A DNA stretch of 64,000 nucleotides. Source: Bolinopsis microptera (lineage: Eukaryota; Ctenophora; Tentaculata; Lobata; Bolinopsidae). The position numbers and the translations under genes are program-made. The notes under the pieces are model-generated. The model had not been told where the DNA came from and did no database searches. It worked only from the letters and a program-made list of their open reading frames with translations. Of the stretch, positions 1-64,000 are shown in pieces. Location of the stretch: NCBI RefSeq assembly GCF_026151205.1, contig NC_087079.1, positions 1,700,028-1,764,027 of the forward strand. The letters are read 5' to 3'. Positions within the stretch are counted from its first letter, which is position 1. Each line of letters starts with the position of its first letter.

Positions 1-1
1 A

Positions 2-160
2 TTTTTAGAAGAACAGGAGAGTAAAAACTCAACGGTTGCCATCGTGTCTTCCGAGACTAGTGATAAAGGCGCAGATCAGCTGGATACTGGAGAACAGAAC
101 CATCAATTAATGATCAAGAGAAACAGGAACCAGAACTTAACCACGATATGGGTTGAGTAA
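2..160 (+). CDS. Possible C-terminal end of an unrecognised ORF (5' edge)
   Basis: The frame starting at base 2 is open from the window edge to TAA at 158-160, giving 52 polar residues rich in Glu, Ser and Asn. No motif is recognisable. It could be the last exon of a gene or a retroelement ORF tail lying left of the window. A 52-codon open run at a window edge can occur by chance, so this is weak. Confidence 0.2.
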   Translation, partial: FLEEQESKNSTVAIVSSETSDKGADQLDTGEQNHQLMIKRNRNQNLTTIWVE

Positions 161-2559
161 CAGAGCAAGTTTGCGACCTCCGGACTATTACAGTGATAAG
201 TGATAACCATGTCATCTACAATTAGACGGGTGACTGATTAACAATCACAAGCAATATTTCAGTAATGCCAGATAATCAAAAATGGGATTGGATGTTACTT
301 AGGCCCAACCGAGCACAGTTCATCTATCAATTATAGTTGGCATAGTTCTAGCCACACTGCTAGATTACATCAGTATGAGTCAGGATGTTTATAGTATTTG
401 TCTTTGCGAGGGGTGTCCAGGGTGGGGGGTCGTGAACTTGATTCTGACAGCAGCAGACCAACAAACTATGAAAAATCTGATATAAAGCTGATAAACTCAA
501 GCAGGACTGGTACTGTCTTATTGGAAAGTCTTTGTGGCCGTGTAAACTGACTTGTTCTGATATTTGGACCTATGTGGGTATGGTGGTATCATTTCGAACC
601 CGTTATATGTGCATAATAGGACCTCATAATAAAATTAAACCCTACAATTTTATTTCATTATTGCTAATTGCTTTGGTTGTACATTCCGCAGCTCTCTTAT
701 CTCTATTGATAAAACGGTATTACTGTGCTAACCTTGTGTACAACGTGTGTAACTGTACAAGAAGTGTACAATGTCAGGCGATAACTCTAATGAACTGGCT
801 ATTGGGAACCTGCTTCTCCGTACAGGAAGTAACGAAATTGTGAAACGTGTCATTTCATTTTTTGACCACTCTGCAAAGAGTTTAGCAAATGTCAAGTCAA
901 TATCTGCTTTTAATCTTGATATGTTGTGTGAGGGCCGCCTTTTATGCCTTGGGCTATCGGTTAGAGAAATACTATGATGGTCATTCACATTGATTGGGAT
1001 ATCTAGTTTGCTTAAAAACATTATCTAAGAGCTAATTAGACGTTGATTATAAAATAAAGAAAGGGTACATAACCTGATGTGAAGTTGAGTCGATGAGAAG
1101 GGAGAGGTCAGGATTGGATCATGATGAATCAGCACCAAGACGGTTAAAAGGTTCCAGCTAGGGATTGGCTGAGTTACCAAAACTGTAACGAGGAAGCGTT
1201 ACAATAATCTTAAATTAAGTTGCACTATAATATTAGTAATGAAATATTTATAATAAGTAAATGAAAATGTTCATTAACTCCATGACTTTTTAATAAAGTT
1301 ATCATCCTAGAATGTCATGACCATAATCAATCACGAGTTACAATGTATAACTTAGCTTTGTTGAGTGTTCAATCTTCAAATTTTCAACCGCTATAGAGTC
1401 CTCATGTTATAGGAGGGCACCGCTCTAGAGTCCTCATGTTATGGGATCTATAAGGGAGGGCCGCTCTACAGTCCTACTTCCGACCTTCACCGGCCTACAG
1501 TCCACCGCTCAACAGTCCACCGCTCAATAGTCCTACATGACAGCCGTTCTACGGCCATGGTGAGGTGAATAATCTCCTCTCAAACTAAAATTGTCCGGGA
1601 GGCTACCGAATCAAAAATCTCTTATCCCGTGGAGCTCAGGAATTCATTGATCCCAGACTTCCGAAGCCTTATAATTGTGTTGAAATCTTTTAGTGGATTT
1701 GTGCTCGGAAATGGCAACAGGGGCTCGCCCTGTTGTCCAGGAAATTTCTTTATAAAATCTTTTTAATCAAAATTTCTGTCAACGTGTTTTGTCGGTCAGT
1801 TTTACATTTCTAAGAGGGCTGTTAGCGTATCTGATTGGTTAGGATAAATTAGTATCGGGCTCGAGTCGGCTTCCCTAATACCGCTCGTAATTGGGGCTTG
1901 CACTGGGGATGATTTAAGAAGCTTCATGGCACTCCGCTGGACTGGTGCAATATGTAATATCATAGCGTACCGTGCGGGGTTGCCAAAACATTAATTGTAT
2001 GAGAGTGGGGCTTAAATGTAACTTTAAGTTCCATCTGGATTATTGTGGCTTAATACTATAAAGTGACGTGATTTAATATAGATTTTCACTTGGCATAGCC
2101 GGGCCTGGGATACTTACATGTTGGAACCGTGTGCATAGTTTTTGAACATTGATTGAGCTGACTCAGACGGGAACAAACTGTATACAAAGGACAGTCTTAT
2201 CAACAGAATTTAATTTGAGCTCCGTGCGTTGCTGCCATCAGAATGCTTGGAATGTAACGAAACGTACATTCCAAGCCGATCAGAAATCTGTTTTTCACTG
2301 TCATATGTGTTTTCGGGGATCACACAACTGTTCTGCTGTTACGAGTTTCCACGATGTTTTGACTAGTGCTACTGTTCTTTCTAGTTATGTTTGGTTGAGT
2401 AAACCATGCAAGGAATCAAGTATTCCTATTAAACCACGGAAATCGAAGGGCCGGCATGATAGTACTGTGAACAAATCAGATCCCGAATCTCAGCAACCCA
2501 AGGAGGACTTGGTTGCGTCACAGATGTCCTCATCCGAGGAAATCACGGACCACTCCACT
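161..2559. other. No recognisable gene
   Basis: Short ORFs at 532-1021 overlap each other on both strands and show no family signal. The ORF from 2149 runs openly into the LINE remnant at about 2560, but its first ~135 residues match nothing I know. Around 1690-1920 there are retroelement-like GC-rich stretches, such as GGGGCTTGCACTGGGGAT near 1884, which loosely resemble primer-binding-site sequence. I could not find paired LTRs. Confidence 0.5.
1385..1535. repeat. Degenerate short tandem repeat (CCGCTCTAGAGTCC type)
   Basis: Variants of CCGCT..A.AGTCC recur about six times: CTATAGAGTCCTCATGTTAT, CTCTAGAGTCCTCATGTTAT, CTCTACAGTCCTAC, GCCTACAGTCCACC, CTCAACAGTCCACC and CTCAATAGTCCTAC. Spacing is irregular (about 15-55 bp), so this is an old, decayed array. 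Confidence 0.5.
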
Positions 2560-3245
2560 TTTCAATCCTGGACCCCACACGTCAACAGGATAGCTGAACG
2601 TGCAGGAAATGTTGCTTCTTGGGTGCTAAGTGCGTTAAAAACGAGAGAAAAAGCCACCATGATGACTTTATACAAGTCTCTCGTTAGAAGTCATTTAGAG
2701 TATTGCTGTCCTCTGTAGAATTGCTCTAAGACCAAGGAAATCCAACAGCTAGAAGGGATTCATATGGCACCCAGCACCTCAACTACTGGCAGAGATTAAA
2801 GGCCCTAGATCTGATGTCATTGCAAAGAAGAAGAGAACGGTATTTAATCATCAACATGTGGAAAGTTCTGCATTGCAAGTGCCCTAATGATATTGGTATC
2901 CAGTTCTCGGTCACTCTCAGACATGGTCAAAAAGCAGTTGTGCCCAGTGTAGCTAAGTCCAGCAGTCAACGTAATCAAGCACTACATGACAACTTTGCAG
3001 TCACTGGACCTCGATTATGGAATGTAATCCCAACACATATGCACACCATCGAGGATCCTATGGAATTCAAAGCAACTTTAACGAACTTTCCCAACTTTGT
3101 CAAATCATTTCCGGACGAGCCTCCAGCTCCAGGATACTTACTGGATTGGAGTGGTGAACAAAACAGTTTCTATACTGTCCGGGGGGTCGACTTTTTCGAT
3201 GGCCCGATAGACGATTCTATGAAGCCCAACAAAGTAACAAAGTAA
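2560..3245 (+). pseudogene. Degraded C-terminal part of a CR1/Daphne-like LINE reverse transcriptase
   Basis: The translation carries the typical end of a jockey/CR1-superfamily ORF2. It has a block like WTPHVNRIAERAGNV, then TLYKSLVRSHLEYC, then the Arg-rich RRRERY..INMWK block, and finally a GPRLWNVIP motif. The copy is dead: an in-frame TAG lies at 2716-2718, and a small deletion near 2775 shifts the frame before the 2814-3245 part. The fingers and palm with the FADD box are absent, so it is 5' truncated, as LINE insertions usually are. The upstream open frame (2149-2559) has no RT similarity and is probably flanking DNA. Clade assignment is by eye only. Confidence 0.7.
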
Positions 3246-5426
3246 GTACAAATTCGATATATTTAAAATTAATTCTCACCTCTTATTCAAAGATCAACAG
3301 ATGTATCGATCAATATCGGCATATCCCAAGATATGATTTTTTCTCTGTTCGTCAACTGCAAAGTGGGCGTAATGTGTTAAGGGTTACAAGAATTTTTATT
3401 ATAACTAATTATTGTAATCATGGTATTCACCAGGCAAACCATGTACAGTAACACCACGATTTACTGCACAGTTTGCTGTTTGAGGGAAAGACAACTTGTG
3501 CGAATAATCGTCGTGTATGATAAATCAGGGTTTTGATGTGGTTCACAAGCACTCAGCTCAAGTTGGGGGTAATTAGGGAAGCAGTGAGATATTACGAGAA
3601 TATTAGAATAAGTCTACAACTCACCTTCGGGTTTCATGCTTTGAACATGTACAAATAGGTTCCAAGAGAGGTATTATACGTGTCGACCGTCATGGAGCTT
3701 CAGCAGAAAATATAAGGTCGAACAACAATCCAGCATTATTTTTGACTGCAAGACATCTAATATAGATACTGGTTTTTTCGTTTGAAAATTCAATTGATTA
3801 GTATATATAAATCAAGCGTTACATTTCAGCCATGCAAAATTAAAATGACATATTTTGATATACTAATTGATGAATGGTGCTGTAATACTAATATAAGTTG
3901 CTTATAATTGTGTGGCCGGATGACAACTAATTAAAAAAGAAAAATAAACTTATTATATACTAATTAACGTTGGGGCCGTCTACCAAATTAGAATGAGAAA
4001 CAATAACAAGAAATGAAACATATCAAAGAAAATCATAATTATTTTGTTCATTACAATTCTGTCCCAACGAGCTGAGAACAAGAAAAAAGTTAAAAATTAG
4101 TAGAAATTAAAATAACAATTATCCTTCGTACCGTGGACGGTAGTTGTTTCAAATATGAAGAAGGCAAAATCTCAAGAACCGACAAAGTTATTAATATTAA
4201 TACAATAGTCACGTTAACAGTTTTGACCGACACTCTATAATAAATAAATAATGATGTTTTTGTGGCAAAGAAAAGAAACGCCACGCAGGGATTTACAAAG
4301 TAATCGTGTGTTAAACGCTATTATAATGTGACTAATATTTGACAGTTTAAGCCAAAACGAGGATGAGAATGCCAGATTGAAGAAGGGCCGAAGTTGCAGA
4401 ATTTATTAAAATTAAATGAAATGATGATGAGGGTCACGAATCACGACGCAAACAACAAGCAATGACAAGGCAGACGGGCATAAATGTTAACTTTATATAG
4501 CAATCTGACGTTCATTACGTAATATACTCTGCAAGCATTTTAAAATATATTGTATATCGATATGTCTCCAAATAATTTAATATTTAAAACGCTTAGCAAC
4601 CCTCCGCAAATATTTCGTATAATAAGCAACACACAGATACTCACTACAAATACGGACGGCGCGGCGCTTTATTATGGAGGGAGAATTTTTTTCTCCCTCT
4701 GGTTTGTTATTGTTTGCAAATTGACTATGACCCCCTTTATCGTTCTGACGATACAGGGGGAGCCGCGCACTTCGTGCGCGGCGGGTCATACAACGTATGA
4801 CAAAGTCGGATATAGTACTCAGTACTGAGTTCAAACAGTCCCCGAAACGAAAAAGCAGACATTTGATTTTTGTTTCGGCGACTGAATCGTTGATGGGCCG
4901 GCAAATATTTGTTGTCGAGAAGTGTTGAATACTCATATTAACATGATTATTGATTTAATTTAGGAATTGTATATAAATATCTTTGACCAAGTTTAATAGT
5001 TAATGAGAATGCACCCCAGCACTGGGCGCGCGCGGCGGCTTTGATGTTAGCGGCTACAATGTACAAGCTTGAAGCTAGGCAGCTGCAGAAAAAATGCCGC
5101 GCACGTTCAGCGTAGGGCTTTTCGTTTTTGATTTTACAAATGACAAAGCAACTTTTAATGATTATTAATGGAATTATCGGATATTTATAATTTCAATATG
5201 TATTGATTCTTCTGTGGAAAATAAAAGTTGTATTTTACTACTTAAATTGTATTTTACTACTTAAAACAGATAAAAAATAAAATAGGAGAATGTTCAATGA
5301 TTTATACTTCGCTCCTACTAAATCACTCGCCCAAATTTTAAAAAAATTCTTGTGAAAAGGCCCTTTGGGTATAAAATTGATCTAAATCGGTGTATTTTTG
5401 GACGCTATACACAAAAAGGCACATAC

Positions 5427-5523
5427 TTGGAGGACTTCGCGCGCCGCTTCGACGCGCCGCGCAAACTACTTGCATTCTTGCTTCGCAGAGCAACGATCTG
5501 GAATGATTGACACCTTCAATCAA
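5427..5523 (+). repeat. Dispersed GC-rich repeat, copy 1 (family R1)
   Basis: This block starts TTGGAGGACTTCGC and ends with GATTGACACCTTCAATCA. It shares most of its length with 55402-55513, including GCTTCGACGCGCCGCGCAAA and GCTTCGCAGAGCAACGATCT. The two copies lie 50 kb apart in the same orientation. They are GC-rich islands in AT-rich DNA. Confidence 0.75.
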
Positions 5524-5988
5524 AGTACATACCAACATTTAATGTTTTACACACTTAACATATCAATTTTTAACTGTCTAAAATTTTTTAACTGCATCTG
5601 AAAAGAAATAAAATTAATTTTATTGTTTATAAAAACATTAAATTTTTTAATGTACTAAAATGTGAAACAAAAAATAAATTTACATTTTTATTAAATTCGA
5701 TCCATAGCGAGCTCAAACTGAATCAGTAATTTTATTGTTTATACTCACTTAAAATATTGTTTAAAATAAAACCTTATACCTTTTTATAGCAAAAATATTT
5801 TACCTATTATGTAACAGGCATATGGGTATTGATTGCAGCCGCGCGCTTTTGAAAGTGTGCGGGCTTTGGTAAGGGGGACAAAAAGGAAATAGCAAAAGTT
5901 GTTTATTTATTCACAATAAAATTGAAAATCGTTTGTAGCGCGATCAGCGATGCACTGTTGGGACAGTCGCGCCGCGAATCAAATATTA

Positions 5989-6078
5989 CCTGGTATGGGG
6001 ACCCAGGCTATTATGTTCATAAACATATAAAAAATAAAGATTCGGCGGAATGACAGGCTGAGCGCCGCTCAGTAAATC
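5989..6078 (+). repeat. Dispersed repeat with ATTCGGCGGAATGACAGGC core, copy 1 (family R2)
   Basis: A copy of a repeat whose core reads ATTCGGCGGAATGACAGGC then TGAGCGC. The upstream part GTTCATAAACATA and an ACCTGG/GGGACC-type left end are also shared. Other copies are at 56847-56934 (inverted), 57292-57338 (partial), 57527-57594 and 57708-57836. Confidence 0.75.
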
Positions 6079-6730
6079 AATTAATATAATTTTTCTCGTA
6101 ACCACACTTCAGTAAATCGGCAAAATGCTGCACGCCGAGCTGCGAAGGATTGACATCGTGAATCAGAAAAATCATACACTCCCTTTTTGATTGACATACG
6201 TTGCATGCCACTTTTCGCGCGCGATGAATAAACTCGAAGCTATGCTTCGTATCTCGGCCATCTGAGAAGCTACAATTCTAATTTGTTCAGGACAGACGGG
6301 GGACGAACGTAATTCGAATGGCCAAGCACGATACAATAAAATTTAGCTCGATCCGACTATCCAAACTATCAAATGAATACAAAAATTAACCTTCATTTGA
6401 AGAAAATGAACTCTAATATTTTCCGATTTGACAAATTTCTCGAACCAGTGGTGCCGGTGGTAAGTCGTACCAGAAAGAATCATTTCGATTGGTCACTCAG
6501 AGACTAATTAAGGCCAACGTATGTCCAGTGACGTTTGGCCCACCCTGTATCTTTATCATCTACGTGCAACTGATGCTAGAAACAATTATAAAATAGTTTA
6601 TAAGGTTTTCGAAAAAAAAATTTGGTTACCTCGAGGAATTGTCTTCACACAACAAGCAAACTTTGTTAGACCTCGGCATTCCCGGTGAATAGATGCAAAC
6701 AGTATAAATTCAAATTGGGATGATTTGATT

Positions 6731-6805
6731 GACGATGTCAATCCTTCGCATCTCGCCGAGAAGCATTATTTGATGCGCGCGCGACCCAGTAGTGCATCGC
6801 GCTAC
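6731..6805 (+). repeat. Dispersed repeat with GATGCGCGCGCGACCC core (family R3)
   Basis: Includes CAATCCTTCGCATCTCGCCG, GAGAAGCATTATTTGATGCG and AGTAGTGCATCGCGCTACAA. The second half is identical to the arms of the perfect inverted repeat at 57918-58103. A diverged partial copy lies at 5931-5987. Confidence 0.75.
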
Positions 6806-7412
6806 AATGGGATGATATAATCGGAAAACGAACAGAATATGTATGACAGAAAATGAAGACAATTTTAAGATAAGTGGCATGCATCGTAGTGATTCACTCC
6901 CGGCGCGAGAAAAAAGCGCCAGGACAACAAGACAATTTTTCGCGCGAACTTTAAAATTTACTGACGCCGCGCGTTAATTGGTTGACGCCGCGCAGAGATG
7001 GCCCTTCCTGGTGTATCCATATATATCTCTGATATTTGGGATACGTAACATGTATCAACTTTTTGATAGTATGTTTGAAGAATCAGACAAATGTTTAAAG
7101 AATCAGACAAATAAACAAAGTTACATTTTTATTTCTTATTATTGCAACACAAGTAATCTGAACTGCCTGTTTTACAAAATAACTGTATAACGAATGCTAT
7201 CCGTACAATATTTGTTTGAATTATTCATCTCGTCAAGGAGTTGCAATGGTACTTGGCACATACGTTAGTAGGTTATAATACAAACTTACAATGTTAGTTA
7301 TAGAATTTGTTTGTTTTTTAATGACGAAGGCTGTGAAATGTTCACAGTTCTGATAATGAGGAAATCAGAAAGAATATTTAAAACTGGTGATGATGTTTAT
7401 GTCATTATTCTT

Positions 7413-7443
7413 AATCTAATCTAATCTAATCTAATCTAATCTA
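7413..7443. repeat. (AATCT)n microsatellite
   Basis: Six tandem AATCT units. Such short pentamer or hexamer tails often mark LINE 3' ends, and the LINE in MED20 ends in a similar (AATTCT)n. It may therefore be the tail of an unrecognised LINE scrap just upstream. Confidence 0.85.
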
Positions 7444-7635
7444 TACTATCATCTTAACTTGATTTTGTGTGATAATCTGTAAAATCCTCTGGTGTTGAGA
7501 TTACTCCATCAGATCCCGAATTTGGGTCCACTACTGTTAAGGAGACCCGTATCCAGTAGGGACTGACAGCGGTAAGCTTCAGTTTCTGCTGGTAACCGAC
7601 TCGGCAACAGTAGTGGTACCTGTTTTTGGGTTGGA

Positions 7636-10448
7636 ATGCCGGACACTAGAAAAATGGACACTAGGTCCAGAGTAGTAAAGCGAATTGAAAATATAGCTGA
7701 TATCTGTGGATATTGTTCAAAGGAAGTCATGTACGACTGTATTTTATGTGAGGGGATGTGTGGTCGATGGTTCCATAGCGCTTGTAGTGGACTGTCGGAG
7801 TTGGAGTTTAAAGACCTATCGGAAAATGAAGATTCTGAGTGGTCATGTCAAAGATGTAGCAAAGAGAAGAAGAGCAACGAAGAGGAAGACGAAGACAATC
7901 CCATCACCGAAGCTATTCGAGTTCTGAGGAGACAGGTCGAAGAAAGGATACTGGTCGAAGAAAGTATACAACCATCTATTCCAACTCCAGCAACACCTAC
8001 TAGTAACATCGAAAACTGTCGTTGGGGTAATTCGTTGAAGGGAGATGATATAATAAAGGCTGTAAATGATGCCTATTCGGAGACAATCAAGTGGAAAATA
8101 AATCTCTTTAAAATTCCATCTGGGAAGTCGGGAAAACGTTTAATTGAAGAGATGTCAAAGATTGTAGGATACTACATCAATGGTACAGGAATGGAAGAAG
8201 TTGCTATAAAGTTGCTCATGGTTATGCCCCCACTTCTATTGCAAAAGCCATCAAAGAAATCTAAAACAAAGAAGCATGTTGAGTACTTGGAGAAGAGGCT
8301 GAAATGGTGGACAGATGGGGACCTACAATCACTTCTTAGGGAAGGAATAGAAATTCAGAAGAGACTCACTAAGGGAAAGAAGACAGAAGAGAACAAAGAA
8401 AAAGTATTTGTCAGACTAATGCTTCAAGGGAAAGTATCAAATGCTATGAGATGGATAGGATCTCAGGCAACATCAGTCTTAGATGTGACCCCCGACGTAA
8501 TGAAAACTCTTAAAGACAAACATCCACCTCCAACACCAGCGGGAAAGGGTTCCTTACTTCTTGGTGCGAAGCAAAATGTTGAGGATGTCATTTATGAAAA
8601 CATCGATGGAGATCTGATTGAGTTGTGTGCCAGGAAAATGAGTGGTTCTGCTGGACCATCGGGTCTCGATGCAGATGGCTGGAAGCGTATTCTTTGCTCA
8701 AAACAGTTCTCCTCAAAATCAAAACAGTTGGCAGAGAACATTGCAGCTATGGCCAGGAAACTGTGCACCAAACATGTTATCCCAGAGCATTTGGAAGCTT
8801 ACACAGCTTGCCGATTAATACCCCTTGATAAGAAACCTGGAGTGAGACCTGTGGGGATAGGGGAGGTGCTAAGACGCATTATTGGCAAAGCAATATCAAG
8901 AGTCCTTCAATCTGATATGGTTGGAGCAACGGCTCCCATCCAAGTATGCGCTGGGCTATCAGGTGGAGTAGAGGCTGCTGTTCATGGCCTAAGGAGAATA
9001 TTCAATGATGATGAAACTGAAGCAATTATCTTAGTAGATGCAGATAATGCATTCAACAGACTTAACCGAACCGCAGCCCTACACAACATACAATTTATCT
9101 GCCCAGAGATTGCTACTTACCTCATAAACACATACAGGAATCCAGCAAGACTCTTTATCTCCAACTCAGACAAGGAACTGCTAAGTGAAGAAGGGGTAAC
9201 CCAGGGAGATAATTGTGCAATGGGAAAATACTCTTGCTCCCTTATGCCTCTAGTTCAAACTGTTGCACAATCAACTTCTGATGCAAGCAAAGTGAAACAG
9301 GTATGGTATGCAGACGATGCAGCTGGAGGGGGAAAACTAGAAGAGGTTCTGAGATGGTGGGAAAAACTTAATGAAACCGGGCCACTGTTTGGCTATTATC
9401 CCAAGCCAGCCAAAACATGGCTCATTGTTAAACCACACTGTAAAGAAAAAGCAGAAAAAATGTTTCCAGATTTACAAATATCAGAGGTTGGACACAGATA
9501 TCTTGGATCATTCATTGGAACTGAGGAGGGGACAAAAACGTTTTTAGATAGTAAAGTTGATGAATGGATTAACGATATCGAAGATCTGGCAGATATTGCC
9601 AAGAGGGAACCTCAGGCAGCTTATTCTGCGTTCAACTATGGGCTATCTAAAAGATGGAATTATGTATGTCGAACAACACCTGGTATCAGTCAACACCTCA
9701 GGAGACTAGAATACAAAATTCAAGAATCCTTTATACCAGCAATATTGGACAGGTCGTTTGGAACCGACCAAACCAGTAGAAAACTCTTTGCATTACCAGT
9801 CAAAGAAGGGGGTCTTGGTATATACGATCTCAGTTTGATGTCTGATCTAGAGTACGAGTATTCCTGCAAAGTAACATTAGATCTTACAGAAGCAATATAC
9901 AACCAGCACCAAGATTTTTTTGATGATCAGGAAAAACTAGAAGAGATCAAGACTGAAATCCGAAAATCAAGGGAAGAGTTTTTCAAGGAGAGAAAAGAAG
10001 AGGTTACAAATGACCTGAATGAATCCCAGAAATTGCAATTAGATCTTACATCAGAGAAAGGGGCAAGTTCCTGGCTTTCGTCACTCCCGCTCAAATCATT
10101 CGGATTCTGTCTCAACAAGCAAGAATTCAATGATGCCCTAGCCCTAAGGTACAACTTTGGGATAAAAGATGCTGCAAGAAAATGTGTATGTGGAGGTGAC
10201 AACTCAATTAACCACTCATTAATATGCAAAAGGGGTGGATATGTATCTCTTCGCCACAACTCATTGAGGGATGTGATAGCAGAGCTATTAGAAACTGCTG
10301 GCTGTAAAGATGTTACCACTGAACCTCTCCTCATTCCTGTCAACGGGAGAGAACTTCCTGCAGGGGCCAACAAAGCAGATGGAGCTAGATTAGATGTTAG
10401 TGCTAGGAGTGTATGGAACCCATTGGAAAGGGCATTTTTAGATGTAAG
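7636..10448 (+). CDS. Retroelement ORF, 5' part: PHD finger + reverse transcriptase + start of C-terminal nuclease-like domain
   Basis: The ATG at 7636 opens 937 codons before the LTR-element insertion point. Residues ~23-75 form a C4HC3 PHD finger with the order CGYC, CILC.GMC, RWFHSAC and WSCQRC. Residues ~330-660 are a reverse transcriptase: a fingers block with RLIPLDKKPGVRPVGIG, palm motif A VDADNAFNRLNR, EEGVTQGDN (motif B) and WYADDAAGG (motif C with the catalytic DD). Residues ~850-935 carry a small Cys/His cluster (CVCGGDNSINHSLICKRGG) and then ADGARLDV...AFLDV, resembling a restriction-like endonuclease of early-branching non-LTR elements. The same architecture is abundant in cnidarian and sponge genomes. 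The reading frame resumes at 13652. The copy has no stop or frameshift other than the insertion, so it was probably intact when hit. Confidence 0.85.
10444..10448. repeat. Target-site duplication GTAAG, left copy
   Basis: GTAAG directly precedes the TG of the left LTR, and the same five bases follow the CA of the right LTR at 13647-13651. Five bp is the usual target duplication for copia-type integrases. Confidence 0.9.
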
Positions 10449-10701
10449 TGTTCTAACCAATCTTTCCCCTTTAGCAAGATCACCCTGAACTCTACTGTGG
10501 TGAGTAGAGTGTTACACTTTGTAACTGTGCTTAGCTTTTCCTAGTATAGTTTTCAGTTAATCTTTCTAGTAAGATAGGAACTGTTATTGATATTTCTAAT
10601 TGCATTTATTCCATAATGTATTGCATTACAAATTATATACGTTTTCAGATAGATTGATAACAACCATCGTGATTTCATTGCATACATCAGAGCAATAAAC
10701 A
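10449..10701 (+). repeat. Left LTR (253 bp)
   Basis: Starts TGTTCTAACC and ends CAATAAACA. The sequence reads identical to 13394-13646. A possible polyadenylation signal AATAAA lies at its end (10695-10700). Confidence 0.95.
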
Positions 10702-10702
10702 G

Positions 10703-10718
10703 TGGTAGCAGCAAGCGC
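10703..10718 (+). other. Primer-binding site (initiator-Met tRNA type)
   Basis: TGGTAGCAGCAAGCGC begins one base after the left LTR. It resembles the TGGTAnCAGAGC 3'-end complement of initiator methionine tRNA that copia elements use. The match decays after the first nine bases, so the priming tRNA is likely but not proven. Confidence 0.65.
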
Positions 10719-10789
10719 AAGCTCAAACTACAACGACGTCAACTAAAACTCAAACTACATCAACTACAACTACGTCAACTACTGTGAGG

Positions 10790-12925
10790 ATGTCAAAGGA
10801 CACACCATCATTTGATGGGACTGGTTATAAACGGTACCGCCAGCTTGCTAAGATATGGGCAACTGTATCAACGGTGTCAGAGGAACACAAAGCAATGATA
10901 CTGATCATGTTTCTCAAAGACAAAGCATTAAACATCGCTCTAACCATAGATGAAGAACTTCTTAAGACCAAGAAGGCTGATGCTGAGCCACCTGAGACTA
11001 AAGTCGGTGTTGAGCTACTTATAGCCCAGTTAGATGAGATTTACCTAGAGAGTGATGATACTCTTGGAAAATATGAAAGATTTGAAAATTTAAAAAGAAA
11101 CTCAGAACAGAGAATGACTGAGTTTATCCTGATTTTCGAGAGTCTAGAACGAGAACTGAAGACAGAAGGAGTGACACTTCCTGAACTAGTGCTGGCCTAT
11201 AAATTACTAAAAGCTGCCAATCTGTCCAATGCAGATGAGAAGTTAGCTAGAGCCACCTGCACAGCTATGACAATGGAAGATATGAAGAAATCACTCATGA
11301 GATTGGCTGATTCCCAACTCAATAAATCCAAAGTAGAAGAATCTGACAGTCTTCCTATTAAAGTGAAAGCAGAGCCATGCTATCTAGCTTTAGACAATAG
11401 AAAACTTCCAACAGAAGCTGGTAAAAAAGAGACAACAGACTCAAATACTCTCCCAGAAGAGCAAATAATGTTCAATAGGAACAGAACTGGAAACAATGTT
11501 AGAGGAAAACAGAGACCTTTTGGTCAGAGGAATGACAACAGACAGGTTTGCTACGGGTGCTACTCTCCAGGACACTGGATCAGAGACTGCCCTCTTAGAG
11601 CTCCTTTCAGACAGCCGATGAACTTCCAAAGGCCGCCTTACCAGCAACACACCATGCCTAATAACCAACACTCAGGCTACAGACAAGGACCGCCCAACCC
11701 AGCCAATTACAACCAGCAGATTCCTTATTATCTGTCAGACATGATTCCCAACAATAAGGAGTTTTACGGATACAACCAAGAATACTATGAAGAACCTATG
11801 CCTACAGTGAAACCCATATTCTTCCAATGGAACGTCCGTCAAGAAGAAGAAGCTGCTTTTCTAGCCGGAGAAACTGTCAATAAAGCTTTGTTAGACTCAG
11901 GAGCAAGTAGAACAGTAGCCGGGGAAAACTGGTATTCATGCTTTCTAGATTCTCTAGATGACGAGACAAGAAGCACTGTTAAAGAATTCCCAGCAGAAAT
12001 CATCTTTAGATTTGGAGTAGGAACCCTAGAATCTTCTAAGAAAGTGATCATCCCAGTCACAATTTGTACCCACAAAATTCGGCTTGAAGTACACATCGTT
12101 AACAGTGACATACCTCTTCTATTATCTTTGAAGTCAATGAAGTGCATGGGAGTACAACTTAATTTCGAGACAGACACCATTACCATCCGTGGAGAAGATT
12201 ACAAGCTAGAGTTGACTAAATCAGGTCACTATGCGATCCCAATCCAGGAAGAAAACGTGATGGTTCCAAAACAAGAAGCAGATAAGCAGATGAATAGTAA
12301 AGAGAGATCTCAAGCCAGAGCTCAAGAAACAAACTCTGATCATAATTCTACTCTAAGAGACTTCAACATTCCAAATCTTGATCCTGAAGAGATAAGTGCT
12401 CAAGTAAAACCTGAGATCCAAACCATTACTAGAACGACAGATCAAGAAGAACCACAGGAAACAACAAACAACCTACCTGGTGGAACTGCAGAGCCTACAA
12501 TAGTTGAAGTTAAAGACACTCCAGAAACAACTATTGAGAGAACTACTGAAGAAGTGGAACAAACAAAGAAACCTCCAAAGGCAAGGAAACCTATGAAGAA
12601 AAATGAAGGCTTGATAACTGCAGTAATTGAAGGAGACACAGTGGTATTCCAAGAACCTGATTCGGATACATGGCACAAAGTTCAGCTTAAGTCTAGAGGA
12701 TACACTGTCAACAGCATGAACAAGAACTACTGGAATGTCATTTCAGAAGACGGAAGTTTTTCCGGGGTCAATTTAGACAAAGTAGACTGGCTACTTGAGA
12801 AAGACCCTCCTGAACCTCCTCCCATAGCTGAACCCAATGGAAATGAAGAGAGTATCAAGTTTGCCGAGATGATGTCTGAAGAAGTTTTTGTCCTGAGAAC
12901 AGTGCCAAGCACATACTACAACTAG
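10790..12925 (+). CDS. Gag-protease polyprotein of the copia-like element
   Basis: A 711-residue ORF; the first ATG is at 10790. Residues ~1-200 look like a copia-type capsid (UBN2-like, with SDDTLGKYERFENLK and a following helix-rich stretch). Residues ~253-266 are a CCHC zinc knuckle (CYGCYSPGHWIRDC). Residues ~360-460 are an aspartic protease with LLDSGASRTV, in which DSG is the catalytic triad. Residues ~490-600 are a low-complexity Thr/Glu/Pro linker. Residues ~605-675 (VVFQEPDSDTWHKVQLKSRG and what follows) resemble the small domain normally found after the integrase core in aquatic-invertebrate copia polyproteins; that last call is from memory and is an inference. The integrase core, RT and RNase H that would normally be encoded are missing, with no broken remnant visible. 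Confidence 0.85.
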   Translation: MSKDTPSFDGTGYKRYRQLAKIWATVSTVSEEHKAMILIMFLKDKALNIALTIDEELLKTKKADAEPPETKVGVELLIAQLDEIYLESDDTLGKYERFENLKRNSEQRMTEFILIFESLERELKTEGVTLPELVLAYKLLKAANLSNADEKLARATCTAMTMEDMKKSLMRLADSQLNKSKVEESDSLPIKVKAEPCYLALDNRKLPTEAGKKETTDSNTLPEEQIMFNRNRTGNNVRGKQRPFGQRNDNRQVCYGCYSPGHWIRDCPLRAPFRQPMNFQRPPYQQHTMPNNQHSGYRQGPPNPANYNQQIPYYLSDMIPNNKEFYGYNQEYYEEPMPTVKPIFFQWNVRQEEEAAFLAGETVNKALLDSGASRTVAGENWYSCFLDSLDDETRSTVKEFPAEIIFRFGVGTLESSKKVIIPVTICTHKIRLEVHIVNSDIPLLLSLKSMKCMGVQLNFETDTITIRGEDYKLELTKSGHYAIPIQEENVMVPKQEADKQMNSKERSQARAQETNSDHNSTLRDFNIPNLDPEEISAQVKPEIQTITRTTDQEEPQETTNNLPGGTAEPTIVEVKDTPETTIERTTEEVEQTKKPPKARKPMKKNEGLITAVIEGDTVVFQEPDSDTWHKVQLKSRGYTVNSMNKNYWNVISEDGSFSGVNLDKVDWLLEKDPPEPPPIAEPNGNEESIKFAEMMSEEVFVLRTVPSTYYN

Positions 12926-13393
12926 ACTGGTATTTCTGAATGTGTTAAGTTCTACCTATCTTGAGTGTTTCTCTATATTTTTGTCTGGGCAGTCTGTTTA
13001 GAGAGAAGTATAGGATTAAGGATGAAAGCATCCTTTGTGAGGACTGAGGATTGAGAAATTAGGCTACAGATATTAAAGGTTTGCAGTTTACTACAAACTG
13101 ACCTGGACCCGACGGAGTAGGCTCTTGAGACTTGAGAACTCACCATACTTCAGAATGCCTTTTAACATTGTAATGAACAAAATTTTATAACATTTTAATG
13201 GACATTGTTAAATTATTAATTTATTCAATATTTAGCTTATTCTTCTAAGTTGTTTTTTTTAACAAGCCTTTTATACTTTTGAATCGATGTTGTTGTTGTT
13301 TTAGACTTTTGAATTGATTTATCTATCACAGTTAGTAGTTCCATACCTCTGGGGTTTTAACTTTTATATTTTAGACTTAGATAGGGTGGAGAT
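12926..13393 (+). other. 3' non-coding internal region of the LTR element with polypurine tract
   Basis: About 470 bp with no ORF. The polypurine-rich AGGGTGGAGA at 13383-13392 lies one base before the right LTR and is the likely plus-strand primer. Confidence 0.7.
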
Positions 13394-13646
13394 TGTTCTA
13401 ACCAATCTTTCCCCTTTAGCAAGATCACCCTGAACTCTACTGTGGTGAGTAGAGTGTTACACTTTGTAACTGTGCTTAGCTTTTCCTAGTATAGTTTTCA
13501 GTTAATCTTTCTAGTAAGATAGGAACTGTTATTGATATTTCTAATTGCATTTATTCCATAATGTATTGCATTACAAATTATATACGTTTTCAGATAGATT
13601 GATAACAACCATCGTGATTTCATTGCATACATCAGAGCAATAAACA
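13394..13646 (+). repeat. Right LTR (253 bp)
   Basis: Reads identical to the left LTR over 253 bp. It is followed by the second GTAAG copy at 13647-13651. Confidence 0.95.
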
Positions 13647-13651
13647 GTAAG

Positions 13652-14027
13652 AGTATTTCATGCTCAAGCTCCTTCCAATAAGGCTCTAGGATCTCCAACC
13701 ACTATGTACAATAGCCACGAGAGACAGAAAAAGAATTTATACAATAAAAGGATTGTAGAAGTGGAACATGGGACGTTTACACCGATAGTCCTATCAACCA
13801 CTGGGGGTATGGGAAGGGAAGCTAATAAGTTCTTCAAGAAATTAGCGGAAAAACTTTCTAGGAAATCAGGCCAACGATATAGTGAGGCAATGACATTTAT
13901 TAGGAAGAGAGTAAGATTTGACCTTTTGAGAACAACAGTCATAGCTCTTAGAGGAGAGAGAGGGTTAAAAAGTAGTAGTGCAGTAAAAATAGAAGAATTA
14001 GATATAAATTTGGAGCCAGTTCTTTAA
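13652..14027 (+). CDS. Retroelement ORF, 3' part (displaced by the LTR insertion)
   Basis: If the LTR element and one GTAAG copy are disregarded, the frame of 7636-10448 continues here without interruption to TAA at 14025-14027. The lengths add to 1063 codons including the stop. The segment carries the conserved tail of this element family: a VEHGTFTPIVLSTTGGMG motif and then a basic KFFKKLAEKLSRKSGQRYS block. It has no start of its own in frame near the junction except the ATG at 13704, so in its present state it is probably untranslated. Confidence 0.8.
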
Positions 14028-14287
14028 ACTGGCTTACTTAAAGGGTGTTTATAAATTTTATGTAGTTTTCTATTGCATTTATATTGAATTTTTATATAGG
14101 GTAATTGTTATATTATGTGTATATTGTTTGAATTTCTTCTTTCTCTAACTTACAACTTTCAAATTAACCAGTGGTCTGACAAATTATGAATCAGATATGT
14201 TTGAGCTGCAGATCCGGTCTCAATCTTGTTTCAAGCTACAAAATATGTAGTTAGACTGTAATTCAGATTAAAAATCTTTAGAAGTAG

Positions 14288-14443
14288 TTTCTTCCAGAGC
14301 GAGTTATTCCTCACTGGAACAAACTTCCTTCTAAGGTCGCGAATTCAGAAAATGTTGCGAGTTCTAAAATTAAGCTGGAGGAGTTTATGAAAACATTTAT
14401 TGTTGATTTGTTAAACAACAATAATTATTCCTGGAAAGTATGA
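14288..14443 (+). pseudogene. Short LINE ORF2 C-terminal scrap
   Basis: The frame beginning at 14288 reads FLPERVIPHWNKLPSKV and ends SWKV-stop at 14441-14443. RVIxxWNxLP is the hallmark near the C-terminus of CR1/L2-type ORF2 proteins. Only about 51 residues remain, so it is a severely 5'-truncated insertion. Confidence 0.6.
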
Positions 14444-14896
14444 TCAGGAGAAGTTAATCCTAAAAGGAAGTGATGGCCTTAAAAATGAAAATAAACAACA
14501 ATTATCTTGTGTTTTATTTTTTGCACATAGCGTGATGATACTTTGTAGAGATGTGTAATGATGTGATGTCACAATTTTCACTTTAATTTACTTCACCTGA
14601 ATCATTGAATGTGTGTTGATGGACCAACGTAGGACTGGACTCAAAACTGCATCTGTAGTCCTTTGTCATATTTCATTTCTAAATATCGATACCCCTGATT
14701 AATCTTGGTCACACCCATCTTTCCAAGGCCTTAGTTGCAAAGCTAAATTAGCTCCTTTCTCCAGGCACAGTTATTTCTACCTCGATGTAAAACATTCTTA
14801 ATGGTTATGGAGTTCAACACCACTTGAAGCATAAAAATAGAGAAGTAGAACTAAAATTCAATTCAATTCATCCAATTAATTAATTCAATTAATCTT

Positions 14897-15133
14897 GGGG
14901 GGGGGGGGGGGGGGGTCCAACTACATTTTTGTAATGGCCACCAGATTTTTTGCCAAATGTACATGTACTAAAATGTACAAAATATGTTTTTTTCCTGTTT
15001 GGCCACCAGATTTTTGCCAAATGTACATGTACAAAAATGTACAAAATATGTTTTTTCCTGTTTTTCCTGTTCTGTTTCCAGGGATTTTTTGTACATTTTT
15101 TATGACCAAAAATGTACTTGGACCCCCCCCCCC
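14897..15133. mobile_element. Miniature element with poly-G/poly-C inverted ends
   Basis: The element starts with 19 G then TCCAACTACATTTTTG, and ends CAAAAATGTACTTGGA plus 11 C, so its ends are inverted repeats. TAATCTT occurs on both sides (14890-14896 and 15134-15140) and looks like a 7-bp target duplication. Inside, a ~60-bp unit beginning GGCCACCAGATTTTT occurs twice in tandem. It encodes no transposase. The ORFs on both strands are by-products of the repeats. Confidence 0.7.
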
Positions 15134-15140
15134 TAATCTT

Positions 15141-15961
15141 ATGAGTCTAAACTGAAACGATCTGGAACTCAGTGGTGTAACAGTGCATGTTAACGCCCCC
15201 AACTTCTCCCCTCCATTCCGCTTCAGCATCCCACTCTTAAAGTGCAAAATTTAAATTGGACAAATTAGGAGATTTTAGAGGATAAAATGTCTGTACTAGA
15301 AAAATGTGTTTCTAGTGCAAAGCGTGAAATTTTGCTAGTACTTTAGTTAAGTTTTTGTAAATTGTCCCACATTCAAACAACGATTTGGCGCCCCTGGCCC
15401 CCAAGGTGGCACCTAGTCTAGGGAATAGCTATGGATCCATTGGATCTATGCGATCTCCTCGACTCAGCCGAATGATAGGAAGCTTGATTGAGGGTTAAAT
15501 GAGGAGGGGTACCTGTTAAAAGTTCAGGAGGCCACCCTTTGTTGGCCACTGGCGCCACTGCTAGAACTACTGGAGAAAAATGAAGGAAAGAATATTTAGA
15601 TTGAAAGGAACAAAAGCAATCCATATCTGCTGATCATTGATCTTGCTTTGTTTATCTTTTTTTTAATTACGGGCACAAAGAAGCATTAGTAGCAATTGTG
15701 TCCTTTACCCTCCTACACAATTTGAACATTTTCGTGGCTGATTCGTGTGATAATTGAACCACGTCAGACTTAATATGTATTTAGTACAACAATTCAGTAA
15801 GTTATCTTTTCCATTTTCGTGTACACTGTACAGTGTATTAAATTTTGTTTTATTAAATTCAAACAATTTTTAATAGGTTGTCAAGTTTTCAATGTGAGCT
15901 GCTTAAAGAAGATAACTTCAATAAGACACGACGGTGCAACTGAATTATATCTAAAGATAAC
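15141..15961. other. Intergenic, upstream flank of MED20
   Basis: No gene seen. An 11-A/T-rich run and several TATA-like stretches occur, but no core promoter can be fixed. The MED20 start lies at 15962. Confidence 0.4.
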
Positions 15962-18900
15962 ATGGGAGTTTCTTTGTAAGTGAATTATACGATGTTGTTA
16001 GAATTTTATCTTAAAAGTATTCACTGTACTGGGACAAGGACCAGAGTGCAATTAACTTTGAACATGATGTGTAAAATTTAGTTTTCTATTTTAACTCTGT
16101 ATACATGTTTAATGTTATAAGTTATGTTTGGTCCTAAACAGTATTTAAAGTGCAGTATCCAAGAAACTGTTCAATTTAATAGTCCCCTCTTTATATTGTG
16201 TTAATCAGATCATGTTAAGAAGGCTGTGCTCTTGTCTCAGACTAGACCTTTCATCCTGAATAATTTCTATCATGATACGAAATTATAGTTCATTATTAGG
16301 TATGCCTGACAAGATTGCTCAGTTAAGATAATAAATTATGATCGTTTTAATAATTACACCTCTTGTCTTCAGTGTGTTACATTGGTATCCTCCCTCGACT
16401 CAGACATCAAGCCAAGCAGAGGAGGCCCTTCAAAACCATCTAACAAACATTGGAGCCAGCGCCAAACCACTCTTACCATGGAGAATGGACTGTGAACAGT
16501 ACACTGCTTTGCCAAACCTGTCAGGTAGCTCTCAACACTACATATTACTGCTTTGTGTCACTTTATCTTGTCTACCTTTTAAATACAGACTGTTACAGGA
16601 ATTACTAGAGTTGCAAACTTAGATGGTAGAATAACGCAGAGCACAATAGATGTTGTAATGACTAACTGTTACTCTAATTTCATAGAGTGTAAAGTACTTG
16701 ATGATAGAATAGGAGATCACCAAGCTCTCAAATGTGTTCTCGACTTTAAAGTAAATAAAGCTAGTAAATTCCAGAAGGTCCTTATCAGAGACCACTCCTT
16801 AAACAATCTAAAAGCCTTAAGCTATTTTCTGGGATCCTGCAGTAACTACAGTAATATTCTAAGCTGTACTAATGTAGACCATGCGCTAGATGGACTTAAT
16901 CATCACATCCAGGAATCGTATGATAATTACTGTCCACCTAAACAGATTAAATGTAATAGTAACTTTCTTTGTAATCCCTCTAAAGTACTGTTGGCAGAAA
17001 TACGGAAGAAGAAGATGCTTTTCAGAAAGTATAAAAAGCGTTTAGGACAATTAAACAAATTCAAGTGTAAGTGTATTAATGGAATATGTAACTGCAGAAA
17101 AAGTGAACTACATAAGAAATGCTCTACTTCGTGGGATAACTATCGTCCCCAAAGAAACTATGTGACAAAATTATCCAAAGAAAACAGACGTACAAATATT
17201 GTTCAGGACCTTACTGTGAAAAGTGCAAAAAACGATTTGAAAGGTATTTGGAAAACTATCAAACATGCTTCAAACTTACCTGGAAAAATAAGTAGTTCTT
17301 CCCCAAGCAACTTAAATGTTAACGGAGTTAACCTGCATTTTGCCACAGTTGGTACAATATTACAAGAATCAATTAAGGAAAAGGATTCAGACGACTTTCT
17401 AGAATATATGCCGCCTCCACCAGAGTGTAAACTCTCTGTATTCGAAGAGGTGACTGTTGAACAAGTAAAAGAATATATACTCAGTATACCATCAGATAAA
17501 TCTATTAACGATATCATGCCTATTAAAGTATATAAGTATATTATTCCCCAAATCATCGATCCAGTAGCTCATATTATAAACCTTAGTATGAAAAGTGGAA
17601 CAATGCCGTTGGCATGTAAAATTGCATCAGTCACTCCAATTCTTAAAACTGGTGACCCTAATGATCCAAATAACTACCGGCCAATATCCATACTCCCCCT
17701 ACTTGGAAAATGCATAGAATATTTTGTTAACCAACAGCTCACAGAGTATGTTGAAACAAATAAACTGCTTACCAACAATCAGTATGGATTTAGAAAAGAT
17801 CATTCCACCACTTTTCTAATGCTTAATCTATTTGATAAAATATTTACGTCTAAGGAATCACAGAAGAAACCTGCAATTGTATTCTTAGATATTAAAAAGG
17901 CCTTTGACACAGTAAGCCATAATATTTTATTGAAAAAACTTAAGTATTATGGAGTTGATGGCTTTTTCATAAAGTGGTTCCAAAGCTACCTTGGGGACAG
18001 AAAGCAGCACACCAAAATACGTGGTAATGTAAGCACATCACTCCCTGTTAAAACAGGTGTGCCACAGGGTAGCATATTAGGACCAATTCTATTTAGTTTA
18101 TTCATAAATGATCTCAGTAGAAATTGCACACAATCTACTGTTTACTTATTTGCAGATGACAGTGCACTATATTTTGATAACATTTCCCGAAGCATATATA
18201 TGAAAATGTAATCAGGGATATGAAAATTGTGTATGAATGGCTTAGAATCAACAAGCTGAGACTAAATGCTGCAAAATCTTCATTCATTGTATTTGATAGA
18301 TATCCTAATCTGGACACGTTGTCAATCCCTCTGGATTTGGAAAAAGAATGCCTTTTTATAGAAGAAACTAAATCTCAAAAATATTTAGGTCTCATGATAG
18401 ACAATTTATTGAACTTTCAAGACCATATTGATTATGTGAAATCAAAAATTGCTAAAAGAATAGGGGCATTATACAGGTCGAAAAATCTTCTTCCACTGAA
18501 ATATAGAAAAATGTTTGTAAATGCTCTTATGCTCCCCCAATTTGACTACCTGGATATAATATGGTCTAGGGCTGCCAAAACCAAACTTAATTCTCTTGAT
18601 ATATTATACAAGAAAGTAGCAAAAATTGCACTGGATGTTCATTGGCAGGAACCATCAGTAAATGTATATCGAAATATGAAGTGGTTACCCTTACACTTAA
18701 GACGACAACTCCATCTATCAACGTATATGTATAAAATTCTTAATGAGGCTGCACCATCATCATTCACCGGTAAATTTTCTTATGTATCCGGAGGATCACG
18801 TGATGCTGAGAGGTGCAACCTTTATATTCACAAATCCAGGACACACAAAACCTTTACATATTTAGGTGCAAAATGTTGGAATACAATTCCAGAGAACATA

Positions 18901-20297
18901 AGGACTATAGAATGTAGTGTAAATTTCTCACAATGTATGAAATCTAAATTTATGTCAGATGTAATTCAAGGAGTCTCATCCTATGAAATAAACAATAGTT
19001 TCGACTATTTCTACACTCTAGCTATGTGACAACTGAAACAATTTTTAAGGTGCTGGAGTTTTTGTCGGGTGGAAAGGCCCCCTGCGTTATATGACCTATT
19101 TTCAGAAGTATAGAACTTTAAACATCTCCTTTATTCGTTCCCATTTGTTATCATTGCCATTCTAATGTTGTTCTATACTTCTCTGTGTATAACTGTAAAT
19201 AATATTACTTACGAAATTCCAAAGTGGGCATCTATGTAATTTTCAACATTAGTTGTTACCTTCATGCCCACAGTTCACTGTTAAATCATATCTTATTTTA
19301 CCACTCATTAATTTATTACTTATTTTGTTTTACAATTTACATGCTATATCCTTATGTCCCTAGAAGGGTGTTCTGCTAACAGTTTTTGACTGACTTGAAT
19401 GTCCTGCACAGCAGATTGAAGCTTCTTAAATTATTTTTTATTCTTATTGTATTGCTGTGTAAATTTGATTATAATTCTAATTCTAATTCTAATTCTAATT
19501 CTATCGTAGTGTCGCTTTAATATTTACTAAATGCCTTACATAGGCATATATTTGCTTTGGTTCAACCTGTGATTTATTTAAGATGCTTGACTTGAAGCCA
19601 GTTTTATGATAATTATTAAGTGTGTGTAATTCTACACCAAATATTTCAGCACTGTCAGGAAGAAGCTTCCAGGTAATACACACATCAGAGAACGAATCAC
19701 TAAGTTTCACAATTACTGAACAAATGAATGTGCTAGTCTCAGAGAGGTCTTTTGACACAATCCTCACGAAAATGAGCGATTGTTATCAGCCAAACAAGCT
19801 CACTAGAATCGAGGCTAAGGGAAAGAAATATGAAATAGGAGATTTTGCAATCAAAGTTGGGAGTGTTTTCCTAGGACCTAACTTCAAATGCCTCGTTATA
19901 GAGGTAAATAATATATCTTATGTGCGTTCTCATATTATGAACAGTGAAACTGACAATAGACTAAATATATATTGTACACTGTAGCTGTACAAGGTGTGTT
20001 ATCGAAAAGTCTCGTAACTTCATCTCCTGACTCTAAACAATATTGAGAACATATTTTAAACTCAAACTTTGTTTTCAGGTTGAATATAAACCGAGCAGTT
20101 ACACTAAAGACACATTACCTCTTCTTCACGAGTTCCTATCAATAGTGTGCAGCAACCTAATACCCATACCAGAGAACTTGAATCAGATCACAACCCCTAT
20201 AAACACAACTTTCTACCAACTTTCAGATACCATTATTCAGTATAAGCGTGTTTTTGATGAATGTAGAAGGGTTAACCCTAACCTTGCTATGTCGTGA
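15962..20297 (+). CDS. MED20: Mediator complex subunit 20
   Basis: Four exons: 15962-15975, 16373-16524, 19650-19903 and 20079-20297. The joins keep frame and give 212 residues, the same length as the human protein. It starts MGVSF then VLHWYP, matching the MGVTCVFQW start of MED20. Exon 3 carries the fold core with FDTILTKM, KYEIGDFAIKVG and a GPNFKCLVIEVEY-type strand crossing into exon 4. MED20 is a head-module subunit of Mediator that pairs with MED18 and bridges activators to RNA polymerase II. Exon 3 has two in-frame acceptors, CAG at 19649 or CAG at 19658, differing by three residues; the shorter form would be 209 aa. Intron 2 is 3.1 kb because a LINE landed in it. All donors are GTAAGT-like or GTAGCT/GTAAAT. 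Confidence 0.9.
16590..19029 (+). pseudogene. LINE ORF2: endonuclease end + reverse transcriptase, one frameshift
   Basis: Upstream of the ATG at 16658 the frame already reads the end of an APE-type endonuclease (STIDVVMTN, then DRIGDHQAL with the catalytic His). A Cys-rich insert follows (CKCINGICNC). The RT then shows NNYRPISILPLLGK, IVFLDIKKAFDTVSHN (motif A), TGVPQGSILGPILFSLFIND (motif B) and LFADDSALY (motif C). At 18190-18202 the AT-rich run ATATATATG carries two extra bases, which moves the frame. The second frame continues from about 18205 to TGA at 19029 with the thumb and C-terminal domain (LRINKLRLNAAKS, then TYLGAKCWNTIP). Apart from this slippage the ORF is intact, so the copy is fairly young. 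Confidence 0.85.
19473..19502. repeat. (AATTCT)n tail of the LINE
   Basis: Five tandem AATTCT units directly after the LINE 3' UTR, marking the 3' end of the insertion. Confidence 0.85.
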
Positions 20298-20533
20298 GAT
20301 TTCATATTCATTTATCAGCTATTCCTTGACCTGTTTTGCTTATCAATAACTTATTTTTATGTATTTATTTTATTATTTCTATTACAGGAAACACTTTTCA
20401 TAGCGAGTTTATTATAAAATTAAAGATTCTGAAAAAACATACGTGTAAAAAATCCAAAATGATCCCTACTTGATGAAAGTCCTTGTACTAGTTGCAGAGA
20501 TCCTATTAACAATACCCTCGTCCCAAAGGTAGG

Positions 20534-21078
20534 ATGTTTGGAAGCATTCTAAGGCAGGTGACGAGGGTGAACCCCTCTAATCTGTTGATGAAACGAAGTA
20601 TCATCACTCAGACTGGAGCTATAGAGAAGATGCCCAGTGGTGTTGGCAAGATATCCCCTCTCATGGTGAGATTTTAATAGTCTGCAGGGTTTTTAGGAGA
20701 GGGTGTAGAATGTGCTTAGTACTAATTATATAAGTTGTATGAAACGTAAGACTAATTGATTCATAACAAACTAAATCATAATTGTGGACCCTGAGGGGCC
20801 GGGGGTGCCAAGTGTGAGAAGATGATTTTGGGGAAGGTAGTAAACAAACTATTAATAGGGAATAATACAATACAATATGATTTCATTATCACATTATCAC
20901 AATCACATGGAGAAATCATTGTGGCAACATGTACACTGTATAATCTATTTCCTGTCAGGTACCTGTTGTTGTTGCTGTTGGCTGCTACTGTGGTGCTAAA
21001 GCTAGCGAGTACGGTGCTTGGCTCCTCAAAGAGTTCTCCCTCTTCGAGTATGACGATGACGATGATGATGATGACTAA
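20534..21078 (+). CDS. SMDT1: Essential MCU regulator, mitochondrial (EMRE)
   Basis: Two exons, 20534-20665 and 20959-21078, joined in phase 0, give 83 residues. Residues 1-30 are basic and amphipathic, fitting a mitochondrial targeting peptide. The family signature follows: SIITQTGAI (human VIVTRSGAI), then a single membrane span starting VPVVVAVG with small residues GAKAS. A conserved amphipathic stretch AWLLKEFSLF comes next, and finally eight Asp before the stop. EMRE sits in the inner mitochondrial membrane, holds the calcium uniporter pore MCU in its conducting state, and uses the acidic tail to contact MICU1. It is found only in animals and a few relatives. It lies 236 bp downstream of MED20 on the same strand. 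The overlapping forward ORF at 20822-21121 is a different frame and not the gene. Confidence 0.88.
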
Positions 21079-22875
21079 GTTAAGAAGTGCACTTGTTTGG
21101 GAGGAGGGTGACAAGAACTAGTGGAAGAGGCGTGATATTGTGCATTGTGGTGTGTACTTGGTACTGTGTAAGTGTTGTCGTGTGTACTATACATGCGATG
21201 ATACTGTACAATATGTAGTACTAAGTTACATAATATCATTGTGCACGTGATACACATATAATCTCGGCGGTTTTGTCGATCTAAGTTCAGTAAGGCTGGT
21301 CTGAACGACACCTGATAATTTTAGATACTGTTTACTGAACGTATCGTGTTTAAGACGTTTAGCTGTAGCTGTATTATACGGGAATACGGATATTGTATAA
21401 GGTAGTTCAGGACATGTATAGTTGTACATTGTACACTGCACTGTACAGGAATATTGTATTGTACACTGTACAGGGATATTGTATAGTACATTGTACACTG
21501 TACAGGGATATTGTATAGTACATTGTACACTGTACAGGGATATTGTATAGTACATTGTACACTGTACAGGGATATTGTATAGTACATTGTACACTGTACA
21601 GGGATATTGTATTGTACATACACCTTGAACATTTCAAGTGAATTACGCTTAAAAACTTAGTGTGTATTTAACGCATGGAACATTAACTACTTTATGGGCG
21701 CTTCTTTTGCTTTATATTTACCCATTATCATATTATTTAATGTTTTCATTTAAGAACGATACTTTACTTTAGGAACGCAGTTTGAAAAGAATATCGGTTA
21801 TTGTGAGAAGACATTGCAGGATTACAAATATGATTACTCGGCATGGAATGCGCTAGAAAGTATTTATATAATGATTATGTTTATGACAGGTCAAGTATTT
21901 CTGAATCTACTCAGCTCTGACTAGTAATGTGGTGATTATTATAACGTTAACAGTACAGGAAGCAAGGCTGTGTGCGAATAGTTATGTCTGGTGTTAAAAT
22001 GTACAAATTTCTAATGTTGAAATGTACATTTTCCAAACCATTCAGCTGAATTGAAAAACAAGTATTGTATTGCGCATTGCACAACACTCCACTATTTGAA
22101 GTGTAGAATGTGGTAATTTCTGAACCTGATTTAAGGTTAATGTATATTGGAGTATCCTCCATGGTTAAATATATACTGACTCTGATTAAATTATCAATGA
22201 CTGGAATTACACATCTTGCAGAGTTGCAGCTGAAGACGAAATTTGTATCACTCTTAAGCTTCTTGAAATTATTTTAATCATTTCATGCCTCAAGACCATC
22301 ATAACATAACATGACGTTTCGATATTATAGTTATTTGTAAGATATCCTATAGAAATGTTTGTGATAAAGCACGTTATATGTCATCTGTTTCTGTAATCTG
22401 TATATAATATCATAATTAGATATCGTAATTTGTGGAAAGTTTACGAGTTTCATTCTTAACTTCAGTGAGAATTTAAAATTTGTAAATTAGGTGGAATAAA
22501 GTATAAACTAAGCGAAATTTATTACATTAGATCCACCAGTTATATTGGCGATAAGAACAGGAAGTCGGTATCCTGGTTTTCGGAATTCGTTCATCCATTT
22601 ATAGTCAACTTCCAATCGTACTGTCATTTGCCGCACAGAACCATATTGAAACGTTAATATTTGGTTCAAGGTAACATGTAACATGTTTTCAGCTGAGGCT
22701 GACCAGTCACTGTTTAAACCAGTGACCACTGGTTGCGAAAATATCTAAAGGATCTAAAATACTAAGATAAGACCTCTAACTATTACCTAAAATTCTAGTT
22801 TTAGAACTGATGTCAATCCTAATCTGGATAACACTCTCAAAGTACTCTCTTCTCCACCTCACCACAAAGTACACA
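21079..22875. other. Intergenic between EMRE and LACTB2
   Basis: Holds a minisatellite (21461-21616) and otherwise AT-rich DNA. The minus-strand ORFs at 21226-21637 are translations of the repeat. The minus-strand ORF at 22508-22729 shows no family signal. Confidence 0.5.
21461..21616. repeat. 32-bp minisatellite, about five copies
   Basis: The unit GTACACTGTACAGGGATATT plus GTATAGTACATT repeats with almost no change at 21461, 21493, 21525, 21557 and 21589. GTACACTGTAC is itself nearly palindromic. Diverged half units precede it at 21424-21460. Confidence 0.95.
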
Positions 22876-24709
22876 ATGTACAGGAAAGGGCTTGCAGCGC
22901 TGCCCAATGTAGAGGTTCTATCACCGCTTGTCACCAGGGTACTGGGTCAGAATCCTGGTCCTAAAACCCTGCAAGGGACTAATACGTACCTGGTGGGGAA
23001 GTACCCTAATGTTGTGCTTATTGATACTGGTAAGAATATCTCAGTAAAAGAATTATTTGCTGGTTTCTTCTTTTAAAATATTATGCTGGTATGATTGATT
23101 TGAGGCAGTTATTTGGGCTTTAAAACTGAAACCGAGTTTGTAACTCAAATATTATTATTTCTGTGGAGTAATGACTTGCAGAGCACACAGCTACAGTGCC
23201 GAAATAAGCTGTCGTGAGGCAAGTCTCACACGTACCTAACTCAGGACACTACTATTATATATAGATTTTATTCTATACTTTTTTATCGTTTAATTAAATT
23301 GTATTTATTTGAGTAAACATTGTCTTGTCTCGTGGATGAACCAAAATAAGATAACCACCCAAATTGTCGTGACATGACTTTGAAGCCTCCCATTTCATGA
23401 CAAGTTCCTCTTGCTAAACCCTGGATGTTATCAGGGGAGCCGGACAAGAAGAGCTACACTGATCTACTCCGGGACACAGTGAGATCCTCCAACCTCACTG
23501 TCAAAGGAATCATCATCACACACTGGCATCCCGACCATTTAGGAGGGTGTGGTACTGTGAGGACACTTCTAGATGAGATGTGGACTTCAGGAAATAAAAC
23601 CATGTGTTCTAACCATGGAGGAGATTGCGCGATACTTGGAGATAGCAAGGTACCTGAACAGTGTAATGTTCCTGTGTTTAAGATGCCTCATGCGTTTGAT
23701 TCAGAGATTGCACCTGGTCAGAACATGCACCATCTTCATGATAAACAGGTAGGTCCAAGTATAATGTAAAATCCGGATTGGAGTATTGTTTATGAGTCGC
23801 ATTGTTGTAATGTATTCTGTGTAAAATTATCTTTATCCCGGTTACTGCGACAAGTAAAAATGCTCTTATTAGAGTATTAGGGAAAGGAGTTTATTTTAAA
23901 AAATACTTTCAACACTACTCTATAACAAATAATTTGAGATCATGAATACGATGTAGTTACATTGAAACGTCGAGTAAACTCCTTTCCCTAATAAGAGCAT
24001 TTTTACTTGTCGCAGTAACCGGGATAAAGATAATTTTACACAGAATACATCCAAGTATAATGTTGTACATATAATACCTAAATAAGACCTTAGACTAGAA
24101 ATAAACCGATATCTTCTTGATTTTAAACTTCTTACGCTATTACAATCTATATCTTTAGGAAACAATAAATAATATCATGGGCAATTATGTGGTTATACAT
24201 ATTTCTGATCACTAACAGACCATTCTCATCCCCAGCTAGTAGAAGTATCGGAAGGCTGCACACTACGTGTCCTCCACACCCCTGGACACACAGATGACAG
24301 TATCTGTCTCCACCTCCTCCAGGAGAACTCCCTCTTCTCCGCTGACACCGTCCTAGGAGGTTCCAGCGGAGAGTTCTCCAACTACACACACTACATCAAG
24401 TCTCTGAACAGACTGAGAGAGCTAGCTCCGGTCAGGGTGTATCCTGGACATGGGCAGGTGGAGGATGGTGGGGTAGTTGACCGGTATCTCTCTCATAGAC
24501 AGGACAGAGAGGGACAGGTGCTAGCAGCCCTCAGGGGTGAGGAGAGTCACGTGGGAGTGGGCAAGTTAACGGAGATTGTGTATCAGAATGAGAACTTACA
24601 CCCAGGGTTAGTTGTTGCAGCACAAGGGATCGTGGGGCTGATGTTGGAGAAGTTGAGGGCTGATGGGACAGCTAGGGAGGTGGAGGATGGTTTTTGGGTT
24701 GCCACTTGA
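22876..24709 (+). CDS. LACTB2: Endoribonuclease LACTB2 (metallo-beta-lactamase fold)
   Basis: Three exons, 22876-23029, 23435-23748 and 24236-24709, total 942 bp and 313 residues. Exon 1 ends the conserved [20 protein letters not shown] start of the family (human [20 protein letters not shown]). Exon 2 carries the zinc-binding [10 protein letters not shown] motif (HxHxDH). Exon 3 carries [19 protein letters not shown] and YPGHG, the remaining metal ligands, followed by the helical C-terminal domain. LACTB2 is a single-strand-specific endoribonuclease of the mitochondrial matrix involved in mitochondrial mRNA turnover. The start was chosen at the ATG (22876) that gives a basic N-terminus near the usual length; an upstream in-frame ATG at 22810 would add 22 residues. 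A poly(A) signal AATAAA lies at 24731-24736, just after the stop. Exon 2 has a Cys-rich insert around MCSNHGGDC that human LACTB2 lacks. Confidence 0.9.
23811..24049. repeat. Fold-back element in LACTB2 intron 2
   Basis: The left arm (23811-23893) and right arm (23975-24049) are near-perfect inverted copies of about 75 bp, with TGTATTCTGTGTAAAATT at the outer end. The left arm has an extra AGAGTATT. A 14-bp direct repeat TCCAAGTATAATGT lies at 23754-23767 and 24050-24063. It encodes nothing and is likely a miniature inverted-repeat transposon. Confidence 0.85.
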
Positions 24710-24736
24710 AGTGGTTAAATCTTTAAACAAAATAAA

Positions 24737-25222
24737 CATCGACTTTAAGTTTATTGATTTTGATAACTTTTCTGATCTGTTGCTGTTCTGATTTTCGTAT
24801 ATTTTAATACAGTGGCTAAAAATTTTAGATAATTTATTCAAACATTTTTATGTTCAGAGAGGGTTTTTCGATATTTTTAAAACTAAATAGTTTTCAAATT
24901 TTACAGAGTACATCAATAAAGGATCATATTGTTAATGTAATGTTAATTGCTATGAATTATGAAAGTTAAGTTTCTATTATTACGGTACATGTACTTTCTT
25001 TGTTGAGCAGAGAATTAGTCTCGACTAAATTGAACAATTCCTTTTCAAATCCCCAAGTTAGTGTCAATACAATGAACTAACGAACTTGTACGTGTCAACA
25101 CTGTTCTTATTGTCTCTACATTCCATCTTAATCAAAGAGTTCTCAAAAACTAAAACACATACATGCCTTCTATTTGTTCAATACGTTTACAATCACACTG
25201 CTCTGTAGCTCAGTCTCCAGCC
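24737..25222. other. Intergenic, LACTB2 to galactosyltransferase
   Basis: About 490 AT-rich bases after the LACTB2 poly(A) signal. Nothing recognisable is present, and it should contain the promoter of the downstream gene. Confidence 0.4.
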
Positions 25223-27894
25223 ATGTGTGTCAGACTAGCACCCCTACTCCTCCTCTCCATCCTACATCCTACACCGTCCTACACGGAGGAAGCCTCGTCC
25301 CACCCCACCGTCCTGCTGGCTATACTCGCACGGTCACGTGCCCACATCCTGCCCACGTGGTTGGGATTCATTGAGAACCTGAACTACCCTAAATCTTCTC
25401 TAGCAGTTTACATTCAGACAGGTTATATTATTTAAATACTTCGTGTTTACTCTTGTAATAGGTTATAAGGTTATTTGGTAGGTACAGAAGCAACTTTCTA
25501 CACTGATAAGCTTAAGTGCTTGAGTAATATTATCTACGGCCTATCATATAATGGTTATAGTAAGCTTTATATTATGATATATTAACCCCCCGTTAATGCT
25601 TTAATTAATTAAATTTATAGCCGCTCTGCTAACCCCTTTAGTAATAACCTACATGACAATAACTCAGTGTTTCCCAGATCACAACCAAGACAACACTCCT
25701 CTAATGTTATCAGAGTGGAGCGACAGTGCGCGCAGTGTGTACCACGACATTACACTCAACACACTAGCTCAGATAGCTTACACACAGTCCCTGGGTCCTA
25801 CTTCCTGGGACGATGAGAGGTTTGTGTGTTTCTGATTCGTTCCTGGTCCCTACTTTGGTGCTGCTCTTAAATTGAAACATAATTAGATCTAATCACGATC
25901 AGGATACTTAACTTTATTAATAAATTTAAAGGTTAAAATCTCGCCTTAATTTACAGTTAATTCTCACAGCGACCCCTCCACGCCCAGGTATATTCACATG
26001 ATGAAGATCCGGCAGAATGTTCTAGATCACGCCAGAAAGAACTCTCTACGATACGTGTTCTTCGTGGACACGGACAACTTCATCACAAACCCGGAAACTC
26101 TGAACGTGCTGCTGAGTAGGGAGAAGACTATTGTGGGGCCTATGTTGAGGGTTACCAACGAGGTGGCTTATTCTAACTACTGGGCTGGTGGGTGGTGATT
26201 GTGTTCTTTTTCTGATAAGTGCTGTGTATTTGTTATGTATTAAATCAGTTTCACTTTGAAGATGGGCTGGAACACATGTAACCGGGAATGTTATAATTTT
26301 GTTATGATTCTTTTTAGAGCTGTTAAATTTTCTACAACTCTTAAATATAATTATAACTCTCCCAGGAATGACAATGGGAGGATATTACAAGAGCATTCCT
26401 GAATACAAAGAAATACTAAGACAAACTAAACTTGGCGCCCACCCTGTTCCCATGGTACACTCTACTCTTCTAATCGATCTACACGGAGAAAACGCAGACA
26501 AACTCAAATACTACCCCATAGACAAATCCTACTCCGGTCCAATAGACGACATCATCCACTTCGCTCTAAACGCTAAAGCAGCGGGAGTACCCATGTTTAT
26601 AGATAACGAGCACACGTACGGGTACATGCTAACGCGCGGGGAATACAACACAGTGAGCGAGGAGATAGTGGGGTGGCAGGAGTACTACGCAGACACGCTC
26701 CTCCTGCGCATGGGCGTGGAACACTTTCCTAAATCAGTGCACTTACAGAATAAGAGACCTGCTCCTTCTAAGTTAGGGTTTGATGAGGTGTACATGATTA
26801 ACTTGGAGAGGAGACCGGAGAGGAGGAAGAGGATGTTGGCTCTGTTTGATATGATGGGGATTGATGCGAGAGTGTTCAATGCTGTAGATGGGAAAAAACT
26901 GGACGATGAGAAGCTTAAGGAAATGAAAGTGGGTGGATTTAGTTAAGGAGCTGGTTTTTATCGTGGGAAAATTTTAAAAAGGAAATCGGAGAAGGTCAAT
27001 TGATGAATTCTCTATAACATTGTAAATTATCAGCTTATATTAAAATTTAAAATTTGTTACAATTAATGTTTGATTACTATTATAATTTCAGGTTAAGCAA
27101 CTAGACGGTTACCAAGACCCCTACCTAATGCGTCCACTCAAGCTAGGAGAAATCGGCTGCTTCCTCAGCCACTACTACATCTGGGAGGAAGTGGTCGCTA
27201 AAAACTACAAACAAGTGGTCGTGCTAGAAGACGATGTCCGATTTAAACCCAACTTCAAATCTAACTTAGCTGCTATGATGAGGGAGGTAGATGATCTGGG
27301 ACTGGACTGGGATCTCATATATCTGGCTAGGAAGATCCTGTACCACTCAAAAGAGAAGTGGGTACCGTTGTCCTCGAGGCTGGTGCTGCCTGATTACAGT
27401 TACTGGACAGCGGGGTATCTGGTGTCGCAGAGCGGCGCTAAGAAACTGTTGAGGCAGGAGCCTCTGACTAAGATGATGGCTGTTGATGAGTATCTTCCTC
27501 TTATGTTTAATAAGCATCCAAAGTAAGTTGAATAATCCAAATTTTGCTTTTTTCACGCTTCTGTTTTTGTACAGTTACAGTATCTTAACATTCGATTTTT
27601 CCAATTATAATCGTCAAAAGTTAGATCAACGCCCTAGTTTCATTAAAAAGCAGCTGACAGAAGCGACCTGACTGTATTAATCTCTTAACCTCAACATGTT
27701 TCAGTAAAGAGTGGTCCTCAAACTTTGTACCACGTGACCTGAAGGCCTACTCCGCCTCCCCTCTGCTAGCGGAACCTCAATTCTACATCGGACAGACGGG
27801 CTATCTTAGTGATACCGAAACCAGTGAGATCATCGACCCTGAAGTGCTGGCACAACAGGAGAAAGATGCGGCTGCAGCTAAGCAGGAACTATAA
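25223..27894 (+). CDS. COLGALT1: Procollagen galactosyltransferase (COLGALT family)
   Basis: Six exons, 25223-25421, 25678-25819, 25988-26187, 26366-26928, 27092-27522 and 27705-27894, total 1725 bp and 574 residues; every junction keeps frame. A signal peptide (CVRLAPLLLLSIL) opens the protein. The N-terminal GT25-like half has FFVDTDN, a DxD metal site, and AYSNYWAGMT. The second glycosyltransferase domain has GFDEVYMINLERRPERRKRM, GEIGCFLSHYYIWEEVV, VLEDDVRF and DWDLIYLARK. The enzyme adds galactose to hydroxylysine of collagen in the ER. The protein ends KQEL, an ER-retrieval signal like the RDEL of human COLGALT1. The start used is the second in-frame ATG; the first (25163) would add 20 residues before the signal peptide. 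COLGALT1 and COLGALT2 cannot be told apart, so the symbol is for the family. Confidence 0.9.
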
Positions 27895-28242
27895 TGTAGA
27901 TTAAAATACATCTGGAATGTATGGCACAATAGGTAGAATACTGAGATTTGTTATTAGCCATTAGGTTTTAATTAACTTTTGACATTATTGTTAACATGAC
28001 AGGCTTGGTAGCGATGTAATCCATAATTGCGATATCAAGTTTCAACAAGCAGTGTTGCTGGGTAATTTAAAACCTTTTAATAATTTTTATTTTTAACGGG
28101 GATTAAGTTTTTATCGAAAAAATGCTTCTTCTTTTATGCTTTCTTAAAGCATATCGTCGAAAAAGCAATTGTTTCTAATTGGAAAATAATCTAAATTTAA
28201 AGTTTAAACCTTATAATTATAATTGTCAGAACTGTGAAGTAA
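27895..28242. other. 3' flank of the galactosyltransferase
   Basis: AT-rich, no gene. It ends with AGTAA (28238-28242), the left target duplication of the next element. Confidence 0.4.
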
Positions 28243-28694
28243 GGTTCTACTGCGATGGTATAACAGCAACATATAGTGCTAAATGGGCGACACTGTAATA
28301 TAAGCGATAGGTGGCTGACATTATCGCTGTTTAGCGACATATATCGACACACGACCGACTTCGTCATTCACGCCTGGGCGCGCCCGCTAGCGTGTGTTAT
28401 TGAGGCAGCGGGTATGTCAATTAGCTACACAATTTTAGCATACATTTTACTTTGATTCACTAGCATTCGCTAGATTTTGCTTACGCTTGTGCCGCCATCT
28501 AGCGCTAGCTATATGGCGTGAATGACAAAGTCGGTCATATGTCGATATTTGTCTCTAAACTGCGATAATTTCGGCTACCTACCGCCACCTATGGCTATTA
28601 CAGTGGCGCTATTTGGGCGACAATGCCGGCTACCTAGCCGACATTGTCGCCCATATTGCGCTATATGTTGCTGTTACACTATCGCAGTAGAACC
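28243..28694. mobile_element. MITE with long inverted ends, 452 bp
   Basis: The ends are GGTTCTACTGCGAT and its complement. Imperfect inverted similarity extends inward for over 100 bp on each side (AACAGCAACATATAG, GGGCGACA, ATCGACA and GACCGACTT.GTCATTCACGCC are all mirrored). AGTAA flanks it on both sides (28238-28242 and 28695-28699). There is no coding capacity. The ORF inside it at 28522 is incidental. Confidence 0.85.
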
Positions 28695-28699
28695 AGTAA

Positions 28700-29322
28700 T
28701 ATTAACCATGCATGTGACTGTTCCTAAGTTGATTGTTTCAGTTATTTTATCTGTTATCTTTTATTGGTATTAAGTTTTCTACCATGTTCTACAATTTGTA
28801 TCAAAACAACAAAAATGTTTCACATTATCTTATCTTTATATACAAATGTAATTTAACATTATACTATGGGGTATTTAATCAATGCGTTTTATAATTTTAT
28901 GAGTAATAAAAATATCATTTTACGTTTAATTCCTGGTTTGAACTTTTCTTAGTCTTTACTAGTTGCACAGTTTATTTTTTAAGTAAGTATTACACTTGGA
29001 TTGTGAATATGTACTTGTTTTATAATCCGCTGTATCAATTTTTACCTTTTTATGGAAAAAGCTAGTAAATGATTATTCGGTCGTATGAAAGGAGACTGAT
29101 GTCCCCTGTGCATTCCTAAAATGTGCACATCAATATTAAAATGGGTCTCAGTTAACATTTTAGATATGACTACAAAAGATTCCAATCTCTTTAAAAACAG
29201 TGAACCACTTTTACAATAATAGCACAATTCACTATTGTAAGAATCCTCAAAATGTCCAATTTTCTATACAAAGTGTCATAATAGCATTCTATTAAATTTA
29301 ATTAAAATGTGCCCTAGCAAAA
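28700..29322. other. Upstream flank of RWDD3
   Basis: AT-rich, no gene seen. Confidence 0.4.
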
Positions 29323-30481
29323 ATGGAAGAAGATATCGAACTGTTGAGGTCGATGTACATTGAAGGAAAAGAACTAACAATCAATCATCAGAGTCATATT
29401 ACTCGGATAACTTTCTGCCTCTCAAATCTTATTTCTATTCAACAAGAAGAAGAATTGTATCTCATTATTGATATCTTATCTGATCACGAGGTGGTCAGTG
29501 ATGTAAAGTTGAAATCTGGAGATAAGTCTGCTTCTTTGTTAAACTCAGATTTACCTGATATCAACTTATCAGATACCGTGCCATCTGACATTTTAACTCA
29601 GGTCTCTGAAAATATTGAAACAATGAAAGAGATCATGTTTAAAAATTACCCTGAACAAACATCCAATGTAGATTCGGATCTGAATTTGCGGAGAATTATC
29701 TATAAACTGGATCACATGAGAAATGAAAACAAGTACAAGAAATGTTTGGCCAAGTTTGCTAAACAAACTGGTTGTAATTGTTTGCTCTATTCTGGTAAAC
29801 ATGGTATAAGGATTGTTGTGGAGGGAGAACATTCGTCAGCAAAAGAGTTTGTTAAGCTCAATAAAACTACTTCTGTTGATGTGGATAGTACAGGTGAGTG
29901 TGACATGATAATAACGTGTTAGATTACGTCTTGTGTATTAACCTCGCTCCTGGCATTTAATTCAATTGTAATATTATCATAGTAATATTATAATAATATT
30001 ATTGTAATATAGTTTTAGATGACGGATTTGAAGTAAGCCTCGCTCTAAAATTGATTTGGTTCACTTGTTAAGCCAGCAGCCTAGAGGGTTAGGAATTTCT
30101 TATACTAGTGTAAGTTCTACATAATAGCTAGTGTTAGTTCTACATAATAGCTATTAGCTATGTGTAAAAGTGATTAGGGGGGGGGGGGGAGGGGTCTACA
30201 ATAACCTGCCTCTACAGACTCTTCAGCGCACTTTTACATCCCAAATGTAAGCTGTAAATGGGTTTACAAATCACTGTACATATTTTATAAGACAACTCGA
30301 ATATTTGAATAATTTAATTACGTAATTGTTTGTAACTTCAGGCAGACCCTGCAAAGAGAGGCTGATCGAGATAATATCCGAAACACCGATAAAAGAAATG
30401 TGCTTGGAAGATCAGTTCACCTCAATAACAGACCCAAACGAGATTCATTCCATATTCCTCCGGCAGCAGCTCTCTCTGTGA
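29323..30481 (+). CDS. RWDD3: RWD domain-containing protein 3 (RSUME-like)
   Basis: Two exons, 29323-29893 and 30342-30481, joined in phase 1, give 236 residues. The N-terminal ~110 residues form a diverged RWD fold (ELLRSMY at the start, a short NYPEQ near residue 110). The C-terminal half carries the family signature YKLDHMRNENKYKKCLAKF, TGCNCLLYSGKHG, then a TTSVDVDSTGRPCKERL-type block, close to human LDHMRAKTKYVKI and SKVDVDSSGKKCKEKM. In vertebrates RWDD3 binds UBC9 and raises SUMO conjugation. Here that role is inferred from family membership only. The intron is 448 bp and contains a run of 13 G near 30178. Confidence 0.85.
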
Positions 30482-30989
30482 AACTTAAGACGAATGTTCA
30501 TTGTTCACGTGTGAAATGAAGATTTAGCTTTGGATTGAACCCTCGACTGTTGACAAGGTATTTATCGTAGTTAAACCGCGATCAAGTATCACTGTTTTTG
30601 TGACTGTTGAAAAAGTGGCTTAAACTCGAAATCGTAATCGATACATTCAGATTATTAATAGATCCTTTCTGAGCTTTTCCCGCGTATCGCATCACAAAAT
30701 TGCGCGCGTTCTGTCACACAAATTCATGTCAGGAAGACGCTTAAACAATTTGCTATGGTAGTTGAATTGTGGTATTTTGATAATCACGTACATTTACACT
30801 TATAAACTTATAGATTTCAACATTTCAGAGTGATTTGACTGGCTAAGAAAGGCGGATGCGTGACACGATTTTGACCACGTGTACATAATATGAATCACCC
30901 TTTCTTGCGTCTGCTGCTGCAGAGGCTGTGCATGCTATTATGCTACGGAATCGTACATTTGAATGTTATGATTACAGCAGACACAGTTG
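30482..30989. other. 3' flank of RWDD3
   Basis: No gene. It contains no recognised element before the inverted repeat at 30990. Confidence 0.4.
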
Positions 30990-31230
30990 ACAGTATTAAC
31001 ATTCGAATCTGTAATGATAGCGTTAGCTGACGTTGAGTATAAAAACGACAAGTCTGTAATAATGGCATTAAGCTGCAGTCGCCCCAATATAATCCAGTGT
31101 AGAATCTTAATATATATGGTCATCATGAAGACATGAAGACGACGCAACGTCTCTCAATATTACTGACTTGTCGTTTTCATACTACACGTCATCTAACACT
31201 CATCATTACAGATTCGAATGTTAATACTGT
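30990..31230. repeat. Imperfect inverted repeat, MITE-like
   Basis: The arms are 30990-31054 and 31165-31230. The outer 27 bases, including ACAGTATTAACATTCGAATC, are perfectly mirrored, and the inner part ends AACGACAAGTC/GACTTGTCGTT. The loop is ~110 bp, with no coding. No target duplication was identified. Confidence 0.8.
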
Positions 31231-31402
31231 GCCTGTTTCAATATCTAACGGCATTTCGGTTACAAACCTATATTATTCTACACACTCTGCTGTGAATCAA
31301 TTTTATATCACATTGAACTGATTCGTTCCATAATCGTTCTCTGTTCTTCCGAACATTACACCCGATCTCTGTGTTCGGAGAACGAACCATATTTCATGTT
31401 TT

Positions 31403-31606
31403 CGTATTGTTTCTCCCTAATTAAGTGATCAAATAGGTTGCCAAACGTATTGTTTCTCCCTAATTAAGTGACCAAATATGTTGCCAAACGTGTTGTTTCT
31501 CCCTAATTAAGTGACCAAATAGGTTGCCAAACGTATTGTTTCTCCCTAATTAAGTGACCAAATAGGTTGCCAAACGTATTTTTCTCCCTAATTAAGTGAC
31601 CAAATG
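31403..31606. repeat. 43-bp tandem repeat, almost five copies, just upstream of the PHD-LSM11 start
   Basis: The unit starts CGTATTGTTTCTCCCTAATT and ends GGTTGCCAAA. Copies begin at 31403, 31446, 31489, 31532 and 31575, with few differences. The last copy is cut after CCAAAT, and its final bases form the first possible ATG of the next gene (31604). There are no spacers, so it is not CRISPR-like. Confidence 0.95.
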
Positions 31607-31618
31607 CCTCTATTAGTC

Positions 31619-34600
31619 ATGACAACAGTTGAAAGTAAAGACTCGAGCAGCAGCGGCAGCAGTGGGAGCGAGTACAGCAGCAGTGGAAGTAGTGGCAGTG
31701 AATACTCTGGAGACTCTTCTGCTGATGACACTGACTCTGAGGTGAGATTAAAAGTTTGGTATTGGCGGCATCTCAGGAATTTGTCATGTTTTTGTTGGTC
31801 TATTAGCTGGTGTGTGAGGTTGCAATTGTTGGTAGATTTGTGTAAGACTGCTGTTCCTCAAGTTTGAAGTCTCCTCTGTTCTGCAATAATTCAACAAGGG
31901 CAAGCAGAAACAATAGCGGTTGCCATTAAATTTGCAGTTTATTAATGTTCTCTCATGGTCCATTGAGACTTAATAAGTAACGATTGAGCTTCTCAAACAA
32001 AAAGGGACAGCAATTAAATTTTGAAGCTTTCCCGGAAAGTGCTGAACAAAAAGCTCTGCTTAGCCGAGCTACTCAAGCGAATATTGCATACCTTACGAGA
32101 CATAGACAATATTTATGGTATTAGCGAGAGCTTCAGTAAGACTGAACTGTAGCCCAAAATAGACAATAAATGAATCAATACATTTACACTTAACAAAAAG
32201 GTCTGTAATTTTATACAAACTAACCGATTGTTTACCAAACGTGCAACTGCAATCAATGCGAGCGCAATTATCGCTGTCTTTAAAAAATACATTGAACCTG
32301 TTTGAATAGTGTTATTTTAATTATATCGAATTGTCTGCAAAATGGTACATTCAATAGGATATTCTGGCAAAGATGCAAACAAGATGATTTTATCTAATTT
32401 TAAAATACATGGCTGTTATTCTAACATTTTTTGTGTTATAATAATCATATTATGATAATAGTATAGTACACATCAGACGAAATATAAGACGAAATAAATA
32501 ATCCTCAGAAAATGTTTTCAAATCAACATAATAAATATCGCTTCAGTAAGAGTGAATTGTAGCCCAAAATAGACAGTAAAAGAATCAATACATACATGAA
32601 TTCAAATAACATGAATTCAAATAACTTGTATTCTATAGAATTTTCTACCCAAAAATGATAACAATGTCAAAATTCCAAACACTGTAGCTCCTGACTTCCT
32701 GTTTCTCGATTACTGTGGATTATTCTCATACCATTCTGGAGTCCTACACTTTCTCTTGAGCCAACTCCATTGTTTATAACTTGGACATTTGCCAGGCCTC
32801 GATACCATGACAAACGAGTTGTCTCCACAGCACCTACCCTGATTGAACAAGTCTCCTCCTGCCGGAGCACATGGCGTCTTCTGACCTGAAGAGGAAAAGA
32901 GAGTGAGCACGTGACCCACACTTTTTGTCACGTGGTATTAACTCAAACATCTGATCACCTTTTATTGGCTCCAAGACACATTCGAAAAACCTAGGTCCAG
33001 TCCTTGAATATGTAATAAATGTAAGGTGACTTAAACCGAGTGCAAAAAGTAAAAATACTCATTAAATAAAGGAAAAAGTGCAAAATTTAAACATATTTAC
33101 AATTAATAAAAAGGTCTGTAATTTTATACAGACTAACCGATTGTATACCAGACGTATTTGTCATTTATCTCTTGGTAACACAACTTTGACATTTCAGCCA
33201 AGTTCTTCTTGTCTTCTTCTGTCGCTTCAATGGTGGACGCAACTGCAATCAATGCGAGCACAATTATCGCTGTCTTTAAAAAACACATTGAACCTGTTTG
33301 AATAGTGTTATTTTAATTATATCGAATTGTCTGCAAAATTGTTTAATATAAAACAGACGAAATATAAGACGAAATAAATAATCATCAGAAAATGTTTTCA
33401 AATCAACATGATAAATATCGCTTCAGTAAGAGTGAACTGTAGCCCAAAATAGACAATAAAAGAATCAATACATACATGAATACACAGTACACACAATATC
33501 AATAATAAATAAATCAGTGGAAGCTTGAGAAGGTCTCAAGTGCTGAAAGCCACTGCTTAATGCTTATCTTTGGATTTGAGAGTGACATGTGCTACGTTAA
33601 TATACTTCTATTAAATTGTCTACCCAGAAATGATAATAATGTCTAACTTCCAAACACTACAGCTTCAGTCTTCTTGTTTCTTGATTACACTGGATTATTC
33701 TGGATTTTTCTCATACCACTCTGGAGGTCTACACGTTCTCTTGAGCATCTGCCAATCAGCGTAGCATGGACATCTTTTGATCGTTGCTATTATCCAAAAC
33801 TCCCTGTTTCCACAGCACCTGCCCTGCTGGCACATGTCGCCATCACGAATCATTGGCGTCTTCTCACCTGAAGTCCGAGAAAGGAGAGTGAGCACGTGAT
33901 CCACACTTTGTGTCGCGTGGTATTAACTCAAACACATTTTTTAAAACTAGGTCCAGTCCTTGGTATGTAATAAATGTAAGGTGACTTAATCCGAGTGTAA
34001 AAAGTAAAAATACTCATTAAATAAAGGAAAAAGTGCAAAATTTAAACATGTTTACACTTAATAAAAAGGTCTGTAATTTTATACAAACTAACCGATTGTA
34101 AACCAAAGGTATTTTTTATTATGCTCGTCCTCGATGTAACACCACTTTTCGATCTCAGCAAACTTCTTCTTGTCTTGTCTTGTCTTTTTAAAAGTGGACG
34201 CAACTGCAATCAATGCGAGCACAATTATCGCAGTCATTTCTCTCTTCGAAAATACAGGCCTTCTTTCCAGCAGGCGGAAAAGTCACCTGAACGAGAAAAA
34301 ATCAACACAAAACTTATCTCAAAAATTAGTAAGCCTTAACTACATCATGATACAGAGAATTGGTATTCCATGAAGTCAATTTTACCTTTTTTAAACCAGT
34401 CGAATTTATTTTCATCGCGATCGACGTCATAAATTGGGCACCAATTTTCCAGTTCGGGATATTTAAATCTTAAGCTTTCCTCGGGAGTTATGATGAACCC
34501 GTGTCTCTTCATATCAGTCCTTTCCTCTCTCCTCTGTTTCTTTTTTGCCTTTCTTTGTTCATCATCCTTCTTATCTATGGTTAAGACGTCGCCCACTAGA

Positions 34601-37600
34601 AGTACGATTATCAGTAGAATCAACAATGACAGTCTCCAACCGCCTTCAGCCATTTTAGCTTCATAATTAATTTTATTATACATCCATTATTGGGGCGTTT
34701 TCGCTAGAATATAAATTAGTTTGCAATTGCACTACTACTTTTTCAGTTTTGAGATAATGTTTAATGACATAAAATCTACACTAATTAAACCATATAATAT
34801 ATTATATGACCGCTCAAGATACTGCCGTTGGCAATAACAGATAACCGAGTCAACGTATTAATCAGTTTAAGACTGTGAAAGATCTATAATAACAAACTCA
34901 GCGTGACAATATTTACAAAACACGAAGAGAAATGTATTCATTATTAATACTCTGCCTTTTTAAAGCCCCGTGTCATTTCAAAGCATTCTAAACAATAAAG
35001 TGGTTCAGTACAACAGAGAAATAGTAAAACTTATTTTTAACTATTCGGCTGATGAGTTGCTATGAGGCTACGGAGCTTTTCCACAAGCTTTGATCGTTTC
35101 ATTTGTAATAATACAATTAATATTGAAATGTTTTCGACTTGTTGGCGCTGCCCTATTGAAAAACCAAAGTCTTTTATTCAAATTTCTGATTGTTTCTGAA
35201 TAGACTCAGTGAAGACAGATTCTAATGGAAATAAATAGCTGAATAACGTATCGACATTTCTACGTCATACTCATATTCTGAAATAGTATTAATTCAATTA
35301 TAACGATCAATATTCACATTAAAAATTTGACGACGAAATTTATTTCAAACAAAATATATAACTGTAAAATAGTTATCAACCGTAAATAGTTTTTAACGAA
35401 ATCGGAGCAAATATGAACATAAAACTGACAACATTTATCAAATAGGGCTCATCTGAAAATTAACGAATAGCGTGACTTTATACAGGAGATAAAAGATTAA
35501 AAGAGTAAAAGAGATAAAAGAATTAAACGAGAATATTACTATTTACACGTCACTCAACTAAAAACTGTGTTAGATTGTTCAACTCTGTTTTATCGTTGAG
35601 TGTTGGTTTATTTTCAACTAAAAATCGGGCTTCTTTAATCTTTCTGTTGATGAGTGATGTTCCTCTATCTACGATTTGAAGTTTAAGTTTTGGGGGGCCT
35701 TTGTGCTGAGGGTGACTTTCCCTGTAGTGCTTTGCTAGTGGCTTATCTTCGTAAGATTTTGCTGTTGGATTTGCCGCACTACGGTAATGCTCGTCGAACC
35801 TGCACTTGATCGGTCTGTATGTTTCCCCACCATAGTTCTCGGTACAATTGTCTACTTCGCAAGTGATGTGGTAGACGGTATTAGTTGTGGTGCATTCTCC
35901 ATCGGTTAAAGCTGCGCATGTTCTGCAGTTTGATGTTGTACAGGATTTCTTGTCAAGGGGTCTGGAGTCTGTAAGGAGATCCTTCAGTTTCCGTCCAGGT
36001 TTCTCGACAATTTTGATGGGGAGTCCACTATGTCTGACAGCATCTCTGTATTTGCGACTAGTAGCTTCGTTGACATAGGGTAGTTTGAGAATCGCTCCGT
36101 CTTGGTCTTTGTTCTGTACGTTCTGATTAATTCTCTTTCTACGTTTTCTCTTGTTCTTTATGGTTTCTAAGACTCTATCAGTGTAGCCGTTGTTGATGAG
36201 AAGTTTATCTATCATCTTTTCTGAGTACTTCTCGTTTTCTCTGTTGTTAGAGACTGCCTCTGCGGTGTTGTACATACTCTCAACAGTAGCATTCTTTGTA
36301 CGTGTTGTATGATGAGAGTTGTAGTGGAGGGTGAGTGGCTTTTTCTGTGGTTTTCTGTAGAGTCTAGAATGTACTATTCCATCTGAGTCGATCTTTATTT
36401 CCGTGTTGAGGAAGGGAACAAAGTCGTTCTGATTGTCAGGGTAGTCTACAGTTAGTTTGATAAGTTTGTCAGGATCTTGTTGTTCGATGAGGTTGCACAG
36501 TTGCTGAGCTTTTCGTCTGTTGGTGGTGGCTCCGTTTAGATCGTCGTAAAACCTGCTGTACAACATCAAACTGCAGAACATGCGCAGCTTTAACCGATGG
36601 AGAATGCACCACAACTAATACCGTCTACCACATCACTTGCGAAGTAGACAATTGTACCGAGAACTATGGTGGGGAAACATACAGACCGATCAAGTGCAGG
36701 TTCGACGAGCATTACCGTAGTGCGGCAAATCCAACAGCAAAATCTTACGAAGATAAGCCACTAGCAAAGCACTACAGGGAAAGTCACCCTCAGCACAAAG
36801 GCCCCCCAAAACTTAAACTTCAAATCGTAGATAGAGGAACATCACTCATCAACAGAAAGATTAAAGAAGCCCGATTTTTAGTTGAAAATAAACCAACACT
36901 CAACGATAAAACAGAGTTGAACAATCTAACACAGTTTTTAGTTGAGTGACGTGTAAATAGTAATATTCTCGTTTAATTCTTTTATCTCTTTTACTCTTTT
37001 AATCTTTTATCTCCTGTATAAAGTCACGCTATTCGTTAATTTTCAGATGAGCCCTATTTGATAAATGTTGTCAGTTTTATGTTCATATTTGCTCCGATTT
37101 CGTTAAAAACTATTTACGGTTGATAACTATTTTACAGTTATATATTTTGTTTGAAATAAATTTCGTCGTCAAATTTTTAATGTGAATATTGATCGTTATA
37201 ATTGAATTAATACTATTTCAGAATATGAGTATGACGTAGAAATGTCGATACGTTATTCAGCTATTTATTTCCATTAGAATCTGTCTTCACTGAGTCTATT
37301 CAGAAACAATCAGAAATTTGAATAAAAGAACTATCAAATCATGAGACTCAAAAACACTACACGAATCCACCAGATTAAACCAAAGTCTGTATTAAAAGAT
37401 TCATCAGGACTCAATAGATGAAAATATAAAAAGTTTCTGTAACGTTTTATACGGTTATATTACCGGAGCATTGTCTTTAATGTGCCTTATGGTTATTGGT
37501 TACATTTACTATGTTTTTACTAGTTCTTGATCGACTGTCCGGCGCGCTTCGTTTAGCTATAATTTTGTTCAGTAAGTTACAATATTGGCAAGTTTATTTG

Positions 37601-40600
37601 TTTCTTGTCCTACCTGTTCACCATAATATAATATATAATGGAAATATTCGTGCTGTCCGCATTTACAATAAACTTAACACCTTTCAGGAGTCTGATTCAG
37701 AAAGCCTATCTGATGACAATGTAAAGGAGAAGACGTGTCTATCTGTAAAACTCGCAACGAACGGAGATAACCTAGTTCCTCCTTGGCAGATTAACTGTGA
37801 ACCTACCCAATCTTCTGAAATAGATAAAAATAGTCAAGGCGGCAAGAAGATTCTGATCCAAGCAACCCGAGATCAGACGATGGTTAAATCAAGCTTACAG
37901 AAGTCAGTCACATTTCAAGGTTTGTCTCTACCTTTGTGGAAAAATTTTAGGACAAAATTAATACAAAAATGTAACTTTTATCTAGCTTCCTGTTGCATGC
38001 CTGAATAAACATTCCAGATTTTCCCCATTAATTTAGATTACTTTGATGATAATTATTATTTGTGAATCACTTACAGATCGTGATAAAATCACAGAAACAC
38101 GCAAAGAGTGTTTGGTTGGTGTTAACAAAAATATTGTGGCTTCCACCAACAAGTCCAACAAGACCAAGAGAGCACCTGTTGTTGCAACCACAATCTTGTC
38201 ACCTGATGTAGATAACTGTAGCTCTGATGTTTCAATGGAAGTTGATAAAGGAAAGGTTTGTGTACTATTCTTTTTATTTTCTTATTCCTGTCATCAAGTT
38301 TTGTTTTTCTTGAGATGAATCACAAATGGACTGTTCTGTTATGTGCTAAATTTAACGTGGACAAATTAATTGATTTCCTATACTATCTGATAAAGTTTTA
38401 CAAATGCTTCAGCTTAAAAACAGAAGTTTGGCAAAAGATTTTGATGACTTTGTTGAAACGAATACAAAATTCTCCGAGACTCCAGACACGATAAAAAAGC
38501 AGACCAATAAACCAACTTCCATCACAAAACACCCATCCTTGTCTGAAGACTTACTTGCGAAAGCATCTTCTGATATTCCAGACCACCCTATGGACCATCC
38601 TAGCAACAAGGAAGTTACTGATCTTTCGACTAAAACTACAGATAAATCGTCACGTAAAACGAGAGATGTCACTCGCACTAAAACGAAGGTTGCTGTAACA
38701 TCTTCAGGAATTTCAAAGGATGTCTCGGAGGATGTCTCGGAGGATGTCTCGGGTGTGGGAACATCTGGTGCTGCTGAAGATGCTGCTGAAGATACTGCGG
38801 AAGAGTTTTGTTCCTGTAGAGGAGAGGAGTATGGACTGATGGTTCAGTGCGAGAAATGCTCTGAGTGGTAAGATCCACTTTTTAATTGACAGCAGTGCTA
38901 ATTAGCTATATTTTAGGGAACCTTCCCAACGTTTGGGAATTTTTCCCAACTTTCTCAACGTTTGGTTGTACCATTTAAAACCGATCGAGATTTGGACGAA
39001 GTGTCTCAACTTCCCATTTTTAGAGCACTTAATTTTGTCCTCACAGGTATCACAACGGGTGTTTGGATCTGACTAAGCTTCAGATTGAAAATATTGAGGT
39101 TTTCTACTGCACAACTTGTCATTCTGTTGACTATCAGCTCGTTACTATTACCAAAACAAATATACAGCCTGCAAATATACTCGAGGTTTGTATTTTTGAT
39201 TCGATATTAAATTAATATCTAAGAATACTGTCCACTTTTTGTAAAACGTCATTTTGAAAGATATCGGTTGTGTTATGAGATTTAATTTTTAAATTTTGTA
39301 TTAACTAATACACAACTAATGTTAATAATTTTCAGCGTTCGAACGAATTTCCATTAACAAAGATTGATCAGATGGTGAAGAATGCCATCTCATCACAAAA
39401 TGAAGATATTCAACCGGCTACGTCACCTGAGTTGTTTCCGGAACTCCCTTCCGATAATATCCAGGTGCAACCATTTCCTACGGAAACTAAAATACATCAA
39501 TCAGAAACAAGTGTCTCTGAAGGCAAAGTTGCTGAGGGTGATGACAAGGGGTCCTCTGACGAAGAATGGGTAGATATTGCAGTGGAAAACGATTCTGACT
39601 TAAAGTCCTCTTCGACAGAACCTTCTGTTAATTTCATTGCTCGAACGAAGGAGATGCTAGCCAAGAAACCACTTGCATCGGAGGGGAATACTGTAGTTCT
39701 TCCGGTTACCAGTCCCATGGATTTGAAAAGAAACGAATTTTGGGATGAAAACTTTTACAAGCCCCACATAAACGAAGATCTCTCAAGTTGTTTTAGTCAG
39801 ATGTCCATTGACTGGGAAAGTGCAAGAAAGATTTTCTGTCAGTCTACAATTTCGCCTTTGAAAGATGGAAAAACCGATGGAAAATCCTATAGTCAAGCCC
39901 CCAAAACTCCTCTCAGAGGCTCTGCACAAAACACTAGAAGAGAGCTGCTGAATGATCCAACAACTCCAACACGTGCACAGTTTGTACCCACTCCTGCAGA
40001 TCCTGAGGTAATGAAGATATTTGAGAGGAGTCTACTCGTGAGCCCATGCAAAAAGATGGTCCGGCCAATAGACCATCCCTCCCGCCGGTTAAGTCTTATC
40101 AAAATAGACGACCAAGTCACCATGAACTTCGGGAAAAGTCCCTCTCCTGTTACCGCGAGAGAAATGGGGAGGAAACTTTTCTCTGGAAAACTTGATTGGA
40201 ATTCTCATAACACGAATGAAAAAGAGAATTCCACTCCAAAAACACCCACGAAAGTACAAAAAACAAAGGCAGCAAGAAACCCTTTGTTTTCTGACAAACC
40301 TCTCGATAAAGCTTGGGCAAAAGGGTTGGATGAAATAAAGGGTGACTATCCTTTTTACTCTTTAAAGAAGAATCAACAAACTGAAGTAGAAACGAACAAG
40401 AACACAGCAAAAGTTGACCATACCAAAAATATCAGAGAAAGTTCACCAGAAATAGATGCAGCAAAACAAAGTACACCAGAGCTTTCGACGACTCCTAAGA
40501 AAAGCAAAGTGGATGACTCACATCTTTTCAAAACTCCCACCAAGTCAGTTAGGAGAATGAGGAAGAAATCCGTGTCTAGTGACCGTCAGAGTGGAGGTTG

Positions 40601-43600
40601 GTCCCCTGGTGCCAGGTTGCTAGAGCACAGCTGTCCCTACGATCCTACTGAATCTGGTTGCTATTCACAAACCATCGACTCTCAGACCCCTATTAAAGTT
40701 CCTTTAGCGCCAACGTTGGATTCAATTACCAAATATTCGCCTGGAGCTAAGAAAACTCCAAACAGTCAAAATAGCTCAATAAACTTTTGTGATTCACGGT
40801 CATTTGAAATCGAATTTGAAGATTTAGAGCCCAGTATCAAGTCAAATAAATCCCCACCCATATCAAGTGAATCCAATGTGACCGTTAAAACAATTCTACC
40901 AAAGCTCTTTGGCCATCTCGAAAAAACGTCACATTTCACGAGCAGGAAATGGTCTGGTAATAACGAAAAGTCTTCTGTAGAAATTGCGAAGGATCCTGAA
41001 ATGGATGAGTCAGCTGAACCATGTTTGTTACAGAAATATCCTGAGACTGACAAATCTGCTAGTGTTCACTTGAGCGAAAAGAAATCTCCGTCGAAAAGCA
41101 TGAAAGATGTGCCGAGCTTTATTGAGGGACCTGTCGAGGATACTTTAGATTTTGAAGAAAACGAAACTTCGCCAGACACTTCCGCTAAGAATGTTCTGAT
41201 TGGATATGGAAGTGAGTTTTGTGATGAAGGAGAGGTTTTTTCATCTGACGATGACGAAAATATGTTTAGTGACTTAAGAGCAGCTCAAAGGAATGCTCTG
41301 CGTGACAGCCCCGAGACTTCTAAAACTCACAAAACTAACTCTTCGTCCTATCAGAAGGCAAAAGAATTGAGAAACGCTCATTTGAATCAAATAGGCAGTG
41401 ATCTTTCAAAAAATAATACCTCAAATAAAACTAAAAGCAACAGTCAAACGGATGATACCAAGTTGTTGGCTGACAAAGAATTTTTGGAAAGAAACAAGGT
41501 TAAGTACACCTCTGAAAATTCTGTAATGACGACTAAACCAGATGAACCAAAAGGACAAGAGTCTTCTAGCAGCGATTTTAAAAAGTCCTTACCATTTACA
41601 TTCCAACCAATAGCTGTTCATTCCTTGCCAACAGCTCCAAATGCAGAGGCCTCCACTACTGTTAAAAAACCTTTTGCTTCGACTCCGAGAAAATCTTTAG
41701 AGGAAAGATGTGATACACCCTTGTCAGCTTTGCATGAGCAAGACAATGAAGACCTGCCTATGAATCCAGTTTCTCCTGATTCTTACGCCCATAGCCCAGC
41801 ATCCGACAGTAATCCGATAACTGAGAACTCTGTTTCTAATAATAAAAATCCCGGAAAATCCACTTTAAATGTAATTCTGAAAAAGTCTCAGACTTTTCAG
41901 AACGATTCTTCCGATCTGAAATCAGGACTGGTTGACCATGAAACAAAAACGCAGGATTGCACAACTGATATTAATCAGATTCTGATAAGCTGTGAGACTC
42001 TATCCAACCCCTCGGTTACCCGACCCTTGCCCATAACACCAGACGAGGATGAGGACGCTACTTTAAGAAAAGAAGAACCGTCATTATCAGTCAATTATAA
42101 TAGCAAAGCTGAAACTCCTCAGATGAGCAAATTCTTATCGAGTGATGAAATACTACCTTATACCCCCAAAGGACCGATTCAGTCCATCCAACAAACAGAA
42201 ACTCCACTCTCTGCTGCTTTTGTTTATAAGCATGTCGCGAAAACAAACGTCGGAAAGATACAATCTGACGTTGAACCGCTATCTCATTCCCATCATGAAG
42301 AAGTCAGACCACAAGAAAGCACTCCCACTGTAAACTTTTTGTTGAGCTCTGAAGAAACCATGTCCAATTGGACTCCCGAGCCCAGTCCTACAGATTCTCC
42401 TTCGTCTGACCCCATGGATTCCATGCCAGCTAGAAGGAGAATCTCCTTACACGATTATGTTATCCGAAAAGAAACTGTCTGTAACACTCCTGCTTTGCCG
42501 GACTGCTCATTTTCCACCCCCGAATTTGCTAAAAGTAATGATCTTGTTGCCGAATCCCCCTTGGCTGTCGAGCACGACTCTCGTGATCTTGAATGCACTC
42601 AATCTCCTATCTCAATGGAACATGAACTGATATCTCAAACTCCGGAAACTTCTTCAAAACGTGGAGAGCTGGTGGCGAAGTTAAAGTACCATCATCTCAT
42701 ACCTATATATATACCACCTCGGGAGTTTCTGTACTGTAGAAGAGTGAAGATGATCCAAAACATGCTGATCAATGAGCTGATTGGTGGAGCTGAGTTTAAG
42801 AGTTGCCAGCCAATAACACAACCTCTGTATGGTACCCGAGCTGAGTCCGGGGAGCAACCCGACAGACCAGCAGCTAGATCAGAGATAGTGCAGATGATCC
42901 AACCTTCTGATACCAACCAAAGTGACCAGATAGTCTCCCAACCTCCCACTATTCTCCAGCAACAGTTCGCTCCTGTTAGCACCAGAACACCTGAATCCTC
43001 TATTTTATCCTCTAGTGTATCTAAACATGCTGCTCCTGCTGAACAAACTGCTCCCGCTAAACCTGTGCTCAGTTCAAAACCAATGCTGCCCAGTGTTGTG
43101 CAACCTGGTGATCCTCGTACTTCAAAAACAAAAGATGTTACTGATAATTCAGGTATGGGTAATGCTAAGCTTCACGATGATGAATCTCACGATTACTTCA
43201 AGAATGTCAAGATTCCCAAAGTCAAGCGAGTAACCGATACGTTCATGTCAGATTCTAGCGTTCTGAACAGCTATGATTGCGGTCCTGATACTATTGCGGT
43301 TGGGAATATGATTCAACAGTCAATGGCTAATGATGCCTCCTCAGTGAGTCTAGATTCCATTGATAGACCATCGACATCTCTCAACAGTTCCACTGCTCCA
43401 AGTAGTGGAGTTGTTAGCAGGATTACCTCTAACTTGGGAACCTCAGATCAAGCCGTCATACCGTCTGTTGTTCCATACTCTACTCAAAATACAACGTCTA
43501 GAAGTTCAAATGATTTAGAAATGATCAGTAGTTACGTGAAGCAATGTCTATTTTCTGATGAAGGAATTTCGAAAAGCCCGATCATGCCCAGTTCAAGCCA

Positions 43601-46513
43601 ACAGAGTGGGGAAGAATGTGGTTCCAGCTTTCCTGCAAGTGACAGCCCATACAATACTACCTCCAATCAAAGCCGGGGGAAATCTTCATTTATTATCACT
43701 CACCCGTCAGGTTCTGCTGCTAAAGATTTAAACGTATCCCATAGCTCCCCAACATCTCTTGATAGGAACCCTCAATCAGTTCTTGAGGAACCTTACATCG
43801 CAGCACTGAGTCCGTCTTCCGAGGTTCACTCAGATAATCTTACGTCTGGTTTAGTTGATCCTTTTCCAGTGATGCACAAGGAAGAGGATGTCGTGGATGA
43901 AAATGCACGAGGTGAAACGACTGAGATATATGTTGAACCTGTTTTAAAAGTTCTTGTCAAAAAACCTCCCAAATTCAAAATACCAAAAAAGAAAACCCCT
44001 GCACCCTGCACCTCCCCTTCTCCAGACCCTCTCCTTACATCACCCAGGAAGATCAAACAGTTCATTTCTTCATCCACCTCAGCCGAACAACCATCAGCAT
44101 CTACATTGTTCACACAAAGAAAGAAGAAGCAGCTCGATGTGATCATAACAAAGGAGCGTGCTCAACGTGAACAAGTTTTACAGGAATACTTGGGAAATGA
44201 GCAAGGAAATAAACCTGCTGAACTCCTAGACGAATCACTTAATTCTTCCCAGACACGCAAGAGAAGGAAGACAGATTCTCCAGAGCCACCGCACAAATTT
44301 GATTTAAGACACGTTCTCTCTTCTTCGAAAGTCTCCGCAAAGCCAGAGTGTAAGAGGACCAAACATAGGAGTACCGAGAGGAACAAAAGTAATGACTCCG
44401 AGATCGAGAAACGAAAATCTGAAAGAACCTCGAGAGAGTCCGATGAAAATACCAAGAAAAAATCCAAAGAAAAACGAGAGAAGGATCCTCAACTTGGCTT
44501 CAAAAGCAAGTTGTTTGACGCCCTTGCGGTTCTGAACACGAAAGAGCGAGCACTTAGAATTCCGGATAAAATGGCAGGGAGGCACGCCTCGTTAACTCAC
44601 TGGTTGGACAGTTGGAAAGATGACGAGGTAAGATTGAAGGAGTTGAGAACAACTCGACTTAAAATCAGAGACCCGAACTATCAACCCAGAGATTTGAGCA
44701 GGTTAAAGTTGAGCAACGTTCCCAAGACAGTCAAATTAAAACCCCAACCTGCCAAAAAGAAGGAGAGACGGGAGTTAACTTTGAATAAGGAGGATCCAGA
44801 GATTGTGTTCGGATGGAAGAATGCCAAACCAGACTCATGTCATATAAACATGTTTCCAGATCAGCAATCAGATACCACAAATACCCCAAATACCAGCAAA
44901 CCAGCCTCCATGAACCCTCTTCTTAATAAAGCTAATCCACGGATCAAAAAGAGCAATCCTCTCCTAAAAAAGAAGTCAGGAGGTGGTTACGGATCTAAGA
45001 TACAAGCTCCGAAGATATGGATAGAGTGTATAAAGAGAGCGGACGAGGCTCACTGTAATCCTAAACAGATCAGAAAGAAAACTGTGATAGACATCATGAC
45101 AAGTTAGTTTTTATCTGAACCAGTTTCACTGTCGGGTTTAAATTTAATTTTCTAATAAATCATTTTTATGAATTCTCTTTTTCGTAATAACCATTGTCTA
45201 TTTGTTATCTCAACTATATCCGTTATATTTTGTCGCTGAATAAAGCGAATAATTTGACACCAATCTTCTCTTTTCAGCCAAAACCTCTGGTCCCCTGAGC
45301 ACCCTACAAAGAGCACTGACTGCGAACGTTAAAGTTACAGTCATTACTAGGACCTTCAAAGGAATAAGGGGGGAATGTACCGGTTATCTTGTTGCTTATG
45401 ACAGATTCATGAACCTGGTAAGCAGAACCAACTCCTGAAACTCACTTTATCCACTTTATCCACTTCACCTTTCTTTTATAGCCTTAGCAATGATGACTGT
45501 ACACATTTTCGTTTGAAATTCTCTTCAGCAACGTCACGATTTGAAATATTTTAATTTGAAACAACAATTATTTTAACTTAACCACCATCTCCAGGCGTTG
45601 TCGGATGTAACAGAGCACTATAGAAGCTTGTACCACAACATGCCCGATGAAGACAAGGAGAAACAGCAATCTACCTCCCCAACCTTCTCCTCTGACGAGA
45701 AGTTCCAGTCTGATCCAACCTTTGTGGACTTCAAACGTTCCGTCACAGTTTCATTTGACCGGGATATGTTACAGGAGATCAAATCACCCTCCCAGTCTCC
45801 GGAGAGGACTGACACTAGCAAACAGGAGACAGTACTTGATAGAGGAGGTGTTAGGTCACCTGGTGATGTCGAGATGTCACCCGGTGCTAGCATAAGATCA
45901 CCCTCATTGTCTCCACCTTCATCAGAAAACAATTCACCTGGTGAGCACTCTCAGTATTTTTTAATTAAGCCTGGCTGTGAGTGTTTGTTGTACTATTAGC
46001 CTGGCATTTACATATTATGTATATAATTATTATTTTTTACTTTTGTTATCTTGACGCCACGTTTTTCGTACCAAGAGCATTGAAACCACATATTATTGCC
46101 TTTTAGTAATTTTTCTCCGATTTCAGCGAAACAACATATCACTAAAAAGAAGGGCAGGACTTTGCCTGGACTACTTGGATGGTCACGTATGACTCCCGAG
46201 CACAGAAAATTCAAGTGAGTATTTGGAACTTTAAGTTTATCCTTAATTTTATGGACTGTTTAGGACTTCATTTTGTGGCGACTGCATAAATAACACCAGC
46301 AGTCCCTTGGTTTTATTTAGATCTTACTCTTTAAAGTTTCGTTCAACTTCAAGTAACTTCAATATTTTAGAAACATCTTGATGTGCGACTATTACAAACC
46401 ATCTGATATAACTCTTAATTTGCAGGTACACGAAGAACTGTATAACGACCCGATACTGTAAACAAGTCTTCCTTCGCGGAGACAACATCGTCCTAGTCAG
46501 ATTAGTCGAATAG
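31619..46513 (+). CDS. LSM11: PHD finger-LSM11 fusion: giant U7 snRNP LSm11-like protein
   Basis: Ten exons: 31619-31741, 37688-37919, 38077-38255, 38413-38867, 39047-39185, 39336-45102, 45278-45417, 45595-45940, 46127-46214 and 46426-46513, about 2518 residues, in frame throughout. Residues 1-180 are acidic Ser-rich. Residues ~310-355 form a PHD finger split over exons 4-5 (CSCRGEEYG, MVQCEKCSEW, then YHNGCLDLT and VFYCTTCH). Exon 6, 5.8 kb, is disordered and dense in S/T-P sites. Its end (FKSKLFDALAVL) may match the LSM11 N-terminus. Sm1 (VITRTFKGIRGECTGYL, then AYDRFMNLALSDVTEHYR) and Sm2 (QVFLRGDNIVLVRL) are split by a long insert, as in LSM11. LSM11 with LSM10 replaces SmD1/D2 in the U7 snRNP that cuts histone pre-mRNA. 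Human LSM11 is 360 aa with no PHD. Exon 1 is the least certain exon: 5.9 kb away, phase 0, and with matching composition. Confidence 0.82.
32225..32292 (-). pseudogene. Remnant of a signal-peptide exon of the Cys-rich family
   Basis: On the minus strand an ATG at 32292 starts a signal-peptide region almost identical to that of the gene at 32710-33288. About 83 bp of the mature part is then missing, and the frame no longer fits the shared GTTAG splice donor. No exon 2 follows at lower coordinates. It is a decayed third copy of the tandem unit. Confidence 0.7.
32710..33288 (-). CDS. Small secreted Cys-rich protein, copy B
   Basis: Exon 1 33288-33138 and exon 2 32885-32710 (minus strand) join in phase 1 to give 108 residues. 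A signal peptide (FLKTAIIVLALIAVAST) is followed by an acidic stretch, one Cys in exon 1, and five Cys in exon 2 with the pattern PCAP, GRCCGD, GKCPS, KRKCR. A conserved end reads TPEWYENNP. Six Cys would allow three disulfides. I do not recognise the family. It lies in the first intron of PHD-LSM11 on the opposite strand and is a tandem paralogue of copy C. Intron and flanks are almost identical between B and C, but the mature proteins differ widely. A defensive or venom-like role is possible but not shown. Confidence 0.7.
33695..34237 (-). CDS. Small secreted Cys-rich protein, copy C
   Basis: Exon 1 34237-34093 and exon 2 33867-33695 (minus strand) join in phase 1 to give 105 residues. The hydrophobic start TAIIVLALIAVAST equals that of copy B but lacks B's first residues. 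Exon 1 has one Cys (KWCYI), and exon 2 has six (DMCQQ, GRCCGN, KRCPCY, KRTCR), seven in all. The odd number suggests a free or intermolecular Cys. The tail PPEWYEKNP is shared with B. The ATG overlaps the TGA of copy D by the bases ATGA, inside an exon that has its own splice acceptor at 34287. Family and function are unknown. Confidence 0.65.
34234..34653 (-). CDS. Secreted paralogue D with shortened second exon
   Basis: Exon 1 34653-34386 and a short second exon 34286-34234 (minus strand), phase 1, give 106 residues. The N-terminus has a strong signal or anchor segment (WRLSLLILLIIVLLVG), then a Lys/Arg/Glu-rich stretch (KAKKKQRREERTD). A block ENWCPIYDVDRDENKFDWF follows, which aligns with the end of exon 1 in copies B and C and uses the same donor phase. 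The second exon adds only DFSACWKEG and a few residues before TGA. It thus lacks the Cys-rich module and appears to be the head of an older family member whose exon 2 was cut and fused to copy C's first exon. Confidence 0.55.
34654..35169. other. Gene-free part of PHD-LSM11 intron 1
   Basis: AT-rich. It should contain the promoter of the minus-strand Cys-rich genes. Nothing further is recognised. Confidence 0.4.
35170..35943 (-). repeat. Penelope inverted arm, left
   Basis: The reverse complement of 36556-37329, aligning without gaps (paired coordinates sum to 72499). The outer end is TCTTTTATTC, the inner end GTACAG. Confidence 0.9.
35550..36555 (-). pseudogene. Penelope-like element ORF: RT end + GIY-YIG endonuclease
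   Basis: The protein begins within the RT palm/thumb (SRFYDDLNG, then FVPFLNTEIKID and the GIVHSRLYRKP block of Penelope RTs). It continues through a linker with NKRKRRKRIN and a Cys-rich CTTSNCRTCAAL. It ends with a GIY-YIG domain: TVYHITCEVDNC, then YGGETYRPIKCRFDEHYR. The fingers and catalytic YxDD region are absent. The open frame runs ~20 codons further, to 36614, into the inverted arm; those residues are not original. TGA lies at 35550-35552. Penelope elements prime reverse transcription with the GIY-YIG nick. Confidence 0.82.
36556..37329 (+). repeat. Penelope inverted arm, right (carries a second GIY-YIG fragment)
   Basis: The inverted copy encodes the GIY-YIG end of the ORF on the plus strand, finishing with TGA at 36947-36949, but has no start of its own. 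Confidence 0.9.
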
Positions 46514-47805
46514 GAGGAGCTTCTTAAATTGGAAACTCTAAAACTAAAACCCCCTGGAACAGTTATAGTGTGTACTGTGTTGGGATAGACTGAAAGAAGA
46601 GTCGTATTTATTACATCCCAAGTCTGAAGTCAATGATTCGCTGCTCAGAAGTTGAACCTAAATTCAAAGAGTTCTATTAGTCTCCCAGTTTGTACAATTC
46701 GTCAGGATCTAGTATTGGTGATGTGTACAAGATACTGTTCGTTTTAAAATTAAACATCATCAACGCATTATATTATTAGTCTATTCACAGATGCTCAAGG
46801 AGTTGATAGACGTAAAGTTTTAGAGTTTAAAAATGAAATCTTTTTTGCTATTATCAGACAAACATAATGATTTGTTTTTCAAGTAAATGGCTCTGAATTG
46901 CTTTGAGCAATGAGCATAATCAGATTTAACAATGAACCAACCTTAGCCTATTTAATTATAATATCAATTTATTTGTTATGCTAATATTCTATTCATAATG
47001 ATTACTGTTTTTGTAGAGGCGACTAATTTTGACGACGAATTAAAGATAAAAAGTTGATATTTCTCAATAATTCAATGGAAAAGTAATGTTATGCGTTTGA
47101 TAATGACTGCTGAAACATAATTGCAATTCAGTCGTCGTAATTAGTCGCTGTTTCATATTTCTACCATCTAAGCTTTTTAAGTTTATATTTCACGTAATTT
47201 GTATTTCTTTAACTTCTTATCAAACAATAATACTCTTCATGTTATTTAAAACTATTTTTGCTTAGATGATGGAAATAAAAATGTGTACATAGAACATTCT
47301 GCAAAACCTCATTTACAATATAATTCATGCTGTGCCAGCATGGCTTCAAGTACAAACTCTAATAACTTCAAATCAAGCAGCTGGAAAATAGTTTTACTCC
47401 TTAACTGGACATTAGAAAGTCTTCATAAATAAACCTTTTGCTTGAAACATTTTCGCAATTCTTACAATCTTTTTTAAATGAATTTTATTGAAAGGCGGGT
47501 CTATTTAGTTCAAACATTTCATGCTCGCTTTGATGCAAATGGATGCTGAAAATGATTTATGTATAATCTATGAAACATAAAAGATCGAAGTTAATTTCAA
47601 GGATCATTTCCTGATCACAGAGCTTGGTTAAGTGTTAGGTTTATATAAAATAGTTGATTGCTCTCCATTGTGCTGACAAGCAATAATAGAGGATAAAAAC
47701 GTGAAATAAAAAGACATCTAACATATTATGTACTCAGTCAAAATTATTTAAAATCTAAAACAAATGTTACAACTTCCAAAATTTCTATCCAAGATTAAGA
47801 ATTTG
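46514..47805. other. 3' flanks of convergent PHD-LSM11 and calpain genes
   Basis: AT-rich with no ORF of note. Candidate poly(A) signals for the plus-strand gene are AATAAA near 47273 and 47427. It contains the inverted-repeat element at 47019-47148. Confidence 0.45.
47019..47148. repeat. Short inverted-repeat element
   Basis: The ends GCGACTAATTTTGACGACGA and TCGTCGTAATTAGTCGC are inverted copies with a 3-bp difference. They enclose ~93 AT-rich bases. This is a MITE-sized relic. Confidence 0.65.
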
Positions 47806-47888
47806 TTTATTAAAAACGCATAATATAACGGGTTCTCTTTAATAGCATCTGAATAATAAAATTGGTTTAGAACTATCAGTTCATCACA

Positions 47889-50800
47889 CTAGTAGATTTC
47901 ATTTAGATGTATGCTGCCTATATAATACAAAATCAGTCCTTTGAGTTTCACTGATTCCCTCCGTTCCACAATGTTTCTTTTCTTTACTCCAGCTCCCTGT
48001 AATGATTAGTTTAACATATCAGTAATTTTGTCATGAACTGTGATATTCCCTACCCCCTATACTGTGTAGGGAAGTAAGATACGATCACACTAACCAACTC
48101 TATGTTCGCCTTCTACATTTTATTGAAATGTAACATTATAAAACATTATATAATATTATATAACATAACATTATATAACATAACATTATACAACATTATA
48201 ATGGAATGTGAAAATGGAAATAAGTACGTACACAACGTTAGCTTCATCCTCAGTGAATATCTTGATAAGGAAGTCTCCTTCCACATCCTGTTCGAAGGTT
48301 GAGGGTATCACCACGTACGTTCCAATTTCTAACTTGAACTTACCATAGATCTGAAACAAAGGTCATCAAATTAGAACACTTAAATTTGATATTCATTAAA
48401 ATAGCACACGACGATTTATATCTGTCAGGATTCCCGAAATAACTAATGGGAAGCTTTATGTGATATTAGCCAGTGTCAATCACTACCAAATACAAAAGTC
48501 TTTTTACCACGTTCTAGTAACCAATAGTAACCACTAGTAATCACTATAATCACTAAAAAAGTCTAGTAACCAATAGTAACCACTAGTAATCACTAGTAAC
48601 CACTACAAAAGTCTAGTAACCACTAGTAAAATCCCGTACCTGTCGGGTGTTTGTGTATTTTGTTTTCCCTGCAGTACTACTTCCTCTCTTAGATGCAAGT
48701 TTTCCTGTGTTCCCGTCTGGTACCTGAAGTGGTTTCAAATCTATTTTCAAAATTGACTTGAGACTTATTTATTATTGGAATTGGTAAATCCTAGAAACTT
48801 CATTTCAAGGTTTCTGAATCTATGATTTGGGTCTGTTGCACACCTTAAAGATTCTGTATCCAATAGTGAGGTTCTCCCTGTCCTCAATCCTCAGATCCCT
48901 CTGTTCCAGAACAATCTGTACAGTCTCATCGTCCTCCTCCAGGATCACGAACTGCACTTGAGGGTTGGTGAAGTAGGATTGGGGGTTGTTGGCGCACCCT
49001 CCTGCAGTCTCTCCTGCTACCCACGCTCCTCGTATCTCCTTCATGTGCCACTGTGGGGATAATGAGAGGATTAAAATATTTATAACAGAAACAAGTCCTT
49101 CCATTAGAACGGCCCTCCTTGTAAAATCGAATTTTGAATATTAAGAAGTATAATCTTAGAAATGTGCGTTAAAGCTAACAATCTACGGGTATTGGTTTAC
49201 AAATGACACACTAACCTTCTTCCTTAAAAGACTGACATCAGTGTTTATTATTCTACAGAGGGTCACATTATCAAAGTTAGCGACCACATCATTGTACTCC
49301 ATCCAGAACTCTCCATCATCCTCATTTGAGAAGTCCAGCTCTTTCTTTTGCGAGTCTGATATCTCACCCCATTTTGGATCACTAGAAATGTCAGAGTTTA
49401 GTAACTTTTTTTAGTAGTGCAATATGTAAACTTCTGTGTGATTTAACAGCCAAACAAAAATAATATGGTTAACTTGGATAAATTTTAGAAGACATACTCG
49501 TCGCTCCATTTGCCCTTCCATTCAGTGTCTCCCCAGGGGTTCCTGATCTTCACCAGTTTGTGTTTGCCATCCATACCAAGGAACCCTAACGATAACTGAA
49601 AACAATGGACACGGTGATCATTTCAGTAGTTAGTTTTACTTGTCATATTCAAAGCTATCATGTAGTGAATCCCCCCACCCCTCTCATGTAGTGAGGCCCC
49701 ACAACATCTCTCAAACGTACCTCGTAACATCTAATAATAGTGTAAGCGTGTCCTACAATAAGACCATTATCCCTCTTAGATTCACTCCCCTCTCCAGCCT
49801 GTATCACCATACTAGCATTGACCAGAGAATCTCGGGACAGGGCTTTGTGGAGATCTTTGAACAGTTCAGCTCGAGCTTCCTCGTCGTCATGGATATTAGC
49901 TTTTTTGAAGTCTACGTACTGACTGAAAGTCGACATTTAGAAGGGCCAATAAGCTAGATTATTTGGGTAATATCTGCATGACAATTAAATTTTTGTCATC
50001 CGGTAAAGGCAGTGGTAGTAACTCCATTAAAGCAGAATCTATAAAGCAGTATTACGAGTAGAAATTATTCAATTTCATCGTTTGATTTTATAGATATAAA
50101 ACCATTAGACCCCTGATGGCAGTCTGATAAATTCCCTACCTAACTCCGCCAGTAAGATCGGACAGAGCATCAGCTGAGGACCCTGAATCTAGAGCTTCGT
50201 AACTTCCTGCCAACCTAGAAACAGAACAATAATAATTAGAGACAGAACAAAAATTAGTTTATAAAGTTGTAGTGGTATTAAACTCCGAAAGTTTTTGTCA
50301 CATCGGGCATCGCTGTCGAATTTAAATTTTAGTGATTTTCTCCGTGCATTTCTCGATATGATTGCAGCTGTTGATGTGACAGAGTAACCGTGACGGTAAC
50401 CATAGGTAACCGTGACGGTAACCATAGGTAACCGTGACGGTAACCATGACGGTAACCATGACAGTAACTCACTTAGCATAAGCCTTCTCCAGGAAAGCAC
50501 ACCAGAACTCGTTAGGGTCCGCACTGTGCATGAAGGCGAGTCTTCCGTTCTTAGTTGGTAGGTAGTCGTCCACAACCACCTCTACCCACTCTCCAAACCG
50601 GTAGAATCTAAAGAGCAGGATTCCAGCGTGGTCCTCAGAGTTCAGTTCCTGTTTCTCTTGGTGGGGTATCACCTGTAATAATACCCGGGTAATTATCACT
50701 CAGTCAACCAAGTCATGAGATGATTTTAGGTACAGCTTTTAACTTGAGTGTAACTGTAAACATGATATTGGAAATGTGTACCTCTTTGACGAGTTCGTCG

Positions 50801-51465
50801 TGAAGAGCGAAGCATGCGACAGAGGCCACGAACCAGCAGTTCCCAATACCGCCCTGTTTCACGTCATCTTCACAGTGACCTCCCACGAACAACATTGCTT
50901 CCGGGCTGATCTCCTGGAAGGTGATAAGTCGAGTCAGTGATATTTTGTTGTAAAATAGTATCGGGTAGGTTATAATACGTTGAAATTCTTTAGATGGCAG
51001 TCCAACTTCTTTCGCGGGCAGATATTGAACACTGATGGTTCATGTAATTCAGCGATCATTATCTACCCACGATCGCTGAATTCCATGATCTTGAGAACTA
51101 CCCGTTTTACTGACATGGACTCTTTTCCACTCAATTTCCTTTTTGGGGTTCCCTTCCCATAGCGAAGTGTCGTTTGGTCCGAACTCAGGGTCAGTCCAGC
51201 CTTCACCTGCTTTCAAACACTGCTTCTTAATCTGAAGAGATGTTTTGTTTGCCGATGTAAATACACAACATGTGATAATTTCCACTACTTTGAGAAACTG
51301 TGGGGTGCTGTACTCGGGTCTCAGTATTTAATTAATTTTCATTAAAACCCGCCATTGCATTGTATAATATTGTCTTATCAACCTTACCTTATCATAGTTT
51401 TGGTCCTTGTATTTTGGCAAACTAGAGTCGGACAGCTTGCCCGATAGAGCGTCTATTAAACCCAT
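47889..51465 (-). CDS. Calpain cysteine protease lacking EF hands
   Basis: Minus-strand exons: 51465-51388, 51231-51115, 50913-50782, 50672-50473, 50214-50140, 49922-49721, 49595-49498, 49381-49216, 49050-48844, 48723-48640, 48350-48228 and, less surely, 47996-47889. All junctions keep frame, and the sum is about 529 residues. It starts MGLIDALSGKL. The protease core has GGIGNCWFVA with the active Cys, VGHAYTI with the active His, and KIRNPWGDTEW with the active Asn. A calpain beta-sandwich (domain III) follows (WMEYNDV, then the CANNPQSYFTNPQ strand and VVIPSTFEQDVEGDFLIKIF). No penta-EF-hand domain follows, so it is an atypical calpain unless more exons exist. A poly(A) signal (TTTATT on plus, 47806-47811) lies 78 bp past the proposed stop, which supports a short C-terminus. 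Calpains are calcium-activated cytosolic proteases that cut substrates at a few sites. Confidence 0.82.
48120..48202. repeat. AT-rich simple repeat (ACATTATA units)
   Basis: About nine diverged copies of ACATTATA or ATATTATA in the last calpain intron. Confidence 0.7.
48482..48630. repeat. Short repeat of TAGTAACCACTAG type in a calpain intron
   Basis: TAGTAACCA(A/C)TAGTAA and TAGTAATCACTA units recur, with a larger ~60-bp duplication starting AAAAGTCTAGTAACC. Confidence 0.75.
50385..50466. repeat. 20-bp tandem repeat GTGACGGTAACCATAGGTAA in a calpain intron
   Basis: Three full units, then shortened GACGGTAACCAT units. Confidence 0.85.
51041..51087. repeat. 17-bp-arm hairpin in calpain intron 2
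   Basis: CATGTAATTCAGCGATC and GATCGCTGAATTCCATG pair with two mismatches around a 13-base loop. Confidence 0.7.
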
Positions 51466-52855
51466 CCTAATAATATTGATGTTATCATACAATTATTATC
51501 TAATCAAGCTTTGAAAACAAATAACTGCAGCGATTAGAATTAAGCAAGTAAAGGAATTATCATCAGTCAGATATTGGTCAACATTCTATAAGTATGAACT
51601 GTGTGAGGCAGGAATGAGCAATGAACAACAGTGAAAGTCGATACATTCAAGCTAGAGAATAGCCACATTATAAGAACAACAACAAAAGACACAAGGTGCC
51701 GACTCAGAGACAAGACAATTCACATCCTCATGACACAATTATCAGTTTATGTTGACTTAATGAAGTAAAGATAGCAATAACTCAATCTTTACTATAAAAC
51801 TGCAGAATTCACACTGAGGAATTTCCGGAATGGAAATAAAATTATCCCTGATCGATTTATCAATATCTGTGTAATGTGAGGCTGCAAATGAGTACAAAAG
51901 TAGAGGCCTATAATGTTAGAAATGAAATTAAACAGCTAATGATCCAATTCGTACTCTATTCTCATGATAATGAAACACATGAAATTGAGGGTAGTAATTG
52001 TATATACCAGACGTTATAGTCTTGTCGCTGTACATGTAATTGTAGTGTGTACTGTATAATAATAGCATGTTGTTGGACTCACGCCAGCAATCTCTTGAAC
52101 AGGACGAGGAACCACAAGAAATAACAATAGTTACAAGAACAAAGAAACAAAGATAGAATTTTAGCACCTCAAGGTGACAAGGTCGCTGTGTACACACAGC
52201 TTTAAGTGCCACCTGGGTTTGTATCAAAACAAGTCACAACTCATTATTCATCGGAAACGGCCACCTGGAATCTGGATCAATAGGTGTCGTTCACATATTA
52301 CGTAATCAAAGTTTACAAGTTATAAGAAAGAAAGTAAGACAACAACAAAACAAGACCGTTCCCAGCTGACGAAAACAACTATATAACCTGAAAATCACTG
52401 CCACAAACAGCCTGGCATTTAAAACTCACTCCATACTAACTAACTATAACACATAACACCTGAACAACAACATGAGGCGATGTGAACTCTTTACTGTTTA
52501 GCTCCGCGGCATTACCAGCTCGAAACTGAACAGCTTGTAATTCAACTCGCAGAGACGTCGAGACTTGCTAAAATTGCGCTATGTAGTGTTGATAGTTGAA
52601 TTGTAGTCCTGCACGCGCTTTTTATAACGGTCCTTAATAGATGTGTATGTAGATGTAATTACATGTATCGTGATGTGTACTTACTACTTATGACCCGTAC
52701 ATTAGTGTACATTGTACATGCATACAAGGCCCTGTGAGCATGTACAATGTACGGTTAGTTCTAAATAACTCTGTGCTATGAAAATTAGATATTCTCTTGC
52801 ACTTTTAAGCATGTGAAAATACTGCAACTGGGTGATGTAGAATTAGTGCTAGCAT
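51466..52855. other. Upstream flank of calpain, no gene seen
   Basis: AT-rich, no coding signal. A diverged ~70-bp similarity links 52145-52215 and 53325-53400 (a CGCTGTGT then GCCACCTGG pattern), so part of this DNA is duplicated. Confidence 0.4.
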
Positions 52856-53180
52856 GCACTCTGGTAACTGTAAACAGTGCACTCTGGTAACTGTAAACAG
52901 TGTACTCTGGTAACTGTAAACAGTGTACTCTGGTAACTGTAAACAGTGCACTCTGGTAACTGTAAACAGTGTACTGTAAAGTGTAAACAGTGTACTAGTG
53001 TAAAGTGTAAACAGTGTACTAGTGTAAAGTGTAAACAGTGTACTGTAAAGTGTAAACAGTGTACTAGTGTAAAGTGTAAACAGTGTACTCTGGTAACTGT
53101 AAACAGTGTACTCTGGTAACTGTAAACAGTGCACTCTGGTAACTGTAAACAGTGTACTGTAAAGTGTAAATAGTGTACTG
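52856..53180. repeat. ~24-bp minisatellite with two unit types
   Basis: Units GCACTCTGGTAACTGTAAAC + AGT and GTACTAGTGTAAAGTGTAAAC + AGT alternate in blocks over 325 bp, sharing the GTAAACAGTG core. The minus-strand ORFs of 112-129 residues here simply translate the repeat. Confidence 0.95.
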
Positions 53181-55401
53181 TAAGCATAGACCATAGTACT
53201 ACTATTATACTATACTGTAGAAACTAACTATAAAAGGGGAATGTTACACATAAAGCTCACAGATTATACATTTGCACAGGAACGACTGTGCATGGACCTA
53301 TTTAAGGTGTGTAGAAGTAGATAGAATTTCAGCACATAAAGGCCGCTGTGTTATAGTGTGTAGGTACACTTTACTGCAGCAAGCCACCTGGCTTTCTATC
53401 TGCTCATTATCTTCCAGAAACTACTACCTGGGCCTAGTGATTAAACGTGCAATGCCCGGCAGAGATCCTAGAAAATCAAATCTATGTGAAGATATGTATT
53501 CAATAAACATATAAAGTCAGTTATATGAACGTTCATTCGATCAGTTTCATTGACAGCAATAAACAGGAACGCACTACGATAAGAAAACTAGCGTACGATC
53601 AGGAAATAGTTCAGTGAACAATAAACACGGGAATGTCCCGCAAGCTATGAGGAATTGTTGTAACTTTAACTAATAACTTTAAGTGTGCTGTTGTGTAACA
53701 ATGTTGTGGAACTATAACGCATTCCATTTCTACACAACTGAGAGCTAATTGAAAGAGTAGAGGGTATAGTCTATTAGAGTTATAATCAATAATAGTAGCG
53801 TGTATTAAAAAGCAACACGTTAAATAATGTATCAATATCGTTATTATCACCTTGTTACATAGCTGTGACCTGCAGAATACCAGATATGTCACATTATTAT
53901 GTCACATTATTGCTCACACACGCAGGATCTGAGCTCACTATGTCAGCCCTCAACAAGAACACGTATTGTATGTTAAACTTCTACATAAAACATATTTAGC
54001 ATATTATTCCTTGTCCTAGTAACCATAACACATTGTCTGCGTAACAATGTTCGGTTTTCGAGGCGGGTTCTCAGAAGCAGAGTATAACAGTGTCATCCAT
54101 GTGTAACATGTTACAAAGAAAATGACAATGATCAACTAAAAACTGCGTGCAGATTCTAGCCACAATCTCAATTCAAACAGCAATTAAGTAACAACTAGTT
54201 TGTATCAACCGCAAGCCATTAATTTACAAGTAAAATTGAAATAACAGCAAACTTTGTTACCTACTGCAATGTTTGTTTAGCCGGTACCTATTTAGTTAAG
54301 ACAAACTACACTAATTTCAAGAAATGTTCAATGGTAGTTTTGACTAATGTTTTACTAAGGATTAGTAACGGAAACCAGTAATCATACGCTGTTCAGTGTT
54401 CATATTATCTTATTATATAATACTAGCCCGTTGTCACAGCGAGGAAGCTAATAGTAGTCAGTTTTTATCGCATCAAAAAAAATCCGTCACAACCGAAGAT
54501 ACAACCGAATAAAATGTAGCTCGCAGTGAAAACAACGTAGGTCATAGAATTACTACAAAGTCGATCAAAATATCGCTCGCAAATCTTTGTACGTGCATGT
54601 GCGCGTTCAACACCGTTACCATGGTAACTATGCAACTTCTTATTTTTCATCTAATTTGCACGTGGACGGTCGTACAGACGACAAACAACAAACAAACATA
54701 ATCCTTCGAATTAATCAACAAGTGACAAATTGCCGGTACAGGTCTCTCCAAAACTTTAAAACTAACGTTTTATGTAAAGATAATATTACAAGATAATGTG
54801 GGTAGATAACGAGCGGTGTTGGGGATTATATTAAATTTAAACGCAGTATCACGTTGTCTCACGTCGTGATCCTCATCGTACCGCGGCCCACAACCGGCCC
54901 ACAACGTGAAGCATCACGAACGCCACACACATTCAGTTACACTGCACACCTATTATAAACAAAAGGCACCGGATAAGATAATAGAAAAATATCAGATCCT
55001 AAATTATGCAGTTGGCAGTACAAGTTCAACTACAAAGTAGGAAGTGGAAATGCTGGTCACGACTGTCGACTCAGGAGTTAACGAGTAATACTCGTATATA
55101 AACCTACGACTCAGGAGTTATTTTATGTGCATTATTAATTTGTGAAAATTTTAATCGAAGTCAAATTTTAGTACACAAAATGAAATTTCGTGTATCGTAC
55201 TTTTTTTATTTCAACTTCTTAATCTGATTCTTACTTAAATTTTGTTGAACAAACATTTTTGAACAACGGTTTACTAGGCGTATAGTAAGGATGTTGGCCT
55301 GAAGTTCTGGGGTCAGAAAAATTACTTACTCGATTTGTGGTTTCCGGACGATTCAATAATTAAATAAAGGGCATTTAAATTTAATATAGCGGGAGCACTC
55401 A
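53181..55401. other. Gene-free AT-rich stretch
   Basis: No coding region supported on either strand. ORFs up to ~93 codons here have no family features. Confidence 0.4.
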
Positions 55402-55513
55402 TTGGAGGACTTCGCCGCTTCGACGCGCCGCGCAAACTAGCATTCTTGCTTCCCATCGATTGTTGCTCTGCTTCGCAGAGCAACGATCTCGACGGATTGA
55501 CATCGTCAATCAA
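55402..55513 (+). repeat. Dispersed GC-rich repeat, copy 2 (family R1)
   Basis: Matches 5427-5523 from TTGGAGGACTTCGC to ATTGACATCGTCAATCA. It has an additional CCATCGATTGTTGCTCT insert forming a small hairpin with AGAGCAACGATCT. Confidence 0.75.
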
Positions 55514-56846
55514 GAGCACTCAACACTGCGCATGATAACACCAATAAAATAAAACGCTGCAACGTTTGAAAACATACCCTGTGGCTGTACAGTGTTAGTG
55601 TTACTGTTAGTTAAGTGGCCGATGTTGTTCGTCATCATGCATATTGTAATGTATAATATTAATTGCATATTTGCTTTTTGAGTTTAAGAATGTTAGTGTT
55701 ACTTGACCGGCCATGATTTGTCCACATGACATCCAGACATCGCGTCGCGAGCCCACAACAAGGGCCAAGGTCGCTAGATTTATTTCATTCCTTGAGGTTG
55801 AACTGGATCAGATTTTTGACATGATTTGAAAATTGAAAGGATGTAATTTAATTTTATTAATACTAACCGCTGCTCTGGCTCTGGCCCAGTTTTATCTCAG
55901 TTTTCTCATATGCTGTAATAAATGCTAATCTACTTCTAGCGAGGATTTAATTTTATCCGTAAATTATGTAATTAGAAATAAACTTAATATGCTTCTGAGA
56001 TAAAGAAACAAACGTGCTAAATTACTTTACACTAAAAGAGTAAAACTAAAACTAAAAGTATTCAAGTAGAACTTCAAAATTTTTCAAAAGAGCTTCCGAC
56101 ATTCGAAAAAAACCTGAATCGATCACGATGTATTTTTGAACGCTGATTCCGAATTGCCCCACATGTAGGGGGTGCACGAAAAAAATAAAGTCGCTTGGAT
56201 TTTTAAAAAATTTTGTACCACTGTTTTCTAGAGACTGTGAGAATTTTCACAATACCAAATTTGTTATACCTTTTTGGAAAAATCAGTGAGTTTCGCCTAG
56301 GTGCCATATTTGATGGTGCGCGGCTTTTGGAGCAAAAGTAGCTGTAAAAGTCGCGTAATTTGACCAAATTCGTCCAAATTTGACCATTTTTGTCGTATTA
56401 TTCGGATTTATCTTCAGTTCCTTAAATGAGATCATTCTGGAAATTGGCGACGACCTTCCAATTGGGCTTTCACAACTGTCCGAAAAATTTGGTGGATATC
56501 GGAGTTGATATAGTAATAAAAATGGGGCAAAATACGCTGCTTTTAGCTGTAACATAATGTCTGATGGTTGGATATGCTTTAAATTTTTCGGACACTTTCC
56601 TTGTAAGTTTATGAGTAAGCTTACCAATTTTTGTTGCAATTGGAGGTCGGGAAGGATACTCTATATCTATTTGTTTGAAGAAAATTGTGCTGGCCGAAAT
56701 TAGCGCTAAAAAACCATCCTTCAGTCGGCACGCGCGGCTCACTGTCGATGGCGCACTACCTACCACATGACATAGTGTGCGAAATACTGTCTCGGTCACG
56801 TGATATGACTTGCTACACGTTGTATACCTTTCTAGTCTCTCGTGCT
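55514..56846. other. Gene-free stretch, unknown repeat-like sequence
   Basis: 56283-56820 has overlapping ORFs on both strands without family features, probably an uncharacterised repeat. Nothing else is seen. Confidence 0.4.
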
Positions 56847-56934
56847 TACTGGGCCGCGCTCAGCCTGTCATTCCGCCGAATCTTTATGTTTATGAACATA
56901 TATGATGATAGCCTGAGGTCCCCAGGTAATCTCG
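56847..56934 (-). repeat. R2 repeat, inverted copy
   Basis: ACTGGGCCGCGCTCAGCCTG, then TCATTCCGCCGAATCTTTAT and GTTTATGAACATATA. This is the complement of the R2 unit at 5989-6078. Confidence 0.75.
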
Positions 56935-57291
56935 TGCATGCGCGCGGAGGCCGAAGCGTGCACTCCAGCAAGCCGGCCGGCCGCTGCGGCGAAAAGGGGT
57001 TGCGGCGTGTGTCAATATATGACTACATACTTATAGCCATAGAAGTAAGTTGGGCGGATTTCTCGTTAGGGTTCCGGTTATGGTTTCAGCATATGCTTCA
57101 GTTAGGGATTGTGCTGGGTACCCGTACGGTAAGTGGTAAGGGTTGGAATCAGATTAGATTTAGAGTGTTAGGGTTTTGATATGAATAGTTATTCAGGGCT
57201 GCACCTAGAGAACGTGTTTTAAAAGTCAAAGTGACAGTCGAGTGTAGATCAAATGATTAATCATCAATCATCATCCTAATAACATAATATT

Positions 57292-57338
57292 AATAAAGAT
57301 TTATCGAAATGAAAGGCTGAGCGCCGCGCCCAGTAAAA
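57292..57338 (+). repeat. R2 repeat, partial copy
   Basis: GAAATGAAAGGCTGAGCGCC then GCGCCCAGTAAA, the right half of the R2 unit. Confidence 0.65.
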
Positions 57339-57526
57339 TATAATATATGCATTTTATTTATATGCATTTTATTTATACAAATCACTTGGAATAATTTTGA
57401 AAGTAAAAAGCTCAAAAAGTCAAAATCGCTACTGGCTAGTTTTATTTCTTTGCAAAAAGCACAATCAACAATAGCGTAAATAGCTTTTTGAAAGTGCCTC
57501 AAAAGTTGAATTTTGGTCGAAACCTT

Positions 57527-57594
57527 TTTTACCTGGGGACCACTGCGCCGGATAAAGATTCGGCGGAATGACAGGCTGAGCGCCGCCCAGTATA
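57527..57594 (+). repeat. R2 repeat copy
   Basis: Starts ACCTGGGGACC and contains AAAGATTCGGCGGAATGACA, then GGCTGAGCGCCGCCCAGTA. Confidence 0.75.
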
Positions 57595-57707
57595 TGCAGT
57601 ATAGTATGATTATGAATAAAGCACCGGCCAGTAAAGTAAAACTAAACAAAGAATTTAAATTACTCCAATTGGGAGTCTTTTAAAGGATTTTAGGATCAGA
57701 CCTTCTT

Positions 57708-57836
57708 TACTTGGGAACCCCATGCAGGCGCGCCATACCAATACATTTACAACATATAATGTTCATAAACATAAATAAAGATTCGGCGGAATTGGAATGA
57801 CTAGCTGAGGCGCTGAGCGCGTCCCAGTAAACCTTT
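57708..57836 (+). repeat. R2 repeat, longest copy
   Basis: Starts ACTTGGGAACCCC and contains GTTCATAAACATAAATAAAG, ATTCGGCGGAAT and GCTGAGCGCGTCCCAGTAAA, with a short insertion GGAATGACTA. Confidence 0.75.
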
Positions 57837-57917
57837 TTAAAGAAGTAAGCTTTATTTCCTCAGTACTAGTAGAAATAGTTTAATTTATCCGACATTAACT
57901 TCAAGTTCAACTTGCAC

Positions 57918-58103
57918 TTGTAGCGCGATGCACTACTGGGTCGCGCGCGCATCAAATAATGCTTCTCGCAACCACAGATCGGTTTGATTCACGATGTCAA
58001 TCCTTCGCAGCTCGGTGAGGCACAGTGGTGCATCTCGCCGATCTACCGGTTGCGAGAAGCATTATTTGATGCGCGCGCGACCCAGTAGTGCATCGCGCTA
58101 CAA
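57918..58103. repeat. Perfect 56-bp inverted repeat built from family R3
   Basis: Arms 57918-57973 and 58048-58103 are exact reverse complements, starting TTGTAGCGCGATGCACTACT and enclosing 74 bases. The enclosed GATGTCAATCCTTCGCA is again mirrored just outside at 58125-58147, so inverted repeats are nested. One arm equals the lone copy at 6749-6805. Confidence 0.92.
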
Positions 58104-58341
58104 CAGATCGGTATGCAGATCGGCGAGATGCGAAGGATTGACATCGTGAACAGTGAATCAAAACTTGCACGTGCATCTTACGATGAAATACGCGCGTGCA
58201 AATTTGCGCGCGTAACTACCTTGGTAACGCACAGTGTTCACTTCGGTCTTATCACAACTATCATTGCTTTGTGCTTTTACTGAATTGGAAAAATCGCTTT
58301 TTAAAGCATTTTACTACTCTCAGCGTTCTCGACACTTAAAG

Positions 58342-58731
58342 ATGATCCTTGAGGAAGTTATATTGTTGGTGACCGTCGTGTTACTATTTGTAGTCGTCGT
58401 CATCGGGACTGCTGTCATATTCTGGATCAGAAAAGGACAGAATTACTCGATGATCGAAGACCTGGAAAAGAAGGTACAGAGCTACCTGGAATCAAGCGAA
58501 TACGTCAGCCTGGACTTCTCTGACTATTTGGAAAAGAAAATCAGAGAAGTAGAGAGGGCTGCGCATGTGAAGATGAACCCTCGAAGAATTGTCATCGCAG
58601 ATGCCTCCACAGAATTGGATTGCAATGAACAAGCAGATGCCGGTACCCAGACAGAATTGGCTAGCACTCAAAGTTTGCCACAAATCATCACAGTCATACC
58701 TTTGACAGATACGGTGATTCAGATGAAGTAG
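58342..58731 (+). CDS. Small single-pass membrane protein, unknown
   Basis: A 129-residue intronless ORF. Residues ~5-31 are a strong membrane span (VILLVTVVLLFVVVVIGTAV), followed by a charged stretch with MIEDLEKKVQSYLESSEYV and DYLEKKIREVERAAHV, likely helical or coiled. The acidic/Gln-rich C-terminus contains STELDCNEQADAGTQTELAS. A short N-terminus and positive residues (WIRKGQ) after the span predict the C-terminal part to be cytosolic. The ORF is open further upstream to 58234, but the ATG at 58342 gives the usual small-anchor start. Codon use looks coding, but I recognise no family. It is convergent with the dynein gene, 950 bp away. Confidence 0.5.
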   Translation: MILEEVILLVTVVLLFVVVVIGTAVIFWIRKGQNYSMIEDLEKKVQSYLESSEYVSLDFSDYLEKKIREVERAAHVKMNPRRIVIADASTELDCNEQADAGTQTELASTQSLPQIITVIPLTDTVIQMK

Positions 58732-59682
58732 AATTGAAAATGGATTGGAACGGACTCGATATCGGAAAACCACAATACGACTTTAGCAACCATCACCATG
58801 ATTTTATTCTTTACTCCATTTTAACGATTTTAATCGGCCAAGCAACACGTCGTGCTTCGGTCACAGTGGGGGAGCAAGTTATTAAATACTTGCTCTTCTT
58901 GCCAGCCCAGTAGTTCTGCCAGATTTTCGAGTTTACGTTAAACTCGAATTTAGCAGAACTATGGGCCCCACTGCCGCGGATCTGATTTGGCTGATGGTCC
59001 TGGAGTGCGGTCAACTCCTGTTTTGTTTTATTCAAGTGTACGTAGCACTAGCAGATAATATGAAAGTAATTAGAGCATCCAAAATATTTTTCTTTAAATT
59101 CATATTTTCATTTACAGTCACTAAAATTTACACAATGTAGGACGAACTTTGAATAATATACAACTAATAACAAGTAAGACTCGCTGTTAACAATTCTTGT
59201 AAAACATTTGAAGATATTTTGTATTTACATGGGATGATTACAAATCTTTGTACAATTTAACATCTGAGTATGAATCTACAAAACCTGGTTTGTACACACT
59301 GAGCGGAAAATAAATGCCCGAGTAAAACTGAAAACAACGTAATATCTGTTAGTTTATGATCAATGGACGTTTAAAGCCAGGGAGTCATAACTTTTATTAT
59401 CTAGATATTAGTGAAGAGTGAAGATTCTAGTTCTACTGTGGATTAAAATATGGAAATAAATTACATGCGAGCATCTAAATATTTGGGGGATTCACAAAAC
59501 ATTTTTCTTCTGATCCCCATTTAAATGCATGAATGACACTCATCTTGCAACCATGAAACTATAACTTGGTTCTAATAAATTACCACTGTTCTTTCATCAG
59601 AAGTCTGAACAATTCCTCTAGTCTCTGAAGGGTCCATAAACAGTTCGATTTCACTACCTGAACTGGTGACTGTTGTTGCAGC
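58732..59682. other. Convergent 3' region with hairpin
   Basis: Contains an inverted repeat at 58863-58973: outer CACAGTGGGG/CCCCACTG and inner AGTTCTGCC..TTCGAGTTTA mirrored by TAAACTCGAA..GCAGAACT (58912-58960). TTTTATT near 59391 could be the dynein poly(A) signal on the minus strand. No other gene is seen. Confidence 0.5.
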
Positions 59683-62600
59683 TCACTGGCTGAGCTGACA
59701 AAGCAGAGCAGTACCCTTTCCTATCCAGTGTTCCTGTGGCTTGTCAGAGGGTATCAAACACTTGATGACGAAGTTGGTGGAGTGACCCGTCGTGGACAGT
59801 GTTCCTGCTCTCTCAGCAGTTTTGTAGAGCGGACACTCGTACCTGTCTTCCTCCACCTCGTACTCTGGGTCTGGTAAGAGGTGCATCATCGGCATTGGTG
59901 GGTTCATCACTCCGTCTCTCGCGTCAGCAAGAACCATGTTGTCGTCGTCCCAGCTTGCAGAGTCGATGTAAAGACCATGAATGAGAACTCCGTCATCAGG
60001 GGAGGAGTAAGTATTGTCGTCGTACTTCTCATCTGCCATTTCAGCTGTTGCAACGTCTATTTGAGCTCGGTAATGTGGCGTGACTTCGAACCTGAACTTC
60101 AAAGCATCGATAGGTACATCGTATGTTCGGGCGAAGTTCTGGAGGGCACCGGTGATAAAACCTTGAGGGAAGAAGAAACCTGAGATCCAGAATGATTTGG
60201 GTTGTCCAATGTCCATCCATCTGGATATGAACTGTAATCTCAGTTCCAAATCTTTTACCCAAGACCCGAGAGGTTTCAACGAGGGATAAGCAGCATCAGC
60301 CCACATATCTGGAACCTGGTTGATCACAATAGAATCAAATATAGCCTCCAACTGGTCCGACATGACTGCTAAACCTTTTATAGCTTTCTGAATGTTGAGG
60401 AGTGAGCCTAATAGAACACCAAGCAGCTTGTTGAACCTGACTATCTCCTGAGAGAGGACAGTGGACAGAGAGTTTATCCTTCCCTTGCTGTCCGGCTCAA
60501 ACATTTCAGGTAGAGCATCATCAATGTCCAGTTTCTCTGGCAACTTGCTCAGGATTAGGGCCGCCATTTCGTCTACGATCTCATCGCTACTCTTTCCTGC
60601 ACCTCCGCTGATAAGTCTAGGCTGGACATCCAATATTGTGGTGATAATGGTCAAGGATTCCTTCTTCTGATATGAAATATTAGCATTATTGGACATGTCG
60701 AATATTGTAGGTGGGTCTATGATGGGGAGTTGTTCGATATACTCCTTGTAGGCGTCAAGAGAAGTTGATTCCAGTGGGTGGTACTTATCAGACGAACTGT
60801 AACAGTATCCCGCTTCTATTGTAGCAGGGCGGAAGAAACGGTTCAAAACAACTTTCAGAACCCTCTGATCCCATTCATCGGTAACCCTGCCTCCGTACGT
60901 GATCTCAGCAGTGATGAACTCCAGTGCATCCCAAGGCATCACTCCTTCGGCTGTGAACAGCTTGAAGTTGTCAATCGCACATTCACGGTCCGAGTCAGCA
61001 AACTCGTAGGGAATGTTGAAGGCCAGGGGACCGAACTTTCGTCGCTCCAACACCACAGCATGGAAGAAACAAATTCCGAAGATGATCTTGCACCAGTCAG
61101 TCTTGAGGATATGGTCCTCGAAGTCAGATTTAGTTAATTCACCAAACGCTCGTCTCATGTTTGACCTGAGACCCTTTGGAGGTTCGCTTGTAACTTTAAT
61201 ACCGTTTTGTAGAACAGAAACAGGGAAGAAGGGAGCGGGCATAGAACTCAGGAAGAGTCGGAAGTCGTCATGAATTTCGGCGTCAGGCGAAGAAAATTCT
61301 TTGATAATTTCTTCCATTGACAACATCCAAGATTTAGCAAGATGGCAATTTTGTAAGAAAATCCAGTCGCCGGTTTTCATTGCGGCAAAAATAAGTGTCT
61401 CCGCTACTGGACCCTGTCCTTGACCAAGCGATATGGCCTTGACCCGCTCATCGTAGTCTTGTTCTTTAGCAAATCGCATGAAAGCAGCCATTGGATCAGA
61501 GCCACTGGACAAAATAAATATAAGTGGTGCGAACTTTGACATATCCTGATAAAGTGCGGGTAGATTTGTTGGAGGAGTCTCCACAAATGCTGCTCCTAAA
61601 TTCTCAACCACAAATGTACTGAGGCACTCAATCAATGCCTCGGGTTTGAAGTACTTCACAAGGGTCAGTCTCTGGAATCCGTTGAGACGTTGTTTCCAGT
61701 GACCTTTAGGAGCCCCAGGCGGGATCTCTTCAGTGGACAGGTCCTCAGGAGGTGGTGGAACGTTCGGGACGTATCCTTGGAAGCTGAGCGGGTTCAGTTT
61801 CAGTTCGTACGATCCAACATTTACATGTACAGGAGTGAGTCTTATGTCATTTGTGATGCCCGCATATGTTGGCATTGCCTCTTCGATGTCAACAAGAAGG
61901 TTCCATGTTATTTCATCAAGGAAAGTGCACTGTTGTGGCTTTTTAGGTCTATCTTTTTCCAGTGGAGGTAGACCTCGGATGAAGAAGTTCCACTCTTCTG
62001 GAGTAATATTACCAGCTTGCTTCATGATCTCGACACATAACATGAAGCTGAAACAAACTTTGTGCCTTTCAAACAGACCACGACCAATGTTGTTGTACAT
62101 GGTCAAGGTGATGCCGTCAAGCAGAATTTGTAGCCGTTTCCCTAAATCGGAGCACTTTTCTGAGGTCTCGATAACTTTGACGAACAGAGAAGTGAAGTAT
62201 TTCAGAGAGTACTGGTACATGGGGTCTATGACAGAGAGATCAGCAGTAACAAAGTAGATAACAGACCCACGAGTTGCTACTGGAAGATATTTGGCTCGGG
62301 CTAGCGATATCTTTTCTTCGGTCTCCTCAGCTTCCTTCAGTCGGATGTTGATCTCCTTAGACATAACCTTGGAATCATTCAAAGTCTCTATGAGTTCCTC
62401 ATCGTCCAGGATGTTTCCTTCTGAATGGAACAACATCTTCAAAATCTTATCCTCAATATCCTTTAACTTCTGTTTATCAGCATTGATCTTCATAATAAGA
62501 GCATTTCTCTGCTCTTCCAGATCGGGGCGTTCAAGTCTTGTGACATCAGCAAGCAACTGATCCTCGAGACCCAGACGGGTTACAGTAAAGTTGATGATTG

Positions 62601-64000
62601 TGACCTTGATGAAAATCTCAGGCATGTAGTGAGGGTTGGAAAGCTTGCTGGTCATGTAGAATCTGAAATTCTTGTCATAGTCGACATCAGAATCTCCAAG
62701 ACGGATCAGAAGTCTGCCTCCTTGTACAAAGGTTTGCTTCAGCAGTATCGGCTCAAGAGCGGGATCCAGAGATTCTCCAACTTCTTCAATCAGCACTGGT
62801 AGTCCAATTCTTATAGCATTTTCCAAAGTTCTCAGCAAGTTTTTATCGGTAAGTTTGACAATTTTGAGGCCGTTTTTCCTCTCTCGTCCAACGATCCACC
62901 TGTTGGCCTGATCCTGGGGATCTATCATAAGGGGCCATCTGCGTCCCTTCGTCACAAGAACAGCATTCTCAGTTGAAACAGCATCTCTTGGTAGTCCTTC
63001 CAAATTCCACTGACGAATCTCAAACGGATCCGCCAGGGTAGTGACAAGAGAGAAGTCATCTGACACTGGAATGCCCAGTTCCTGACCCTTTACAATCCAC
63101 TCTTTGACAAGCATTTCACGGTATTGAGCAGTGAAAGGTCCGTAGTAAGCCACACAGGCACTTGCTATAAATACGTTACCCGCAACGTTATCAATCTCTT
63201 TCTGGAATATCTTGACAGTTTCATCCCATCGAACTTGTTCATCGCCCAAAGCTGTGACGAGTTTTCCTGCGCGTTTCAATCGGGCAGCGGTCAGAGCAAT
63301 GTTTTTCTGAAGGCTCTCTTTTGCTGCAACACTAGCATCAAATGAATCCTGAAGTTCTTTAATCTTGTCCTCCACCTCTTGAAGCGAAGCTTGCTTGAGG
63401 GCAAGCTCGGACTGTACCTCTGCCAGCTCAGCTTGGGCATTCACCAGCTTCTCTCGCTTAGGCTCAACAGTTCTGAAGACATGAGCGTAAGAATCTATAG
63501 CTCGCACCCACAGACAAAGAGATTTACAAGCTCTGGAAGTCTTCTCCACAATTTCGGGTACAAACTTCGGGTTGTCGATGTACTTTTTCAAGTTTCGTAG
63601 GATCTTATCAGGAATGTTATCCTTATCGTAGTTCACTAATCTGGACAAGAACTGAGTGTCACCAAGAAGCCCTTTAGCACTGGCCCAATCTGTTTTGTTG
63701 CCCATCAAGATGCACACAGCTTCCATTACTGTCAATACCATCTCGGGTGGGTTGGCAAACACTCTAACCTCAGCGATGTCAGATTTGTCCAGGGAGTCTA
63801 GGGCCTTGTTCGCAGCGTGCAGAAGAGGCAATGCTTCATCGAGATCTCTTTGGGCATCTTCTGCAATGGCTTCTGTTTCATCGGCCTTTTCTTTGGCGAT
63901 GGCTTCCTCCTCTGAGACAACAGCTCTGACTTTATCGGCTTCGATTTGATCTTTTTCAAGCTTCACCATCAAAATATCAGTGTCCTCGCTCTTTTTCTTC
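59683..64000 (-). CDS. DNAH6: Axonemal dynein heavy chain, DNAH6-type, C-terminal part (runs off the right edge)
   Basis: A single open frame of 1439 codons continuing past the window edge; the ATG at 63972 is internal, not a start. In order from the edge: stalk helix CC1 (IEADKVRAVVSEEEAIAKEK), microtubule-binding domain (~residues 60-190), and returning helix CC2. AAA5 has GLPRDAVSTENAV and RRWPLMIDPQDQANRW. The AAA5-AAA6 region includes LLIRLGDSDVDYDKNFRFYM and SEGNILDDEELIETL. AAA6 has SSGSDPMAAFMRFAKEQDY and ISLGQGQGP. The C-terminal domain has SLKPLGSWVKDL and FWISGFFFPQGF and ends with TLSTTGHSTNFV and ALLCQLSQ. These blocks fit human DNAH6 better than DNAH3/7/12 by memory, and the RAGTLSTTGHSTNFV and ALLCQLS end is DNAH6-like. 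DNAH6 is a single-headed inner-arm motor of cilia. The absence of introns over 4.3 kb is notable. Confidence 0.88.
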   Translation of the reverse strand, partial: KKKSEDTDILMVKLEKDQIEADKVRAVVSEEEAIAKEKADETEAIAEDAQRDLDEALPLLHAANKALDSLDKSDIAEVRVFANPPEMVLTVMEAVCILMGNKTDWASAKGLLGDTQFLSRLVNYDKDNIPDKILRNLKKYIDNPKFVPEIVEKTSRACKSLCLWVRAIDSYAHVFRTVEPKREKLVNAQAELAEVQSELALKQASLQEVEDKIKELQDSFDASVAAKESLQKNIALTAARLKRAGKLVTALGDEQVRWDETVKIFQKEIDNVAGNVFIASACVAYYGPFTAQYREMLVKEWIVKGQELGIPVSDDFSLVTTLADPFEIRQWNLEGLPRDAVSTENAVLVTKGRRWPLMIDPQDQANRWIVGRERKNGLKIVKLTDKNLLRTLENAIRIGLPVLIEEVGESLDPALEPILLKQTFVQGGRLLIRLGDSDVDYDKNFRFYMTSKLSNPHYMPEIFIKVTIINFTVTRLGLEDQLLADVTRLERPDLEEQRNALIMKINADKQKLKDIEDKILKMLFHSEGNILDDEELIETLNDSKVMSKEINIRLKEAEETEEKISLARAKYLPVATRGSVIYFVTADLSVIDPMYQYSLKYFTSLFVKVIETSEKCSDLGKRLQILLDGITLTMYNNIGRGLFERHKVCFSFMLCVEIMKQAGNITPEEWNFFIRGLPPLEKDRPKKPQQCTFLDEITWNLLVDIEEAMPTYAGITNDIRLTPVHVNVGSYELKLNPLSFQGYVPNVPPPPEDLSTEEIPPGAPKGHWKQRLNGFQRLTLVKYFKPEALIECLSTFVVENLGAAFVETPPTNLPALYQDMSKFAPLIFILSSGSDPMAAFMRFAKEQDYDERVKAISLGQGQGPVAETLIFAAMKTGDWIFLQNCHLAKSWMLSMEEIIKEFSSPDAEIHDDFRLFLSSMPAPFFPVSVLQNGIKVTSEPPKGLRSNMRRAFGELTKSDFEDHILKTDWCKIIFGICFFHAVVLERRKFGPLAFNIPYEFADSDRECAIDNFKLFTAEGVMPWDALEFITAEITYGGRVTDEWDQRVLKVVLNRFFRPATIEAGYCYSSSDKYHPLESTSLDAYKEYIEQLPIIDPPTIFDMSNNANISYQKKESLTIITTILDVQPRLISGGAGKSSDEIVDEMAALILSKLPEKLDIDDALPEMFEPDSKGRINSLSTVLSQEIVRFNKLLGVLLGSLLNIQKAIKGLAVMSDQLEAIFDSIVINQVPDMWADAAYPSLKPLGSWVKDLELRLQFISRWMDIGQPKSFWISGFFFPQGFITGALQNFARTYDVPIDALKFRFEVTPHYRAQIDVATAEMADEKYDDNTYSSPDDGVLIHGLYIDSASWDDDNMVLADARDGVMNPPMPMMHLLPDPEYEVEEDRYECPLYKTAERAGTLSTTGHSTNFVIKCLIPSDKPQEHWIGKGTALLCQLSQ

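Follow-up and report, generated by a model that had tools for sequence, protein, structure and literature searches.

A Bolinopsis microptera gene predicted to join a PHD finger in frame to the split Sm domain of LSM11

The Sm ring of the U7 snRNP contains LSM11 and LSM10 in place of SmD2. In animals, LSM11 is part of this ring and acts with FLASH to recruit the cleavage complex (PMC7026596, PMC5636114). FLASH binds the N-terminal extension of LSM11, at residues 20-50 of the human protein (PMC7026596), and the LSM11 helix that contacts CPSF73 comprises human R109, I110, R112, L113, R114 and L116 (PMC12774660). In the animals studied so far, the U7 snRNP comes together with NPAT and FLASH in histone locus bodies, close to histone genes, where cyclin E/CDK2 phosphorylates NPAT at multiple sites (PMC7432317). 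Human LSM11 is short, as a sequence-only reading of the locus described here had said (360 aa in PDB 8g1u; see also 6v4x), and its Sm domain is split, a long loop separating Sm1 from Sm2. In the open-access literature searched we found no paper on an LSM11 with a PHD finger and none joining a ctenophore with LSM11, U7 snRNA or histone pre-mRNA; likewise, no such fusion appeared in the titles and abstract openings of the papers found there that combine at least three of the subjects U7 snRNP, PHD finger, H3K4me3 and histone locus body.

The published assembly of the lobate ctenophore B. microptera has 13 chromosome-scale scaffolds and was annotated by its authors with RNA-seq and Iso-Seq (PMC10232365). 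The genome searched in this work comprised 264,652,675 bp in 232 contigs, and the window, i.e., the whole 64,000-nt stretch of DNA that was analyzed, corresponds to bases 1700028-1764027 of contig C8 (18,467,570 bp). Ten exons were assembled by eye from the DNA, and their splice sites, phases and stops were then tested by script. The features of the resulting gene are:

31604..31741, plus strand: exon 1, coding, Ser/Asp/Glu-rich; NCBI start ATG at 31604, next in-frame ATG at 31619
37688-37919, plus strand: exon 2, included in the spliced-model test
38077-38255, plus strand: exon 3, included in the spliced-model test
38413-38867, plus strand: exon 4, a low-complexity region followed by the first half of the PHD finger (C316, C318, C329 and C332 in P0001 numbering)
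39047-39185, plus strand: exon 5, second half of the PHD finger (H337, C340, C356 and C359)
39186..39335, plus strand: intron of 150 bp between the PHD exon and the linker exon
39336-45102, plus strand: exon 6, 5767 bp, a 1922-residue linker with 51 S/T-P sites and a disorder-promoting composition
about 44500-45102, plus strand: last part of exon 6, leading into the LSM11 Sm domain
45278-45417, plus strand: exon 7, first part of the LSM11 Sm1 motif
45595-45940, plus strand: exon 8, completing Sm1 with ALSDVTEHYR and continuing into the internal loop that parts the two Sm halves
46127-46214, plus strand: exon 9, end of the internal loop
46426-46513, plus strand: exon 10, Sm2 motif and stop codon

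All introns were of the GT-AG type, the incoming phases (0,0,1,0,2,0,1,0,1,2) agreed, and the only stop codon was terminal, with the plus-strand model (31604/31619-46513) forming a single frame of 2518 residues from the ATG at 31619. The intron between exons 4 and 5 interrupts the Trp codon of the CSEW motif. Across all six frames of the window, no stop-free stretch is longer than that of exon 6, at 1932 codons versus 1438 for the next. The model was 100% identical to an NCBI entry of 2523 aa, "uncharacterized protein LOC134819996 isoform X2 [Bolinopsis microptera]" (hereafter P0001), the sole difference being that P0001 starts five codons earlier, at 31604 rather than 31619. P0001 carries both PF01423 and PF00628; a protein with PHD and LSM11 domains is thus already present at NCBI, albeit unnamed. 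A chance origin of the fused frame was ruled out by the splice and phase agreement, the identical NCBI protein and the stop-free length of exon 6. The exon-by-exon rebuild bore out the earlier coordinates and description of the gene at 31619..46513, in which a PHD finger (exons 4-5) is joined in frame to the split Sm domain of LSM11 (exons 7-10) through a 5.8-kb open exon with agreeing splice phases; the joined frame is found in the ten-exon model and in the NCBI annotation alike, and all ten phases fit. Judged from the predicted frame, it is very probable that one gene encodes both domains.

The surrounding DNA contained several other features. A 43-bp tandem repeat (31403-31605; 4.7 copies, 96% matches) runs into the annotated start codon at 31604. 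Within intron 1, the region 32177-34238 holds five direct-repeat families spaced 880-996 nt apart and 83-97% alike, an apparent tandem duplication. Farther into the intron there is a perfect 774-nt inverted repeat (35170-35943 and 36556-37329; 100% complementary, 612 nt apart), which overlaps two opposed ORFs, 35550-36614 on the minus strand and 36491-36949 on the plus strand, whose C-terminal part is common to both. The minus-strand ORF gave a sub-threshold GIY-YIG match (E 0.051), and the element, named by eye, looks like a young Penelope-like retroelement. A 113-codon frame at 34345-34686 on the minus strand, with MAEGGWRLSLLILLIIVLLVGD and, by eye, a signal-peptide-like start, may be a small gene nested in intron 1; its Pfam matches were all sub-threshold (best 17.1 bits, cut-off 25.1). 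Directly downstream of and convergent with the LSM11 gene lie exons of a calpain gene (48820-49936, minus strand; Calpain_III and Peptidase_C2 above cut-off). Further long stop-free frames were seen at 59686-64000 on the minus strand (1438 codons, to the window end) and from 7576 onward on the plus strand (970 codons). A scan of 39000-39700 for bacterial-type promoters and terminators, which is uninformative for an animal gene, gave 2 promoter-like sites versus 2.0 in shuffled sequence and no terminator.

Exon 6 encodes 261 Ser and 142 Thr among its 1922 residues, and residues 382-2098 of P0001 are 55% disorder-promoting and 27% order-promoting by composition alone; the linker of about 1,900 residues thus looks mostly disordered. 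Its 51 S/T-P sites, 11 of which fit the full [ST]Px[KR] pattern, compare with 34.1 +/- 5.0 in 2000 composition-preserving shuffles, two of which reached 51. The sequence-only reading had proposed dozens of such sites in a cyclin-dependent-kinase pattern like that of NPAT. The dozens are there, above the 34 expected, but the excess is only moderate, and the resemblance to NPAT goes no further than an S/T-P content similar in kind. NPAT and FLASH are likewise large proteins, and their likeness to the Bolinopsis protein is one of size and S/T-P content only. A PDB search with a four-sequence linker profile returned no match at E <= 1, and a 75-residue piece preceding the Sm core gave weak matches only (best E 0.036, SPT16), which were rejected as homology to a known structure.

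The other three sequences of that profile are ENA proteins in which exon 6 recurs as a single ORF: P0002 (1976 aa), P0003 (1978 aa) and P0004 (2186 aa). Identity to P0001 over exon 6 was 56, 57 and 43%, respectively, and P0002 and P0003 were 89% identical to each other. Both P0002 and P0003 start M-F-Q-D-S, the first exon 6 residues aligning right after Q, as expected if the ORF caller had taken an ATG inside a TTTCAG acceptor (...ATGTTTCAG/, the slash marking the junction). At the other end, P0002 and P0003 stop one residue, and P0004 12 residues, after a conserved M-T-S, which is compatible, judged from protein letters, with read-through of a donor A/GT. Splice-junction compatibility was therefore seen in three of three sequences at the 3' end and in two of three at the 5' end, P0004 having a longer and different N-terminus that lacks the acceptor-like start. 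The comparison favours an internal position for exon 6 in at least two of these three sequences. By eye, the N-terminus of P0004 also shows a seeming tandem internal duplication around an acidic WES(F/S)DE(D/E)WV block where the linker exon begins. As regards the suggested check for PHD plus LSm11 in relatives, exon 6 was recovered in three more proteins but the PHD exon in none, these being single-ORF entries that exclude the sequence upstream of exon 6; a PHD fused to the LSM11 linker has so far been seen in one species only, B. microptera.

Conservation of the linker was patchy, with long variable stretches between islands that are nearly invariant among the four sequences (e.g., RNEFWDENFYKPHINEDLSSCFSQMS and YHHLIPIYIPPREFLYC), as a flexible scaffold bearing docking motifs would be expected to show. 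In the four-sequence alignment, 23 of the 51 S/T-P sites were kept in all sequences. The phospho-acceptor was kept at 28/51 S/T-P sites versus 117/353 other Ser or Thr residues, and the proline at 26/51 versus 46/112 other prolines, a weaker contrast than that for the acceptor. P0002 had no Pfam match at E <= 0.1.

The C-terminal part of the protein matched the Sm family PF01423 at 37.8 bits (cut-off 23.4), and the whole protein also passed, at 32.3 bits. Against human LSM11 (PDB 8g1u) it gave an E-value of 1.6e-18, with query residues 191-417 aligned and both Sm halves covered across the long loop; the next-best family in the PDB search was SmD2 (E 0.0029). In NCBIfam the sole hit, to an Sm family, stayed below threshold (18 bits, cut-off 101). 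The split Sm domain and long loop are shared with human LSM11, as are the blocks RTFKG.RG.CTG, AL(S/T)DV...YR and, near the C-terminus, F(L/I)RG(D/E)N(I/V)(V/L)LV, whereas the Bolinopsis protein differs in being about seven times longer, with its PHD finger and 1922-residue linker exon. When the Sm core was used as query against the same genome, all three matches at E <= 10 fell at this locus, so there is no sign in these sequences of a separate short LSM11 gene. A word-based protein-database search for stand-alone LSM11 relatives returned 11 candidates, none at E <= 0.001, a result that reflects the limits of the method and says nothing on whether other animals lack the fusion.

The human LSM11 segments that bind FLASH and CPSF73 were not recognised by alignment in the Bolinopsis protein. 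Residues 28-64 of human LSM11, which we presumed to hold the FLASH-binding segment, aligned best elsewhere in P0001-P0004, with the score reached by 10.7% of 300 shuffles for P0001 and by 83-88% for P0002-P0004. A motif of the form FD.[LIVM]..[LIVM], chosen after the human FDPLLAL, occurs once per sequence in all four, always at the corresponding position just ahead of the Sm core. This FDxLxxL-type motif recalls FDPLLAL of the human FLASH-binding segment and is only a lead, since the human segment aligns elsewhere and does not rise above shuffles. Human residues 1-125, aligned with no helix-specific shuffle control, were best matched in P0002 and P0003 over human 93-120 (score 44) and elsewhere in P0001 and P0004. 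Overall, we consider an LSM11 function likely.

The PHD fingers of CXXC1, PHF2, PHF8 and BPTF are readers of H3K4me3. The PHD piece of the Bolinopsis protein matched PF00628 at 30.3 bits (cut-off 24), the whole protein also passing at 27.4 bits, and all eight C4HC3 zinc ligands are present in order and spacing (C316, C318, C329, C332, H337, C340, C356, C359). Its best PDB match was CXXC1 (9c0o; E 4.6e-10), followed, among the best 60 of 65 sequences, by SHL, EBS, PHF2, SPP1 and BPTF, with PHF8 also among the nearest relatives by sequence. With the PHD fingers of CXXC1/CFP1 and the KDM7 proteins PHF2 and PHF8 it shares the C4HC3 layout and an M..C..C..W(Y/F)H core. In the alignment with PHF2, F315, M326 and W335 fall on Y, M and W, which we take to be methyl-lysine cage residues, and Y323 possibly occupies the fourth place; the PHF2 loop bearing the second tyrosine is two residues shorter in Bolinopsis. 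The earlier suggestion that this PHD resembles H3K4 readers therefore stands as regards its nearest relatives by sequence (CXXC1, SHL/EBS, PHF2), but the cage is matched only in part by alignment. A single-sequence structure model of an 80-residue P0001 piece, built for the aromatic cage, had a mean pLDDT of 43.5 and was discarded.

According to Pfam, the PHD is the only chromatin domain in the protein, a point of difference from CXXC1 and the KDM7 proteins. Separate CXXC1-like (L039) and KDM7-like (L038) genes, named by eye, are present in the same genome; they are among the other PHD matches, at 36-37% identity. The closest PHD fingers in the genome were at C14:161783-161950 (L035; 55% identity) and C9:4786173-4786340 (L036; 48%), and these two and the PHD of the LSM11 gene may form one local group. 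By eye, the PHD of L036 is followed by C2H2-like zinc fingers. Since the two are closer than the CXXC1-like loci, the PHD of the LSM11 gene is probably a paralogue from this small local group rather than a direct derivative of CXXC1.

The same genome was searched for the substrates and RNA of U7-type processing. A histone cluster (L020-L026) at about 1.77-1.96 Mb of contig C5 contains H1, H2A, H2B, H3 and H4 ORFs, identified by eye and, for H4 and H2B, also by signature. The histone stem-loop model RF00032 gave seven matches at E <= 0.001, all in one C5 stretch beside histone ORFs and two of them above the Rfam gathering score; among 14 control genomes, one (Lactococcus lactis) had matches, none over the cut-off. 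In four of the seven (three H4, one H2B), the stop codon was followed after 54-64 nt by a perfect 6-bp stem; the other three failed the perfect-stem test. The H4 and H2B stems read GGCTTT-TCTC/TCTT-AAAGCC and are followed by a common purine-rich element, TCAA(A/T)AAAGAAAAC. This combination is the substrate layout of U7-type processing, and the genome suits a U7 role for LSM11 because its histone genes carry 3' stem-loops. A U7 snRNA is expected to be about 60 nt long, with a 5' end complementary to TCAAAAAAGAAAAC and a site like AAUUUGUCU, the Sm site that is its hallmark. The best match of Rfam RF00066 in the genome was at C7:2315476 (27.0 bits, cut-off 34), followed by one of 21.4 bits, and at E <= 10 this model also matched 12 of 14 prokaryote controls; the C7 candidate, being below the cut-off and lacking AATTTGTCT, was rejected. 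Searching with the pattern TTTTCTTT..AATTTGTCT gave seven matches versus eight for the reversed control, none with a convincing 3' hairpin by eye, and these were also set aside.

The evidence for a single gene has to be weighed against tandem genes, a PHD-only gene made of exons 1-5 and an LSM11 gene starting in or just before exon 6, with the joined model, NCBI's included, being a prediction chimera. The NCBI name is merely "uncharacterized protein", the frame of exon 5 meets a stop after nine intronic codons, which would in principle allow a PHD-only end, and a polyadenylation-like ATTAAA lies at 39206 within the intron. That intron is just 150 bp, however, with phases agreeing across it, and P0002 and P0003 look to have an acceptor at the same point and phase, so that in these two exon 6 is unlikely to come first; we consider separate genes highly improbable. 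A single gene could also use an internal promoter or alternative start to yield, besides a minor long form, a short LSM11 lacking the PHD, and this short form would be the one acting with U7. The NCBI label of P0001, isoform X2, suggests that one or more others are annotated, and human LSM11 is just 360 aa long (8g1u). Set against this are the lack of any other LSM11 Sm match in the genome and the strongly conserved islands that the long linker keeps in four sequences, which make such an arrangement unlikely.

Even in a real fusion, the PHD might not read methyl-lysine and might instead bind unmodified H3 or another protein, or be structural, in which case there would be no H3K4me targeting. 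The partly matched cage and a loop two residues shorter than that of PHF2 would fit such a PHD; the cage tryptophan and methionine are nevertheless kept, and the nearest PDB relatives include the H3K4me3 readers CXXC1, PHF2, PHF8 and BPTF. We regard a non-reader PHD as a minority possibility, albeit one to be taken seriously.

Our preferred reading, to which we assign a probability of roughly 0.5 with its proposed chromatin link included, is that of a ctenophore LSM11 extended by a CXXC1/KDM7-like PHD finger and a long S/T-P-rich scaffold. Under this reading, the Sm domain would fill the LSM11 position of a U7 Sm ring acting in histone pre-mRNA cleavage, and the C-terminal part would be expected to act with FLASH in recruiting the cleavage complex, as animal LSM11 does. 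The PHD would bind the tail of H3, probably K4-methylated, at active histone genes, and once bound could keep the U7 particle close to its substrate; such tethering to methylated histone H3 is put forward tentatively, its odds falling a little short of even. The linker would serve as a flexible scaffold, and cell-cycle kinases could set the state of its conserved S/T-P sites. The complete proposal, in which one ctenophore protein is a core U7 snRNP subunit, a histone-mark reader and a CDK-tuned scaffold that tethers U7 to active histone-gene chromatin, is speculative and, taken in its entirety, rather unlikely to hold.

A fused PHD-LSM11 would covalently connect a chromatin mark with the U7 particle, and this coupling could be tested by a one-residue change, at the tryptophan of the PHD. 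If ctenophores are the sister group of all other animals, the fused arrangement could be the older one, later split. The locus would also provide a named gene with which to study histone mRNA processing in ctenophores.
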